Assembly: GCF_937425535.1 (NCBI RefSeq)
Contig: NZ_OW485601.1
Location: 6,183,501 to 6,247,500, forward strand
DNA length: 64,000 nt
From: Rhodovastum atsumiense
GTDB lineage: Bacteria > Pseudomonadota > Alphaproteobacteria > Acetobacterales > Acetobacteraceae
Direction of reading: 5' to 3'
Positions 1 to 64,000 of the stretch are shown piece by piece. The notes beneath the pieces were generated by a model that ran no database searches, was not told where the DNA came from, and saw nothing but the letters and a program-made list of their open reading frames with translations. The translations under genes were made by a program, and so were the position numbers. The first letter of the stretch is position 1; each line of letters starts with the position of its first letter.

Positions 1-491
1 GAGAACTTCATGCGGTCGGCGAAGGCACCGGTCACCACCGCCGGCGTGATGATGGCGAAGGCCATCTGGAACAGCAGGAAGACACTTTCGGGAATGGTGG
101 TCGGCACCGCGTACTCGGTCCCCGCCCCCAGCGTGAACGGCTTGTCCCAGGTCTCGGCGATGCCGTGCAGCATCAGCCGGGAGGTATCGCCGATCCACGC
201 ATCGCCGGTGCCGAAGGCCAGCGAGTAGCCGGCCACCATCCACAGCACCGTGCCCACGGCGCACAGGCTGAAGGACTGCATCATCGTCGCCAGCACGTTC
301 TTCTTGCGCACCATGCCGGCATAGAACAGGGCGAGCCCGGGAATGGTCATCAGCATCACCAGGGCGGTGCACAGCAGCATCCAGGCGACGTCGCCGGGCT
401 CGATCCGGGCGGCTGCCTCGGCGGCGGAGGCAGGCAAGGCAAAGGTCGTGATCGCCGCAAGCAGCGGCAGCACGCGAAGAGGTCGCGGCAT
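1..491 (-). CDS. amt: Ammonium transporter Amt, N-terminal part (cut by window edge)
   Basis: Reads leftward out of the window, so only about the first 163 residues are visible. It starts with a hydrophobic signal-like segment ending in PASAAEAAA, typical of proteobacterial Amt proteins. Then comes the Amt signature region: GDVAWMLLCTALVMLMTIPG, LALFYAGMVRKKN, and further on the WDKP/VFLLFQMAFAIITPA segment. Amt forms a trimeric inner-membrane channel for ammonium/ammonia, and a PII gene (glnK) usually lies next to it; it would be outside this window. An alternative ATG lies 12 bases upstream (503). The GAGGA motif almost touches that ATG, so 491 is preferred. Confidence 0.85.
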   Translation of the reverse strand, partial: MPRPLRVLPLLAAITTFALPASAAEAAARIEPGDVAWMLLCTALVMLMTIPGLALFYAGMVRKKNVLATMMQSFSLCAVGTVLWMVAGYSLAFGTGDAWIGDTSRLMLHGIAETWDKPFTLGAGTEYAVPTTIPESVFLLFQMAFAIITPAVVTGAFADRMKF

Positions 492-784
492 GGTGTCTGG
501 CATTCCTCGAAGTGATGCGGCGGGCGTCCGGCCGGCGGCCCGGCCCGGCCCGGGGCGCCGGCGCCACAGCGAGAAGCATGCCACGCTGCCGGCGCCGCTT
601 CCGCGTGACCTGCCGAAAAATCAGGCAGTCCTCCCTGGCACGCGGTGAAGCAATTGCACCTGGAATGATCCATCCGGCCGTCGCACCGCCTGCCCAAATG
701 GCAGGCACACCCGCGTCTCCCGCGCTGGACAGCTCCCCCTGCCCCCGCGCAGTGTCGTGCCCATAACGACCAAGAGGGACCGGC

Positions 785-1417
785 ATGCTGTTCGACTTCG
801 CGACGCTCGCACCGCAGGATCGCTACAAGCTGCTGACCTCGACGGTGGTGCCGCGACCGATCGCCTGGGTGGTCACGCAGGACCGGCAAGGCCGGCTGAA
901 CGCCGCCCCGTTCTCCTTCTTCAATGTCTTCAGCCAGGACCCGGCGCTGGTGGTCCTGGGCATCGGCGGCCGCGCGGCGGGCAAGGCCAAGGACAGCGGC
1001 GCGAACATCCGCCAGACCGGCGAATTCGTGGTCAACCTGGTTAGCCACGCCAACCTCGCGCAGATGAACGTGACCGCGATCGACTTCCCCCCCGAGGTGG
1101 ACGAGATCGCCGAGGCCGGCCTGACCACCCTGCCGAGCACCAGGGTGGCACCGCCCCGCATCGCCGAAAGCCCGGTCGCTCTGGAATGCCGCCGCTTCAT
1201 GGTGTTCGACCTCGACGAGGGGCGCGGCCTGGTGGTCGGCGAGGTGCTGGCCATGCATATCCGCGACGATTGCATGAGCGATCCCGCCCGCCTGCACGTC
1301 GATACGCCGAAGCTGGACCTGGTCGGCCGCATGCACGGCGGCGGCTGGTACGTCCGCACCACCGACCTCGAGGAGGTCCCGCGCATCAGCCTCGCCGACT
1401 GGCAGCGCCGGACGTGA
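785..1417 (+). CDS. Flavin reductase-like FMN-binding split-barrel protein
   Basis: A 210-residue protein of the flavin reductase-like domain family (FMN-binding split barrel). Features seen: VVPRPIAWVVTQD near residue 20, NAAPFSFFNVFSQDP around 38-52, and a central GEFVVNLVS segment, the usual order of flavin-contacting strands. Family members reduce FMN/FAD with NAD(P)H for a partner monooxygenase or act as small flavoproteins; no partner oxygenase lies nearby, so the substrate is unknown. The start ATG follows AGAGGGACC at a good distance. The MFS gene begins 8 bases after its stop, suggesting co-transcription. Confidence 0.8.
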   Translation: MLFDFATLAPQDRYKLLTSTVVPRPIAWVVTQDRQGRLNAAPFSFFNVFSQDPALVVLGIGGRAAGKAKDSGANIRQTGEFVVNLVSHANLAQMNVTAIDFPPEVDEIAEAGLTTLPSTRVAPPRIAESPVALECRRFMVFDLDEGRGLVVGEVLAMHIRDDCMSDPARLHVDTPKLDLVGRMHGGGWYVRTTDLEEVPRISLADWQRRT

Positions 1418-1424
1418 CCGGCCC

Positions 1425-2693
1425 GTGACTGCCCGCCTGCTGCGCCCACTCGGCGAGCCGGCCATCGCCTTACTCTGGCTGGCGCTGGCGACCTCGGCGA
1501 TCGGCGACCAGCTCTTTGTCGTGGTGCTGAGCTGGGTGGCTGCCGAGACCCTTGGCACCGCCGCGGGCTACCTCGCGGTGCTGCAGGCGAGCGTGCTGGT
1601 CGCGGTCACCCTGGCCGGCGGTGGCTGGGCCGACCGGCGCCGGCAACCGGCGCTGATGATCGGCGCCGACCTCGCCCGCGCCGCCACGCTGCTGCTGCTG
1701 GTGGCCGCCTGGCTCAACCTGGGCCGCCCGCCCGCCTGGAGCCTGCTGCTGGCCGTGCTGGTGCTCGCGGCGGGGCTCGCGCTGTTCCGCCCGGCGCTGC
1801 AGTCCAGCCTGCCGGCGCTGGTGCGCGACGCGACGTTGCTGCCGGCCACCAATGCGCTGCTCGACACCACCGAGCGCATCGCCCGCCTGCTCGGACCGGG
1901 TCTGGTCGGGCTGGCCGGCGCGCTGCTGTCACTGGCCGATCTGGTCAGCATCGACGCCGCCACCTTCCTGCTCTCGGCCGCCGCGATCGCCGCCATCACC
2001 CGCCTGCGGCCGGTGCCCTTCGTGCCACCACCGCCCGAGACCACCCTGGCCAGCCTGATCCGCGGCTTCCGGGTGGTGCGGCGCCACCGCCTGCTGTGGT
2101 CGGCGCTGACCCTCACCGGCATCGTCAACGGCAGTTGGTACGCGGCCTATTTCCTGGGCGTGCCACTGATGATCGGCGCGGCCGGCGTGACCGGCCCGGG
2201 CGGCAGCGGCATCGCCGCCTACGGGCTGGTGATCTCCGCCTATGGCAGCACCAACCTGCTGGGCACGCTGGTGATCGGCAACCGGCCGATGCCACGCCAT
2301 CCCGAACGGCTGGTCTTCGGCGGCATCTGCCTGGGCGGCGTCGGGGTGACGCTGCTCGGCCTTGGCGGGCTATGGCTGACGCCGTCCTGGCTGCTGCCGG
2401 CCTTCTGCCTCGCCGCCGCCATCGGCGCGGCGGGCGGGCCGATGCAGGACATCATGGTGGCCACCCTGCGCCAGACCGAACTGCCGCGCGCCGACATCGC
2501 CGCCGCGGTGCGCGCCTTCATCCTGGCCAACAATCTCGGCCTGCTGGCGGCACTCGCCGTGGCGCCGGCCCTGTTCGACGCGCTCGGCCGCGCGCCCGCC
2601 GTCCTGCTGTTCGGCATCCTCTATGCCGCGGCCGGTATCACCGGATGGCTGCGGTTCACACGCCGGCCGGACGGGCCTGCAGATCGAGCGTGA
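1425..2693 (+). CDS. MFS transporter (EntS/MFS_3-type exporter)
   Basis: A 422-residue integral membrane protein of the major facilitator superfamily, closest in style to the MFS_3/EntS group. It starts with GTG 8 bases after the flavin reductase stop. About 10-12 hydrophobic segments are visible, with the cytosolic loop motif GGGWADRRRQPALM after the second helix (MFS motif A: G-x-x-x-D-R-x-x-R). It also has the helix 4-5 region LLPATNALLDTTERIARLLGPGLVG, characteristic of this family. The substrate is not predictable. Its last 38 bases overlap the end of the convergent LysR gene. Confidence 0.8.
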   Translation: MTARLLRPLGEPAIALLWLALATSAIGDQLFVVVLSWVAAETLGTAAGYLAVLQASVLVAVTLAGGGWADRRRQPALMIGADLARAATLLLLVAAWLNLGRPPAWSLLLAVLVLAAGLALFRPALQSSLPALVRDATLLPATNALLDTTERIARLLGPGLVGLAGALLSLADLVSIDAATFLLSAAAIAAITRLRPVPFVPPPPETTLASLIRGFRVVRRHRLLWSALTLTGIVNGSWYAAYFLGVPLMIGAAGVTGPGGSGIAAYGLVISAYGSTNLLGTLVIGNRPMPRHPERLVFGGICLGGVGVTLLGLGGLWLTPSWLLPAFCLAAAIGAAGGPMQDIMVATLRQTELPRADIAAAVRAFILANNLGLLAALAVAPALFDALGRAPAVLLFGILYAAAGITGWLRFTRRPDGPADRA

Positions 2694-3582
2694 TGCCAAG
2701 CTCGGTCGCCAACCATCCCGTCAGCACCAGCAATTCCAGCCGGTAGCGCTCGGCGCGCGGGAAGGTGAGGAAATGGCCGACATAGGTCACGTCCTCCGCC
2801 CGTGGCAGCGGCCGCACCAGCCGGCCGCTGGCGAGTTCGCGTTCGGCCAGACGGGTTGATTCCAACGCCACCCCGAGCCCGTCGGCGGCGGCGCTGATGG
2901 AGAGGAAGCTGCGGTCGAAGCGCGGCCCGCGCGGCTCCGGCGCCGCCAGCCCGTTGGCGGCAAACCAGGCGGACCAGCGAACCTGCTTGTTGTCGCTCTC
3001 GATCAGCGTCTGCGCGAACAGGTCGCGCGGCTCGTGGATGCGTCCGGCCAGGGCGGGCGCGCAAAGCGGCGTCACCACTTCCTCGCCCAGCGGCAGCACG
3101 ACGATGCGCGGATGCCGGCTGCGGGCATATTGCTCGGCCCAGGCGGTGCCATAGACGATGTCCACGTCGAACTCGTCATTGAGGAAACGCGAGTAGCTGA
3201 CGCTCGCGGCGATGCGCAGATCGAGCCCCTCGGTGTCGGCGAGCAGCCGCGGCAGGCGCGGCACCAGCCATTGCGCGGCGAAGCTCGGGGCGCTGTGCAG
3301 GCGCAGCAACATGCGGTTGCGGCCGGACACCGCGGCGATGCCACGCTTGAGTTCGTCGAAGCCCTGGCGGACATGACGCAGCAGCGCCTCGCCCTGGCCG
3401 GTCAGTGCGATCTGCCGGCCTTCGCGGAAGAACAGCGTCGTTTTCAGCGACGCCTCCAGGCCACGGATGGCGTGGCTGACCGCGCTCGGGGTGACGCCGA
3501 GCGCATCGGCGGCGGCGCGGAAGGAACCGGTGCGCGCGGCGGCCTCGAAGGCCCGCAGGGCAGTGAGCGGGAGATGCTGCAT
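2656..3582 (-). CDS. LysR-family transcriptional regulator (GcvA-like)
   Basis: A 308-residue LysR-type regulator. The N-terminal winged helix-turn-helix occupies residues 5-64 (LTALRAFEAAARTGSFRAAA, then VTPSAVSHAIRGLE). The substrate-binding domain follows, with GcvA-like features SAPSFAAQWLVPRLPRL and FDVDIVYG. It is divergent from the SDR/transketolase/TRAP operon starting at 3692, the classic arrangement for a LysR activator, so it probably controls that operon in response to a pathway metabolite. The effector is unknown. Its 3' end overlaps the convergent MFS gene by 38 bases. Confidence 0.88.
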   Translation of the reverse strand: MQHLPLTALRAFEAAARTGSFRAAADALGVTPSAVSHAIRGLEASLKTTLFFREGRQIALTGQGEALLRHVRQGFDELKRGIAAVSGRNRMLLRLHSAPSFAAQWLVPRLPRLLADTEGLDLRIAASVSYSRFLNDEFDVDIVYGTAWAEQYARSRHPRIVVLPLGEEVVTPLCAPALAGRIHEPRDLFAQTLIESDNKQVRWSAWFAANGLAAPEPRGPRFDRSFLSISAAADGLGVALESTRLAERELASGRLVRPLPRAEDVTYVGHFLTFPRAERYRLELLVLTGWLATELGITLDLQARPAGV

Positions 3583-3616
3583 GAGGCCGCGAAGGATGAA
3601 CCAGATTCACCTCACG

Positions 3617-3652
3617 GTGCAAATTTCGCGTTTGTGCATCCTCCCCCTGCAC
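3617..3652. promoter_or_regulatory. Candidate LysR operator: three GTGCA half-sites
   Basis: In the 109-bp gap between the divergent LysR gene and the SDR gene, GTGCA occurs at 3617-3621 and 3634-3638. Its reverse complement TGCAC occurs at 3648-3652. The last two form an inverted repeat with a 9-bp spacer and the first is a direct copy 17 bp away. This resembles LysR recognition and activation sites, but the identity is inferred from position and symmetry only. Confidence 0.45.
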
Positions 3653-3691
3653 ACCCAACAATGTCGCGAACCACAGGTTCAGGAGGAAACA

Positions 3692-4441
3692 ATGTTACTG
3701 ACGGACCGGGTTGCGGTGATTTCAGGAGCCGCGAGTCCGCGTGGCATCGGTCGTGCCACCGCCCGTCTGTTCGCCGAGCACGGCGCCCGCGTGGTGATCC
3801 TTGACCTCGACGAGGCCGCCTCCCGCACGGCGGCCGAGGAACTCGGCGCCGGCCATCTCGGCTTCGCCTGCGACGTGAGCAATCCCGAAAGCTGCCGCCA
3901 GGCCGCCGCGCGCGTGCTGGAAGCCACCGGCAAGGTGGATGTGCTGATCAACAACGCCGGCATCAGCCAGCCGGTGAAGTTCCAGGAGATCAGCCCGTCC
4001 GACTGGCAGCGCATCATGGCGGTCAATCTCGACGGCGTGCTGTATCTGAGCCAGGCCTTCGTGCCGCACATGCGGGCCCGGCGCCAGGGCTCGATCGCCT
4101 GCATGTCTTCGGTGTCGGCGCAGCGTGGCGGCGGCATTTTCGGCGGGCCGCACTACTCCGCCGCGAAGGCGGGCGTGCTGGGGCTGGCCAAGGCAATGGC
4201 GCGCGAGCTTGGCCCCGACAATATCCGGGTGAACTGCGTCACCCCGGGGCTGATCCAGACCGACATCACCGGCGGCAAGCTGACCCCGGAGATGAAAGCC
4301 AGCATCCTGACGGGGATTCCGCTCGCCCGCCTCGGCGAGGCCCGCGACGTGGCCGGGGTGTATCTGTTCCTCGCCAGCGATCTCTCCGCCTATGTCACCG
4401 GTGCCGTGATCGACGTGAACGGCGGCATGCTTATTCACTGA
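3692..4441 (+). CDS. SDR-family oxidoreductase, first gene of the catabolic operon
   Basis: A 249-residue classical short-chain dehydrogenase/reductase. NAD(P)-binding motif SGAASPRGIG is at residues 11-20, NNAG near 90, and the catalytic YSAAK has Tyr155 and Lys159, with the partner serine in MSSVSA about a dozen residues before. The C-terminal end VTGAVIDVNGG is typical. Such enzymes oxidise a secondary alcohol of a sugar, polyol or sugar acid. The start at 3692 is preferred because AGGAGG lies at 3681-3686; the longer upstream frame runs into the LysR promoter region. In this cluster it may oxidise the imported substrate to a keto compound (inference). Confidence 0.88.
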   Translation: MLLTDRVAVISGAASPRGIGRATARLFAEHGARVVILDLDEAASRTAAEELGAGHLGFACDVSNPESCRQAAARVLEATGKVDVLINNAGISQPVKFQEISPSDWQRIMAVNLDGVLYLSQAFVPHMRARRQGSIACMSSVSAQRGGGIFGGPHYSAAKAGVLGLAKAMARELGPDNIRVNCVTPGLIQTDITGGKLTPEMKASILTGIPLARLGEARDVAGVYLFLASDLSAYVTGAVIDVNGGMLIH

Positions 4442-4489
4442 CGCGATCCCGCGCGGCGCAGTGCGTCGCACGTCCAGGGAGATAAGAAT

Positions 4490-5338
4490 TTGCCATCCGA
4501 ATTGTTACGGCCGAACCAACCCGGCCTGGATGAGCGCGCCTGGCGCATCCGCCGCAACGCGCTGCGCATGGGCGAAGTCCAGGGCCAGGGCTACATCGCC
4601 CAGGCGCTGGGCATCGCCGACGTGCTGGCGGTCGCCTATTTCCACGCCCTGACCTATCGTCCGGAAGACCCGCACTGGGAAGGCCGCGACCGCTTCCTGC
4701 TTTCGATCGGCCACTACGCCATCGCCCTCTACGCCGCGCTGATTGAAGCAGGAATCATTCCCGAATCTGAACTTGAGACCTATGGCGTTGATGACAGCCG
4801 CCTGCCGATGTCGGGCATGGCGAGCTACACGCCGGGCATGGAAATCAGCGGCGGCTCGCTCGGCCAGGGCCTGGGCATCGCCGTCGGCATGGGCCTCGGC
4901 CTCAAGCGCAAGAAGTCCGGCGCCTTCGTCTACAACCTGATGTCGGACGGCGAACTGGGCGAGGGCGCGACCTGGGAAGCGGCAATGTCGGCCGCGCACT
5001 GGAAGCTCGATAACCTGATCTGCCTGGTGGATTTCAACAACCAGCAGGCCGACGGACCCTCAACTCAGATGCTGTGCAGCGAGCCGTTGCAGCCGAAATG
5101 GGAAGCCTTCGGCTGGCACGCGCAACGCGTCGACGGCAACGACATCAAAGCCCTGGTCGCCGCCTTCGACACGGCGCGCACCCTCGCCGAGCCACGGCCC
5201 CGCGTGATCATCTGCGACACCCGCATGGCCATGGGCGTGCCCTTCCTGCAGGCCCGCGAGCGTAACCACTTCCTGCGGGTCGAGGCCGATGAATGGCAAC
5301 AGGCCCTCGCCGTCCTGTCGGAAGGGAGGCACGCATGA
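4490..5338 (+). CDS. Transketolase, N-terminal (ThDP pyrophosphate) subunit
   Basis: A 282-residue protein matching the N-terminal half of transketolase (split form). His75 in SIGHYAIALYA corresponds to the NGHG histidine, and SGGSLGQGLG follows near 120. The ThDP/Mg motif runs from SDGELGEG (Asp153) to LVDFNNQQADGPS. It starts with TTG at 4490 behind AGGGAGA. The segment where ordinary transketolases have GHPE reads LPMSGMASYTPG, so a substrate-contacting histidine seems to be missing. Its stop overlaps the start of the C-terminal subunit gene (ATGA). Together the two subunits should transfer a two-carbon ketol unit between a ketose-type donor and an aldehyde acceptor. Confidence 0.88.
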   Translation: MPSELLRPNQPGLDERAWRIRRNALRMGEVQGQGYIAQALGIADVLAVAYFHALTYRPEDPHWEGRDRFLLSIGHYAIALYAALIEAGIIPESELETYGVDDSRLPMSGMASYTPGMEISGGSLGQGLGIAVGMGLGLKRKKSGAFVYNLMSDGELGEGATWEAAMSAAHWKLDNLICLVDFNNQQADGPSTQMLCSEPLQPKWEAFGWHAQRVDGNDIKALVAAFDTARTLAEPRPRVIICDTRMAMGVPFLQARERNHFLRVEADEWQQALAVLSEGRHA

Positions 5339-6324
5339 GCGCCGTGAAACCTCGTCTCACCACATCGGCCATGATCGCCTCGATCGCGGCCGAGGGACAG
5401 AAGACGCAAGCGGCACCGTTCGGTCATGCGCTCTCGGCGCTGGCGGAAACCCGGCCGGACATCGTCGGCATGACCGCCGACCTGGGCAAATACACCGACC
5501 TGCACATCTTTGCCCGCGCCCATCCGGACCGCTTCTATCAAATGGGCATGGCCGAGCAGTTGCTGTTCGGCGCCGCTGCCGGCATGGCACGCGAGGGATT
5601 CACCCCCTTCGCCACCACCTACGCCGTGTTCGCCGCACGCCGTGCCTATGACTTCATCTGCCTCGGCATCAGCGAGGAAAAGCTGAACGTCAAGGTGGTC
5701 TGCGCCCTGCCCGGCCTGACCACCGGCTACGGCCCGAGCCACCAGGCCACCGAGGACATCGCCATCTTCCGCGGCATGCCCGGCATCGTCGTGGTCGATC
5801 CCTGCGATGCGCTCGATATTTCGCAGGCGGTTCCGGCGATCGCCGCGCATGACGGGCCGGTCTACATGCGCCTGCTGCGCGGCAACGTGCCGCTGGTGCT
5901 GGACGAGTACGACTACCGGTTCGAACTCGGCAAGGCGGCGCTGCTGCGCGACGGACCGGATGCGCTGATCATCGCTTCCGGGCTGATGACGATGCGCGCG
6001 CTGGAAACCGCCGAGGCCCTGCGCAAGGACCGCATCGACGTGGCGGTCATGCACGTGCCCACGATCAAGCCGCTCGACGAGGCAGCCATCAACGCCGCCG
6101 CCGCGCGCACCGGCCGCCCGGTGATCGTGGCCGAGAACCACAGCCGGATCGGCGGGCTTGGCGAGGCGGTGGCGGGCAGCCTGCTGCGCGCGGGGCTGGC
6201 GCCACGCTTCCGCCAGATCGCCCTGCCGGACGCGTTCCTCGACGCCGGCGCGCTGCCGACGTTGCACGATCGCTACGGTATCTCGACAGAGGCGATGGTG
6301 CAGACCATTCGCGGCTGGCTGTGA
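5335..6324 (+). CDS. Transketolase, C-terminal (pyrimidine-binding) subunit
   Basis: A 329-residue partner of the preceding gene. It has the pyrimidine-binding domain with the ThDP-activating glutamate (Glu74 in MGMAEQ), the acceptor-side loop LTTGYGPSHQATED, and a C-terminal transketolase domain (DALIIASGLMTMRALETAE, VIVAENHSRIGGLGE). The start at 5335 is chosen because it overlaps the upstream stop (ATGA) and follows GGGAGG; an in-frame ATG at 5293 lies inside the upstream gene. Split transketolases often have specialised substrates rather than the pentose phosphate pathway. Confidence 0.87.
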   Translation: MSAVKPRLTTSAMIASIAAEGQKTQAAPFGHALSALAETRPDIVGMTADLGKYTDLHIFARAHPDRFYQMGMAEQLLFGAAAGMAREGFTPFATTYAVFAARRAYDFICLGISEEKLNVKVVCALPGLTTGYGPSHQATEDIAIFRGMPGIVVVDPCDALDISQAVPAIAAHDGPVYMRLLRGNVPLVLDEYDYRFELGKAALLRDGPDALIIASGLMTMRALETAEALRKDRIDVAVMHVPTIKPLDEAAINAAAARTGRPVIVAENHSRIGGLGEAVAGSLLRAGLAPRFRQIALPDAFLDAGALPTLHDRYGISTEAMVQTIRGWL

Positions 6325-7208
6325 CCGGCGCGCCGCGCACGGTCGGCTTCGTCGGGCTTGGCGCCATGGGACTTCCCATGGCGCAGGCCCTGCTGGCCGG
6401 TGGCTTCACCGTGCATGGCTGGGACTTGCGCGCCGACTCGCGCGAAGCCCTGGCCGCTTCCGGCGGCCTGCCCGCTGAATCCGCCGCCGCGGCAGCGACG
6501 GGCGCCGACGCGCTGGTGCTGATGGTGGTCAACGCCGCTCAGGCCGAAACCGTCCTGTTCGACGAGGGCGCCCTGGCGGCGCTGCCGCCGCAGGGTATCG
6601 TGGTGCTGATGGCGACCTGCCCGCCCGCCGCCGTCGTCGCCATCGCCGAACGGGTGCAGGCAAGCGGCCGTGGCTTCGTCGATGCACCGGTTTCCGGCGG
6701 CGTCGCCGGGGCACGCGCGGCGAAGCTGACCATCATGGCGGCCGGTTCCGATGACAGCGTCGCGGCGGTGCGCCCGCTGTTCGCCGCCCTTGGCGACCGG
6801 ATCTTCCATGTCGGCCCGACCCCGGGCCAGGGCGCGACGGTGAAGACCGCCAACCAGTTGCTCTGCGGCGTGCACATCGCGGTCGCCGCCGAGGCCTTCG
6901 CACTGGCCGAGAAAATCGGGGTCGATCGCGGATTGCTGCTGGAGGTGATGAGCGGCTCCTCCGCGGCAAGCTGGATGCTGCGCGATCGCGGGCCGCGCAT
7001 GCTGCAGGAGGCGCCGGAGGTCACCAGCGCCATCGACATCTTCGTCAAGGATCTCGGCATCGTGCTGCAGGCCGGGCGCGATGCCAGGGCGGCGCTGCCG
7101 CTGACGGCGGCGGCGCACCAGTTGTTCCTGGCCAGTTCCGGCCGGGGCGACGGCACGGCGGACGACAGCCAGGTGATCCGGAGTTATCGCGTCCTGAATG
7201 GAACCTGA
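6321..7208 (+). CDS. NAD(P)-dependent beta-hydroxyacid dehydrogenase, LtnD-like
   Basis: A 295-residue member of the 3-hydroxyisobutyrate dehydrogenase family. It has the Rossmann motif VGFVGLGAMGLPMA at the N-terminus, the substrate motif DAPVSGGVAGAR near residues 116-127, and the catalytic lysine region GATVKTANQLL with the lysine about residue 175. LVLMVVNAAQAETVLF, CGVHIA and SAIDIFVKDLGIV resemble L-threonate dehydrogenase (LtnD) as I recall it, rather than plain HIBADH. LtnD oxidises C2 of a four-carbon sugar acid. The GTG start overlaps the transketolase stop (GTGA). The usual partners OtnK, OtnC and OtnI are absent. Tartronate semialdehyde reductase is the main alternative. Confidence 0.75.
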   Translation: MTGAPRTVGFVGLGAMGLPMAQALLAGGFTVHGWDLRADSREALAASGGLPAESAAAAATGADALVLMVVNAAQAETVLFDEGALAALPPQGIVVLMATCPPAAVVAIAERVQASGRGFVDAPVSGGVAGARAAKLTIMAAGSDDSVAAVRPLFAALGDRIFHVGPTPGQGATVKTANQLLCGVHIAVAAEAFALAEKIGVDRGLLLEVMSGSSAASWMLRDRGPRMLQEAPEVTSAIDIFVKDLGIVLQAGRDARAALPLTAAAHQLFLASSGRGDGTADDSQVIRSYRVLNGT

Positions 7209-7266
7209 CTCGCCCCCCGCCGGCCCAATCGGGTAACAACACGGATAACAAGACGGGAGTGAAATC

Positions 7267-8310
7267 ATGACCAATAATCAAATGAATTTGGGAACATTCC
7301 GCCACGGACCAACCCGTCGCGGCCTGATCGCCGCCGGCACCGCCCTGCCGCTGGTCGGCATCCTGACCCGTCGCGCCGCCGCCGCCGAGTTCACCTACAA
7401 GTTCGCTACCGGCCAGGACCCCACCCATCCCTGCAACATCCGCGCGGCCGAAGCGCTCGACCGCATCCGCGAGGCCAGCAGCGGACGGCTGGACATCAAG
7501 CTGTTCCCGGCCAACCAGCTTGGCTCGGACACCGACCTGCTCTCGCAGGTGCGCAGCGGCGGCGTGGAATTCTTCAATCTCGCCACCTCGATCCTGGCGA
7601 CCCTGGTGCCGGTGAGCGGCATCGTCAACACCGGCTTCGCCTTCCATGACTACGACACGGTGTGGCGGGCCATGGATGGCGCGCTCGGCCAGCACATCCG
7701 CGCGCAGATCAACAAGGTCGGGCTGGTGTCCGTCTGCAAGATCACCGACAACGGCTTCCGCCAGATCACCACCTCGACCGGCCCGATCAACACCCCGGCC
7801 GATCTCGCCGGCTTCAAGCTGCGGGTGCCGCCCGCACCGATGCTGACCTCGTTGTTCAAGGCGCTCGGGGCCGGGCCGGCGCCGATCAATTTCAATGAAG
7901 TTTATTCCTCCTTGCAGACCAAGGTGGTCTCGGGCCAGGAGAACCCGCTGGCGATCATCGCCACCACCCGCCTCTATGAAGTGCAGAAATACTGTAGCCT
8001 GACCGGGCATGTCTGGGATGGCTACTGCATCCTCGGCAACCGCCGCGCCTGGCAACGCCTGCCCGAGGACCTGCGCGCCCTGGTCACCCGCGAGCTGGAC
8101 CGTTCCGTCATGGACCAGCGCGCCGACATCGCCCGGCTCAGCGTGTCGCTGCGCCAGGATCTGGCCACCAAGGGGCTGGTCTTCAACGAGGTGAACCAGG
8201 CCCCGTTCCGGGCGGCACTGGCCGGAACCAGCTTCTACGCCGACTGGAAGGCAAAATATGGCCCCGAAGCCTGGGAGCTGCTTGAGCAGGCCACCGGCAA
8301 ATTGGGGTAA
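7267..8310 (+). CDS. TRAP transporter substrate-binding protein, DctP family
   Basis: A 347-residue periplasmic solute receptor of a tripartite ATP-independent transporter. The N-terminus carries a twin-arginine-like signal (TRRGLIAAGTALPLVG) followed by an AAAAE cleavage region. The mature part begins with FTYKFATGQDPTHPCNIRA. The conserved binding elements LPANQLGSDTDLLSQVRSG-like and LAGFKLRVPPAP are present. DctP proteins usually bind organic or sugar acids through a conserved arginine. It precedes the permease by 5 bases. The start ATG follows GGGAGTG. The ligand is not predictable; context suggests a short sugar acid. Confidence 0.88.
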   Translation: MTNNQMNLGTFRHGPTRRGLIAAGTALPLVGILTRRAAAAEFTYKFATGQDPTHPCNIRAAEALDRIREASSGRLDIKLFPANQLGSDTDLLSQVRSGGVEFFNLATSILATLVPVSGIVNTGFAFHDYDTVWRAMDGALGQHIRAQINKVGLVSVCKITDNGFRQITTSTGPINTPADLAGFKLRVPPAPMLTSLFKALGAGPAPINFNEVYSSLQTKVVSGQENPLAIIATTRLYEVQKYCSLTGHVWDGYCILGNRRAWQRLPEDLRALVTRELDRSVMDQRADIARLSVSLRQDLATKGLVFNEVNQAPFRAALAGTSFYADWKAKYGPEAWELLEQATGKLG

Positions 8311-8315
8311 GCGGC

Positions 8316-10196
8316 ATGTCGGTTCATGACGCTCATGCCATGGAACGGCAACAGCCGCTGCTCAACGCAGCGCAATGGGTGGCCCCGGTGGAGGCCGCCC
8401 TCGCCCGCCTCGTCGAGATCCCGGCCGCCCTGCTGGTGGTGGCCGAGATCGTGGTCCTGCTGGCCGGGGTGATCTGGCGCTACGTGCTGCATTCGCCGCT
8501 GATCTGGTCGGACGAACTGGCGAGCACGCTGTTCCTGTGGCTCGCCATGCTCGGCTCGGTGGTGGCGCTGCAGCGCAACGAGCACATGCGCATGACCGCG
8601 CTGGTGGGCAAGGCGTCGCCGCAAACGCGCGCCTTCCTCGAAGTGGTCGCGGTCGCGGTGCCGGTGCTGTTCCTGTCCCTGATGGTGATGCCGGGCGTGG
8701 AATTCGCCATCGAGGAGGACTTCATCACCACGCCGGCGCTGGACATCTCCGGCGCCTGGCACGCCGCCGCCTTCCCGGTCGGCTCGGTGCTGATGCTGGT
8801 GGTGGCGCTGCTGCGCCTCGCCCGCACCGGCGGATGGCAGGCGCTGGCGGGCGGGATCGGGCTGGTGGCCGGCATCGCCGCGATCTTCGTCGCCGCCGCG
8901 CCGGTGCTGCACGAGCTTGGCAACATCAACCTGTTGATCTTCTTCGTGCTGCTGGTCGGGACCATGGTCCTGGCCGGCGTGCCGATCGCCTTCGCCTTCG
9001 GCATCGCCACGCTCGGCTATATCGGCCTGACCACCAACGTGCCCGACATCGTGCTGGTCGGGCGCATGAACGAGGGCATGGCGCATCTGATCCTGCTCGC
9101 CGTGCCGCTGTTCGTCGTGCTCGGCCTGCTGATGGAGATGACCGGCATCGCCCGCACCATGGTGGCGTTCCTGGTCAGCCTGCTCGGCCATGTGCGGGGC
9201 GGGCTCTATTACGTGCTGGTCGGCGCCATGTACCTGGTCTCGGGCATCTCCGGCTCGAAGGCAGCGGACATGGCCGCGATCGCGCCGGTGCTGTTCCCGG
9301 AAATGCAAAAGCGTGGCGAGCCAGAGGGCGAATTGCTGGCCCTGCTCTCGGCCACCGGCGCGCAGACCGAGACGATCCCGCCCAGCCTGGTGCTGATCAC
9401 CATCGGCTCGGTGACCGGCGTCTCGATCGCCGCCCTGTTCACCGGCGGCCTGCTGCCGGGGCTGGTGCTCGGTCTGGTGCTCTGCCTGGTCGTGCGCTGG
9501 CGCCTGCGCGGCAAGGTGACACCGGGCACGGGACTGCGTGCGTCCTGGGGCACGGTGGGAAAGTGCTTCGTGATCGCCCTTCCCGGCCTCGCCTTGCCCT
9601 TCGTCATCCGCTGGGCGGTGATCAGCGGCGCCACCACGGCGACCGAGGTCTCCACCATCGGCATCGCCTATGCCGTCATCGTCGGCGTGCTGGTCTATCG
9701 CAGCTTCGACCTGAAACGGCTGATGCCGATGCTGGTGGAAACGGCATCGCTCTCCGGCGCCATCCTGCTCATCATCGGGGCCGCCACGGCGATGTCCTGG
9801 GCCCTGACCCAGTCGGGCTTCTCGCAGTCCCTGGCAGCGGCGATGGCAGCCTTGCCGGGTGGGCAGGCCACCTTCCTCGCGGTGTCCATCCTGGCCTTCA
9901 TCGTGCTGGGCAGCGTGCTGGAAGGCATTCCCGCCATCGTGCTGTTCGGGCCGCTGCTGTTCCCGATCGCGCGCCAGATGGGGGTGCACGAGGTGCACTA
10001 CGCCATGGTGGTGATCCTCTCGATGGGCGTGGGCCTGTTCGCACCGCCCTTCGGCGTGGGCTACTACTCCGCCTGCGCCGTCAGCCGCATCCATCCGGAT
10101 GCCGGGCTGAAGCCGATCCTGCCCTACCTGCTGGCCTTGATCATCGGCGTCGCGGTGATCGCCGCGATCCCCTGGATATCGATCGGCTTCCTCTGA
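8316..10196 (+). CDS. TRAP transporter permease, fused DctQ-DctM
   Basis: A 626-residue membrane protein joining the small (DctQ, residues about 30-195) and large (DctM, about 200-626) TRAP permease subunits. DctQ part: four helices with YVLHSPLIWSDELASTLFLW, a typical signature. DctM part: LVGTMVLAGVPIAFAFGIATLG, SGSKAADMAAIAPVLFPEM and LGSVLEGIPAIVLFGPLLFP, covering the two transmembrane repeats. It uses the sodium gradient to import the ligand delivered by DctP. A second in-frame ATG lies at 8340. Confidence 0.9.
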   Translation: MSVHDAHAMERQQPLLNAAQWVAPVEAALARLVEIPAALLVVAEIVVLLAGVIWRYVLHSPLIWSDELASTLFLWLAMLGSVVALQRNEHMRMTALVGKASPQTRAFLEVVAVAVPVLFLSLMVMPGVEFAIEEDFITTPALDISGAWHAAAFPVGSVLMLVVALLRLARTGGWQALAGGIGLVAGIAAIFVAAAPVLHELGNINLLIFFVLLVGTMVLAGVPIAFAFGIATLGYIGLTTNVPDIVLVGRMNEGMAHLILLAVPLFVVLGLLMEMTGIARTMVAFLVSLLGHVRGGLYYVLVGAMYLVSGISGSKAADMAAIAPVLFPEMQKRGEPEGELLALLSATGAQTETIPPSLVLITIGSVTGVSIAALFTGGLLPGLVLGLVLCLVVRWRLRGKVTPGTGLRASWGTVGKCFVIALPGLALPFVIRWAVISGATTATEVSTIGIAYAVIVGVLVYRSFDLKRLMPMLVETASLSGAILLIIGAATAMSWALTQSGFSQSLAAAMAALPGGQATFLAVSILAFIVLGSVLEGIPAIVLFGPLLFPIARQMGVHEVHYAMVVILSMGVGLFAPPFGVGYYSACAVSRIHPDAGLKPILPYLLALIIGVAVIAAIPWISIGFL

Positions 10197-10296
10197 TCAG
10201 CGCGGGGCGGTTCCGGCCGTCCCGCCTCTCTCCCCCGCTTTTCCTCGTTGCCTGCCATCAGCGGCCCGCGACCGGGCCGTCGTGGAGAGTATTGTC

Positions 10297-12270
10297 ATGT
10301 CCTCCCCTGCCCCGCAGAAGCTGGCACACGCCATCCGCTTCCTTGCCCTGGACGCGATCGAGCACGCCGGCGACGGCCATCCCGGCGCCCCGCTCGGCTG
10401 CGCCGAAATCACCACGGCGCTGTTCACGCGTCACCTGAAATTCCATGCCGCCGACCCGATGTGGTTCGACCGCGACCGCTTCGTGCTGTCGAACGGCCAC
10501 GGCTCCATGCTGATCTACGCCTTGCTGCACCTGACCGGGTACGAACACATCAGCCTCGACCAGATCCGCACCTTCCGCCGCCTTGGCTCACATTGCGCCG
10601 GCCATCCCGAATACGATCCCGCCAGCGGCATCGAAGTCACCACCGGGCCACTCGGCCAGGGCATCGCCAATGCCGCCGGCATGGCGGTCGCCGAGGCGTT
10701 CCTGCGCAACTGGCTCGGCGAGGACATGGTCAACCATCGCACCTACGCGCTGGTGGGGGATGGCTGCCTGCAGGAAGGCGTCGGCCAGGAGATCATCGCG
10801 CTCGCCGGGCATCTGCGGCTTGGTCATCTCACCTTCCTCTGGGACGACAACCGCATGACCGACGATGGTGGCATCACCATCGCCCAGAGCGAGGACATGT
10901 GCGCGCGCTTCCGCATCGCCGGCTGGCACGTGCAGGACGTGGACGGGCACGATGTCGCCGCGGTCGACGCGGCGCTGAGTCTGGCGGCGCTGGATCCACG
11001 CCCCTCGATGATTGCCTGCCGCACCATGATCGGCCGTGGCCTACCACGGCTACAGGGCCAGCGCGGCGCCCATGGCGGCCGCGTCTTCGCCGAAGACCTG
11101 ATCGCAGCGCGTGAATCCCTGGACTGGCCATACCCGGCCTTCACCATCCCCGATGACGTTCTTTCGGTCTGGCGTGCCGCCGGGCGCCGCGGCCTGCCCG
11201 CCTACGAAGCCTGGCATGCCCGCCTCGCGGCCCTGTCGCCGGAGCGCCGTCGCCTGCTCGATCGCCTGCGCGAAGGCCGGCTGCCGGAAGGCTGGGAGAA
11301 ACCGCTACGGAACTGGCGGCGGGACATCGCGCCTGCCAAGGCCCAGGGCGGCATCAACAGTTCCGCCGACATCGTCGAAATACTGGCAACGACGATTCCC
11401 GAACTGGTTTCCGGCGCGCCCGACCTGGAAGGGCCGACGCAGCACAAGCGACACCTGACATCCTTCAGCGCCACCGACCAGGGCGGCCGCTACGTGCATT
11501 ACGGTGTGCGCGAGCATGCCATGGGCTCGATGGTAAACGGCATGGCCGCACATGGCGGGGTGGTGCCGCTTGGCGTGACCTATCTGGCGTTCTCGGATTA
11601 CGAGCGGCCGGCGCTGCGCATGGCAGCGCTGATGGGGCTGCCCTCGCTGTTCGTGTTCTCGCACGATTCCATCGGCATCGGCCGCAACGGCCCGACCCAC
11701 CAGCCGGTCGAGATCGTGGCCTCGCTGCGGGCCATGCCCAACATGCTGGTCTTCCGCCCGGCCGATGCGGTGGAAGCCGCCGAATGCTGGGAAGCGGCCC
11801 TGTCCAACCGCTCCGGTCCCTCGACGCTGGTGTTCTCCCGCCAGGTGCTGCCGCCGGTGCGCGAGGATGGCACCGGCGAAAATCGCGCCGCCCGCGGCGC
11901 CTATGTGCTGGCCGAAGCCAGTTCCAGGCGCCGCGCCACCATCCTCGCCACCGGATCGGAAGTCGCCCTCGCCTTGGCCGCCCGCCAGATGCTGGAAGCG
12001 GAGGGCATCCCCACCGCCGTTGTCTCCATGCCCTGCTGGGAACTGTTCGAACGGCAGGAGCCCGCCTATCGTGACCAGGTGATCGACCGCACCACCGTGC
12101 GGGTCGCGGTGGAGGCAGCGGTGCGCCAAGGCTGGGAACGCTGGATCGGCGAGGATGGCGGCTTCGTCGGCATGAGCAGCTTCGGTGCCTCCGGACCCGA
12201 GGCAGACCTCTTCGCCCATTTCGGCATCACCCCGGAACGGGTCGCCGGCGAAGTGCGTCGCCGCCTGTAA
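10297..12270 (+). CDS. Full-length transketolase with altered substrate pocket
   Basis: A 657-residue transketolase with all three domains. ThDP site: GDGCLQEG (Asp155) and WDDN; catalytic Glu406 in YGVREHAM; His456 and His468 in HDSIGIGRNGPTHQ; Arg515 in FSRQVL. Compared by eye with E. coli TktA, the phosphate-binding Arg358 is Ile353, Ser385 is Pro380, and Asp469, which reads the substrate hydroxyl, is Asn464. This suggests non-phosphorylated or unusual substrates. The ATG at 10297 is preferred over the GTG at 10282 because GGAGAG lies 7 bases before it. It follows the TRAP genes and precedes a hydroxyacid dehydrogenase in the same operon. Confidence 0.88.
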   Translation: MSSPAPQKLAHAIRFLALDAIEHAGDGHPGAPLGCAEITTALFTRHLKFHAADPMWFDRDRFVLSNGHGSMLIYALLHLTGYEHISLDQIRTFRRLGSHCAGHPEYDPASGIEVTTGPLGQGIANAAGMAVAEAFLRNWLGEDMVNHRTYALVGDGCLQEGVGQEIIALAGHLRLGHLTFLWDDNRMTDDGGITIAQSEDMCARFRIAGWHVQDVDGHDVAAVDAALSLAALDPRPSMIACRTMIGRGLPRLQGQRGAHGGRVFAEDLIAARESLDWPYPAFTIPDDVLSVWRAAGRRGLPAYEAWHARLAALSPERRRLLDRLREGRLPEGWEKPLRNWRRDIAPAKAQGGINSSADIVEILATTIPELVSGAPDLEGPTQHKRHLTSFSATDQGGRYVHYGVREHAMGSMVNGMAAHGGVVPLGVTYLAFSDYERPALRMAALMGLPSLFVFSHDSIGIGRNGPTHQPVEIVASLRAMPNMLVFRPADAVEAAECWEAALSNRSGPSTLVFSRQVLPPVREDGTGENRAARGAYVLAEASSRRRATILATGSEVALALAARQMLEAEGIPTAVVSMPCWELFERQEPAYRDQVIDRTTVRVAVEAAVRQGWERWIGEDGGFVGMSSFGASGPEADLFAHFGITPERVAGEVRRRL

Positions 12271-12292
12271 CATTCCACTCCGGAGGCCCCTT

Positions 12293-13258
12293 ATGCACAA
12301 GATCGTCTTCCTCGACCGCGCCACGCTGGGTCCGCGCGTGGTGCTGCGCCGCCCCGGCTTCGACCACACGCTGGAGGAGTACCAACACACCACCGCCGCC
12401 CAGGCCGCCGAACGCCTCGCCGGGGCCAGCATCGCCATCATCAACAAGGTGTCCCTGACCGCCGACACGCTGGCGCAACTGCCGGACCTGAAGCTGATCG
12501 CGGTGGCCGCCACCGGCACCGACTGCGTCGACAAGGCGTACTGCCAGGCTCACGGCATCGCCGTCGCCAACATCCGCGGCTACGCGCTGCGCACCGTACC
12601 CGAACACACCTTCGCACTGATGCTGGCCTTGCGGCGCAACATCATCCCGTTCCGCGACGACACCCTCGCCGGCGAATGGCAGCGCGCCGGCCAGTTCTGC
12701 TTCTTCAACCACCCGATCAACGACCTCGGCGGCGCCCGCCTGGGCATCATCGGCGAGGGCGTGCTCGGCCAGCGCGTCGCCGAAATCGCCCGCGTCTTCG
12801 GCATGATCCCCCTGTTCGCCGCCCATAAGGGCGTCAGCGGCCTGGGGCCGCTCTATACGCCCTGGGACGAGGTCCTGGAGACCAGCGACATCATCACCCT
12901 GCACTGCCCGCTGACGCCGCAGACACGCAACCTGATCGGCATGACCGAATTCCGCCAGATGAAGCGCCGGCCATTGCTGATCAATACCGCGCGCGGCGGA
13001 CTGGTCGTGGAGGAAGACCTCGAACACGCCCTCGACGAGGGCCTGATCAGCGGCGCCGGCATCGATGTGACCTCGCCCGAACCACCGCCGGCCGACAGCG
13101 TCATCATGCGACTGGCACGGCGGCCCAACGTGATCCTGACGCCACATGTCGCCTGGGCCAGCGACGAAGCCCAGCAAACACTCGCCGACCAATTGATCGA
13201 TAATATCGAGAACTTTGTCGCCGGCGCGCCCAGCAACCTGGTACTGGGATCGTACTGA
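12293..13258 (+). CDS. D-2-hydroxyacid dehydrogenase, hydroxypyruvate/glyoxylate reductase-like
   Basis: A 321-residue D-isomer-specific 2-hydroxyacid dehydrogenase. NAD-binding motif LGIIGEGVLGQRVAE lies near residue 150. The catalytic triad residues sit in LLINTARGGLV (Arg), DVTSPEPP (Glu) and TPHVAWAS (His). The start KIVFLDRATLG and the segments LKLIAVAATGTD and YALRTVPEH resemble HprA glycerate dehydrogenases of methylotrophs, which reduce hydroxypyruvate and glyoxylate. ATG at 12293 follows CGGAGG at 12281-12286; an earlier in-frame ATG lies inside the transketolase gene. It is the last gene of the operon and could drain hydroxypyruvate or glyoxylate to glycerate or glycolate (inference). 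Confidence 0.82.
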   Translation: MHKIVFLDRATLGPRVVLRRPGFDHTLEEYQHTTAAQAAERLAGASIAIINKVSLTADTLAQLPDLKLIAVAATGTDCVDKAYCQAHGIAVANIRGYALRTVPEHTFALMLALRRNIIPFRDDTLAGEWQRAGQFCFFNHPINDLGGARLGIIGEGVLGQRVAEIARVFGMIPLFAAHKGVSGLGPLYTPWDEVLETSDIITLHCPLTPQTRNLIGMTEFRQMKRRPLLINTARGGLVVEEDLEHALDEGLISGAGIDVTSPEPPPADSVIMRLARRPNVILTPHVAWASDEAQQTLADQLIDNIENFVAGAPSNLVLGSY

Positions 13259-13274
13259 GACCTCGGACCGCTCA

Positions 13275-13324
13275 CCAGGAGGCTCTGCCTCCTGGACCTC
13301 CGCCAAGGGCCGCAAGGCCCTTGG
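13275..13324. repeat. Dispersed multi-hairpin repeat, copy a
   Basis: Two perfect adjacent hairpins between the convergent dehydrogenase and dnaE genes. CCAGGAGGC pairs with GCCTCCTGG (13275-13283/13287-13295, TCT loop). CCAAGGGCC pairs with GGCCCTTGG (13303-13311/13316-13324, GCAA loop). Neither has a T tract. The second hairpin and its flank (GGATCCCAT) match copies near 16.8 and 46.65 kb. It may end transcription of both genes. Confidence 0.7.
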
Positions 13325-13333
13325 ATCCCATTC

Positions 13334-16300
13334 CTAAAGATCCTCGACCCGTTCGACGCCAGCGACACCCTTCATCGCCTGGGACAGACGCGGATTGACG
13401 TTGAAGCCACCCGGCAAGGTGATCTCCACGTCCTGCGAATCATCGAGCCTTGGCACCAGCACGACCCGGCCCTTGCCCTTGCCCTCGCGCTCCAGCAGCG
13501 CCCGGATATGCGGCACGGCCCCCGTCTCGCTCAGCCAGACCCGCATCCCCGCCCCCGCCTGCGCCGCGGCGGCATCCAACGGCGCCACATCATGCGCGGT
13601 GATCCGTAATGCCTCGCCTTCCAGGCGAATATCCGCCGTCACCAGCACGGCACTGCCGGCCGCAAGCAACTCCCTCCCCCGTGCCAATACCTCGGAGAAG
13701 AAGGTGACTTCGTAGGAGCCGCCACCATCCGATAGCCTGATCCACGCCATGCGGCTGCCGGTGCGGGTGATGCGCTCCTTGCTGCCGATGACGGTCCCAG
13801 CCACCTTGACCCGCGCCGCCCCGGCCTGAGCCCGCTGTTCCAACTGATTGCTCGGCACCGCCCCCAGGCGCCGCAGCGCCGCCGCATAAGCATCCAGCGG
13901 ATGCGCGGTCAGATGGAAACCAATCGCATCGGCCTCGTAGCCGAGCCGGTCCATCGGATCCCATTCCGCTACGTCCGGCAGGCGCAGGCGCTCGGCCTTG
14001 CCGCCACCGCCGAACAGGCCGATCTGGCCGCTGTCACGCTCCTCCGCCGTGGACTGCGCCCGGCGCAGGATCATCTCGGCAGCGCCAAAGACACGGGCAC
14101 GAACCTTGTCCAGGCTGTCGAAGGCACCGGCCCGCACCAGGTTTTCCAACTGCATCCGGTTCAGGTGCTTCGGGTCGATGCGGGCGGCAAAATCCGCCAG
14201 ATCAGCGAAGTCACGGTCGCCGCGCGCGGCCACCACCGCCTGCATCGCCGCCATGCCGACCTTCTTCACCGCCGCCAGCGCATAGCGGATGCACAGCTTG
14301 CCCTCGGCATCATCCTCCAGCGTGAAGTCAGGGCCGGAGCGGTTGATGTCGGGCGGCAAAACGCGAATGCCCAGCCGTGTCGCTTCCTGCCGCAGCGCCG
14401 CCAGCTTGTCGGTGTTGTTGATGGCAAGCGACATGCAAGCGGCCAGGAAGGCCACCGGATGGTTCGCCTTCAGCCAGGCCGTTTGATAGGCCACCAGCGC
14501 ATAGGCAGCCGCGTGGGATTTGTTGAAGCCATAGTCGGCGAACTTGGCCATGAGGTCGAACACCTCTTCGGCCTTCTCCGCCGGAATGCCGCGCCCGGTG
14601 GAGCCGGTGACGAAGATCTCGCGCTGCTTCTCCATCTCGGCGCGGATCTTCTTGCCCATGGCGCGGCGCAGCAGGTCGGCGCCGCCGAGGCTGTACCCCG
14701 CCATCTTCTGGGCGATCTGCATCACCTGTTCCTGGTAGACCATGATACCGTAGGTCTCTTCCAGGATGTCGCGGATCTCCGGGTGCGGCGCCTCCCATTT
14801 CTCGCCCTGCTTGCGCTGGCAATAGGCCGGGATATTGGCCATCGGGCCGGGACGGTACAGCGCCACCGCGGCGATCAGGTCCTCGAACCGGTCGGGACGC
14901 ATCTGCCGCAGCACGTCCCGCATGCCCTGGCTTTCGAACTGGAACACCCCGCCGGCATCGCCACGCTGCAGCATGTCGTAGGTCGGCGCGTCATCGAGTG
15001 GCAGATGCGCCAGATCGACCTCGATGCCGCGCGCATGCAGGAACCCCACCGCCCGCTGCAGGATGGTCAGCGTCGTCAGCCCGAGGAAGTCGAACTTCAC
15101 CAGCCCCGCCTGCTCCACGTATTTCATGGAGAATTGCGTGACCAGGAAATCGGATTTCGGATCGCGGTAGATCGGCACCAGCTCGGTCAGCGTGCGGTCA
15201 CCGATCACCACGCCCGCCGCATGGGTGCTGGCGTGACGGTATAGCCCCTCGACCTGCAGCGCGATTTCCAGCAGGCGGCGCACCGCTTCGTCGTCCTGGC
15301 GCATCTGCTGCAGCTTCGGCTCGCCGTCGATGGCCTGCTGCAGCGTCACCGGCTTGGCCGGGTTGTTCGGGATCAGCTCGGCGACCTTGTTGACCTGGCC
15401 GAATGGCAGGCCGAGCACACGCCCGACGTCACGCACCGCCGCGCGCGCCTGCAGCTTTCCGAAGGTGATGATCTGGGCGACACGATCGGCGCCGTACTCG
15501 CCGCGCACATAGGTGATCACCTCGTCGCGGCGGTCCTGGCAGAAGTCGATGTCGAAGTCCGGCATCGACACGCGTTCCGGGTTGAGGAACCGCTCGAACA
15601 GCAGATGGAAGCGCAGCGGATCGAGGTCGGTGATGGTCAGCGCCCAGGCGGCGACCGAGCCGGCACCGGAACCGCGCCCCGGCCCCACCGGAATGCCGTG
15701 CGCCTTCGCCCACTGGATGAAGTCGGCGACGATCAGGAAGTAGCCCGGGAAGCCCATCTTGGCGATGACGTCGAGCTCATAGGCCAGGCGCTCGCGATAG
15801 CGCGTGCGGGTTTCATCGTCGGCCCGCATGGCATCGAGCCGCCGTTCCAGCCCCTCGGTGGCCATGGCCCGCACCGTCTCTTCCTCGGTGCGGCCGGGAC
15901 GGACCTTCGGGCAGACCGGCAGCAGCGGCTTGCGCGTCTCCGCCATCACCGCGCAACGCCGGGCGATGGCGAGCGTGTTGTCGCAGGCTTCCGGCAGGTC
16001 GGCGAACAGCGCCCGCATCACCTTGGCCGGCTTGAACCAGTGTTCCGGGGTGACGCGGCGACGGTCGCGCTCGGACAACAGCCGGCCCTCGGCGATGCAG
16101 AGCAGCGCGTCATGCGCCTCGTACATCTCGGGCTTGGCGAAGAAGCAATCGTTGGTGGCGACCAGCGGCACGCCCGCGGCATCGGCCAGCGCGATCAGGC
16201 CCGGCTCGATGGCACGCTCGACCGGCAGGCCGTGCCGGTGCAGTTCCATCACCGTGCGGTCGGGGAAGGCTTCGGTCAGCCGGGCGAGCAGGCGTTCGGC

Positions 16301-16753
16301 CTCGCCCTTCTGGCCCTCGGCGAGCAGCCGCGCGATCGGGCCGTTGGTGCCGCCGGTCAACAGGATCAGCCCATCCGCGCGCTCGCATACGCGCGAGAGC
16401 GCCAATTGCGGCTTCAGGCTGGGATCGGTCTCCATGAAGCCGGCCGAGGACAGGCGCTGCAGATTGGCATAGCCCTCGGCATTCTGGGCCAGCAGCACGA
16501 CCGGGTCCGGCGGCAGGCGCGGGTTGTCCTCGCGGGTGATGGCGATCTGGCAACCGATGATCGGCTGGACGCCCTTGCCCGAGCAGTACTGGGAAAACTC
16601 CAGCGCGCCGAACATGTTGCCGGAATCGGTGATCGCCACCGCCGGCATCAACGCCTCCTTGGCGAGCACGGCGAGCTTGTCGGCCTTGATCGCGCCCTCG
16701 CTGAGCGAATAGGCGGAATGGACCCGGAGGTGAACGAAATCAGCGTGCGGCAT
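13334..16753 (-). CDS. dnaE: DNA polymerase III alpha subunit
   Basis: An 1139-residue replicative polymerase, full length for DnaE1. The PHP domain is at the N-terminus (HLRVHSAYSLSEGAIK), with the first metal histidine of the active PHP pattern replaced by Arg, as in other proteobacterial DnaE that rely on a separate DnaQ proofreader. The catalytic palm has PDFDIDFCQDRRDEV near residue 400, preceded by GPGRGSGAGSVAAW. Fingers/tau-binding regions and a C-terminal OB fold (VKVAGTVIGSKERIT) follow. It ends with a MKGVAGVERVEDL tail. It is the last gene of the minus-strand block after lolD. Confidence 0.96.
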   Translation of the reverse strand: MPHADFVHLRVHSAYSLSEGAIKADKLAVLAKEALMPAVAITDSGNMFGALEFSQYCSGKGVQPIIGCQIAITREDNPRLPPDPVVLLAQNAEGYANLQRLSSAGFMETDPSLKPQLALSRVCERADGLILLTGGTNGPIARLLAEGQKGEAERLLARLTEAFPDRTVMELHRHGLPVERAIEPGLIALADAAGVPLVATNDCFFAKPEMYEAHDALLCIAEGRLLSERDRRRVTPEHWFKPAKVMRALFADLPEACDNTLAIARRCAVMAETRKPLLPVCPKVRPGRTEEETVRAMATEGLERRLDAMRADDETRTRYRERLAYELDVIAKMGFPGYFLIVADFIQWAKAHGIPVGPGRGSGAGSVAAWALTITDLDPLRFHLLFERFLNPERVSMPDFDIDFCQDRRDEVITYVRGEYGADRVAQIITFGKLQARAAVRDVGRVLGLPFGQVNKVAELIPNNPAKPVTLQQAIDGEPKLQQMRQDDEAVRRLLEIALQVEGLYRHASTHAAGVVIGDRTLTELVPIYRDPKSDFLVTQFSMKYVEQAGLVKFDFLGLTTLTILQRAVGFLHARGIEVDLAHLPLDDAPTYDMLQRGDAGGVFQFESQGMRDVLRQMRPDRFEDLIAAVALYRPGPMANIPAYCQRKQGEKWEAPHPEIRDILEETYGIMVYQEQVMQIAQKMAGYSLGGADLLRRAMGKKIRAEMEKQREIFVTGSTGRGIPAEKAEEVFDLMAKFADYGFNKSHAAAYALVAYQTAWLKANHPVAFLAACMSLAINNTDKLAALRQEATRLGIRVLPPDINRSGPDFTLEDDAEGKLCIRYALAAVKKVGMAAMQAVVAARGDRDFADLADFAARIDPKHLNRMQLENLVRAGAFDSLDKVRARVFGAAEMILRRAQSTAEERDSGQIGLFGGGGKAERLRLPDVAEWDPMDRLGYEADAIGFHLTAHPLDAYAAALRRLGAVPSNQLEQRAQAGAARVKVAGTVIGSKERITRTGSRMAWIRLSDGGGSYEVTFFSEVLARGRELLAAGSAVLVTADIRLEGEALRITAHDVAPLDAAAAQAGAGMRVWLSETGAVPHIRALLEREGKGKGRVVLVPRLDDSQDVEITLPGGFNVNPRLSQAMKGVAGVERVEDL

Positions 16754-16795
16754 GGCCGCCTTTTACGGCGAAAGCATGAGTCCGGGAAAGCCGCG

Positions 16796-16846
16796 CGCGG
16801 GGCGCCGCCCCTGCACCTGGCCAAGGGCTTCGCCCTTGGAACCCAT
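16796..16846. repeat. Dispersed multi-hairpin repeat, copy b
   Basis: Lies just upstream of dnaE. A GGGGC/GCCCC hairpin is followed by CCAAGGGC-TTC-GCCCTTGG (16821-16828/16832-16839). The 32 bases at 16815-16846 are identical to the reverse complement of 46647-46678 (copy d). Its orientation is opposite to copies c and d. Confidence 0.75.
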
Positions 16847-16868
16847 TTTTGCCCTGTAGCGCGAAGAT

Positions 16869-16954
16869 GTAGGGCGGACGCAGGTCCGCCAACGCAGGCC
16901 GGCTACCTCGTGGTGCATCGCGATGGCGGATGACGCTGCGCTCATCCGCCCTAC
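16869..16954. repeat. 86-bp inverted-repeat element (REP/BIME-like)
   Basis: It is bounded by the perfect 10-bp inverted repeat GTAGGGCGGA (16869-16878) and TCCGCCCTAC (16945-16954). Inside are two further hairpins: GGCGGA/TCCGCC at 16873-16878/16885-16890, and GGCGGATGA/TCATCCGCC at 16925-16933/16942-16950. It can fold into a cloverleaf-like or cruciform structure. It sits between lolD and dnaE, next to repeat copy b. Confidence 0.65.
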
Positions 16955-16965
16955 GCCGGCCGACC

Positions 16966-17649
16966 TTAACTCGGCGCCACCTGCCCGTCGCGCAGCGTCA
17001 CCGTCCGGTCCATGCGGGCCGCCAGATCCGGGTTGTGGGTCGCGATCAACGCCGCCACGCCTTGGGCACGCACCGTCTGCAATAACTGCTCGAACACCGC
17101 AGCGGCAGTGCCGACATCGAGATTGCCGGTGGGTTCGTCGGCAAGCAGCACCCGCGGCGCGTTGGCCAGGGCACGAGCAATCGCCACACGCTGCTGTTCG
17201 CCGCCCGAGAGCTTGCCGGGCAGGTGATCCACCCGTGCCGCCAGTCCAAACGACTCCAGCAGGGCGCGTGCCCGTTCGCTCGCCTGCGGACGTGGCTTGC
17301 CGGCGATCATCTGCGGCAGCACCACGTTTTCGAGCGCGGTGAATTCCGGCAGCAGGTGATGGAACTGGTAGACGAAGCCGATCCGGTCGCGGCGGATCGC
17401 GGTGCGCTCGCCGTCGCCGAGCGCACCGGCGTCGCGGCCAGCGACGAAGACGCTACCACCATCGGGCTTTTCCAGCAGCCCGGCGAGGTGCAGCAAGGTG
17501 GACTTGCCGGTGCCCGAGGGCGCGACCAGGGCAACGATCTCGCCGGGGTGCAGCACCAGGTCGGCGCCGCGCAGCACCGGCAGGTCGCCGCCGCCGCTGC
17601 GGTAGGTGCGGACGACGCCGCGCAGTTCCAGCGGGGCCGCGTCACTCAC
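16966..17649 (-). CDS. lolD: Lipoprotein-releasing ABC transporter ATPase LolD
   Basis: A 227-residue ATPase of the MacB/LolD family. Walker [10 protein letters not shown] is near residue 45, the Q-loop in [12 protein letters not shown] is a family mark, the signature LSGGEQQR is near 145, and Walker [10 protein letters not shown] near 165. With LolC it powers release of outer-membrane lipoproteins from the inner membrane to LolA. Its start overlaps the lolC stop by 8 bases, as expected for a coupled pair. Confidence 0.92.
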
Positions 17650-18895
17650 TGCGCAGGGCCTCCACCGGATCGGTGCGGGCAGCGCGCCAGCTTGGATACA
17701 GCGTCGCCAGCAGCGACAGCACCAGCGCCATCACGATCACCTGCGCCACTTCGTGCCATTGCACCACCGCCGGCAGCTTCGAAAGGAAATAGACTTCCGG
17801 GTTGAACAGGTTGGTGCCGGTCAGCCCTTCCAGCCAGTGCCGGATGGTTTCGATGTTGAGGCAGAACACGATGCCGAGCAGCGCCCCCACCAGGGTGCCG
17901 GCGACGCCGACGCTGGCGCCGCACAGCAGGAAGATCCGCATGATGGCACCCTGTCCTGCCCCGAGCGTGCGCAGCACGGCGATGTCGCGGGTCTTGTCCT
18001 TCACCATCATGATCAGGGACGAGACGATATTGAACGCCGCCACCAGGATGATCAGGGTCAGGATCAGGAACATGACGTTCCGTTCGACCTCGACGGCGGC
18101 GAAGAAGCTGTTGTTGCTCTGGGTCCAGTCGACCACCCGCACCGGCTGGCCGGACAGTGCCGTGCGGATCTCGCGGTTCACCACCTGCACCCGGTCGGGA
18201 TCGGCGGTCAGGACCTCGATCTGGGTGGCGGCGTTGGGTACGCGGAAGAACACCTGGGCTGCTTCCAGCGGCAGGTAGACGAAGCCGGTATCGGCCTCGT
18301 TGAAGCCGACCTGGAAGATCGCCACGACCTTGTAGCTGCGGATGCGCGGGATGTTGCCGATCACCGTGGCCTGTCCCTGCGGCGAGATCAGTTGCAACTG
18401 GCTGCCGAGTCCGAGCCCGAGGCGCTGGGCAAGGCCGACGCCGATCGCCACCGCGTCGTCGCCCTGGAACTGGTTCAGCGAGCCGACGCGGATATTGTCG
18501 GCGACCACGCGCAGCTTGCGCAGGTCGTCCTGGCGGATGCCGCGCACCAGCCCGCCGAGATAGGCGCCGCCGCGTTCGTTGGTCAGCCCGACCTGCCCTT
18601 CCACCACGGGGATGGCTGAAACCACGCCCGGCAGGCCGCGCACCCGTGCCGCGAGGTCGTCGAAATTCGCCAGCGGCGCGCCGCCCCCATAGACGCCAAG
18701 GTGGCCATTGAGCCCAAGAATCCGCCCCATCAGTTCGATGCGGAAGCCGTTCATCACGCTCATCACGATGATGAGCGTGGCGACCCCGAGGGCGATGCCG
18801 ACCAGGGAAAAGCCGGCGATGACCGAGACAAAGCGTTCGCCGCGGCGCGCGCGCAGGTAGCGGCCGGCAACGGCGCGTTCAAAAGCATTGAACAT
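17642..18895 (-). CDS. lolC: Lipoprotein-releasing system permease LolC/LolE
   Basis: A 417-residue FtsX-type permease. One transmembrane helix is at the N-terminus ([20 protein letters not shown]), then a large periplasmic domain (about 60-270). Three C-terminal helices follow, including [20 protein letters not shown], the LolCE coupling loop. A single permease gene, as in many alphaproteobacteria, probably works as a homodimer (LolF-like). The start [14 protein letters not shown] at 18895 matches family N-termini; a longer frame runs into repeat copy c. Confidence 0.9.
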
Positions 18896-18945
18896 GAGAT
18901 TAACCGGCCTCCGCCGTATGACCCCGTGGCCCCTTGTCATGGGAT

Positions 18946-19014
18946 GCAAGGGCCTGTGGCCCTTGCTGAGGTCCAGGAGCAAAGCTCCTGGTGGGGTCCG
19001 GGGCAACGCCCCGG
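18946..19014. repeat. Dispersed multi-hairpin repeat, copy c
   Basis: Three consecutive perfect hairpins in the proS-lolC junction: GCAAGGGCC/GGCCCTTGC (18946-18954/18958-18966), CCAGGAGC/GCTCCTGG (18973-18980/18984-18991) and CCGGGGC/GCCCCGG (18998-19004/19008-19014). The order and spacing match copy d (46.65-46.72 kb). Confidence 0.72.
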
Positions 19015-19033
19015 AAGCGGCGGCAGGGCATGC

Positions 19034-20338
19034 TCAGGCGATCCGCGCCAGCGCGTCCGAGAGGGTCACTTCGGCTCGTTCCCCCGTGGCGCGTCGCTTC
19101 AGTTCGACGCGTCCGGCGGCGGCGGCGCGTGGCCCCACGACGATTTGCCAGGGGTGTCCCATCAGGTCGGCATCGGCGAATTTTACGCCCGCGCGATCTT
19201 CACGGTCGTCGTACAGTGCCTGTCCGTCGAGTCGGGTGTAGGCTTCCTCGCAGATGGCCTCGCAGGCGGCATCGCCGGCCTTGAGGTTGAGGATGGCGGC
19301 TTTCCAGGGGGCCACGCTGTCCGGCCAGATGATGCCGGCGTCGTCGTGGGAGGCTTCGATGATGGCGCCCACGAGTCGGGAAACGCCGATGCCGTAGCTG
19401 CCCATGTGCGGGGTGAGGGTCTTGCCGTCCGGGCCGGCGACGGTCAGCCCCATCGGCCCTGAGTATTTGGTGCCGAAGTAGAAGATATGCCCGACTTCGA
19501 TGCCGCGGCCTTCGCGCTTGTCGGCGACGTTCGCCCAGGCGGCGGTATCGTGTTTCTCGTCGGTGGCGGCGTAGGGCGTGGTCAGGGTTTCGTAGAAGCG
19601 GGCGAGGTCCTCGGGCGAATCGAAGGAGAAATCACCGGAGGTCGGGTCGATCTGTTCAAAGGCGCCGTCGTAGTAGACCTGGCTCTCGCCGGTGGGCGCG
19701 AGGATGATGAATTCGTGGCTGAGATTGCCGCCGATCGGGCCGGTATCGGCGACCATGGGGATCGCCTTCACGCCGAGGCGCTGGAAGGTGCGCATATAGG
19801 CCAGCATCATCTTCCGGTAGGAAATGACGGCGCCTTCATAGTCGAGATCGAAGCTGTAGGCGTCCTTCATCAGGAACTCGCGACCGCGCATCACGCCGAA
19901 CCGGGGGCGCACCTCGTCACGGAACTTCCATTGGATATGGTAAAGGTTCTGCGGTAGCTCCCGGTACGAGCGAACGGACTGGCGGAAGATATCGGTGATC
20001 ATCTCCTCGTTTGTCGGCCCATACAGCATCTCGCGATCGTGACGGTCGCGGATCCGCAGCATCTCGGGCCCGTAGGCATCGTAGCGACCGCTCTGCCGCC
20101 ACAGCTCGGCGGACTGGATGGTCGGCATCAGCAGTTCCTGGGCCCCGGAGGCGTCCTGCTCCTCGCGGACGATCTGGGTGATGTTCTGCAGGACGCGCCA
20201 GCCGGCGGGCAGCCAGGCGTAGATGCCCGCGGAGGTTTGCCGCACCAGCCCCGCCCGCAGCATCAGGCGGTGGGAGGCGATCTGGGCCTCCGCAGGGGTT
20301 TCCTTGAGCGTCGGCACGAGGCTGCGGGAGAGGCGCAT
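19034..20338 (-). CDS. proS: Prolyl-tRNA synthetase, short alphaproteobacterial type
   Basis: A 434-residue class II synthetase that charges tRNA-Pro. The N-terminus [18 protein letters not shown] and [16 protein letters not shown] are typical. Motif 2 is in [21 protein letters not shown]-like sequence near 145-165, and motif 3 in [14 protein letters not shown]. The C-terminal anticodon-binding domain ends in [11 protein letters not shown]. The large insertion (cis-editing) domain of the E. coli enzyme (572 residues) is absent, which is normal in alphaproteobacteria; free-standing editing proteins may compensate. Confidence 0.95.
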
Positions 20339-20562
20339 GGCAACAGGGGTCCGTCTGTGAAGGGGCGCCGCGGGGTTCTAGCGAGGGACGCGTCGTCTCG
20401 CCAGACGGCAATGGCCGCGCCGGGCGCAAGGAGAAAAAGGCGAATCTATTACGCTACGCAAGCATTGTGCGTCGCACCAGGAACGGCTGCAATAAAATCC
20501 CGTTGATGCCACCCTTACGCGAACGAAAATGCGTGACATTACGGGTGCGGGTGCCTAAACAG

Positions 20563-20596
20563 AAAAAAGGCCCGCGCGCCCATGGCGCAGCGGGCC
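20563..20596 (-). terminator. Rho-independent terminator, minus strand
   Basis: GGCCCGC (20569-20575) pairs with GCGGGCC (20590-20596), and an inner GCGCC/GGCGC stem adds five pairs. On the minus strand six T residues (A at 20563-20568 on plus) follow directly. It would end transcripts coming from the DUF1467 gene or a minus-strand RNA made in the gap. Confidence 0.75.
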
Positions 20597-20719
20597 AAGT
20601 TTAGGGAGGAAACGCCAGTCACACGGCAGGATGAGGAACCAACCCTCTTCCTGGCCGTGATGATGGGCTTCGCCATGCGAGGCGTCCAATGAAATCGCAC
20701 GTCCTTGCGACTGTTTTTT
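20597..20719 (+). ncRNA. Candidate small RNA / structured intergenic locus
   Basis: The 447-bp gap between proS and the DUF1467 gene has no convincing protein gene. A plus-strand hairpin TCGCA/TGCGA (20695-20699/20706-20710) is followed by CTGTTTTTT, a terminator-like end. The segment before it contains GGGAGGAAAC and several short stem-loops. A further inverted repeat, CAGGAAT/ATTCCTG with inner TTGAG/CTCAA, lies at 20730-20760. I cannot match it to a known RNA family and saw no clear promoter. The strand assignment is tentative, because the terminator at 20563-20596 points the other way. Confidence 0.3.
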
Positions 20720-20785
20720 AGCCTTTCAGACAGGAATTGAGCTTAACTCAAGCGATTCCTGCTCGATATTCGGGCACTTTGCCTA

Positions 20786-21046
20786 TTATCCCGGCGGAAG
20801 CGCCAGCCAACCCGACCGGAAGTTGATCCAGCCACTGCTGATCACCAGGTAGCAGATCGCCCAGACCACCCCCGACAGCAGCGTCGTCGCCAGCAACTTC
20901 AGCCCCATGCGTGGGCGTTCCGGCACGCCGCGCCAGCCCGTGGCCGGGTCGGCATCGGCCATCGGCCGTGTGCCCCAGGGCAGCACGGCGAACAGCAAGG
21001 TCCACCAGATCAGGACGTAGAGGCCGATCCCCAGCCACCCGTCCAC
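20786..21046 (-). CDS. DUF1467 family membrane protein
   Basis: An 86-residue protein with two transmembrane segments (LGIGLYVLIWWTLLFAVLPWG near residues 4-25, and LATTLLSGVVWAICYLVI near 51-70) separated by a short polar loop with GTRPMADADPATGWRGVPERP. This is the DUF1467 pattern, typically found next to RNase J in alphaproteobacteria. Function unknown. It starts 5 bases after the rnj stop. Confidence 0.85.
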   Translation of the reverse strand: MDGWLGIGLYVLIWWTLLFAVLPWGTRPMADADPATGWRGVPERPRMGLKLLATTLLSGVVWAICYLVISSGWINFRSGWLALPPG

Positions 21047-21051
21047 GGCGC

Positions 21052-22698
21052 TCAGATCCGCAGCAGCAACACATCCACCAGCGGACGCTTCTGCAGCCGC
21101 TTGCCGAGCGCGCGGCGCAGCGCGGTCTTCGCCGCTTCCTGCAACGTGGCATCGTCGCGGCGAATCGGTGCCGGCAGATCGGCGACCGATTCGGCCATTT
21201 CGTCGGCGATGCGCAGCATTTCCGGATCCTCGGTCTCGAACAGGCCCGGGGCGGTGAGGCGTGGGCGACCACGCAACCGGCCTGCTTCGTCCACCGCGAT
21301 CGAGGCAATGGCGACGCCGTTGAACAGCATGCGCCGGCGCGCGCCCATCACCCCGCCGGTCATCGGCACCAGCCGGTTGCCGTCCAGCACCAGCCGCCCG
21401 ACCGGGGCGCTGTCCACCACCTCCACCCGGCCGGGGGCGAGGTTGAGGATGTCACCATCCTCCAGCAGCACCGAGCCGATGCCGGCCGCCTGCGCCAGTT
21501 CGGCGTGCGCGGTCAGGTGCCGCCATTCGCCGTGGACCGGCACGGCGACCGGCGGGCGGACCAGCCGGTACAGCCGGCGCAACTCGTCACGTGCGGGATG
21601 GCCGGAGACGTGAATCATGTGGTCGGCGTCGGTCATCAGCCGCACGCCGCGGCGCACCAGGTTGTCCTGCACCGTGATGATGGCGCGTTCGTTGCCGGGA
21701 ATGACCCGGCTGGAAAACACCACCGTGTCGCCTTCGCCCAGCTCGATGCGCGGGTGCTGGTCGAGCGCGATGCGCGCCAGCGCCGAACGCGGCTCGCCCT
21801 GGCTGCCGGTGACGATCAGCAGCAGGTTGTCGTCGGGGATGTCGGCGGCTTCGTCTTCGGTGGCGAAGGGCGGCACCTCTTTGAGATAGCCGCATTCCCG
21901 CGCGGCGGCATCGATGTTGCGCAGCGAGCGTCCAACCAGGGCCACCGTCCGCCCGGCCGCCTGTGCGGCCAGGGCGATGGTTTCCAGCCGGGCGACGTTG
22001 CTGGCGAAGCAGGTGACCGCGACCCGCCCGCGCAGAGAGCGGACCAGCGCCGTCATCGCCTCGCGCACATCGGCCTCGGAGCCGGAATGGCCTTCCACCA
22101 GGGCATTGGTGGAATCGCAGATCATGGCGAGGACACCTTCCTCGCCCAGCTTCGCCAGCGCCGCCTCGTCGGTGCGCCCGCCGACCAGCGGGTCGGGATC
22201 GAGCTTCCAGTCGCCGGTGTGCAGCACCGTGCCGACATGGGTGCGGATCACCAGCGCCTGCGCCTCGGGGATCGAGTGCGCCATGTTGATGAATTGCAGC
22301 CGGAACGGCTCGAGCGTGAAGCTGCCGCCGGGCGGAATCACCCGCAGCGGCACTTCGCTGATAAGTTGCGCCTCCCCGAGCTTGCGCCGCAGCACCGAAG
22401 CGGCGAACGGGGTCGCGAAGACCGGGCAGCGCAGCGACCGCCACAGATGCGCCACCCCGCCGAGATGGTCTTCATGCGCATGGGTCAGCACCAGCCCGAC
22501 CAGCCGGTCCCGGCGCTCGGCGATGAACGCCGGGTCGGGCAGCATGATGTCGACCTCGGGATTGGCGGCCCCGCCGAAGCCGATGCCGCAATCCACCGCG
22601 AGCCATGCCTCGCCACAGCGATATAGATTCAGGTTCATGCCGATCTCGCCGGTGCCGCCCAGCGGCACGAAGGCAAGATCCGAGTTTGCCCGCGTCAT
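21052..22698 (-). CDS. rnj: Ribonuclease J
   Basis: A 548-residue metallo-beta-lactamase/beta-CASP nuclease. The metal motif THAHEDHLGG is near residue 75 (HxHxDH); further motifs include LHTGDWKLD, CDSTNALVEGHSGSE, the beta-CASP region VALVGRSLRN and SGHPARDEL. RNase J trims RNA from 5' ends and processes rRNA and mRNA. The N-terminus LAFVPLGGTGEIGMNLNLY is characteristic. It lies between coaX and the DUF1467 gene, the usual alphaproteobacterial order. Confidence 0.93.
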   Translation of the reverse strand: MTRANSDLAFVPLGGTGEIGMNLNLYRCGEAWLAVDCGIGFGGAANPEVDIMLPDPAFIAERRDRLVGLVLTHAHEDHLGGVAHLWRSLRCPVFATPFAASVLRRKLGEAQLISEVPLRVIPPGGSFTLEPFRLQFINMAHSIPEAQALVIRTHVGTVLHTGDWKLDPDPLVGGRTDEAALAKLGEEGVLAMICDSTNALVEGHSGSEADVREAMTALVRSLRGRVAVTCFASNVARLETIALAAQAAGRTVALVGRSLRNIDAAARECGYLKEVPPFATEDEAADIPDDNLLLIVTGSQGEPRSALARIALDQHPRIELGEGDTVVFSSRVIPGNERAIITVQDNLVRRGVRLMTDADHMIHVSGHPARDELRRLYRLVRPPVAVPVHGEWRHLTAHAELAQAAGIGSVLLEDGDILNLAPGRVEVVDSAPVGRLVLDGNRLVPMTGGVMGARRRMLFNGVAIASIAVDEAGRLRGRPRLTAPGLFETEDPEMLRIADEMAESVADLPAPIRRDDATLQEAAKTALRRALGKRLQKRPLVDVLLLRI

Positions 22699-22734
22699 TC
22701 CCTTGCCCGGTCCGGCTACCCGGTCCCGCTCCGT

Positions 22735-23547
22735 TCAATCATGGTCCGGCAGCAGCCGCGTCCGGTCGCGGCTCAATTTGGGGATCGGGTTCCGCTCCGC
22801 CAACAGCCGCAGCCCGTCCAGGGTCAGGTCGGGATCGATGTACTCGATGATCATCGTTCCCTCGGCCAATAACGGGGCGAGCCCACCGGTGCCCACCACC
22901 TTCAAAGGTGCACCGTACTCGGCCTGGATGCGCGCGACCATGCCCTCAATCATCGCGACATAGCCCCAGTAGACGCCGGACTGCATCGCCGAGACGGTGT
23001 TGCGGCCGATCACCGCCTGCGGCCGGCCGATGCCGATACGCGGCAGGCGGGCGGCGGCACGGTGCAGCGCCTCGATCGAGAGGTTGATGCCCGGCGCGAT
23101 CACCCCCCCCAGATAGGCACCGTCGACGTCGACCACGTCGAAGGTGGTGGCGGTGCCGAAATCGACCGCCACCAGCGGCCCCTTGTACTTGTGATGGCCG
23201 GCAAGCGCGTTGAGCAGCCGGTCCGCCCCCACCTCGGAAGGGCTGTCCACCTTGATCTGGAAGCCCCAGTTCACGGTGGACCGGGCGATCAGCGGCTCGA
23301 CATCGAAATAGTCGCGCACCAGTCGGCGCAGGTGGTACAGCGCCGCCGGCACGACGGTGCCAATCACCGCCGCCTTCACCTGGGTGTGCTTCAGGCCGCA
23401 ATGGTGCAGCAGGGTCAGCAGCCACACCGCATATTCGTCGGATGTGCGCTGCGGCTCGGTGGCGATGCGCCAGGTGCCGCGCCAGTGCGCACCGTCATGC
23501 ACCGCAACCACCACGTTCGTGTTGCCGGCGTCGATCACCAGCAGCAT
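22735..23547 (-). CDS. coaX: Type III pantothenate kinase
   Basis: A 270-residue CoaX of the acetate/sugar kinase/Hsp70 fold. It begins with [18 protein letters not shown] (phosphate-1 motif) and has the pantothenate-site motif [15 protein letters not shown] near residue 105. [20 protein letters not shown] (phosphate-2/ribose region) lies near 130. It catalyses the first step of CoA synthesis and needs a monovalent cation. It starts 3 bases after the birA stop, so the two are co-transcribed. Confidence 0.94.
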
Positions 23548-23550
23548 GGA

Positions 23551-24309
23551 TCAGGCTCCATTTCCCATCGTCACCTCACCGGCGGCGAAGGCGCGCACCC
23601 CTTCGCGGGTATGCAGCTTCAGGGTTCCATCCTCGCCCAGCCCGGCAAACGTGCCGTCCAGAATACGATCGCCGAGCCGCAGCGCCAGATGGGTTCCGTA
23701 CGCAACGGTGCGTGCCAGGAAAGCGGCGCGCACGGCGGCGAATCCGCCCGCCTCCCCCTCCCCGGCCCGGATGCTGCACCAGCGGTCGATCGCGGCCAGC
23801 AAGGTGGCGGCGAAGGCCTCGGGCGCGGGCGGCGGCGCCAGTTCGGCGAGGCAGGCGGTCGGCCGGTCCGTCAGCGCCGGCGCCACGGCGAGGTTGACGC
23901 CGAGCCCGAGCGACAGCCAGGCCAGGTTACCCTCCGGGCCGGAGGCGCTCTCGGTCAGGATGCCGGCGAGCTTGCGGCCGGAGAGCAACACGTCATTGGG
24001 CCATTTCAGACCGAGCGCCGCGCCTTCCGGCAGATGCGCTGCCAGCGCCTCGGCCAGCGCCACCCCGGCCAGCAGCGACCATTGCGCGGCCCCCTGCATC
24101 GTCCCACCCGGGCGCAGCAGCACGCTGAGGAACAAATTGCCCTCCGCCCCCTGCCAGGGACGCAGCCTTGTGCCGCGCCCGGCGGTCTGCCGGCGCGCCA
24201 GGATGGCAAGGCCGCCGGGCGCCCCTGATTCGGCGCGCCGGCGGCACAGATCGGCGGTGGACGGAAGCTGGTCGTGAACCTCGAGCCGCCAGCCGGCGGG
24301 GACTGTCAC
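23551..24309 (-). CDS. birA: Biotin-[acetyl-CoA-carboxylase] ligase
   Basis: A 252-residue biotin protein ligase of the short (class I) type without the N-terminal DNA-binding domain, so it should not repress biotin genes itself. Visible motifs: LPSTADLCRRRAE, RRQTAGRGTRLRPW (biotinyl-AMP loop; normally GRGRRGR-like), LKWPNDVLLSGRKLAG and LGLGVNL. The GTG start at 24309 overlaps the nuoN stop (GTGA); longer frames run into nuoN. It attaches biotin to the carboxylase carrier protein. Confidence 0.9.
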   Translation of the reverse strand: MTVPAGWRLEVHDQLPSTADLCRRRAESGAPGGLAILARRQTAGRGTRLRPWQGAEGNLFLSVLLRPGGTMQGAAQWSLLAGVALAEALAAHLPEGAALGLKWPNDVLLSGRKLAGILTESASGPEGNLAWLSLGLGVNLAVAPALTDRPTACLAELAPPPAPEAFAATLLAAIDRWCSIRAGEGEAGGFAAVRAAFLARTVAYGTHLALRLGDRILDGTFAGLGEDGTLKLHTREGVRAFAAGEVTMGNGA

Positions 24310-25730
24310 CCCGCCAGCGCCTTGGCCGCTGCCTCCGCCGCGGCCACGAAGGGCGCGGGAAAGAGGAAGAAGAAGGTGGTGAAGACCGCCGAGAGGGCGG
24401 CGACCACCGAGAGGGCGCGTGGGCGCGCGTCGAACGCCTCCACGGGGGCGTCGAAATACATCACCTTGACGATACGAATATAGTAGTAGGCGCCGATCAC
24501 GCTGGTCAGCACGCCGATCACGGCGAGCGTCCACAGCCCCGACTGCACGGCCGAGGTAAAGATGAAATACTTGCCCCAGAAGCCGGAGAAAGGCGGGATG
24601 CCGGCCATGCTGAACATGAACACCGCCATGGCCAGGGCCATGCCGGGATCGGTCCGCGCCAGGCCGGAGAGATCGGAAATCTGCTCCAGCATGCGGCCGC
24701 GGCGGCGCATCGCCAGGATGATGGCGAAGGTGCCGAGGTTCATGAACACGTAGGTGAGCATATAGATCAGCACGCCGCGGATGCCCGCCTGGCTGCCGGC
24801 GGCCAGCCCGATCAGCGCGTACCCCATGTGGCCGATGGAGGAATAGGCCATCAGCCGCTTGATGTTGCGCTGGCCGATCGCGGCGAGCGAGCCGAGCAGC
24901 ATCGACAGGATCGAGATCAGCACGACCACCTGCTGCCACTGCCCGAGCAGGTCGCCGAACGGGGTCGCCATCGCCCGCACCAGCATCGCGATCGCGGCCA
25001 CCTTGGGGGCGGTGCCCAGGAAGGCGGTGACCGGGGTCGGCGCGCCTTCATAGACGTCGGGGGTCCACATGTGGAACGGCACCGCCGAAACCTTGAAGGC
25101 AAGCCCGGCGAGCAGGAACACGATGCCCACGATCAGGCCGGGGGACGCCTTGGCCGGATCGCTCAGCGCCGAGGCGAGCTGGGCGAAATCCATCGTGCCA
25201 GTGAAGCCGTAGACCAGCGAGATGCCATAGAGCAGCAGGCCGGAGGCGAGCGAACCGAGCACGAAATACTTGAGCCCGGCCTCGCTGCTGCGCACTTCGT
25301 CGCGGGCGAAGCTGGCCAGCACGTAGATCGCCAGCGACTGCAACTCCAGCCCCACGTACAGCGTCATCAGGTTCGACGCCGAGACCATCAGCATCATGCC
25401 GACGGTGGCATACAGGATCAGCACCGGGAACTCGAAGCGGCGCATGTTGGCATGGGCGGCGTAGTCGAGCGAGACGATCACGCCCAGCGCGGCGGCGGCG
25501 AGCACCAGCACCTTCACGAAGCCGCTGAAGGCATCGCTGGTGAACTGGCCTTCGTAGGCGGCCCCTTCCCCGCCGGCGATCACCAGGATGGCGGCGAGCA
25601 GGAAGGCGCCGACGGTCAGCCAGGAACAGAGCTGGAAGGTGTCATCCCCCTTGCGCAGCACGCCGAAGACCAGGATGGCCATGCCACAGAGGGCCAGCAC
25701 GATCTCGGGCAGAGCGAGGTACCAGTTCAT
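24306..25730 (-). CDS. nuoN: NADH-quinone oxidoreductase subunit N
   Basis: A 474-residue antiporter-like membrane subunit of complex I with about 14 transmembrane helices. It has LMAYSSIGHMGYALIGL and PFHMWTPDVYEGAPTPVTAF, the conserved proton-channel regions of the NuoL/M/N family. The start at 25730 shares one base with the nuoM stop (TGATG). Last nuo gene of the operon; birA overlaps its end. Confidence 0.96.
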   Translation of the reverse strand: MNWYLALPEIVLALCGMAILVFGVLRKGDDTFQLCSWLTVGAFLLAAILVIAGGEGAAYEGQFTSDAFSGFVKVLVLAAAALGVIVSLDYAAHANMRRFEFPVLILYATVGMMLMVSASNLMTLYVGLELQSLAIYVLASFARDEVRSSEAGLKYFVLGSLASGLLLYGISLVYGFTGTMDFAQLASALSDPAKASPGLIVGIVFLLAGLAFKVSAVPFHMWTPDVYEGAPTPVTAFLGTAPKVAAIAMLVRAMATPFGDLLGQWQQVVVLISILSMLLGSLAAIGQRNIKRLMAYSSIGHMGYALIGLAAGSQAGIRGVLIYMLTYVFMNLGTFAIILAMRRRGRMLEQISDLSGLARTDPGMALAMAVFMFSMAGIPPFSGFWGKYFIFTSAVQSGLWTLAVIGVLTSVIGAYYYIRIVKVMYFDAPVEAFDARPRALSVVAALSAVFTTFFFLFPAPFVAAAEAAAKALAG

Positions 25731-27259
25731 CAGTGCAGCACTCCGGCGAGCTTGGTGGCGGCTTCCAGTGCGGCCTGGTGCCGCTGCACCATGGCGCCGA
25801 CGGCGGCATCCCAGAAACCAGTGAAACTGGCGGGATAGACGCCCATCCACAGGGTGAGCAGCACGAGCGGCGCGAATACCGCGACCTCGCGCGGCGAGAG
25901 GTCGAGGATGTCGCGCAGGTCGGCACGGGTGATCGTGCCGAAGATGACACGGCGATACAGGTAGAGCATGTAGGCCGCGCCGAGGATCATGCCGAGCGAA
26001 CCCAGCAGGGCCAGCCAGAAATTCACCTTGAGCGCGCCGACCAGCACCAGGAACTCGCCGACGAAGCCAGCGGTGCCGGGCAGGCCCATGCTCGCCATCA
26101 TGAACAGCATGAAGGTGAAGGCATAGGCCGGCATGCGGTCGGCCAGCCCGCCATAGCGGGCGATCTCACGGCTGTGGATGCGGTCGTAGACCACGCCGAC
26201 AACAAGGAACAGCGCGCCGGAAACCACGCCGTGGCTGAGCATCTGGAACAGCGCGCCGGAAATGCCCTGCACGTTGAAGGTGAAGATGCCGATCGTCACC
26301 ACGCCCATGTGGGCGACCGAGGAATAGGCGATCAGCTTCTTCATGTCGGTCTGCGCCAGCGCCACCAGCGAGGTGTAGATGACGGCGACAACCGACAGGG
26401 CAAAGATGAACGGCGCGAAGCTCGCCGAGGCCTGCGGCAGCATCGGCACCGAGAAGCGCAGGAAGCCGTAGGCCCCCATCTTCAGCAGCACCCCCGCCAG
26501 GATGACGGAGCCCGCGGTCGGCGCCTCCACATGCGCATCCGGCAGCCAGGTGTGCACCGGCCACATCGGCACCTTCACCGCGAAGGAAGCGAAGAAGGCC
26601 AGGAACAGCCAGGTCTGCATCGAGGCCGGGAAGGCCGTCTGCAGCAGTGTCGGGATGTCGGTGGTGCCGGCGGTGTACCACATCGCCAGCAGCGCCAGCA
26701 GCATCAATACCGAGCCCGCCAGCGTGTAGAGGAAGAACTTGAAGGCGGCATAGACCCGGCGCGGACCGCCCCAGACCCCGATGATCAGGTACATCGGGAT
26801 CAGCACGCCTTCGAAGAACATGTAGAATACGACGAAGTCGAGGGCACAGAACATGCCGACCATCATCGTCTCGAGAATCAGGAAGGACAGCATGTACTCG
26901 CGCACGCGCGAGGTGATCGCCTCCCAGCTCGCCAGGATGCAGATCGGCGTCAGCGCGGTGGAAAGCAGCACGAACAGCACCGAGATGCCGTCCACGCCCA
27001 TCTTGTAGGTGATGCCCCATTGCGGCAGCCAGGACAGGCTCTCGATGAACTGAAAGCCGGGATCGGCGGTGTCGAAGCCGAACCAGAGCACCAGTGAAAG
27101 CAGGAACACGATCAGGCTGGTCCAGAGCGCGGTCCAGCGGGCGTTGGCAGCGACGGTCGCCTCGTCGCCGCGCACCGCCATGATGACGGCCCCGCCCACC
27201 AGCGGCAGCCAGGTGATCAGCGAGAGCACGGGAAAGCCGGCAGCGTTCATGGCACTCAC
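25730..27259 (-). CDS. nuoM: NADH-quinone oxidoreductase subunit M
   Basis: A 509-residue proton-pumping subunit of complex I. Features: [17 protein letters not shown]-like region near 145 ([18 protein letters not shown]), [19 protein letters not shown] near 235 and [17 protein letters not shown] near 305. The GTG at 27259 overlaps the nuoL stop (GTGA), a pattern recurring in this operon; an in-frame ATG at 27250 is the alternative. The lysine and glutamate residues of the family's channel are present in these helices. Confidence 0.95.
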
Positions 27260-29193
27260 CCGAGCACGAACAGCAGGAGGACGATCATGCTGAGCACCAC
27301 GAGGCCGATCAGCATGGCGAAGGCATAGGCGGCTAGGGAGCCGGTCTGCAGCTTCACCACCTGCGCGGAGCTGTCCGTGGTGAGCGAGGCCACGCCGTTG
27401 GGCACGCCGTCGATGATGGTGGCATCGCCGACCTGCCAGAGCACCCGCGCCAGCGCCATGCCGGGACGGACGAACACAGCGTTATAGAACTCGTCGAAAT
27501 AGTATTTGTTCAGCAGCATCTGGTAGATGCCGCGATGGCGCGCAGCCAGCTCGCCGGGGATCTCCGGTCTGAGCATATACAGCGCGTAGGCGGTGGCGAT
27601 GCCGAGCAGCCCGACGATCGCCGGCGCCAGCCCGACCAGGGCCGGCAGCTCGTGCATCTCGTGCAGCACGTGGTTGTCGGGGGCGAGCTGGATCGATTGG
27701 CCCCAGAAATGCGTCCAGTCCGGGCCGAGCAGTTGTTCGTGGAAGCTGAAGCCGGTGACGATCGCGCCGATCGCCAGCAATACCAGTGGCCCGGTCATCA
27801 CCCAGGGGCTTTCGTGCACATGCTCCATGGTGTGGTGGTCGGCCCGGGGCTTGCCGTGGAAGGTCAGGATGATCAGGCGCCAGGAATAGAAGGCGGTCAG
27901 GAACGCCGCGATCAGGCCGCACCAGAACCCGTACTGCCCGACCGTCGAGCCCGAGGCCCAGGCAGCTTCGAGGATAGCGTCCTTCGAATAGAAGCCGGCG
28001 AAGGGCCACACCCCGGCCAGCGCCAGGCTGCCGACCCACATCACGCCGTAGGTGAGCGGGATCTTCTTCCAGATGCCGCCCATCCGCCGGATGTCCTGCT
28101 CGTCGGACATGGCATGGATCACGCTGCCCGCGCCGAGGAACAGCAGCGCCTTGAAGAAAGCGTGCGTCAGCAGGTGGAAGATCGAGGCCTGGTAGGCGCC
28201 GACGCCGGCGGCGATGAACATGTAACCGAGCTGCGAGCAGGTGGAATAGGCGATCACCCGCTTGATGTCGTTCTGCACGCAGCCGATGGTGGCGGCGAAC
28301 AGCGCGGTCGAGGCGCCGATGAAGGCGACGAAACCAAGCGCGCCCGGGGCGAAGTCCAGCACCGGCGAGAACCGCGCCATCAGGAACACGCCGGCCGTCA
28401 CCATGGTCGCGGCATGGATCAGCGCCGAAACCGGGGTCGGCCCTTCCATCGCATCGGGCAGCCAGACATGCAGGCCGAGCTGCGCGGATTTGCCCATGGC
28501 GCCGATGAACAGCAGGATGCCGATCACCTCGTAGGCGCGCCAGGTGCCGCCGAGCACGCTGTAGACGTCGTTCTGGTGCTGGCCGACAGCGCCGAAGATG
28601 GTGGCAAACTCGATCGAGCCGAAGGTCCAGAAGACCAGCGCGATGCCGAGCGCGAAGCCAAGGTCGCCGATACGGTTGACGACGAAGGCCTTGATGGCGG
28701 CGGCGCAAGCCGAGGGACGGTCGTACCAGTAGCCGATCAGCAGGTAGCTCGCCAGCCCGACGCCTTCCCAGCCGAAGAACAGTTGCAGCAGGTTGTCGGC
28801 CGTCACCAGCATCAGCATGGCGAAGCTGAACAGGCTCAGGTAGCTGAAGAAGCGCCAGATGGTCTTGTCATGGCTCATGTAGCCGACGCTGTAGATGTGG
28901 ATCAGCGTGGCGACGGTGGTGACCATGGCGACCATGGCGGCGGACAGCGCGTCGTAGCGCAGCGCCCAGTCGACGTGGAAGCTGCCGGCTTCCACCCAGG
29001 TGCCGAGCGACACCACGCCCGGCGCGGCGCCGAGATAGATCAACTGGACGAAGGCGGTGACCCCGCAGATCGAGGCCAGCACCATGCAGAGAATGGTGAC
29101 CGCCTGGGCAGCCCGGTCTCCGATGGCCTTGCCGAACAACCCGGCGATGGTGGAGCCGAGCAGCGGCGCGAAGACAGCGACGGCGAACAGCAT
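27256..29193 (-). CDS. nuoL: NADH-quinone oxidoreductase subunit L
   Basis: A 645-residue distal antiporter-like subunit of complex I. Motifs: [19 protein letters not shown] near 140, [20 protein letters not shown] near 245 and [15 protein letters not shown] near 330. The long C-terminal region with the lateral helix and final transmembrane segment ([21 protein letters not shown]) is complete. It starts 4 bases after the nuoK stop. Confidence 0.96.
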
Positions 29194-29197
29194 CGGC

Positions 29198-29506
29198 TCA
29201 GCCCTTCATCATATTGACGTCCTCGACCTGGATCGAGCCGCGGTTGCGGAAATAGATGACGACGATGGCGAGCCCGATCGCCGCCTCGGCCGCGGCAACC
29301 GTGAGCGCGAACATCACGAAGACCTGGCCGACGAGATCGCCGAGCGCCGCCGAGAAGGCGACGAGGTTGAGATTGGCGGCGAGCAGGATCAGCTCGATCG
29401 ACATCAGGATGACGATGACGTTCTTGCGGTTGAGGAAGATGCCGAAGATGCCCAGCACCAGCAGGACCGCGGCGACGAACAGGTAATGGAACAGGCCGAC
29501 GACCAT
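29198..29506 (-). CDS. nuoK: NADH-quinone oxidoreductase subunit K
   Basis: A 102-residue membrane subunit with three helices. The conserved membrane glutamates sit in [18 protein letters not shown] and in [14 protein letters not shown]. It forms part of the central proton path of complex I. The ATG at 29506 shares its first base with the last base of the nuoJ stop. Confidence 0.95.
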
Positions 29507-30198
29507 CAGGGCTGCCCTCCGGGACCCGCGGCGGTCTCCGCCTGCTCGGGCTGGCGTTGCGCGGGTGCTTCGGGACGCAGGATGCCGAGCTTGCCGACGC
29601 CGGTCCGCGGCGGCACGTCCATCAGCGTGATCGCCTCGGCCGGATCGCGCGCGATCTGCCGGGCGATGTCCTGCTTGCGCGAGAGCTGGCGGTCGCGCAG
29701 CGTCAGCACGATGGCGCCGATCATGGCCACCAGCAGCACCAGCCCGGCCGCCTGGAACAGCAACACATAGTCGGTGTACAGCATGCGGCCGAGCTGGGCG
29801 GTGTTGTTCACCCCCGGCACCGGCGGCGCGAAGCGCAGCGTCGCCGCTTCCGGCAAGATCTTCCAGCCACCCAGCACCAGCACCAGCTCGATCAGCAGCA
29901 CCAGGCCGACCGCGAGCCCCACCGGCAGATAGCGCTGATAGCCGCTGCGCAGCTCGGCGGAGCTGATGTCGAGCATCATCACCACGAACATGAACAGAAC
30001 GGCGACGGCGCCGACATAGACGATCACCAGGATCATCGCCAGGAACTCGGCCCCGGCCAGCAGGAACAGGGCCGCGGCGTTGAAGAAGGCAAGGATCAGG
30101 AACAGCACGGAGTGCACGGGATTGCGGGCCGACACCACCATGCCGGCCGAACCGAGCAGGATGGCCGCGAACAGATAGAACAGCAGCGACGCGATCAT
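29506..30198 (-). CDS. nuoJ: NADH-quinone oxidoreductase subunit J
   Basis: A 230-residue five-helix membrane subunit of complex I. The third helix carries the conserved [19 protein letters not shown] segment, whose pi-bulge glycine couples quinone chemistry to pumping. The last 60 residues form a hydrophilic tail rich in Ala, Glu and Gln, longer than in E. coli NuoJ (184 residues). A 54-bp gap separates it from nuoI. Confidence 0.94.
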
Positions 30199-30252
30199 CG
30201 CGCGCCCCCGCCGGTGCGGGCGTATTTGGTGTTCATGCGCTCTCTCTCGCCC

Positions 30253-30741
30253 TCAGCGGTACGGGGCATCCAGTTCGAGCCGCCGCGCGAGCTCCGGCTC
30301 CCAGCGGTCGCCGTTCGCAAGCAGGCGGTCCTTGTTGTACAGCAATTCCTCACGCGTTTCGGTGGCGAACTCGAAATTCGGGCCCTCGACGATGGCATCC
30401 ACCGGGCAGGCTTCCTCGCACAGCCCGCAATAAATGCATTTCGTCATGTCGATATCGTAGCGGGTGGTCCGCCGTGACCCATCCTCGCGCGGCTCGGCCT
30501 CGATGGTGATGGCCTGGGCCGGGCAGATCGCCTCGCACAGCTTGCAGGCGATGCAGCGCTCCTCGCCGTTCGGGTAGCGGCGCAGCGCGTGCTCCCCCTT
30601 GAAGCGGGGGCTGAGAGGCCCCTTCTCGTAGGGGTAGTTGATGGTGGCCTTGGCCTTGAAGATATAGCGGAACGTCAGCGCCATGCCGCTGAGCAGTTCG
30701 CGCATCAGCAGGCTGCGCGCGGTGCGGTCGAGAAGGGCCAT
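30253..30741 (-). CDS. nuoI: NADH-quinone oxidoreductase subunit I
   Basis: A 162-residue ferredoxin-like subunit carrying clusters N6a and N6b. Two CxxCxxCxxxCP motifs are seen: [16 protein letters not shown] near 62-77 and [16 protein letters not shown] near 101-116. It passes electrons from NuoG toward NuoB. The N-terminal amphipathic stretch and [17 protein letters not shown] are typical of alphaproteobacterial and mitochondrial (TYKY) homologues. Confidence 0.96.
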
Positions 30742-30789
30742 CAGCGAGCTCCGTTCCGGGGCGGAAGGAAAGGCGCGGCCATGCGCGGC

Positions 30790-31797
30790 TCAGGCGGCAT
30801 GGGGCAGCCACCCGAAGGCCATCAGCACACCGGCCGTGATCACCAGCCAGAGCAGCGACAGCGGCAGGAACACCTTCCAGCCGAGCCGCATGAGCTGGTC
30901 GTAGCGGTAGCGCGGGAAGGTGCCGCGCACCCAGATGAAGACGAACAGCAGGAAGCAGATCTTGAGCGTCAGCCAGAGCGGGCCGAGCGCCGGCAGGATG
31001 CCGAACGGACCGAGCCAGCCGCCGAGGAACAGGATGCTGGTCATCGCGCTCATGAGGAACATGTTCGCGTATTCGCCAAGGAAGAACAGCCCGAACGACA
31101 TGGAGCTGTACTCGACGAAGAAACCCGCCACGATCTCGCTCTCGCCTTCGGGGATGTCGAAGGGGGCGCGGTTCGTCTCGGCCAGGGCCGAGATGAAGAA
31201 CACCACGAACATCGGCAGCAGCGGGATGCAGAACCAGACGTTGCGCTGCGCCAGCACGATGTCATTAAGGTTCAGGCTGCCGGCGCAGAGCAGCACCGAG
31301 ACCAGCACGAAGCCCATCGACACTTCGTAGGAGACCATCTGCGCCGCCGAGCGCAGCGCGCCGAGAAAGGCGTATTTCGAGTTGCTGGCCCAGCCGGCGA
31401 TGACGATGCCGTAGACCCCGAGCGAGGAGATGGCGAAGATGTAGAGGATGCCGACATTGATGTCGGCGATCGCCCAGCCATTGTTCACCGGGATGACCGC
31501 CCAGGCGATCATCGCCAGCATGAAGGTCAGCATCGGCGCGAACAGGAACAGGGCCCGGTTGGCGCCGGCGGGGATGACGGTCTCCTTGAAGACCATCTTG
31601 ATGGCGTCGGCGAAAGGCTGGAACAGGCCGAACGGCCCGACCACGTTGGGGCCCTTGCGCAGCTGGATCGCCGCCAGGACCTTGCGCTCGGCATAGGTCA
31701 GATAGGCAACGCCGACCAGCAGCGGCGTCAGCAGCGCCATGGCCTTCGCCGCGGTCAGCAGCAGCAGGCCGAGCGGAGTGTCGAAGAACGCGCCCAT
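30790..31797 (-). CDS. nuoH: NADH-quinone oxidoreductase subunit H
   Basis: A 335-residue membrane subunit (8 helices) that forms much of the quinone-binding chamber. Motifs: [21 protein letters not shown]-type region near 30-50 ([20 protein letters not shown]), [20 protein letters not shown] near 200-220, and [21 protein letters not shown] near 285. All are hallmark charged loops of ND1/NuoH. It starts 7 bases after the nuoG stop. Confidence 0.96.
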
Positions 31798-31804
31798 CTC
31801 GCTG

Positions 31805-33865
31805 CTACTCCGCTGCCTGCGCCGGAACCGGCACGTGAACGCGCGCGCACTCGGCCATGGTCGGGCTGGCGCGGCTGATCGGGTCGGTCTGGTAGTAGTT
31901 GGGGATCCACGGCACGAACGGCGCCGTCTTCAGCGCCGCCGGGTTGCCCGCGGGCGGCGTGTGGTCGGTGCAGCCGAAGCGCGGCAGGATGTCGAGGCGG
32001 CCGAACACCGGATTGATCTGCTCCAGCCGCGCCCGCACCGCGTCGATGTCGTCATAAGGCAGCGTGCGGTCGATATACTGGCTGAAGGCACGGATGATCC
32101 GCCAGTCCTCACGCGCCTCGCCGGGTGGGTAGACCGCCAGGAAGCCACGCTGCACCCGGCCTTCCGTGTTCACGTAGGTGCCGTGCTTCTCGGTATAGGC
32201 GGCACCGGGCAGGATCACATCGGCCCGCGCCGCGCCACGGTCGCCATGGCTGCCCTGGTAGATGACGAAGGTGTCGGGACCGATCGCCTCGGTGTCGAAT
32301 TCATCGGCGCCGAGCAACCACAGCACGTCGACGCCGCCATGCAGCATCTGCGGCAGCGACTTGCCGTTGCCTCCGGGCAGGAAATGCAGGTCGAGCGCGC
32401 CGACGCGGGACGCCGCCGTGTGCAGCACGTTGAAGCCGTGCCACTCGGCGGTCAGCATGTTGCTGCCGGCGGCCAGCTTCCAGGCGGCGGCGAGGACCGA
32501 CTGCCCGTCCGGCCGCGCCAGGGCGCCCTGCCCCAGGATCAGCATCGGCTTCTTCGCCGCCCGCAGCGTCGCGGCGAAAGAATGCTTGCCGGCGATCAGC
32601 GCGCTGATCGTCTCGGCGCAACTGCCGATCCACTCGGCCTCGTAGGTCAGCTCCGCCTGCGGGCCGATCACGGCGACCGGGAAATTGCCCTGCAGCCAGC
32701 GCTTGCGGATGCGGGCATTGAGCAGCGGTGCCTCGCGGCGGGGATTGCTGCCGATGATCAGCAGCGCGTCCGCTTCCTCGATGCCGGCGATCGAGGTGTT
32801 GAACGTGTAGAAGTCGCGCCGCGACACGTCGGCGGCGGCCCCGTCCTGCCGGCAATCGAGATTGGCCGAACCGAGCGCCGTCATCAGGTCCCTGAGCGCC
32901 AGCATGCTCTCGGCATCGGCGAGGTTGCCGGCCACGGCACCGACCAGCTCGCCGTCCACCCCGTCCAGCTTCTTCGCGATCGCCTCGAAGGCATCGGGCC
33001 AGCTCGCCCGCTGCAGCTTGCCGTCACGCTTCACCCAGCAGGAATCCAGGCGGCGGCGCTTCAGCCCATCGATGGCGAAGCGGCTCTTGTCGGCCAGCCA
33101 CTCCTCGTTGACGTCTTCATTGATGCGCGGCAGCACGCGCAGCACCTCGGGGCCGCGGCTGTCGACGCGGATGGAAGCGCCGACGGCGTCGAACACATCG
33201 ACGCTGTCGGTCTTGCGCAGCTCCCAGGGCCGCGCCACGAAGGCATAGGGCTTGGAGGTCAGCGCGCCGACCGGGCAGATGTCGATCAGGTTGCCCGACA
33301 ATTCGGAAGACAGCGCCCGTTCCACATAGGTGGTGACTTCCATGCTCTCGCCACGGGCGGTGGCGCCGAGCTCCGGCACCCCGGCGATCTCGGCGCTGAA
33401 GCGGATGCAGCGCGTGCAGTGGATGCAGCGCGTCATCGTGGTCTTCACCAGCGGCCCGAGATTCTTGTCCTTCACCGCGCGCTTGTTCTCGGCGTAGCGG
33501 GAATGGTCCATGCCGTAGCCGACGGCCTGGTCCTGCAGGTCGCACTCGCCGCCCTGGTCGCAGATCGGGCAATCGAGCGGATGGTTGATCAGCAGGAATT
33601 CCATCACGCCGCGCCGCGCCGCCCGCACCATCGGCGTGTCGGTGTGCACCACCATGCCGTCGGCCACCGGATAGGAGCAGGAGGCGAAAGGCTTGGGCGG
33701 GGCCTTCTCGATCTCGACGAGGCACATCCGGCAATTGCCGGCAACCGACAGGCGCTCGTGATAGCAGAAGCGCGGGACCTCGCGCCCCGCCGCCTCACAG
33801 GCCTGCAGCACGTTGGAGCCGGGAGCGACTTCGACCTCGATCCCGTCGACAGTAACTTTCACCAT
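31805..33865 (-). CDS. nuoG: NADH-quinone oxidoreductase subunit G
   Basis: A 686-residue peripheral-arm subunit with an N-terminal 2Fe-2S domain ([20 protein letters not shown], near residues 32-52), the His/Cys 4Fe-4S motif ([17 protein letters not shown]) and a second cluster ([23 protein letters not shown]). A molybdopterin-oxidoreductase-like domain without cofactor role follows. It carries electrons from NuoF along N1b, N4 and N5. Confidence 0.96.
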
Positions 33866-33869
33866 CCCC

Positions 33870-35162
33870 CTACTCCGCCGCCAGCCTGGCGCCGCCAGCC
33901 TTGTATTGCTTGATTCGGTCCTCGATCACCGGCCGGAAATGCCGGATCAGCCCCTGCACCGGCCAGGCCGCGGCGTCGCCAAGGGCGCAGATCGTGTGCC
34001 CCTCCACCTGCCGCGTCACCTGGTCGAGCGTGTCGATCTCCTCGGGTTCGGCACGACCTTCCACCATGCGGTTCATCACCCGCATCATCCACCCGGTTCC
34101 CTCGCGGCAAGGCGTGCACTGGCCGCAGCTCTCGTGCTTGTAGAAGGCCGAGAGCCGCGCGATCGCCTTGATGATGTCGGTGGACTTGTCCATCACGATC
34201 ACCGCGGCGGTGCCCAGGCCGGAGCGCACCTCGCGCAGGCTGTCGAAATCCATCAGCACCGTGTCGCAGACGGATTTCGGGATCACCGGCACCGATGACC
34301 CGCCCGGGATCACCGCCAGCAGGTTGTCCCAGCCACCGCGCACGCCGCCGGCATAGGTCTCGATCAGCTCGCGCAGCGGAATGCCGAGTTCCTCCTCGAC
34401 ATTGCACGGCTTGTTCACGTGGCCGGAGATGCAGAACACCTTGGTCCCGGAATTCTTCGGCCGGCCAAGGGCGGAGAACCAGGCGGCACCACGGCGCAGG
34501 ATGGTCGGGGTGACGGCGATGCTCTCGACGTTGTTGACCGTGGTCGGGCAGCCATAGAGCCCGACCGCCGCCGGGAAGGGCGGCTTCAGCCGGGGCATGC
34601 CCTTCTTGCCTTCCAGGCTCTCGATCAGCGCGGTTTCCTCGCCGCAGATATAGGCGCCGGCGCCGCGATGCACGTATAGGTCGAAATTCCAGCCGGAGCC
34701 GCAGGCGTTCTTGCCGATCAGGCCTTCCGCATAGGCCTCGTCGATGGCCCGCTGCAGCGCGCGGGCCTCGTTGTAGAACTCGCCGCGGATGTAGATGTAG
34801 CAGGCATGCGCGCGCATGGCGAAGGACGCGATCAGGCAGCCTTCGATCAGCTTGTGCGGATCGTGGCGGATGATGTCGCGGTCCTTGCAGGTGCCAGGCT
34901 CGGATTCGTCCGCGTTCACCACCAGGTAGTGTGGCCGCGGCCCTTCTTCCTTCGGCATGAACGACCATTTGAGGCCGGTCGGGAAGCCCGCGCCGCCGCG
35001 GCCGCGCAGGCCCGACGCCTTGATCTCCTCGACGATGGCCTCGGGGCCGCGTGCCAGCAGGGCGGCGGTGTTGTCCCAGTCGCCGCGGGCGCGGGCCCCT
35101 TTCAGATAGGGGTCGTGCAGACCGTAGAGATTGGTGAAAATCCGATCCTGGTCGCTCAGCAT
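33870..35162 (-). CDS. nuoF: NADH-quinone oxidoreductase subunit F
   Basis: A 430-residue NADH-binding subunit. NADH/FMN site: [20 protein letters not shown] near 50-70 and [19 protein letters not shown] near 170-190. The 4Fe-4S cluster N3 site is [12 protein letters not shown] near residue 345. NADH enters complex I here and reduces FMN. It starts 4 bases after the nuoE stop. Confidence 0.97.
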
Positions 35163-35166
35163 CCGG

Positions 35167-35814
35167 TCATCGTGCCTTTTCGAAGGAGAGCGAGGTGAGC
35201 GTGTTGGGTCCTCCCTCCGGGGCCGAGGCCTGTCGTCCTGCCATCGAACCGGGCCTGGGAAGCTCGCCGCCGCGCTTCAGCGTCTCGATCAGCGCCTTCA
35301 CGCGCTCGGCATCCATGTCCTCGTAGTAGTCGTCGTTCACCTGCAGCACCGGGGCGTTCACGCAGGCGCCGAGGCATTCCACCTCGGTCATGGTGAACAG
35401 CCCGTCCGCGCTGGTTTCCTTCCAGTCCTTGATGCCGGTCGCCTCGCGGCAGGCCTTCACCACCTCCTCGGAGCCGCGCAGCCAGCACGGCGTGGTGGTG
35501 CAGACCTGCAGGTGGTACTTGCCCACCGGCCGGGTGTTGAACATCAGGTAGAAGGTCGCCACCTCGTACACGCGAATCGGTGCCAGGCCGAGCCGCCGGG
35601 CGATCTCGTCCATCGCCACGCGCGGCACCCAGGCGCTGCCGCTGGCGCGCGCCATCTGCCGCTGCACCAGATAGAGCAGCGGCAGCACCGCGCTGGCCTG
35701 CTTGCCCGGCGGATACTTCGCCAGGATCTGCGGGATCTCGGCTTCGCTCTCGGCGTCGAAGCTGAAACTCGTCGGCCCTTCGCCGCCGACGGGGCCTTCC
35801 TTCTGCAAAGCCAT
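35167..35814 (-). CDS. nuoE: NADH-quinone oxidoreductase subunit E
   Basis: A 215-residue thioredoxin-like 2Fe-2S subunit (cluster N1a). Cluster ligands are visible in [14 protein letters not shown] and, further on, [15 protein letters not shown]. The helical N-terminal part has [20 protein letters not shown]. It pairs with NuoF. The C-terminal 35 residues form a low-complexity tail (GGELPRPGS onward), as in several alphaproteobacteria. Confidence 0.95.
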
Positions 35815-35817
35815 GTC

Positions 35818-37038
35818 CTACCTGTCGATCTCGCCGAAAACCACGTCGAGCGATCCGATGATCGCGGTGCAGTCCGCCAGCATATGGCGTTTCGCCAGCA
35901 AATCCATCGCCTGCAGGAAGGCGAAGCCGGTGGGACGGATCTTGCAGCGATAGGGACGGTTGGTGCCGTCAGCCACCAGATAGACGCCGAACTCGCCCTT
36001 CGGCGTCTCCACCACCGTGTAGGTGGCCCCTGGCGGAACGTGGAATCCTTCAGTGTACAGCTTGAAGTGGTGGATCAGCGCTTCCATCGAGCGCTTCATC
36101 TCGGTGCGCGGCGGCGGCGTGAACTTGCGGTCCGGAAACTTCACAAGGCCCGGCTTCATCTGCGCCAGGCACTGCTTGATGATCGAGACGCTCTCGCGCA
36201 TTTCCCAGATGCGCACGAGGTAGCGGTCGTAGCAGTCGCCGTTGCGCCCGACCGGCACCTTGAACTCGACCCGGTCGTACATCTCGTAGGGCTGCGCCCG
36301 CCGCAGGTCCCACGGCACGCCGGAGGCACGCAGCGGCGGCCCGGAGAAGCCCCAGGCCAGCGCTTCCTCGGCGGTGATCACGCCGATATCGACGGTGCGC
36401 TGCTTCCAGATGCGATTGGTCGTGAGCAGGCCTTCAAGATCGTCGATCCAGCGTGGGAAGTCCTCGGCCCAGGCGGCGATGCGATCCTCGAGTCCGGCCG
36501 GCAGGTCGCGGGAAACCCCGCCGGGGCGGAAATAATTGGCGTGCATCCGCGCGCCCGAGGCCGCCTCGTAGAACTCCATCAACTTCTCGCGCTCTTCGAA
36601 GCCCCAGAGCGACGGCGTGATGGCGCCGACATCGAGCGCGTAGGTGGTCAGGTTGAGCAGGTGGTTGAGCACGCGGGTGATCTCGGAGAAGAGCGTGCGA
36701 ATCCACCTGGCGCGCTCGGGTGCCTCGATGCCCAGCAGCTTCTCGATGGCAAGCACGAAGGGGTGCTCCTGCGCCATCGGGCTCACATAGTCGAGCCGGT
36801 CAAAGTACGGCACGACCTGCAGGTAGTTGCGATACTCGAGCAGCTTCTCGGTGCCACGGTGCAGCAGGCCGATATGCGGATCGGCGCGCTCCACCACCTC
36901 GCCATCCATCTCCAGCACCAGCCGCAGCACACCATGCGCCGCCGGATGCTGCGGGCCAAAATTGATGGCCTGGCTGTCGAACTCGACGGTCCTGGCCGAA
37001 GCCGTCACCGGCTCCTTGCTGACGACGGTCTCGGTCAC
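35818..37038 (-). CDS. nuoD: NADH-quinone oxidoreductase subunit D
   Basis: A 406-residue 49-kDa-type subunit forming the quinone site with NuoB. Signature sequences: [21 protein letters not shown]-type N-terminus ([15 protein letters not shown]), [34 protein letters not shown] and the end [17 protein letters not shown] at 37038 overlaps the nuoC stop (GTGA) and gives the expected length; an upstream in-frame ATG at 37107 lies inside nuoC. Confidence 0.95.
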
Positions 37039-37700
37039 GATCCGGTCCCCACTGCCCGCTTCTCGCGCGCCTTCTCGTCCCCGGGCAGCGTGGTCATGCC
37101 CTCCCACGGCGAGAGGAAGTCGAAGCTCCGCCAGTCCTGGGTCAGCCGCACGGGTTCGTAGACCACCTGCTTGCGATCCTCGTCATAGCGGACTTCCACG
37201 TAGCCGGTGAGCGGGAAGTCCTTGCGCAACGGATGACCTTCGAATCCGTAATCAGTGAGAATGCGACGCAGGTCCGGCTGACCGGAAAAAACGATCCCGA
37301 ACAGATCCCAGGTTTCGCGCTCCCACCAGGTCGCGGCCGGCCATACCCCGCAGACCGAGGGAACCGGTGTCTGCTCGTCGGTGGTCACGATCACACGCAG
37401 GCGCTGGTTCAGCGACACCGACAGCAGGTTATAGACGACGTCGAAGCGCTCGGCGCGGTCCGGCCAGTCGACGCCGCAGACATCCATGCACTGCTCGAGG
37501 GCGAAGCGCGGATCGTCGCGCAATGTGGTCATCACCCCGACCAGCACATCGCGCTGCACCACCGCCACGGGCTCGCCCTTCTCGAGGAAGGTGCGGATCA
37601 CGCCCGGAAGCGTCGCCACCGCCTCGGCCAAGGTCGCCGCGGCACTGCCCTGCCCTGCCTGTCCCGTTGCCTCGGGTGCAATGCCCTGCACTTCAGCCAC
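37035..37700 (-). CDS. nuoC: NADH-quinone oxidoreductase subunit C
   Basis: A 221-residue 30-kDa-type subunit of the peripheral arm, separate from NuoD. The signature [20 protein letters not shown] is near residue 130, followed by [16 protein letters not shown]. The GTG at 37700 is chosen because it overlaps the nuoB end by 8 bases; the much longer open frame upstream lies within nuoB in another frame. The ribosome site is weak, suggesting translational coupling. Confidence 0.92.
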
Positions 37701-38250
37701 GGAGAATCGTCCCCGTGCGACGGATCTTTTTCTGCAATTGCATGATCCCGTAAACGAGAGCCTCGGCCGTTGGCGGACAGCCGGGAACGTAGACGTCCAC
37801 CGGCACCACGCGATCACAGCCACGCACGACCGAATAGGAAAAATGATAGTAGCCGCCACCATTGGCGCAGCTGCCCATGCTGATCACCCAGCGCGGCTCG
37901 GGCATCTGGTCGTAAACGCGGCGCAGCGCCGGCGCCATCTTGTTGGTCAGCGTGCCCGCCACGATCATGACATCACTCTGCCGCGGCGACGCACGTGGAA
38001 TGATGCCAAGCCGGTCGAGATCATAGCGGGGCATGTAGGCGTGTATCATCTCGATCGCACAACAGGCCAGACCGAAGGTCATCGGCCATAGGCTGCCGGT
38101 GCGCGCCCAGTTCACCAGCTTGTCCATCTGGGCGATGACGAAGCCCTTGTTTTCAATCTCGCCGGTGATGCCCTTGATCACTGCGTCCTGGGCCGGTCCC
38201 GGGGGCAGGGGATCGCGGTTCCAGGCGATGGTCGTGTCCGATGCGTTCAT
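37693..38250 (-). CDS. nuoB: NADH-quinone oxidoreductase subunit B
   Basis: A 185-residue subunit holding cluster N2, the last iron-sulfur centre before quinone. Ligands: the tandem cysteines in [15 protein letters not shown] near residue 63, [16 protein letters not shown] near 128 and [18 protein letters not shown] near 158. It contacts NuoD and NuoH at the quinone site. It starts 7 bases after the nuoA stop. Confidence 0.97.
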
Positions 38251-38257
38251 GATCGCC

Positions 38258-38623
38258 TTACTCCCACTCCAGCGCGCCCTTGCACCACTCGTAGACGAAA
38301 CCGACTGTCAGGACGCCGAGGAAGCCCAGCATCGAGAGGAAGCCGAAGACGCCGATCTCCGACAGGCTGACTGCCCAGGGAAACAGAAACGCCACCTCGA
38401 GATCGAAAATGATGAAGAGGATGGCAACAAGATAGAAGCGGACATCGAATCGCTGGCGTGCATCGGTGAAGGCTTCGAAGCCGCACTCGTAGGCCGAAAG
38501 CTTGTCCGGATACGGGTTTTGCCGCGCGGCAATCAACGAAGACGCCACCATCGCCACGGCGATGACAACAGCGATCCCGATGAATACCAGGATCGGAAAA
38601 TAATCGGCCAGGAGCGGAGCCAT
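38258..38623 (-). CDS. nuoA: NADH-quinone oxidoreductase subunit A
   Basis: A 121-residue three-helix membrane subunit, first gene of the complex I operon. Conserved [23 protein letters not shown]-type loop ([10 protein letters not shown] near residue 45) and [16 protein letters not shown] are present. The start at 38623 follows AAAGGACTGAG; the longer frame extends into the leader. The operon leader between here and tRNA-Asp is about 170 bp; I saw no convincing promoter in it. Confidence 0.95.
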
Positions 38624-38771
38624 TTTCTCAGTCCTTTGCTTCGGCCTGACGCGTACGCCAGAACGCCGCGGAGCCCCCCCGGCCCACGGCGCGCGGGACA
38701 TTAGCGGCAACGCGCTCACCCCGCTATAGGGCAGCCGTGACTGAAAAGATGGATTTTTCAGGAGAAGATGG

Positions 38772-38792
38772 GGCGTTCCAAAGAGGAACGCC
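38772..38792 (-). terminator. Hairpin just downstream of tRNA-Asp
   Basis: GGCGTTCC (38772-38779) pairs perfectly with GGAACGCC (38785-38792) around a 5-base loop, starting 2 bases after the encoded CCA of tRNA-Asp. Only a weak pyrimidine stretch follows on the minus strand. It may end the tRNA transcript or guide 3' processing before the nuo operon. Confidence 0.45.
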
Positions 38793-38794
38793 AC

Positions 38795-38871
<77 letters not shown>

Positions 38872-38887
38872 AGCAGCGAGGAGCCGG

Positions 38888-38916
38888 GATGTAGAGCCAC
38901 TGGCGATTGGCGTCAA
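38888..38916 (-). promoter_or_regulatory. Putative promoter of tRNA-Asp
   Basis: On the minus strand TTGACG (38911-38916) and TACATC (38888-38893) are separated by 17 bp, the sigma-70 spacing. The transcript would start about 10 bases before the mature tRNA. Confidence 0.55.
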
Positions 38917-38941
38917 GCGGGCTATCGCCGGAAATCGACAC

Positions 38942-38965
38942 GGGAGGTGAAATTTTTCACCTCCC
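38942..38965. repeat. Perfect 24-bp palindrome upstream of tRNA-Asp
   Basis: GGGAGGTGAAA (38942-38952) and TTTCACCTCCC (38955-38965) form perfect 11-bp arms around TT. It lies 26 bp upstream of the putative tRNA-Asp -35 box. It could be a repressor or activator site or a hairpin terminator for a transcript from the tRNA-Val side. No T tract follows on either strand. Confidence 0.6.
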
Positions 38966-39087
38966 TATCGCCGCCCGCTGTCCGGCAGGCGCCGCCTCAT
39001 CGCAAAAACGCTTATGACAACAAGAAGAAACGCCAGGTCGTAAGGGGCGTGCGCAATGGCGACCGAAGACAGGGACATGATGCCCAT
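38965..39087 (-). CDS. Doubtful small membrane protein
   Basis: A possible 40-residue product starting MGIMSLSSVAIAHAPYDLAF and continuing with a hydrophobic stretch LLVVISVFAM, then a basic tail. One transmembrane helix is conceivable. I do not recognise it, there is no clear ribosome site, and the reading frame also extends upstream without good codon pattern. It may be chance. Confidence 0.2.
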   Translation of the reverse strand: MGIMSLSSVAIAHAPYDLAFLLVVISVFAMRRRLPDSGRR

Positions 39088-39389
39088 CGGCCGCGGCCCG
39101 GTAGGTCGCCCGGTAGGTCGCTTCTGGTGATGGGCCGGACGCAGCGCCGGCAGCCGGGCACGGCCCCATGATTCGGGCCGCGCGGCCACGCACACGGACC
39201 AGGCCGCGCCTCCGGACACGCGTGGGGATGATCAGGAGAGCGCGCGGTGGCTCGTTCCGCGACGAATCGGGAAACGGCCAGGACGACGCTGCAGCGCGGC
39301 GCAGGGCACGAATCCGTGACGCCGTGGCTGCCACCGCGCGGGATCGATTCGGGTTACTGGAAATCAGATGCGGGGAGCGGGCAAGGGAA

Positions 39390-39461
39390 TGGGCGGTGAC
39401 GGATTCGAACCGCCGGCCCTCTCGGTGTAAACGAGACGCTCTACCGCTGAGCTAACCGCCC
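39390..39461 (-). tRNA. tRNA-Val (anticodon TAC)
   Basis: Cloverleaf on the minus strand: acceptor GGGCGGT/ACCGCCC, D arm GCTC/GAGC, anticodon stem TCTCG/CGAGA with loop TTTACAC (TAC), T stem GGCGG/CCGTC with loop TTCGAAT. 72 bases; CCA is not encoded. Confidence 0.97.
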
Positions 39462-39517
39462 CTGCCCGGCTGCGCCGGGCTTCGATAGCGCGGTGTTGCA
39501 GCCAAGGGAAGCGCGCA

Positions 39518-39538
39518 GGCGCCCCCCATCGGGGCGCC
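39518..39538 (-). terminator. Hairpin downstream of hup
   Basis: GGCGCCCC (39518-39525) pairs with GGGGCGCC (39531-39538) starting 8 bases after the hup stop. There is no T run on the minus strand, so termination would be imperfect or factor-assisted; it may separate hup from tRNA-Val. Confidence 0.45.
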
Positions 39539-39546
39539 ATGGCAAT

Positions 39547-39819
39547 TCAGCCGACAGCGTCCTTCAGCGCCTTGCCGGCCTTGAACTTCACAGACGTCGA
39601 TTCGGCAATCTCGATCTGCTCGCCGGTGCGCGGATTGCGGCCGGTCGATGCCTTGCGCTTGACGGTTTCGAAGGTGCCGAAGCCGACCAGGCGAACTTCG
39701 CCGCTGTCCTTCAGACCTTCCTGAATGGCGGCAAGCACCGCCTCCACCACGTCTCCTGCCTTCGCGCGCGGAAGATCCGCTGTTTCCGCCACTTTGGCGA
39801 CAAGATCCATTTTGTTCAC
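39547..39819 (-). CDS. hup: HU family DNA-binding protein
   Basis: A 90-residue nucleoid protein of the HU/IHF family. It has KAGDVVEAVLAAIQEGLKDS, then the hallmark VGFGTFETVKRKASTGRNPRTG arm region (shown here as VGFGTFE, then GRNPRTGEQIEI), and ends KFKAGKALKDAVG. The GTG at 39819 is chosen: it gives the standard MNK start, follows AGGGGG at good spacing and yields the canonical 90 residues. An ATG 9 bases later is the alternative. HU bends and compacts DNA. It lies downstream of lon, as commonly seen. Confidence 0.94.
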   Translation of the reverse strand: MNKMDLVAKVAETADLPRAKAGDVVEAVLAAIQEGLKDSGEVRLVGFGTFETVKRKASTGRNPRTGEQIEIAESTSVKFKAGKALKDAVG

Positions 39820-39846
39820 AACAAGCCCCCTGACTGAACGTTGCCT

Positions 39847-39889
39847 CGCGTTGATGCCATGGCCCGCCGAGTCGTGAGCCATCAACGCG
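39847..39889. repeat. 10-bp inverted repeat in the hup leader
   Basis: CGCGTTGATG (39847-39856) and CATCAACGCG (39880-39889) are perfect inverted copies 23 bp apart, beginning right at the expected transcription start of hup. It could form a 5' leader stem-loop or bind a regulator. Confidence 0.55.
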
Positions 39890-39892
39890 GAC

Positions 39893-39920
39893 ACTAGAGG
39901 CCGATTTTCCGCGCCGTCAA
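39893..39920 (-). promoter_or_regulatory. Putative hup promoter
   Basis: Minus-strand TTGACG (39915-39920) and TCTAGT (39893-39898) with a 16-bp spacer resemble sigma-70 boxes. They would give a leader of roughly 65 bases before the GTG start. Confidence 0.5.
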
Positions 39921-39974
39921 CGAAACGTGCAGGGAAATCCGCGAAAAATCGGCTATCTGTTGCTGTTTCGACGC

Positions 39975-40011
39975 AAAAAACAACGGCTCGCCCCCGAAGG
40001 GACGAGCCGTT
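39975..40011 (-). terminator. Rho-independent terminator of lon
   Basis: AACGGCTCG (39982-39990) pairs with CGAGCCGTT (40003-40011), with further GC pairing inside; on the minus strand GTTTTTT follows (A run at 39975-39980 on plus). It sits 22 bases after the lon stop. Confidence 0.85.
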
Positions 40012-40033
40012 TTGGCTGACGCGGTGGGCCGGA

Positions 40034-42493
<2,460 letters not shown>

Positions 42494-42751
42494 CGATGAC
42501 CTCCTTCGGACAGTCGGCGCAGCCCGCCCTACGATCCAGGCACGGGCCGCGGCATCACGGGCATCGTCAAGCAACCGGAGGGATCGCGCAACCAAAAGAC
42601 TTACAGGTTGACGCAGTCACGACAGTTGAAATCGGAAGTCCGTACCAACGACCCGGATATCGGCATGCCCCGATCATGCCACAAGGACTTGAAATCCTCC
42701 GCCTCGCCCCCGGGGGCGGCGCAGGCCTTGCGGAAGCCCTGGAAAGGCGCC

Positions 42752-44005
42752 TCAGGCCGTGCCCTCGGCGCGCTCCTTTCCATAGAGGAACAACGGATTC
42801 GACCGGCTTTCCGCAACCTCGCGGTTGATCACCACTTCTTCGACACCGTCGAGGCTCGGCAGGTCGAACATCGTGGTCAGCAGGATGGCTTCCATGATCG
42901 ACCGCAGGCCACGCGCGCCGGTCTTGCGGGCGATCGCCCGCTTGGCCACCGAGCCGAGGGCGTCATCGGTGAAGGACAGCTTCACCCCCTCCATCTCGAA
43001 CAGGCGTGCGTACTGCTTGATCAGGGCATTCTTCGGCTTGGTCAGGATCTCGACCAGCGCGCCCTCGTCCAGGTCATCGAGCGTGGCGACCACCGGCAGG
43101 CGGCCGATGAACTCGGGGATCAGGCCGAAGCGCAGCAGGTCCTCGGGCTCCACCTCGCGCAGGATCGCCCCGGTGCGGCGCTCGTCGGGGGAACGGACCT
43201 CGGCGCCGAAGCCGATGCCCGAGCCCTTGCCGCGGGCGGCGATGATCTTTTCCAGCCCGGCGAAGGCGCCACCGCAGATGAACAGGATGTTGGTGGTGTC
43301 GACCTGCAGGAATTCCTGCTGCGGATGCTTGCGCCCGCCCTGCGGCGGCACGGAGGCAATGGTGCCTTCCATGATCTTCAGCAGTGCCTGCTGCACCCCC
43401 TCCCCGCTGACGTCGCGGGTGATCGAGGGATTGTCGGACTTGCGACTGATCTTGTCGACTTCGTCGATATAGACGATGCCGCGCTGCGCCCGCTCGACAT
43501 TGTAGTCGGCCGCCTGCAGCAGCTTGAGGATGATGTTCTCGACATCCTCGCCGACATAGCCCGCCTCGGTCAGGGTGGTGGCGTCGGCCATGGTGAAGGG
43601 CACGTCCAGGATCCGGGCCAGGGTCTGCGCCAGCAGCGTCTTGCCCGAACCGGTGGGGCCCACCAGCAGGATGTTGGACTTGGCGATCTCGACGTCGTTG
43701 TTCTTCGCGCCGTGGGCCAGCCGCTTGTAGTGATTGTGCACCGCCACGGACAGCACGCGCTTGGCGTGCATCTGGCCGATCACGTAGTCGTCGAGGACCT
43801 TGCAGATCTCCTTCGGCGTAGGCACGCCGTCGCGCGACTTCACGAGGTGCGTCTTGTGCTCCTCGCGAATGATATCCATGCAAAGCTCGACGCACTCGTC
43901 GCAAATGAAAACGGTTGGACCGGCGATGAGCTTGCGGACCTCGTGCTGCGACTTGCCGCAGAACGAGCAATAAAGGGTGTTCTTCGAATCGCCGGACTTG
44001 CTCAT
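42752..44005 (-). CDS. clpX: ATP-dependent Clp protease ATP-binding subunit ClpX
   Basis: A 417-residue AAA+ unfoldase. The N-terminal zinc domain has [11 protein letters not shown] and [10 protein letters not shown] (four cysteines). Walker A is [13 protein letters not shown] near 125, the pore/IGF region and Walker [11 protein letters not shown] are near 185, and sensor 2 in [16 protein letters not shown] 44005 follows AGGAG; a longer frame upstream lacks support. It unfolds tagged proteins and feeds them to ClpP, encoded just upstream. Confidence 0.96.
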
Positions 44006-44080
44006 GAGCACTCCTGCCCCGCACCTTCGGGGAAGCACGCGCGCCAATCTACCCCCCGCCACATGGCGGGGACAAGGATA

Positions 44081-44158
44081 AGCCGGGACCCAGGCGCTAT
44101 TGCCCCGCCCAAGCACACCAAATGGTTCATGCAAAGGGCGTGCCTGGGTGACCCGGCT
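44081..44158. repeat. Long imperfect inverted repeat between clpP and clpX
   Basis: AGCCGGG-ACCCAGGC (44081-44095) pairs with GCCTGGGT-GA-CCCGGCT (44142-44158), 15 pairs with a 2-base bulge. A nested CGCCC/GGGCG stem (44106-44110/44136-44140) lies in the loop. A separate CCCCGCC/GGCGGGG hairpin is at 44054-44071. On the minus strand this would fold in the clpP-clpX spacer and may attenuate or stabilise the message. Confidence 0.55.
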
Positions 44159-44223
44159 TCGGTGACATAGGCATGACGGAGCGCGTCCGCAACCGCCCCG
44201 TCACCTTGGGAGCGAAAGCGCGG

Positions 44224-44865
44224 TCAGCTCCGCTCCGCCTCGGCCGGAGTCGGCCGGCTTTCCACCACTTGGTCGACGATGCCGAAATCCCGGGCTTCCT
44301 CCGCCGACATATAGGTGTCGCGCTCGAGCTTGCGCTCGATCGCCTCGATCGGCTGGCCGGTATGGCGGACATAGATCTCGTTCAGCCGCTTGCGCAGCGT
44401 CAGGATCTCACGCGCCTGGATCTCGATGTCGGTCGCCTGGCCCTGGGCCCCGCCGGAGGGCTGGTGCACCATGATGCGCGAATTCGGCAGGGCATAGCGC
44501 TTCTTCGCCGCCCCCGCCGTCAGCAGCAGGCTGCCCATCGAGGCGGCCTGGCCAATGCACACCGTGCTGACCGGGGAACGGATGTACTGCATGGTGTCGT
44601 AGATCGCGAGCCCCGAGGACACCACGCCGCCCGGGCTGTTGATGTAGAACGAGATGTCCTTGTTCGGGTTCTCGCTCTCCAGGAACAACAACTGCGCGCA
44701 GATCAGGCTGCTGACCTGGTCATACACCGCGCCGGTCAGGAAGATGATCCGCTGCTTCAGCAGCAGCGAATAGATGTCGTAGGCACGCTCCCCTCGCGCG
44801 GTCTGCTCGACCACCATCGGCACGAGGGTGTTGTTGTAGATTTCGACGGGATCACGATCCCTCAT
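44224..44865 (-). CDS. clpP: ATP-dependent Clp protease proteolytic subunit ClpP
   Basis: A 213-residue serine protease. The catalytic serine lies in [16 protein letters not shown] near residue 108, the histidine in [18 protein letters not shown] near 133, and the aspartate about residue 182 near the [14 protein letters not shown] segment. The axial N-terminal loop and [17 protein letters not shown] are typical. It forms a 14-mer that works with ClpX. AAGGAAGG precedes the start. Confidence 0.96.
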
Positions 44866-44897
44866 CTTGCGACCTTCCTTGCCGAATGCGACGCGGC

Positions 44898-44918
44898 CCC
44901 GGGGCTGGCTGCCCCGGG
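44898..44918. repeat. Perfect hairpin in the tig-clpP spacer
   Basis: CCCGGGGC (44898-44905) pairs with GCCCCGGG (44911-44918) around TGGCT. It would sit in the clpP leader, about 33 bases before the start codon. No T run follows. Confidence 0.5.
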
Positions 44919-44950
44919 ACGGCAGGCCAACTCACCTGCCCGAGAAGCGT

Positions 44951-44978
44951 TAAATAGGGTTCGTGCCGCGTCGGTCAA
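44951..44978 (-). promoter_or_regulatory. Putative clpP promoter
   Basis: Minus-strand TTGACC (44973-44978, overlapping the tig stop) and TATTTA (44951-44956) lie 16 bp apart. This would let clpP be transcribed separately from tig. Confidence 0.4.
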
Positions 44979-46342
44979 ACCGCCGCAGCCGCCTCCCCCG
45001 CCGTCTGACCGGGTTCGCCGGCCGCGTTCGGATCCTTCGCCAGCTCTTCCGGGGTGACAATGGTGTCGGTCACCTTGGCGAGTTCCAGCACGAAATCGAC
45101 GACCTTCTCCTCGAAGATCGGGCTGCGCAGCCCCTCGGCCGCCTGCGGGTTCTTGTGGAAGAACTCCAGCACCTGCCGCTCCTGGCCGGGATAGCGCGAG
45201 GCCTCCATGTGGACGGCCCGGTTCAGCTCGTCGGCGCCCACCGTGATGCCGTTGGCCCGGCCAACCTCGGAGAGCAGCAGCCCCAGGCGGACGCGCCGCT
45301 CGGCAATGCCGCGGTACTCCGCCTTGAGCGTGTCCTCGTCCTTGCCGGCGTCATCGGCCTCCATCTCGCCCTGCTTGCGCGATTCTTCCAGGCGCTGCCA
45401 GATCTGGGCGAATTCCGCCTCCACCAGGCTCTCCGGCACGGCGAAATCCGCCTGCCGGGCCAGCGCGTCCAGCAACTGGCGCTTGGTGCGCAGCCGGGCG
45501 AGCTGGTCGAGCTCACGCTGGAAGCGGCTCTTCAGCGCGTCCTTGACCTCGTCGAGGTTCTCGAAGCCGAGCTTCTTGCCCAGCTCGTCGTCGATCGCCG
45601 GCACCACCGCGCGCTTCAGCTTCTTGGCGGTGAGCTCGAAGGTCGCCGCCTTGCCGGCCAGCTCCTTCGCCCCGTACTCTGCTGGGAACGTTACATCAAT
45701 AGTACGGGTCTCGCCGGGGGCGAGGCCGACCATCTGCTCGGTGAAGCCCGGGATGAAGCCGGGGCCGGACACCTCGACATCCATGTCCGACCCGGTGCCG
45801 CCCGGGAAGGCTACGCCATCGACCTTGCCGACGAAGTCGATGGTCAGGAAGTCACCGGCCGCCGCGGGACGGGCCTCCGGCTCCTCGACCAGCTCACGCT
45901 GGCGACGGGCGAGATCCTCCAGCGACTTGGCGATCTGCTCCTCGGCCGGCTCGGCCTTGAGGCGGGTGATCTCGATCGCGGCGAAATCCGGGATCGTGAT
46001 CTCGGGCAGCAGCTCCAGCTCGAACTTGAACTCGATATCAGCGGCCGGGTCGAGGCTGACCAGCTCCACCTTGGGCTGCGTCGCGGCGCGCAGGCCCCGA
46101 TCGGCGAGCACCTTGCGGGTCGCCTCGTTGACGCTTTCCTCCAGCACCTCGGCGGAGACGGCGCTGCCATAGCGCTGCTTCACCACGGTGGCGGGCACCT
46201 TGCCAGGACGGAACCCCGGAATCTTCAGGGTCTTGCCGAGCTCGGCCAGCCGCTGGCTACGGCGGCTCTCGATGTCGGCGGCCGGCAGCACGACGGCGTA
46301 GGCGCGCTTCAGCCCGTCGGACAACGTCTCGGTAACCTGCAT
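44975..46342 (-). CDS. tig: Trigger factor
   Basis: A 455-residue ribosome-bound chaperone with peptidyl-prolyl isomerase activity. The N-terminal ribosome-binding signature GFRPGKVPATVVKQRYG is near residues 45-61. The FKBP-like PPIase domain follows (GDFLTIDFVGKVDG near 160), then the long helical C-terminal arms. It ends in an Ala/Glu-rich tail. ATG 46342 (MQVTETLSDGLKR) is the normal trigger factor start; the longer open frame crosses tRNA-Leu and is not real. It leads the tig-clpP-clpX-lon group. Confidence 0.95.
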   Translation of the reverse strand: MQVTETLSDGLKRAYAVVLPAADIESRRSQRLAELGKTLKIPGFRPGKVPATVVKQRYGSAVSAEVLEESVNEATRKVLADRGLRAATQPKVELVSLDPAADIEFKFELELLPEITIPDFAAIEITRLKAEPAEEQIAKSLEDLARRQRELVEEPEARPAAAGDFLTIDFVGKVDGVAFPGGTGSDMDVEVSGPGFIPGFTEQMVGLAPGETRTIDVTFPAEYGAKELAGKAATFELTAKKLKRAVVPAIDDELGKKLGFENLDEVKDALKSRFQRELDQLARLRTKRQLLDALARQADFAVPESLVEAEFAQIWQRLEESRKQGEMEADDAGKDEDTLKAEYRGIAERRVRLGLLLSEVGRANGITVGADELNRAVHMEASRYPGQERQVLEFFHKNPQAAEGLRSPIFEEKVVDFVLELAKVTDTIVTPEELAKDPNAAGEPGQTAGEAAAAV

Positions 46343-46383
46343 GATCCGGAAAATCCTCGAAAAGCTGGCCAGCGGCCGGCCGG

Positions 46384-46468
<85 letters not shown>

Positions 46469-46490
46469 ACCCGGCGGCCGTGAGCCGGCG

Positions 46491-46519
46491 GAGGTAGCGC
46501 ACCACTGGCCTTCCGGCAA
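46491..46519 (-). promoter_or_regulatory. Putative promoter of tRNA-Leu
   Basis: Minus-strand TTGCCG (46514-46519) and TACCTC (46491-46496) with a 17-bp spacer; the start would fall about 16 bases before the tRNA. The same promoter may also serve tig. Confidence 0.4.
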
Positions 46520-46572
46520 GTGGAAGGCAGCGGCCGACATGAAGAAAACCAGGGCTCCCGCCCTATTTAAGG

Positions 46573-46719
46573 CCAGGGCTCTGCCCTGGACCCGGCAGGG
46601 GTCAGGGGACCCCTGCACCCCATTCGCGCTGCGCGGCACAGAAAACATGGGTTCCAAGGGCGAAGCCCTTGGCCAGGTCCAGGGGCGGAGCCCCTGGCAG
46701 GGGCGGGGCAGCGCCCCGC
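46573..46719. repeat. Dispersed multi-hairpin repeat, copy d (longest)
   Basis: Five perfect hairpins in a row: CCAGGGC/GCCCTGG (46573-46589), GCAGGGGTC/GACCCCTGC (46595-46616), CCAAGGGC/GCCCTTGG (46654-46672), CCAGGGGC/GCCCCTGG (46679-46697) and GCGGGGC/GCCCCGC (46703-46719). The section 46647-46678 is identical, reversed, to copy b. It fills the space between the ribonucleotide reductase gene and tRNA-Leu. Confidence 0.8.
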
Positions 46720-46724
46720 GCGTC

Positions 46725-49172
46725 TCAGATCGGGCACACCCCACTGGCGCACTGAAGATGCGCGAGGTCGATCATCTCGTGCAGCGCCGGATCCTCGATT
46801 CCGGCCACGATTTCGGCGAATCGGTCCTCCGCCACCTCCTCCTCGGGCAGGTACTCATAGCCAAGCTCGTGGTCCGGCCGGCTCGGCAGCACCGCGCAGC
46901 AGCGGATGCGCGGCTGGTTGTGCAGCACGATGTCGCGGAAGGAGTCGAGCCCGTGCCGGTCGGTGAACACTTTCAGGGTATAGGAAACCTGATTCCCCCG
47001 TTCCGCGCCGATCCAGTGGCGTTCCAGCAGCTCGAGCCAGCGGTAATGCTGTTCGGGGCTGGCTTCCGGGGCGGTCACCAACTGCTCGCCGAGCCCGAGC
47101 CGCTGGATCAGCGGCAGGGTCGGGAAGCCGACGATCGACATGTTGGGAAAGCTGGTCAGGCAGCGGACCGGGTAGCCGCGCGCCTCGTAGTCCGCCAACA
47201 ACGGGTCGCTGGCCGTCGCCCAGGTACCGTCCGCGTTGCGGCTGCCCTGGAACATCACCCAGCGCAGATATTGCCGCCGCGCCGGCAGATGCGCCCCTTC
47301 GGTCAGGCCGAACAGCTTGCTGGTGGTCCCGGCCGGCTTGACCGTGGTGACGGTGAAGGGCGCCGTGGTCCCGAGTTCCGCGGCGTACTGGTTCGCCTCG
47401 GCCTTCGCCACCGCCGAGAGATGCGACAGCATGTCCCAGAACGGGCGGGACCGCGCCTCGTCCAGCAGGTCGGTGAAGGACAGGCCGAACCGGACCCAGG
47501 CCCATTCATGCAGGCCGGTCGGGCCGATGCCGATGCGGTTGGTGCGGCGCACCTCCTCGGCATACAGGGCGTCCATGGTGTTGGCGCGGATCAGGAAACG
47601 CACGCCGAGCCGCACCGATTCGACGACCCGCGCATCCCACAGCGCCGCCTCGTCTTCCGGCAGGCAGCCCGGCACGTACTCATCCGGGCTGCCGGGGCAG
47701 GCCAGCAGCGGCGCGAAATCGGCGATCACGCAATAGCCGCCGGTCACGTGCAGCACGATCTCGCCGCAGGGATTGGTGGTGACCGGGAAGCGGGCGGCGT
47801 TGGCGCGCCGCGACAGATCGGCCAGCAGCGCATGCGCGTGGTCGACCTGGTAGCGCCCGGAGCGGAAATCGCGGCCATCCTCATGCACCGGCTTGGCACG
47901 CGCCGAGCCGGTGCGCAGGTCCTCCAGCCGGTCGCCGTTGATCAGGCCGGGCTCGCCGTTGATGTAGGCGCAGCGGGTGACCTCGTCGAACACCGCCACG
48001 GCATGGCGGGTCAACGCGTCCTCCGCCGCCTGCGCCTTGCCCTCGGCGACGCGCCGCCAGAAATCATGGTCCACCATCACCGAGTTGTTGGCCGTCCACA
48101 GCCCGCCTTCGCTCTTGCAGCGGATGAAGCGGAAGATGCCGGGGTCGCGCCAGCTCTTGGTGGCCATGCGCGCCGCCCGCCGCGCGCCGCCGACCTGGAC
48201 CTCCACCGACAGGTGGTGATCGACCAGCATCGCCTGCTCCCACAGCGACAGCCTGTCCTGCGAGCCGGCGCGGGCCCGCGCCGGCTCGATCACGTGCCGG
48301 CGGATGTTCAGCAGGGCACGCAGCAGCGACACCGGGCCGGAGGCTGGCCGGCCCTGCATGCCACGAATCGGCGCCCCCTTCGGCCGGATCGCCGACAGGT
48401 CGAACACCAGGGGCAGGCCGCTTGCGCGCTGGAAGGCAAGGCTTTCCAGCTCCTCCAGCGCCTTGGCCCAGCCCTCGCGGCTGTCGGCGATGCGGTGCAG
48501 CCGCGCCCCGGCGGGAAGGATGGCGAGATCGGGCAACAAGGCGCGACCGATCGCGGCCCGCACCGACGCGATGTCGGCTTCCACCCCGGCCCCCGGCAGC
48601 AAGGACAGCTCCGCGGCGAACTGGCGCAGCTCGGAGTCGGTCTTCGGATAGTCGGGATGCGCCGGGTCGAGATGCAGCAGGATCTCCGGCGCCTCCGCCC
48701 AGTCCACCGCCATCAGCTCGTCGTCATAGGCGCGGCCGACCCCCGAGCCGTTCAGCAGCAGGTAGAACTTGGCGAAGCTGGCGATGGCGGTGGCGCAGTT
48801 GGTGAACACCTCCATGTTGCGGCCGGCCTGCTCGGCATCGCCGTGCTGCAGGTGCCGCCCGGAGGTGAGCAGCGACCCGGTGGCGATGGCATTGCGCAGC
48901 CGCGCCTGCTCGTCCTGCTCGGCCGCGATCAGCGAGCGGCCGAGCAGCGACATGTTGCCGGCGGCGACACGATCGGCGACACGGCCGAAGCTTTCGGCAT
49001 CCTGCGGGCGGAACACGGTGCGCCGGGCGACGGCGAGGCCCATGCCGGGCTCGAGCGCACGCGCCGGCAGCGCCTGTGTCCCGAAGGCAGAGGCGCGGGC
49101 GAGCGCCGCGAGGCCGCCGGACAAGGCCAATTCCGCGTGATCCAGCACGCCAGGCGCGATCGAGCCGTCCAT
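46725..49172 (-). CDS. nrdJ: Adenosylcobalamin-dependent ribonucleoside-triphosphate reductase (class II)
   Basis: An 815-residue monomeric B12-dependent ribonucleotide reductase, resembling the Lactobacillus leichmannii enzyme. Expected cysteines: Cys126 in [12 protein letters not shown], the thiyl-radical Cys near 469 in [10 protein letters not shown] with a partner Cys in GGYCVIADF, and the C-terminal redox pair Cys808/Cys813 in CASGVCPI. Finger-loop region [15 protein letters not shown] is present. It makes dNTPs without oxygen dependence but needs B12. ATG 49172 (AGGA upstream) is preferred to TTG 49178. NrdR boxes overlap its promoter. Confidence 0.92.
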
Positions 49173-49178
49173 CGCCAA

Positions 49179-49194
49179 TTCCTATATATTGTGG
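49179..49194. promoter_or_regulatory. NrdR box 1 upstream of nrdJ
   Basis: CTATATATTG core with flanking TG matches the NrdR consensus (acaCwATATaTwGtgt) closely. It overlaps the nrdJ ribosome binding site region and lies 33 bp from box 2, about three helical turns. Confidence 0.7.
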
Positions 49195-49211
49195 GGCCAA
49201 ATGCGAAGGAC

Positions 49212-49227
49212 GCACAACATATGGAAG
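49212..49227. promoter_or_regulatory. NrdR box 2 upstream of nrdJ
   Basis: The core CAACATATGG, preceded by GCA, is a good match to the NrdR box. It covers the putative -10 box of nrdJ. Two boxes at whole helical-turn spacing are the usual NrdR operator, which represses when dATP is plentiful. Confidence 0.65.
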
Positions 49228-49245
49228 CGATTCGCGTCGTGTCAA
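49216..49245 (-). promoter_or_regulatory. Putative nrdJ promoter
   Basis: Minus-strand TTGACA (49240-49245, perfect -35) and TATGTT (49216-49221) are 18 bp apart. The -10 box lies inside NrdR box 2. Confidence 0.65.
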
Positions 49246-49381
49246 TCCGGGGCGCGGGCCGCGGCGGGGTGGGGCTCAACCGTGCGTTCATGCACGGGGC
49301 CGCGCCGAAAATCGTTGTGGCGAGAGGACGTGGGCCTGGCGAGGATGCCGCAGTCAGCGGTTGCCAATGGAGGGATCAAGC

Positions 49382-49858
49382 GTGCGGAAGGTCGTCGCCG
49401 CCAAGCTGCATGGGATCACAGTGACCGAGTCGAACCTGAATTATCATGGCTCGATCACGCTCGACCCCGACCATTGCGAAGCCGCAGGTCTGCTGCCCAT
49501 GGAATTCGTGGAGATCTGGAACCGCAATTCCGGGGCACGGATCTCCACCTACGTGATCTACGGGGAACGCGGCTCGCGTTGCTGCGTGCTGAACGGGGCG
49601 GCGGCGCGCACCTGCCAGCCGGGGGATGCGGTGATCATCTGCAGTTCCGCCTATATCCAGCCGCACGAGATCGCCTCGATCCGGCCGACGGTGCTGACCT
49701 TCGACGCGCAAAACCACGTGACCGGCCGCATGACCTATGTCGCCGGCCAGGACGCGGAGGGCCGCTGGACCTTCTCCATCCACAACGAAACCGGCAACGC
49801 CCTGCCGATCCCGCTGCGAGTCGGCAGCGAACACGCGCGGCGCGGTAACGTGGCCTGA
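49382..49858 (+). CDS. panD: Aspartate 1-decarboxylase
   Basis: A 158-residue pyruvoyl enzyme making beta-alanine for pantothenate and CoA. The self-cleavage site is Gly23-Ser24 in [10 protein letters not shown]; active-site residues Lys8, His10, Tyr21 and Arg53 (GARISTYVI) and NGAAAR are in place. The GTG start at 49382 is chosen because GGAGGG lies 7 bases before it and KVVAAKLHG aligns with other PanD starts. About 30 extra residues at the C-terminus (from about residue 127) exceed the usual length of about 126. It is divergent from nrdJ. Confidence 0.88.
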
Positions 49859-49889
49859 CGCGGCCGGCCGGTCGCCGCTCCTCCCGCAA

Positions 49890-50597
49890 TCAAGGAGCGG
49901 TGCGCGGGGGCTCCCCCTGCGGTCGCGGTCGGTCCGCCCCGGCAAACAGCAGGGCCGGCGGCTGGCCCGGCGGATGGGCGTGATCGAACACCACCCAGGC
50001 ATGATGGTGCTGGGCGGCGTTGGTGTCGGCCCCCCGGTCGAACCAGCAGATCCGCTGGGTCAGCGCGATCACCGCGGCGAACGGGCCGGCCGACATCAGC
50101 GCCGCCGCCCGTTGCCCGGCAACCCACTGGAATCGGACAAGCAAGGCCAGTTGTCCCTGCACCCCGGCGGTCAGCCGCAGGGCGTGCTCGACGAAGCGAA
50201 GCATGGCGGCCGGCGATTTCTCCTGGCCCCGGTGCGAACCGGTGTCGCCATAGGGCGGGTTGGTGACCAGCGCCCTGCACCCGTCCGGCACCGCCCCGCA
50301 GCCCAGGAAATCAATGCCGGGCGTGCCGAAACCGTGATCGGCGATGTCGGTGGAGGTCACCTCGTAGCCGTGGCGCTGCAGCACCGTGGTGATGGCGCCG
50401 GTGCCGCAGCAGGGCTCCCAGACCCGGCCGCGGAAGCGGACATGGCGCAGCAGCGCCTCGGTGACCCAGGCCGGGGTCGCATAGAAATCCCGGCCCTTGC
50501 GGTCATAGCCGGAGATATGGATGGGGCGTCCGGGCCTGGCGGAGGACTCGGCGTCGTCGCGCCCCGCCATCGTTTCCGTATTCGATCGTTCCGTCAC
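49890..50597 (-). CDS. Orphan DNA adenine methylase-like protein
   Basis: A 235-residue class I SAM-dependent methyltransferase. SAM motif I is WEPCCGTGAITTVLQRHG near residue 59, and catalytic motif IV NPPYG lies near residue 113, the N6-adenine/N4-cytosine DNA methylase pattern. The front motif DFYATPAWVTEALLRHV resembles phage-type adenine methylases. No restriction enzyme or phage gene is nearby. It could methylate DNA for regulation or anti-restriction, but protein or RNA substrates with NPPY are possible. The C-terminal part is proline-rich and poorly conserved in appearance. Confidence 0.65.
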   Translation of the reverse strand: MTERSNTETMAGRDDAESSARPGRPIHISGYDRKGRDFYATPAWVTEALLRHVRFRGRVWEPCCGTGAITTVLQRHGYEVTSTDIADHGFGTPGIDFLGCGAVPDGCRALVTNPPYGDTGSHRGQEKSPAAMLRFVEHALRLTAGVQGQLALLVRFQWVAGQRAAALMSAGPFAAVIALTQRICWFDRGADTNAAQHHHAWVVFDHAHPPGQPPALLFAGADRPRPQGEPPRTAP

Positions 50598-50656
50598 TCC
50601 GTGCCGCCCTTCCGTGCCATCCTCCCGCCAGGGTAGAACAGGATTCGCCTGGCCGG

Positions 50657-53035
50657 TCAGCCCAGCAGTGCCTGGGCGCAGGCATCCAGGATGGCATCCT
50701 CGTCCAGGCCGTACTCGCGATACAGGTCGGGGATGTCGCCGCTCTGGCCGAAGCGGTCGGTGCCGAGAGGCACCACACGTTGCCCCCTCACCGCGCCGAG
50801 CCAGGCATGGCTGGCCGGATGCCCGTCCAGCACCGTCACCAGCGCCGCCCCCGGCGCGAGCGGCGCCAGCAGGCGCTCAACATGGCTGGTGGCACCCCGC
50901 TCGCCCGCCCGCCGGGCCCGCGCCGCGGCGAGCCAGCCGGCATGCAGCCGGTCGGCACTGGTGACGGCGAGCAGCCCGGCCCCGGGCTCCTCCTCGCGCA
51001 GCACCGCGAAGGCCGCCTCGGCCTCGGGCGCGACCGGCCCCTGATAGGCCAGCGCGATCCGTGCCCCCGGACGCGGCGGCACCGCCCAGTGCCCGCCCGC
51101 GATCACCGCGGCGGGATCGAGGCTGCGCTCGGGCTGCTCGATCGAACGGGTGGACAGGCGCAGCCACACCGCCGAGCCCTGCGGATCCTGCATGTGCGCA
51201 AAGGCATGGCGCAGCAGGATCGCCAGCTCGTCCACATGGGTGGGTTCGTACGCGGCCAGCCGGTCGGCGGCCATGCCGATCAGCGGCGTGTTGATGCTCT
51301 GGTGCTGCCCGCCCTCGGGCGCGAGCGACAGGCCGGACGGGGTGGAAACCAGCAGGAAGCGCGCGTCCTGGTAGCAGGCATAGATCAGCGCATCGAGGCC
51401 GCGATTGACGAAGGGGTCATAGACCGTGCCCACCGGCAGCAGCCGCCCACCGTTCAGGCTGTGCGACAGCCCCGCCGCCCCCAGCAACAGGAACAGGTTC
51501 TGCTCGGCGATGCCCAGCTCGATGTGCTGGCCCGCCGGCGCCATGCCCCAGCGCTGCGCGCTGGCCAGCTTGGCGTCGCGGAACACATCGTTGCGGGTAT
51601 GCCGGTCGAAGATGCCGCGCCGGTTCACCCAGGGGCCGAGATTGGTGGACACCGTCACGTCCGGGCTGGTGGTGACGATGTGCCGGGCGAGGTCGCGTAA
51701 CGCCCCCTGCCCGCGCCCGATCTCGGCCAGGATGTCGCCGAAGCCGGCCTGGGTGGACAGCTTCCGCCCCACCAGCTTCGGCTGCGGCAGCGTCTCCGGC
51801 ACCGCCACCACCGGCGCGGAGAGCACCCGCCCGGACGGGGTCAGCGGCGTCGCGAAGGGCACCGAGGCGATGAAGTCGCGCAGCTCCTCCTCGTTGGCCT
51901 CCAGCCCCTCGAAGAGGTCCCATTCATGGCCCGGCCGGATCTGCATGGCCGCCTGGAAAACGTCCATCTGCTCCCGGGTCATCAGGCCGGCATGGTTGTC
52001 CTTGTGGCCGGCGAAGGGCAGACCACGGCCCTTGATCGTATAGGCGATGAAGCAGGTCGGCTGGTCGGTGGCCTCGGCGGCACGCAGCGTCTCGATGATG
52101 TACTCGACGTCATGGCCGCCGAGATTGGTCATCAGCGCCGCCAGCTCGTCATCGGTCAGCGGGTCGATGATGGCGCGCACCCCGCGCGAGCGCCCCAGAT
52201 CGGTCAGCAGCGCCTGGCGCCACGCGGCACCGCCCTGGAAGGTCAGCGCCGAATAGAGGCTGTTGGGGCAGTCGTCGATCCAGTGCCGCAGCTCCTCGCC
52301 GCCCTCGCAGGCGAAGGCGGCCTGCAGCTTGCGGCCGTATTTCATCGTGACCACGTTCCAGCCCATGTCGCGGAACAGGCCCTCGATGCGGCCGAACAGG
52401 CGGTCGGGCACCACCGAATCCAGGCTCTGGCGGTTGTAGTCGACGATCCACCAGACATTGCTGATGCCGTGCTTCCAGCCTTCCAGCAACGCCTCGTAGA
52501 TATTGCCCTCGTCGAGCTCGGCATCGCCGGCGATGGCGATATAGCGGCCGGGCGGCGGGCCCTCCGGGGCGAGTTCGTGCAGGCGCACGTAATCGGCCAC
52601 CAGCGAAGCGAAGCTGGTCATCGCCACCCCGAGCCCGACCGAGCCGGTCGAGAAATCCACTTCGGGACCGTCCTTGGTGCGGCTGGGATAGGATTGCGCG
52701 CCGCCGAGCTGGCGCAGCCGTTCCATCTTCTCGCGGGTCTGCCGCCCGAACAGGGCGTTGACGGCATGGAACACCGGGCCCGCATGCGGCTTCACCGCCA
52801 CCCGGTCCTGCGGGTGCAGGATCTCGAAATACAGGGCGGTCATGATCGAGATCACCGAGGCACAGGAAGCCTGGTGGCCGCCCACCTTCAACCCGTCCCG
52901 ATTGGGCCGCAGGTGATTGGCGTTGTGGATGGTCCAGGCGGACAGCCACAGCAGCTTGCGCTCGATCTGCCGAAGCAATTCGAGACGCCGCTCGGCGGTT
53001 TGCGCCGGAACGGCGGTTGCAACCGGTGCGTTCAT
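50657..53035 (-). CDS. AceE-like/transketolase-family ThDP enzyme
   Basis: A 792-residue ThDP enzyme built like homodimeric pyruvate dehydrogenase E1: an N-terminal pyrophosphate domain with GGHQASCASVISIMTALYF near 52-70 and GDAELDEGNIYEALLEG to VDYNRQSLDS near 170-205. A pyrimidine domain with the glutamate in HIELGIAEQNLFLL near 505 and a transketolase C-terminal domain follow. It is distinct from the true aceE at 59.4 kb. No lipoyl or E2/E3 genes adjoin it. A 2-oxoacid dehydrogenase E1 (like MdeB) or an unusual transketolase are both possible. GGAGG precedes the start. Confidence 0.75.
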   Translation of the reverse strand: MNAPVATAVPAQTAERRLELLRQIERKLLWLSAWTIHNANHLRPNRDGLKVGGHQASCASVISIMTALYFEILHPQDRVAVKPHAGPVFHAVNALFGRQTREKMERLRQLGGAQSYPSRTKDGPEVDFSTGSVGLGVAMTSFASLVADYVRLHELAPEGPPPGRYIAIAGDAELDEGNIYEALLEGWKHGISNVWWIVDYNRQSLDSVVPDRLFGRIEGLFRDMGWNVVTMKYGRKLQAAFACEGGEELRHWIDDCPNSLYSALTFQGGAAWRQALLTDLGRSRGVRAIIDPLTDDELAALMTNLGGHDVEYIIETLRAAEATDQPTCFIAYTIKGRGLPFAGHKDNHAGLMTREQMDVFQAAMQIRPGHEWDLFEGLEANEEELRDFIASVPFATPLTPSGRVLSAPVVAVPETLPQPKLVGRKLSTQAGFGDILAEIGRGQGALRDLARHIVTTSPDVTVSTNLGPWVNRRGIFDRHTRNDVFRDAKLASAQRWGMAPAGQHIELGIAEQNLFLLLGAAGLSHSLNGGRLLPVGTVYDPFVNRGLDALIYACYQDARFLLVSTPSGLSLAPEGGQHQSINTPLIGMAADRLAAYEPTHVDELAILLRHAFAHMQDPQGSAVWLRLSTRSIEQPERSLDPAAVIAGGHWAVPPRPGARIALAYQGPVAPEAEAAFAVLREEEPGAGLLAVTSADRLHAGWLAAARARRAGERGATSHVERLLAPLAPGAALVTVLDGHPASHAWLGAVRGQRVVPLGTDRFGQSGDIPDLYREYGLDEDAILDACAQALLG

Positions 53036-53164
53036 TTCCTCCGCCCCTCAGCCCCACCCCCGCGCGGCGGTGGAAGCAGTGCGCCGGCCTTCACCGGCGG
53101 TGGTCCCATGCTGGTCATCGATCCGCCGGGGATCATACAGGCAGTTCCCCGTCACGGTCGCGCT

Positions 53165-54595
53165 TTATCCACCCCCGCGGGCCTCGGCGAGGGCGCGGGG
53201 CAGCAGCGGGGCAAGGTCCTCGGCGATCAGGCCCGGGCCGGCCAGGGCAGCGGCCCGCCCATGCGCCCAGGCGGCGGCGCAGGTCGCCTCCCAGGCCGGC
53301 ATGCCCTGCGCCAGCAAGGCGGCGATGATGCCGGCGAGCACGTCACCCGCCCCGGCGGTGGCGAGCCAGGGGGGCGCATTGTCGTTGATCGCGACCCGGC
53401 CGTCCGGGGCGGCAACCAGGGTATCCGCCCCTTTCAGCAGCACCACCGCCCCGGTGCGGGCCGCCGCCGCGCGTACCGCCGCCGGGCGGTCCTCGCCCGG
53501 CGGGCCGAAGACGCGGGCGAACTCGCCGGCATGCGGCGTCAGCACCGAGGCCCCCCGCAGGTGCTCGGGCTGGCCGGCGCAGATGGTCAGGGCATCGGCG
53601 TCGACCACCACCTGGCGCCCGGTGGGAAGCAACGCCGGCAACAGGCTCCGGGCGGTTTCGGCGCCCAGGCCAGGGCCGCAGACCCAGGCGGTGCGACGGC
53701 TGTCCTGCAGCAACGTGGCCAGGGGCCGTTCATCGACGATGAGACCCGGCTCGCCGGCGCGATAGACGGCGGCGCTGCCGGTGGCGGCGATCGTCACCAT
53801 GCCGGCGCCGGCCCGGCGCGCCGCGGCGGCCGCCAGCCGGGCGGCCCCGGTCATGACGGCGCCGCCCAGCACGGTGACATGGCCGCGACTGTACTTATGA
53901 TCTTCCGCGCCGGACGAGGGGACGGTCCACAGCCCCGGCGCATTGCGGAAGGCGCGCGGCGGGGCGGCGGCCAGCGCTGCCGCCGGCAGACCGATATCGG
54001 CCAGCACCGTTTCCCCGCACAGGGCGCGGCCGGGCAGCAGCAGATGGCCGGGCTTGAGCCGGAAGAACGTCACCGTCAGCACGGCCTGGGGCGCGAAGCC
54101 GCGCACCGTCCCGGTGGCGCCGTCGAGCCCGCTCGGAACATCCACCGCGACCAGCCGGCGTGCCGCGCGCAGCACCTCCGCCACGGCCGGATCGAGCGGA
54201 CGTGCCAGCCCGGCGCCGAACACGGCATCGATCACCAGTTCGGCCCGCGCGGCCTCCGCGGCGGTGAAGGCGGTGACGGGACCACGCCAGCGCGCGGCGG
54301 CCGCGGCGGCCTCGCCCTTGGCCGGGGCCAGCGCCGCGACCCCGACCGGCCAGCCAGCCGCGGCGAGATAACGGGCTGCCACATAGCCGTCGCCGCCATT
54401 GTTGCCCGGCCCGCACAGCACCAGGGTGCGGCAGGGCCGCAGCCGGGCCCGCACCGCCCGTGCCACCGCCCGCCCGGCATTCTCCATCAGCCAGGCCACG
54501 GGGCGGCCGAGCGCCACGGCGGCACGGTCGGCCGCCGCCGTCTCGGCGGGGGTCAGCAGGTCAAGCGGGGTGAAGGCGGTTGGATGGAAAGGCAT
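53165..54595 (-). CDS. nnrD: Bifunctional NAD(P)H-hydrate epimerase / ADP-dependent dehydratase
   Basis: A 476-residue repair enzyme. The N-terminal epimerase (YjeF_N) half has LMENAGRAVAR and LVLCGPGNNGGDGYVAARYL near 60-80. The C-terminal dehydratase half, a ribokinase-like fold, has VTVLGGAVMTGAARLAA, LTPHAGEFARVFG and the GAGDVLAGIIAAL anion-hole motif near 440. It restores hydrated NADH/NADPH (NADHX/NADPHX). ATG 54595 gives the normal start; the longer frame is unsupported. Neighbour of the AceE-like gene on the same strand. Confidence 0.92.
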   Translation of the reverse strand: MPFHPTAFTPLDLLTPAETAAADRAAVALGRPVAWLMENAGRAVARAVRARLRPCRTLVLCGPGNNGGDGYVAARYLAAAGWPVGVAALAPAKGEAAAAAARWRGPVTAFTAAEAARAELVIDAVFGAGLARPLDPAVAEVLRAARRLVAVDVPSGLDGATGTVRGFAPQAVLTVTFFRLKPGHLLLPGRALCGETVLADIGLPAAALAAAPPRAFRNAPGLWTVPSSGAEDHKYSRGHVTVLGGAVMTGAARLAAAAARRAGAGMVTIAATGSAAVYRAGEPGLIVDERPLATLLQDSRRTAWVCGPGLGAETARSLLPALLPTGRQVVVDADALTICAGQPEHLRGASVLTPHAGEFARVFGPPGEDRPAAVRAAAARTGAVVLLKGADTLVAAPDGRVAINDNAPPWLATAGAGDVLAGIIAALLAQGMPAWEATCAAAWAHGRAAALAGPGLIAEDLAPLLPRALAEARGGG

Positions 54596-54778
54596 GCGTG
54601 GATGGTGCCAGAGCAGTGGCGGTGCCGCGAGGGGGAAGGCCGGATCCTGCGGCCATGTGAGCGGGGCAACGGATCCGGATCTTTCGCGGGATGATGCCGC
54701 CTTGATTGGCAAACTGTTGACCATAACGGCGGTTTGTCAGAGGATCGAAGCTGGGAAGAAATATAGCGCAGTTCAGAA

Positions 54779-57400
54779 ATGTTCGCTCCCGGGTCCGCTG
54801 ATCAGCCGGTCAGGCCCGCGATGCCGGGTCCCTCCGGCTGGGAGCAACCGGGCATCGCCCAGGATGGCCGTTCAATGTCGGCCGCCGTCGGCGTGGTGCA
54901 TGCCGATGCCGAGGGCCGGATCACAGACGCCAATGCTGCTTTCCTGACCCGGCTGGGCCTGTCGCAGGACGAGGTGCGAAGCGGCCGGCTGCGCTGCGAC
55001 ACCTTGACGCCTCCCGCCTGGGCCGGCGCCGACGCGGCCGCCCTGAACGAAGCCATGCGGGACGGGGCCTGTCGGCCTTACGACAAGGAATTCCTGTGCC
55101 GGGATGGCAGGAAGCTGCCGGCGCGTGCCTGCATCACCCGGCCCGATCGCACCGATGACCGGACCATGACCCTGGTGTGGTGGCAGCCGCAGGCGGCGGC
55201 CAACGGGGACGCCAATCCGGCCGGGGAGCAGGACACGCCGATGCGCGGCGAGGCGTTGCGCGGCGAGGCGTTGCGCGGCGAAGCGTACTGGCGGGCGCTG
55301 TTCGCCCGCATGTTCGAAGGCTTCTGCCTCGGCGAGATGATTTACGACTCGCAACAGAAGGCCGTCGACATCCGCTATCTCGAGGCCAACGAGGGGTTCG
55401 CGCGGCTGGTCGACCGGAATCTAACCGATATCATCGGCCAGCTCGGCCGCGAGGTGGTGCCGGACATCGAGGCGGCCTGGATCCAGACCTACGCCCACGT
55501 GGTCGCCACCGGCCAGCCAATCACCGTCGAGCGCGTGCTGCCACGGCTTGACCGGGCCTACCAGGTGCGTGCCTTCCGCAGCGGGCCGGGCCGTTTCGCC
55601 GCCTTCTTCAGCGACGTGACCGACCGCAGGCGCGCCGAGATGGCGCTGCGGGAGATCAATGCCGAGCTGGAACGCCGCGTCATCGAACGCACCGAGGCAC
55701 TGGCCGGGATCGCGCGCGAGCTGCAGGCCGAGATCGCCCGGCGCGAGGCGACGCAGGAGATGCTGCTGCAGACGCAGAAGCTGGAGGCGCTCGGGCAGAT
55801 GGTCGGCCAGGTGGCGCACGACTTCAACAACGTGCTCGCCGCCATCCTCGGCAACCACGACCTGCTGCGCACCCGGCTGTACGAGCCGGAGCAATTGACC
55901 TGCCTCGACCGTGGCACCAGGGCGGCGAACCGCGGGGTCGCGCTGGTGCGCCAGTTGCTGGCCTTCGCGCGCAAGGCCGAACTCAGCCCGGTCGTGGTCG
56001 ACGTGGCGCAGCTCGTGCGCGCGATGGAGGACATGGTGCTGCTGACCGTCGGGCGGCAGGTGCGGTGCCAGTTCGAACTGGCCTCCGACCTCTGGGCGGT
56101 GATCGCCGACCCGGTGCGGCTGGAGGCGGTGCTGCTGAACCTGGCGGCCAATGCACGTGACGCGATGCCGGACGGCGGGACCATGACGGTCACGCTGCGC
56201 AACCTGCCCGCCGCCGCCGCCCCGGTCGAGCTGCCGGCGGGCGACTACGTGGTGATCGCCGTCGCCGATACCGGCGGCGGCATGACTTCAGACGTATGCG
56301 CTCGCGCCATCGAGCCGTTCTTCACCACCAAGCCGCGCGGCAAGGGCACCGGGCTGGGGCTGGCCTCGGCGCATGAATTCGCCCGGCAGTCAGGTGGCAC
56401 GCTGCGCATCGACACCGCCCCCGGCGCGGGCACCACCATCACGCTGTGCCTGAAGCGGGCGCAGGTGGAGCCCGACCAGAACGTTACATTTAAGGAACAT
56501 GATGACCGGCGCCTGCACGGCAACGCGACCGTGCTGGTGGCCGATGCCGATGACGGGGTGCGTCGCGTGATCGCCGGCATGCTGCGCGCACTGGGCTATG
56601 CGGTGCTGGAAGCGGGCAATGCCGAAGCCGCCATGGCGATGATGCTCACCACCGGCCGGATCGACCTGGTGGTGGCCGAGGCGGCGATGGCAACCGCGGA
56701 CAAGCTCCGCCTGGCCGACCATCTGCGCGAGACGCCACAGCATCCGCCGATGGTGGTCCTGACCGCCGTGACGACCGCCGATCCCCCCATCGGCGAGCGG
56801 ACGCTGTGCAAGCCCTTTACCGGGCGGCAGCTCGCCGGCCTCGTGCTGGAGGCGCTCGGGCGCGTGCCCTCGCCGGAGGATGCGCAGGGCGGGGGCGTCG
56901 ACCGGTTCCGCGACCGCCTCCGCTCGGCCGCGCTGCGGCGGGCCTACGAGCGATGGAAGGGGTTGCGCCACCCGCCGCAACTGCTGCCACATGCCGATGT
57001 CGTGCTTGCGGACATGGCGGGACTGCCCGCGAGCGCCTTCGTCGTGTCCGTGTCGGAACAATCCTCCGTGCCGGGGGACAGCGTCGCCTTTGGTTTCCGC
57101 TATGTCCATTTCGGCCGGGACCTGGCCGAGCGGCTCGGGCGCTCCCTGGCGGGCGAGAGCGTGGACGGCGCGGAGCCGAACGTGCTGGGCCCGCTGGATG
57201 CCGCCTATCGTCGCTGCGTGGTCAACCGCGTCCCGTCCTACGACTATGCCCGCTATGCCATGGACGAAGGACCCTGCGTCCTGTTCGAGCGGCTGTTGAT
57301 GCCGCTGGCCGGGGGCGACGGCCGCATCACCCACCTGCTTGGCATCGTGCTGTTCACTGAGCTGCCGGCCACCGGCGGAACCGTGACAACCCTGCCCTGA
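54779..57400 (+). CDS. Hybrid sensor histidine kinase with degenerate receiver and PAS-like tail
   Basis: An 873-residue protein. Order: a PAS-like segment (VGVVHADAEGRITDANAAFL, about 37-130), a repeat linker (RGEALRGEALRGEA), a second PAS-like domain (about 170-285), a coiled coil, then the kinase core with phospho-acceptor His347 in VAHDFNNVLAAILGN, N box NLAANARDAM, DTGGGM and GKGTGLGLA. A receiver-like domain follows (about 585-690), where Glu634 stands at the phospho-aspartate position (DLVVAEAAM), so normal phosphorylation is unlikely. The C-terminus resembles a PAS_5-type domain. No membrane helix or partner regulator is seen. The start is uncertain; ribosome site weak, ATG at 54873 possible. 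Confidence 0.82.
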   Translation: MFAPGSADQPVRPAMPGPSGWEQPGIAQDGRSMSAAVGVVHADAEGRITDANAAFLTRLGLSQDEVRSGRLRCDTLTPPAWAGADAAALNEAMRDGACRPYDKEFLCRDGRKLPARACITRPDRTDDRTMTLVWWQPQAAANGDANPAGEQDTPMRGEALRGEALRGEAYWRALFARMFEGFCLGEMIYDSQQKAVDIRYLEANEGFARLVDRNLTDIIGQLGREVVPDIEAAWIQTYAHVVATGQPITVERVLPRLDRAYQVRAFRSGPGRFAAFFSDVTDRRRAEMALREINAELERRVIERTEALAGIARELQAEIARREATQEMLLQTQKLEALGQMVGQVAHDFNNVLAAILGNHDLLRTRLYEPEQLTCLDRGTRAANRGVALVRQLLAFARKAELSPVVVDVAQLVRAMEDMVLLTVGRQVRCQFELASDLWAVIADPVRLEAVLLNLAANARDAMPDGGTMTVTLRNLPAAAAPVELPAGDYVVIAVADTGGGMTSDVCARAIEPFFTTKPRGKGTGLGLASAHEFARQSGGTLRIDTAPGAGTTITLCLKRAQVEPDQNVTFKEHDDRRLHGNATVLVADADDGVRRVIAGMLRALGYAVLEAGNAEAAMAMMLTTGRIDLVVAEAAMATADKLRLADHLRETPQHPPMVVLTAVTTADPPIGERTLCKPFTGRQLAGLVLEALGRVPSPEDAQGGGVDRFRDRLRSAALRRAYERWKGLRHPPQLLPHADVVLADMAGLPASAFVVSVSEQSSVPGDSVAFGFRYVHFGRDLAERLGRSLAGESVDGAEPNVLGPLDAAYRRCVVNRVPSYDYARYAMDEGPCVLFERLLMPLAGGDGRITHLLGIVLFTELPATGGTVTTLP
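55242..55286. repeat. Three tandem 15-bp repeats inside the sensor kinase
   Basis: The unit TGCGCGGCGAGGCGT occurs at 55242-55256, 55257-55271 and, with one change, 55272-55286. It keeps the frame and encodes RGEAL/RGEAL/RGEAY between two PAS-like domains, so copy-number change would alter linker length by 5 residues. Confidence 0.85.
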
Positions 57401-57501
57401 GCCGGCCCGCGCCCCTGAGACCGGCCACCGTTGTGGTTGACCTGCCATCGTTGCATCGGTAACGCAAGCTTGCCCCACCCGCATGCAATGGATCCCCAGG
57501 C

Positions 57502-58038
57502 ATGAGCACGACCACGGCGAGCATTCGCATCCCCCGCTACTCATTCACGGCGAGGACGTATCACTGGATCACCGTCCTGCTGATGGCGGGCATGTTCCTG
57601 ACCTACTGGGTGCATGAGTTAGCGGGCCGCGACAACCCGCTCAACGCCGCCGCCATGAACCTGCACACCTCCTTTGGGCTGCTGATCCTGGGCCTGACGG
57701 TGCTGCGCCTGCTGATCCGCCCGCGCCCGCCGCAGGTGACGGGTCCGTTCATCGGCGAATTGCTGCGCAAGAGCATGCATTACCTGCTGCTGACGGCGAC
57801 GCTGCTGCTGCCGATCACCGGCTATCTGCGCCGCGCCTCCCGCGGCCGGGCCAGCGATTTCTTCGGCTACCAGATCCCCTCGCTGACCGGCGACTGGCCG
57901 GCGATCAACGAGGCGATGAAGCTGCTGCACGGCGACATCATGCAGTACGCCCTGCTCGCCCTGATCGGCCTGCACGCGGCGGCGGCGCTCGGCCACCATT
58001 ACCTGCTGAAGGACGACACGCTGCGCCGGATGCTCTGA
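57502..58038 (+). CDS. Cytochrome b561 family protein
   Basis: A 178-residue four-helix membrane cytochrome of the bacterial b561 (CybB) type. Candidate haem histidines: YHWITVLLMAGMF in helix 1, LHTSFGLLILGLTVLRLLIR in helix 2, MHYLLLTATLLLPITGYL in helix 3 and LHAAAALGHHYL in helix 4. It probably passes electrons between the quinone pool and a periplasmic acceptor, for example superoxide as donor in CybB. It stands alone between the sensor kinase and parA. Confidence 0.9.
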   Translation: MSTTTASIRIPRYSFTARTYHWITVLLMAGMFLTYWVHELAGRDNPLNAAAMNLHTSFGLLILGLTVLRLLIRPRPPQVTGPFIGELLRKSMHYLLLTATLLLPITGYLRRASRGRASDFFGYQIPSLTGDWPAINEAMKLLHGDIMQYALLALIGLHAAAALGHHYLLKDDTLRRML

Positions 58039-58106
58039 TCCGTCCCCCGGTAGCATCGTACCGCGCGGCAGGTTAATACCTGCCGCAGCGCAGCGGAGCA
58101 GAATCC

Positions 58107-58736
58107 ATGGCGGTGGTCATCACGGTCGCGCAGCAAAAAGGCGGGGCGGGCAAGACAATGCTGGCGGCCCAGCTGGCCGCCGCGCTGGCCCCCACGCGCC
58201 GTGTCGGCCTGCTCGACATCGACCCGCAACGCAGCCTCGCGCGCTGGCATGCGCTGCGGGTCGAACACAAATCCCCCCTGCCCGCGGTGGGATTTTCCGA
58301 TATTTCCGGCTGGCGGCTGGGCGGCGAGCTGGATCGCATGCACCGCTCCTTCGACCTGCTGATCGTCGACAGCCCGCCGCAGATCGACACCGACGCACGG
58401 CTGGCGGTGCGCAATGCCACGCTGGTGCTGGTGCCGGTGCAGCCAAGCCCGCCCGACCTGTGGGCCGCCACCGGCACGCTGCGCCTGGTGGCGGAGGAAA
58501 AGCGCCATGCCCGGCTGGTGCTCAACCGCGCCCCGGCCAGCGGCAAGCTGCGCGCCGGGGCGGAGGCGGAAATCGCCCGCAACGGCTGGCCGGTGCTCTC
58601 GGCCACGCTGGGCAACCGCACCGGCTTCGCCGGCGCCTTCGCGCAAGGGCTCGGCATCACCGAAACCGAGCCGCGCTCCACCGCGGCCCAGGAACTGCGG
58701 GCCCTGCTGGCCGAGATCGAGTCCGTGCTGGCATGA
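58107..58736 (+). CDS. ParA/MinD-family ATPase (orphan)
   Basis: A 209-residue deviant Walker ATPase: MAVVITVAQQKGGAGKTMLA gives the KGGAGKT motif, DIDPQRSLARW is the switch-I/Walker A' aspartate region, and LLIVDSPPQ is Walker B. No parB or parS gene is adjacent, so chromosome partition is not implied. Orphan ParA proteins position other cell components or act as accessory factors. Its stop overlaps the next start (ATGA). Confidence 0.85.
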   Translation: MAVVITVAQQKGGAGKTMLAAQLAAALAPTRRVGLLDIDPQRSLARWHALRVEHKSPLPAVGFSDISGWRLGGELDRMHRSFDLLIVDSPPQIDTDARLAVRNATLVLVPVQPSPPDLWAATGTLRLVAEEKRHARLVLNRAPASGKLRAGAEAEIARNGWPVLSATLGNRTGFAGAFAQGLGITETEPRSTAAQELRALLAEIESVLA

Positions 58737-59188
58737 CCCTGGGCGGGGTGCTGCTGGCAGTGCATCTGCTGGCAGCCATCGTCTGGGTCGGCGGCATGTT
58801 CTTCGCCCTTGTGGTGCTGCGTCCCGGCATGGCCTTCCTGGAAGGGGCGCTGCGCCTGGAATTGCATGAACAGGTGTTCCGCCGGTTCTTCCGGATCGTC
58901 TGGTACGCGATGCCGATCCTCGGCGCGACCGGGTTGTCAATGATCCACCTTCTCCATGGTGGCCCCACCCCCCTGCCCTGGCATGTCCGCCTGATGACCG
59001 GCACGGGACTGGCCATGTCCCTGATCTTCCTGGGGATCGTGGCCGGACCCTGGGCGCGGATGCGCGCCGCCATGGCAGGACGCGACCTGCGCCGGGCCGG
59101 CGGCGCGGTGCAGTGGATCCGCCGGCTGGTGACCATCAATCTGGTGCTCGGCCTGCTCACCGCGATGGTGGCGGCACTCGGCGGCTGA
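58733..59188 (+). CDS. CopD-like small membrane protein
   Basis: A 151-residue protein with four hydrophobic helices. It starts TLGGVLLAVHLLAAIVWVGG and continues LVVLRPGMAFL, as in CopD-domain proteins, which are linked to copper uptake or haem binding. Histidines are at the first helix (VHLLAAIVW) and in HEQVFRRFF. ATG 58733 overlaps the parA stop (ATGA), so the two are translated together. The longer frame upstream lies within parA. Metal specificity is not shown. Confidence 0.75.
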   Translation: MTLGGVLLAVHLLAAIVWVGGMFFALVVLRPGMAFLEGALRLELHEQVFRRFFRIVWYAMPILGATGLSMIHLLHGGPTPLPWHVRLMTGTGLAMSLIFLGIVAGPWARMRAAMAGRDLRRAGGAVQWIRRLVTINLVLGLLTAMVAALGG

Positions 59189-59450
59189 ACGCCGCCCGCC
59201 CCTGTCACGAAGCCGCGACATCGCCCGCCACAGGAATGCGACCGTTCGCGCGGAAGGCGGCGGCGCATTCCATCGGGAATGCGCATCCTGTCGGGCCACG
59301 CAACAAGTGCCGAACAGTATCGCGGCGATGTGAGAAATTGCGGCCTACCGCGCACACCCGTGGCGTGTTGCCCTAGCAGCGTACGCCAAAGACGCGTGCC
59401 GAACGCTGTCGAAATGATATTGATCCAGATAAGAACAGGGGAAACGCGGA

Positions 59451-62108
<2,658 letters not shown>

Positions 62109-62157
62109 ACGCCGCCCGCGCGGCCCGACGATCGACGCAACAGGGAGCGACGCCAGG

Positions 62158-63465
62158 ATGCTGGCCATCAACGAGATCAAGGTCCCCGATATCGGCGACT
62201 TCAAGAACGTGCCCATCATCGAGGTGCACGTCCAGCCCGGCGCCCAGGTCAATGTCGATGACCCGCTGGTCACGCTGGAATCCGACAAGGCGACGATGGA
62301 CGTGCCCTCGACCATGTCCGGCACCGTGGAGGCGGTGCTGATCAAGGCAGGCGACCGCGTCAGCGAGGGCAGCCCGATCGTGCGGCTGCGCGGCGAGGAC
62401 GCGCCGGGGGAAGCGCCGGTGACACCGCCACCCTCGGTGATCGACCTGCAGGAGCCCGCCCCGAGGCCCGCCGCGCCGCCGCCCGCGCCACAGCCGGGGG
62501 CACCAACCGCGCTTACGCCGGCATCGGTGCAGCCACAGGCGCAGGTGGAACGTGACTTCACCGGCGTGCATGCCAGCCCGTCGGTACGCCGGCTCGCGCG
62601 CGAGCTCGGCGTCGACCTGGCTCAATTGCGTGGCTCCGGCGAAAAGGGCCGCGTCACCGCCGAGGACGTCAAGGCCTTCCTGCGCGGGCCGGCAGACGCG
62701 CCCGGCGCCGCACCGGCGGCCGCCGGCACCGGAATTCCCGAGATACCGGCGGTGGATTTCGCCAAATTCGGGCCGATCGAGACAGTGCCGCTGTCGCGCA
62801 TCAAGCGGCTCTCGGGTCCGCATCTGCACCGCTCCTGGCTCAACGTGCCGCACGTCACCCATGGCGACGAGGCGGACATCACCGAGATCGACGCCTACCG
62901 CAAGGAACTCGATGCCGCCGGCAAGGAGAAGGGCTACCGCGTCACCCTGCTTGCCTTCCTGCTCAAGGCGAGTGCCGCGGCACTGCGGGCCTTCCCCGAA
63001 GTGAATGCCTCGCTCGGCCCGGACAAGGCCAGCCTGATCCTCAAGCGCTACACCCATATCGGCGTCGCCGTGGACACGCCGGAGGGGCTGGTGGTCCCGG
63101 TGATCCGGGATGTCGACCGCAAGGGCATCATCGAACTCAGCCAGGATCTTGGCACGACCTCGAAGAAGGCCCGTGAAGGCAAGCTGAGTGCCGCCGACAT
63201 GCAGGGAGGCTGCTTCACCATCTCCAGCCTCGGCGGCATCGGCGGCACCACCTTCACGCCGATCGTCAACGCGCCGGAAGTGGCGATCCTGGGCGTGGTG
63301 CGGTCGCGCATGGCCCCGGTCTGGGACGGCACCGCCTTCCTGCCGCGACTGATGCTGCCGCTGTTCGTCTCCTACGACCACCGCGTCATCGACGGGGCAC
63401 TGGCGGCCCGCTTCGCCCGCCATCTCTGCAACTCGCTCGAGGATGTCAGGCGCCTGGTGCTGTGA
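62158..63465 (+). CDS. aceF: Dihydrolipoamide acetyltransferase (E2)
   Basis: A 435-residue E2 with one N-terminal lipoyl domain (lipoyl lysine in [12 protein letters not shown] near 45), a Pro/Ala linker (about 85-130), a peripheral subunit-binding domain ([16 protein letters not shown] near 140) and a catalytic domain (about 205-435) with [15 protein letters not shown] holding the active His and Asp. It transfers acetyl to CoA. One lipoyl domain is fewer than in E. coli AceF (three). It lies 49 bases after aceE. Confidence 0.95.
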
Positions 63466-63499
63466 TGCAGCCAATGCTTCAGGAGGGAGCGACGCGAGG

Positions 63500-64000
63500 A
63501 TGACGGTGGAAATCACGGTCCCGGATATCGGCGACTTCAAGGACGTGCCGGTCATCGAGGTGCACATCGCACCGGGCGCCCAGGTGAAGGCGGAGGATCC
63601 GCTGATCACGCTGGAATCCGACAAGGCCACCATGGACGTGCCGGCGCCACGGGCGGGCACGATCGGCGAGGTGCGGGTCAAGGTCGGCGACCGTGTGTCG
63701 CAAGGCAGCGTGATCGCCTTACTCGACAGCGAGGAAGCGGCGGCCCCGGCCCCGAAGCCGGCCGTGGCAGCGGCGAAGGGCGACCACCATGCCGAGGTGC
63801 TGGTGCTCGGCGCCGGACCGGGGGGCTACACCGCCGCCTTCCGTGCCGCCGATCTCGGCCGCAAGGTCGTGCTGGTCGAACGCTGGTCCTCGCTCGGCGG
63901 CGTCTGCCTCAATGTCGGCTGCATCCCGTCCAAGGCGCTGCTGCATGCGGCCAAGGTCATCGAGGAAACCCAGGAGATGGGCCATGCCGGCCTGCGCTTC
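63500..64000 (+). CDS. lpdA: Dihydrolipoamide dehydrogenase with N-terminal lipoyl domain, partial
   Basis: Reads out of the right edge; 167 residues are visible. Residues 1-75 form a lipoyl domain ([31 protein letters not shown]), then an Ala/Pro linker, then the FAD domain with [20 protein letters not shown] and the redox disulfide in [17 protein letters not shown]3 reoxidises dihydrolipoamide with NAD+. Such lipoyl-E3 fusions accompany AceE/AceF in several proteobacteria. The ATG at 63500 lies behind AGGAGGGAG. Confidence 0.93.

What the first reader, a model, noticed from the sequence alone, without database searches (positions are those of the whole stretch)
3583..13258. Kinase-free catabolic cluster built on two transketolases, a TRAP importer and LtnD/HprA-like dehydrogenases
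The operon contains an SDR, a split transketolase, an LtnD-like dehydrogenase, TRAP genes, a second full-length transketolase and an HprA-like reductase, but no kinase, aldolase, isomerase or decarboxylase. Known L-threonate pathways use LtnD with a kinase (OtnK) and an aldolase-type decarboxylase (OtnC). 3-Oxo-tetronate has the HOCH2-CO-CHOH- head that transketolases cleave. Cleavage would give glyoxylate and a ThDP-bound C2 unit that can go to a sugar phosphate. The HprA-like enzyme could reduce glyoxylate or hydroxypyruvate. This would be an ATP-free tetronate route. The gene content is seen; the chemistry is inferred.
Basis: partly seen in the sequence, partly recalled or inferred. Interest (0 to 1): 0.8.

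Follow-up and report, generated by a model that had tools for sequence, protein, structure and literature searches.

The report
Sugar-acid operon with two altered transketolases
This is a bacterial gene cluster, related versions of which occur in many soil and plant bacteria, that probably breaks down an unidentified small sugar acid by cutting it with unusual transketolase enzymes instead of first adding a phosphate; the substrate itself is not known.

Summary
The gene content is real: divergent lysR, then SDR, split transketolase (tkN/tkC), LtnD-like dehydrogenase, DctP, fused DctQM, a full transketolase and an HprA-like dehydrogenase. It recurs widely: of 97 loci with tkC at 60% identity or more, 97 have tkN, 90 the SDR, 30 a DctP; an MFS, one scanned and D-galactonate-family-like, stands in 54 of 86 sequences. 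The core is regulator, SDR, split transketolase and anion importer. Both transketolases are specialised. The split one has Y and S at E. coli H26 and H100 in 96 of 96, and no R358 in 98 of 98. The full one has R358 and E468-D469 replaced in 9 of 9 aligned cluster copies; the host's three other transketolases keep them. I favour a C3 oxo-acid product (tartronate semialdehyde or hydroxypyruvate) reduced to glycerate. The substrate is unknown; ten paper searches found no characterised case.

The parts
2656..3582 (-). LysR regulator (best NCBIfam match GcvA, 227 bits, below its cut-off of 288), divergent from the operon
   Evidence: a LysR at 30% identity or more within 9.5 kb of tkC in 83 of 97 loci
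3692..4441 (+). SDR dehydrogenase; proposed entry step, oxidising a carbinol next to the terminal CH2OH of a sugar acid
   Evidence: in 90 of 97 loci; best solved relative 7krk, deposited as a 3-oxoacyl-ACP reductase
4490..5338 (+). tkN, N-terminal subunit of split transketolase; Y35 and S108 replace E. coli H26 and H100
   Evidence: RBS and TTG start
5335..6324 (+). tkC, C-terminal subunit of split transketolase; keeps E74 (E411) and H136 (H473), lacks R358 and H461
6321..7208 (+). LtnD-like beta-hydroxyacid dehydrogenase; proposed reductase of the released oxo-acid
   Evidence: 37% identical to E. coli LtnD, 32-33% to GarR and GlxR
7267..8310 (+). DctP TRAP solute-binding protein
8316..10196 (+). 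fused DctQM TRAP permease
10297..12270 (+). full-length transketolase, cluster-type paralogue (R358 and E468-D469 replaced)
12293..13258 (+). HprA-like D-2-hydroxyacid dehydrogenase; proposed hydroxypyruvate (or glyoxylate) reductase
   Evidence: hprA lies beside a glycerate 2-kinase-like gene in L015, L115, L116

Best explanation
A catabolic operon for a small non-phosphorylated sugar acid (probably five carbons). The TRAP importer brings the acid in. The SDR oxidises the carbinol next to the terminal CH2OH to a ketone. The split transketolase, whose donor and phosphate site is remodelled, takes the two-carbon ketol off this keto-acid and hands it to an aldose phosphate. What remains is a C3 oxo-acid (tartronate semialdehyde or hydroxypyruvate). 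The LtnD-like and/or HprA-like enzyme reduces it to D-glycerate, and a glycerate 2-kinase encoded elsewhere in this genome phosphorylates that. The full-length transketolase, also specialised, serves the same pathway, perhaps by recycling the acceptor or by acting on a second acid intermediate. Shown: gene content, co-conservation, residue changes, presence of GK-II family and lack of Gcl over cut-off. Inferred: every chemical step, carbon number, order and stereochemistry.
For: SDR + tkN + tkC conserved with either TRAP (30 of 97) or an MFS cluster (54 of 86 sequences), one member of which best matches the D-galactonate transporter family (335 bits, below its cut-off 395). ThDP and catalytic residues kept (E411, H473 in 98 of 98; D155, N185, H66, H261 in 96 of 96) while H26 is Y and H100 is S in 96 of 96 and R358 is lost in 98 of 98. 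Literature on E. coli TktA: H461 is associated with substrate phosphate, H26 can contact substrate, H26Y reverses enantioselectivity (PMC3657141, passages); H100L together with D469T in a stabilised variant allows pyruvate, a donor without the ketol hydroxyl (PMC10787763, passages). LtnD-like or HprA in 24 of 97 loci; HprA ends the operon in L115, L116 and L131, where Microvirga loci such as L012 have LtnD-like. Glycerate 2-kinase-like gene beside hprA in 3 of 97 (L015 and L115 scanned: DUF4147 + MOFRL; L116 by 92% identity). Gcl over cut-off in 5 of 14 cluster genomes, not the host; GK-II family in 14 of 14; hydroxypyruvate isomerase-like protein in 14 of 14 at 1e-75 or better against 100 of 289 alphaproteobacteria. 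The 14 are of 16 genomes known here to carry tkC at 60% or more; G036 and G233 were not given to these searches.
Against: No enzyme assayed and no ligand known. 62 of 97 loci have none of DctP, LtnD-like, HprA, TK or GK, so those may be accessory, and the C3 inference rests on few loci. Host and 8 others of 14 cluster genomes have malate synthase G, so glyoxylate is usable. G389, of the host's genus, has Gcl over cut-off. The closest DctP match in the PDB (4oan, 60%) proved to be from another context, so it gives no ligand.
Confidence: 0.45

Rival explanations
1. One reading: a C4 acid (tetronate) is oxidised to 3-oxo-tetronate, here by the SDR rather than LtnD, and the transketolase cuts it to glyoxylate plus C2; LtnD-like or HprA-like enzymes reduce glyoxylate or act after it.
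For: 3-oxo-tetronate is the smallest acid with the required head (chemistry, reasoned). The second type of DctP in these clusters (L085, L012) is closest to 4p9k/4pak and 4p47, with 4pdh and 4pdd in the top seven; I recall D-erythronate or pantoate ligands for 4p9k, 4pak, 4pdh and 4pdd, but no call showed the ligand part of the titles. Host has malate synthase G.
Against: Glycerate 2-kinase-like gene beside hprA in 3 of 97 loci; no Gcl over cut-off in the host or in 8 others of 14 cluster genomes tested. LtnD-like in only 21 of 97.
Confidence: 0.2
2. Branched donor: isoapionate or a relative is oxidised to 3-oxo-isoapionate, HOOC-C(OH)(CH2OH)-CO-CH2OH (structure recalled), and the split transketolase cuts it directly to hydroxypyruvate plus C2; HprA and glycerate kinase follow.
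For: Gives hydroxypyruvate without an isomerase, fitting clusters with hprA and GK but no LtnD-like gene (L115, L116; hprA without GK in L131). An unusual C3 environment would fit H26Y. In Bosea L070 tkN/tkC lie near OiaX-like and OiaK-like genes.
Against: OiaX/OiaK scores are below cut-off (449 and 589 vs 700 each). No other cluster locus shows an OtnK-type kinase among its called genes (blastp from E. coli OtnK). Does not explain the LtnD-like gene.
Confidence: 0.13
3. The transketolases are ordinary pentose-phosphate enzymes that replenish acceptors, and the catabolic chemistry is done by the dehydrogenases.
For: ThDP-binding and catalytic residues are kept; R520 is kept in 98 of 98 tkC and 8 of 9 full TKs; the full TK keeps H26 and H100 in 9 of 9 and H461 in 8 of 9.
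Against: Invariant loss of phosphate and donor residues in the split enzyme, and of R358 and E468-D469 in the cluster full-length TK, while three other TKs in the same genome keep them. In 385 alphaproteobacteria the cluster-type full TK at 60% or more was found in 2, both with the split TK (at most three candidates per genome were scored, so this is a lower bound).
Confidence: 0.1

Closest known systems
L-threonate/D-erythronate pathways (LtnD, OtnI, OtnK, OtnC; E. coli ygbJ-ygbM)
   Same: LtnD-like dehydrogenase beside a transporter for an anion
   Different: No OtnI, OtnK or OtnC found among the called genes of the cluster loci except an OtnK-type kinase in L070; transketolases and an SDR instead
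Split-chain transketolase of Carboxydothermus hydrogenoformans (6yak/6yaj)
   Same: Two-chain transketolase; best PDB match of both subunits
   Different: The window's tkN has Y and S where 6yak has H at the H26 and H100 positions
Transketolase-dependent sulfoglycolysis and apulose-4-phosphate transketolase (recalled, not searched)
   Same: Catabolic use of transketolases outside the pentose phosphate pathway (recalled)
   Different: Sequences not compared; none of the family matches in the window's cluster names sulfo-sugar or apiose enzymes as its best match
D-apionate catabolism (ApnO/OiaK/OiaX; pathway recalled, OiaK and OiaX families in NCBIfam)
   Same: OiaX-like and OiaK-like genes near the same split transketolase in L070
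   Different: Not among the window cluster's family matches; no OtnK-type kinase in the other cluster loci by blastp

Membership tests
Transketolase (ThDP enzyme) | Transketolase N, pyrimidine and C domains | tested here: met
   Pfam PF00456, PF02779, PF02780 across tkN/tkC and in the full TK
Transketolase (ThDP enzyme) | Catalytic glutamate and ThDP/Mg residues (E411, D155, N185; roles recalled) | tested here: met
   98 of 98 (E411) and 96 of 96 (D155, N185); the window's own protein is present twice in each set, once as L005
Pentose-phosphate transketolase (equivalog TIGR00232) | Residues R358, H461, H26, H100 of E. coli TktA and the curated score 682.25 | tested here: not met
   Split TK: all four lost in every close sequence. 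Full TK: R358 lost in 9 of 9, H26 and H100 kept, H461 kept in 8 of 9. NCBIfam: full TK 680.2, tkN 144.1, tkC 61.2
L-threonate (LtnD/OtnI/OtnK/OtnC) pathway | 3-oxo-tetronate kinase, decarboxylase and isomerase | tested here: not met
   E. coli OtnK, OtnC and OtnI as blastp queries on called genes of the cluster loci: the only gene with one of them as best match is an OtnK-type gene in L070
LtnD equivalog NF043037 | Curated score 350 bits | tested here: not met
   292 bits
2-hydroxyacid dehydrogenase NF005387 | Curated score 492 bits | tested here: not met
   329 bits; Pfam domains PF00389 and PF02826 are met
TRAP importer | DctP, DctQ and DctM domains | tested here: met
   PF03480, PF04290, PF06808
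Sulfo-transketolase pathway | Activity on 6-deoxy-6-sulfofructose | not tested
   Recalled only; no reference sequence was compared

The most novel reading that the evidence does not exclude
The split transketolase founds a distinct enzyme family (H26Y/H100S type) that cleaves non-phosphorylated sugar acids with inverted or altered donor recognition, possibly even transferring a ketol lacking its hydroxyl, as H100L with D469T allows in engineered E. coli TktA; a second, separately remodelled transketolase works in the same pathway. It is a kinase-independent sugar-acid route spread over Pseudomonas, Burkholderiales and Alphaproteobacteria.
Probability: 0.35. Interest if true: 0.78.

Novelty: new variant of a known kind. 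Interest (0 to 1): 0.55.

Why it matters
The cluster core is common in bacteria of soil and plants (titles), so its unknown substrate is likely to be an abundant small acid whose fate is not mapped. Nature also seems to have fixed changes at H26 and H100, positions that enzyme engineers altered in E. coli TktA to change stereoselectivity and donor choice. If the chemistry holds, it gives a transketolase that works on acids and a testable route that avoids phosphorylating the substrate.

Tried and rejected
Ligand transfer from the PDB: the window's DctP matches 4oan at 60% (RPB_2686 of R. palustris HaA2; ligand recalled as 2-acetolactate, not shown by any search; a review lists 2-acetolactate among TRAP ligands, PMC5812351, passages). 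The genome holding that protein at 100% (G527) has no split transketolase (best tkC match 28%), and the gene lies near a protein resembling an acyl-CoA synthetase by eye. The 84% copy in G361 also has an AMP-binding enzyme beside it. I dropped this inference, which had first led me to favour the branched-acid model.

Hyi/GK/Gcl profile as proof of a C3 product: suggestive but confounded, kept as partial evidence.

Structure model of tkC: mean pLDDT 54.6, not used. The DctP model was good, but Foldseek titles were cut before the ligand.

D469, H461, S385: alignments disagree. In the split TK, ungapped against E. coli by eye a tyrosine stands at D469, while MAFFT and the pairwise alignment open gaps; I claim only that no aspartate is there. 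H461 is L (MAFFT) or A (ungapped by eye): lost either way. S385 in the full TK aligns to P or A and T, so I do not count it. D469Y also reverses enantioselectivity in E. coli TktA, but I do not lean on it.

Literature: searches listed no paper that I could recognise as being on this operon; 26 (split transketolase + TRAP transporter + catabolism), 28, 54 (apionate + transketolase) and 62 returned none. The library lacks most subscription papers, and the TRAP ligand paper that I tried was not held.

Results against a strict link: G247 has a full transketolase with a similar altered loop (GSN) but no tkC match above 31% and no cluster gene near it. G361 has two split-transketolase loci. L011's full TK is broken into several frames and was left out of the residue count.
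Full report
Observation. The window encodes, in order, a divergent LysR regulator (2656-3582) and on the + strand an SDR, tkN, tkC, an LtnD-like dehydrogenase, DctP, fused DctQM, a full transketolase and an HprA-like dehydrogenase, ending at 13258; a DNA polymerase III alpha-like gene (by eye) follows on the other strand. tkN/tkC and tkC/LtnD overlap by 4 bases, and the other gaps are 5 to 100 bases, consistent with one operon. The nearest named species by tkC is Rhodopila globiformis (83%), an Acetobacteraceae; that the host is in this family is inferred.

Conservation. Searches of 385 and 60 genomes gave 20 more regions that I fetched; five weaker matches of 37-42% (L101-L105) were not fetched as regions. 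Of 101 sequences examined (80 + 20 + window), 97 have tkC at 60% or more; the four dropped, L123-L126, are 50-55%. A few genomes give two loci (for example L117 and L118). In the 97: tkN 97, SDR 90, LysR 83, DctP 30, DctQM 27, LtnD-like 21, full TK 9, HprA 7, glycerate 2-kinase-like 3 (identity thresholds differ per gene, within 9.5 kb; contig ends lower these counts). tkN and tkC lie on different frames in 97 of 97 (where the host is counted as L005). LtnD-like or HprA is in 24, both in 4; 19 of the 30 DctP loci have one against 5 of 67 without DctP; all nine TK loci have DctP. An MFS of one sequence cluster is in 54 of 86 sequences; one member scores 335 bits to the D-galactonate transporter family (cut-off 395). 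So the core is LysR, SDR, tkN, tkC and an anion importer; LtnD-like, HprA, TK and GK are lineage additions.

Active sites. Against E. coli TktA, the close tkN sequences (96, the window's own protein also present as L005) have Y at H26, A at S68 and S at H100 in 96 of 96; the close tkC sequences (98, window likewise twice) lack R at R358 and H at H461 in 98 of 98 and keep E411, H473 and R520 in 98 of 98. L123-L126 share Y26 and S100; the second split pairs in L008, L010 and L070 keep H and H. Y26 agrees with the HMMER alignments to 6yak and to human transketolase. In E. coli TktA, H26Y gives 88% (R) where wild type gives 58% (S) with propionaldehyde (PMC3657141, passages); H461 is tied to substrate phosphate; H100L with D469T in a stabilised variant lets pyruvate serve as donor (PMC10787763, passages). 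These are analogies to a distant enzyme.

The full transketolase is a separate specialised paralogue. In nine distinct sequences beside the cluster (window, L006, L015, L017, L084, L114, L127, L130, and L121 at 50% identity) R358 is I or W, E468 is R, K or S, and D469 is N; the three other host transketolases and TktA keep R, E, D. L127 has D at H461 and L084 has H at R520. L011, also with a cluster TK, was left out because its gene is in pieces. Of 385 alphaproteobacteria only the host and G355 gave a match at 60% or more, and both have the split enzyme (at most three candidates per genome scored). G247 has a similar GSN loop without the cluster, which counts against a strict link.

Chemistry (inferred). 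A transketolase needs HOCH2-CO-CHOH-R or a near relative. From a sugar acid the SDR can make it by oxidising next to the terminal CH2OH. A C4 acid then yields glyoxylate, a linear C5 acid tartronate semialdehyde, a branched C5 acid hydroxypyruvate. A glycerate 2-kinase-like gene beside hprA (L015 and L115 scanned, DUF4147 + MOFRL; L116 by similarity) points to glycerate as the end product. The host has no Gcl over cut-off (best 337 of 711 bits), but has GK-II, a Hyi-like protein slightly under cut-off (339 of 353) and malate synthase G. These searches covered 14 of the 16 genomes known here to carry tkC at 60% or more. Gcl is over cut-off in 5 of 14, among them G389 of the host's genus. The Hyi-like protein is in 14 of 14 against 100 of 289 class members at 1e-75, confounded by kinship and genome size. 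I favour C5 with a C3 product, keep C4, and keep the branched C5.

Importer. Two DctP types serve the cluster (61-78% and about 28-35% identical to the window's). Neither has a ligand that I could verify; the 4oan lead was rejected.

Verdict. The operon is real, its core widespread, and it is unassigned as far as my ten paper searches reached.

Noticed in passing
L070:1397-5150 and 8254-11842: Bosea locus with two tandem split transketolase pairs (the second 35-37%) near OiaX-like and OiaK-like genes and a PGDH_C-domain protein.
   Followed up: partly
L123:398-9573; L124:6783-14927: A 50-55% sister split transketolase with the same Y and S residues lies with an enolase-superfamily (sugar-acid dehydratase-like) gene and a TRAP importer.
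   Followed up: partly
G000:C1:2733001-2751000 (L163): The host has a second DctP/DctQM pair (53-57%) near a DUF1537-type kinase and a DeoC/LacD aldolase.
   Followed up: no
L008, L010: MAGs labelled Desulfobacterales carry tkC at 80% to the window, as high as the Burkholderiales MAG L009; possible mis-binning or transfer.
   Followed up: no
L081:11033-11986: An alpha/beta-hydrolase-like gene (by eye) follows tkC; its sequence cluster is in 17 loci, perhaps releasing the acid from an ester or lactone.
   Followed up: no
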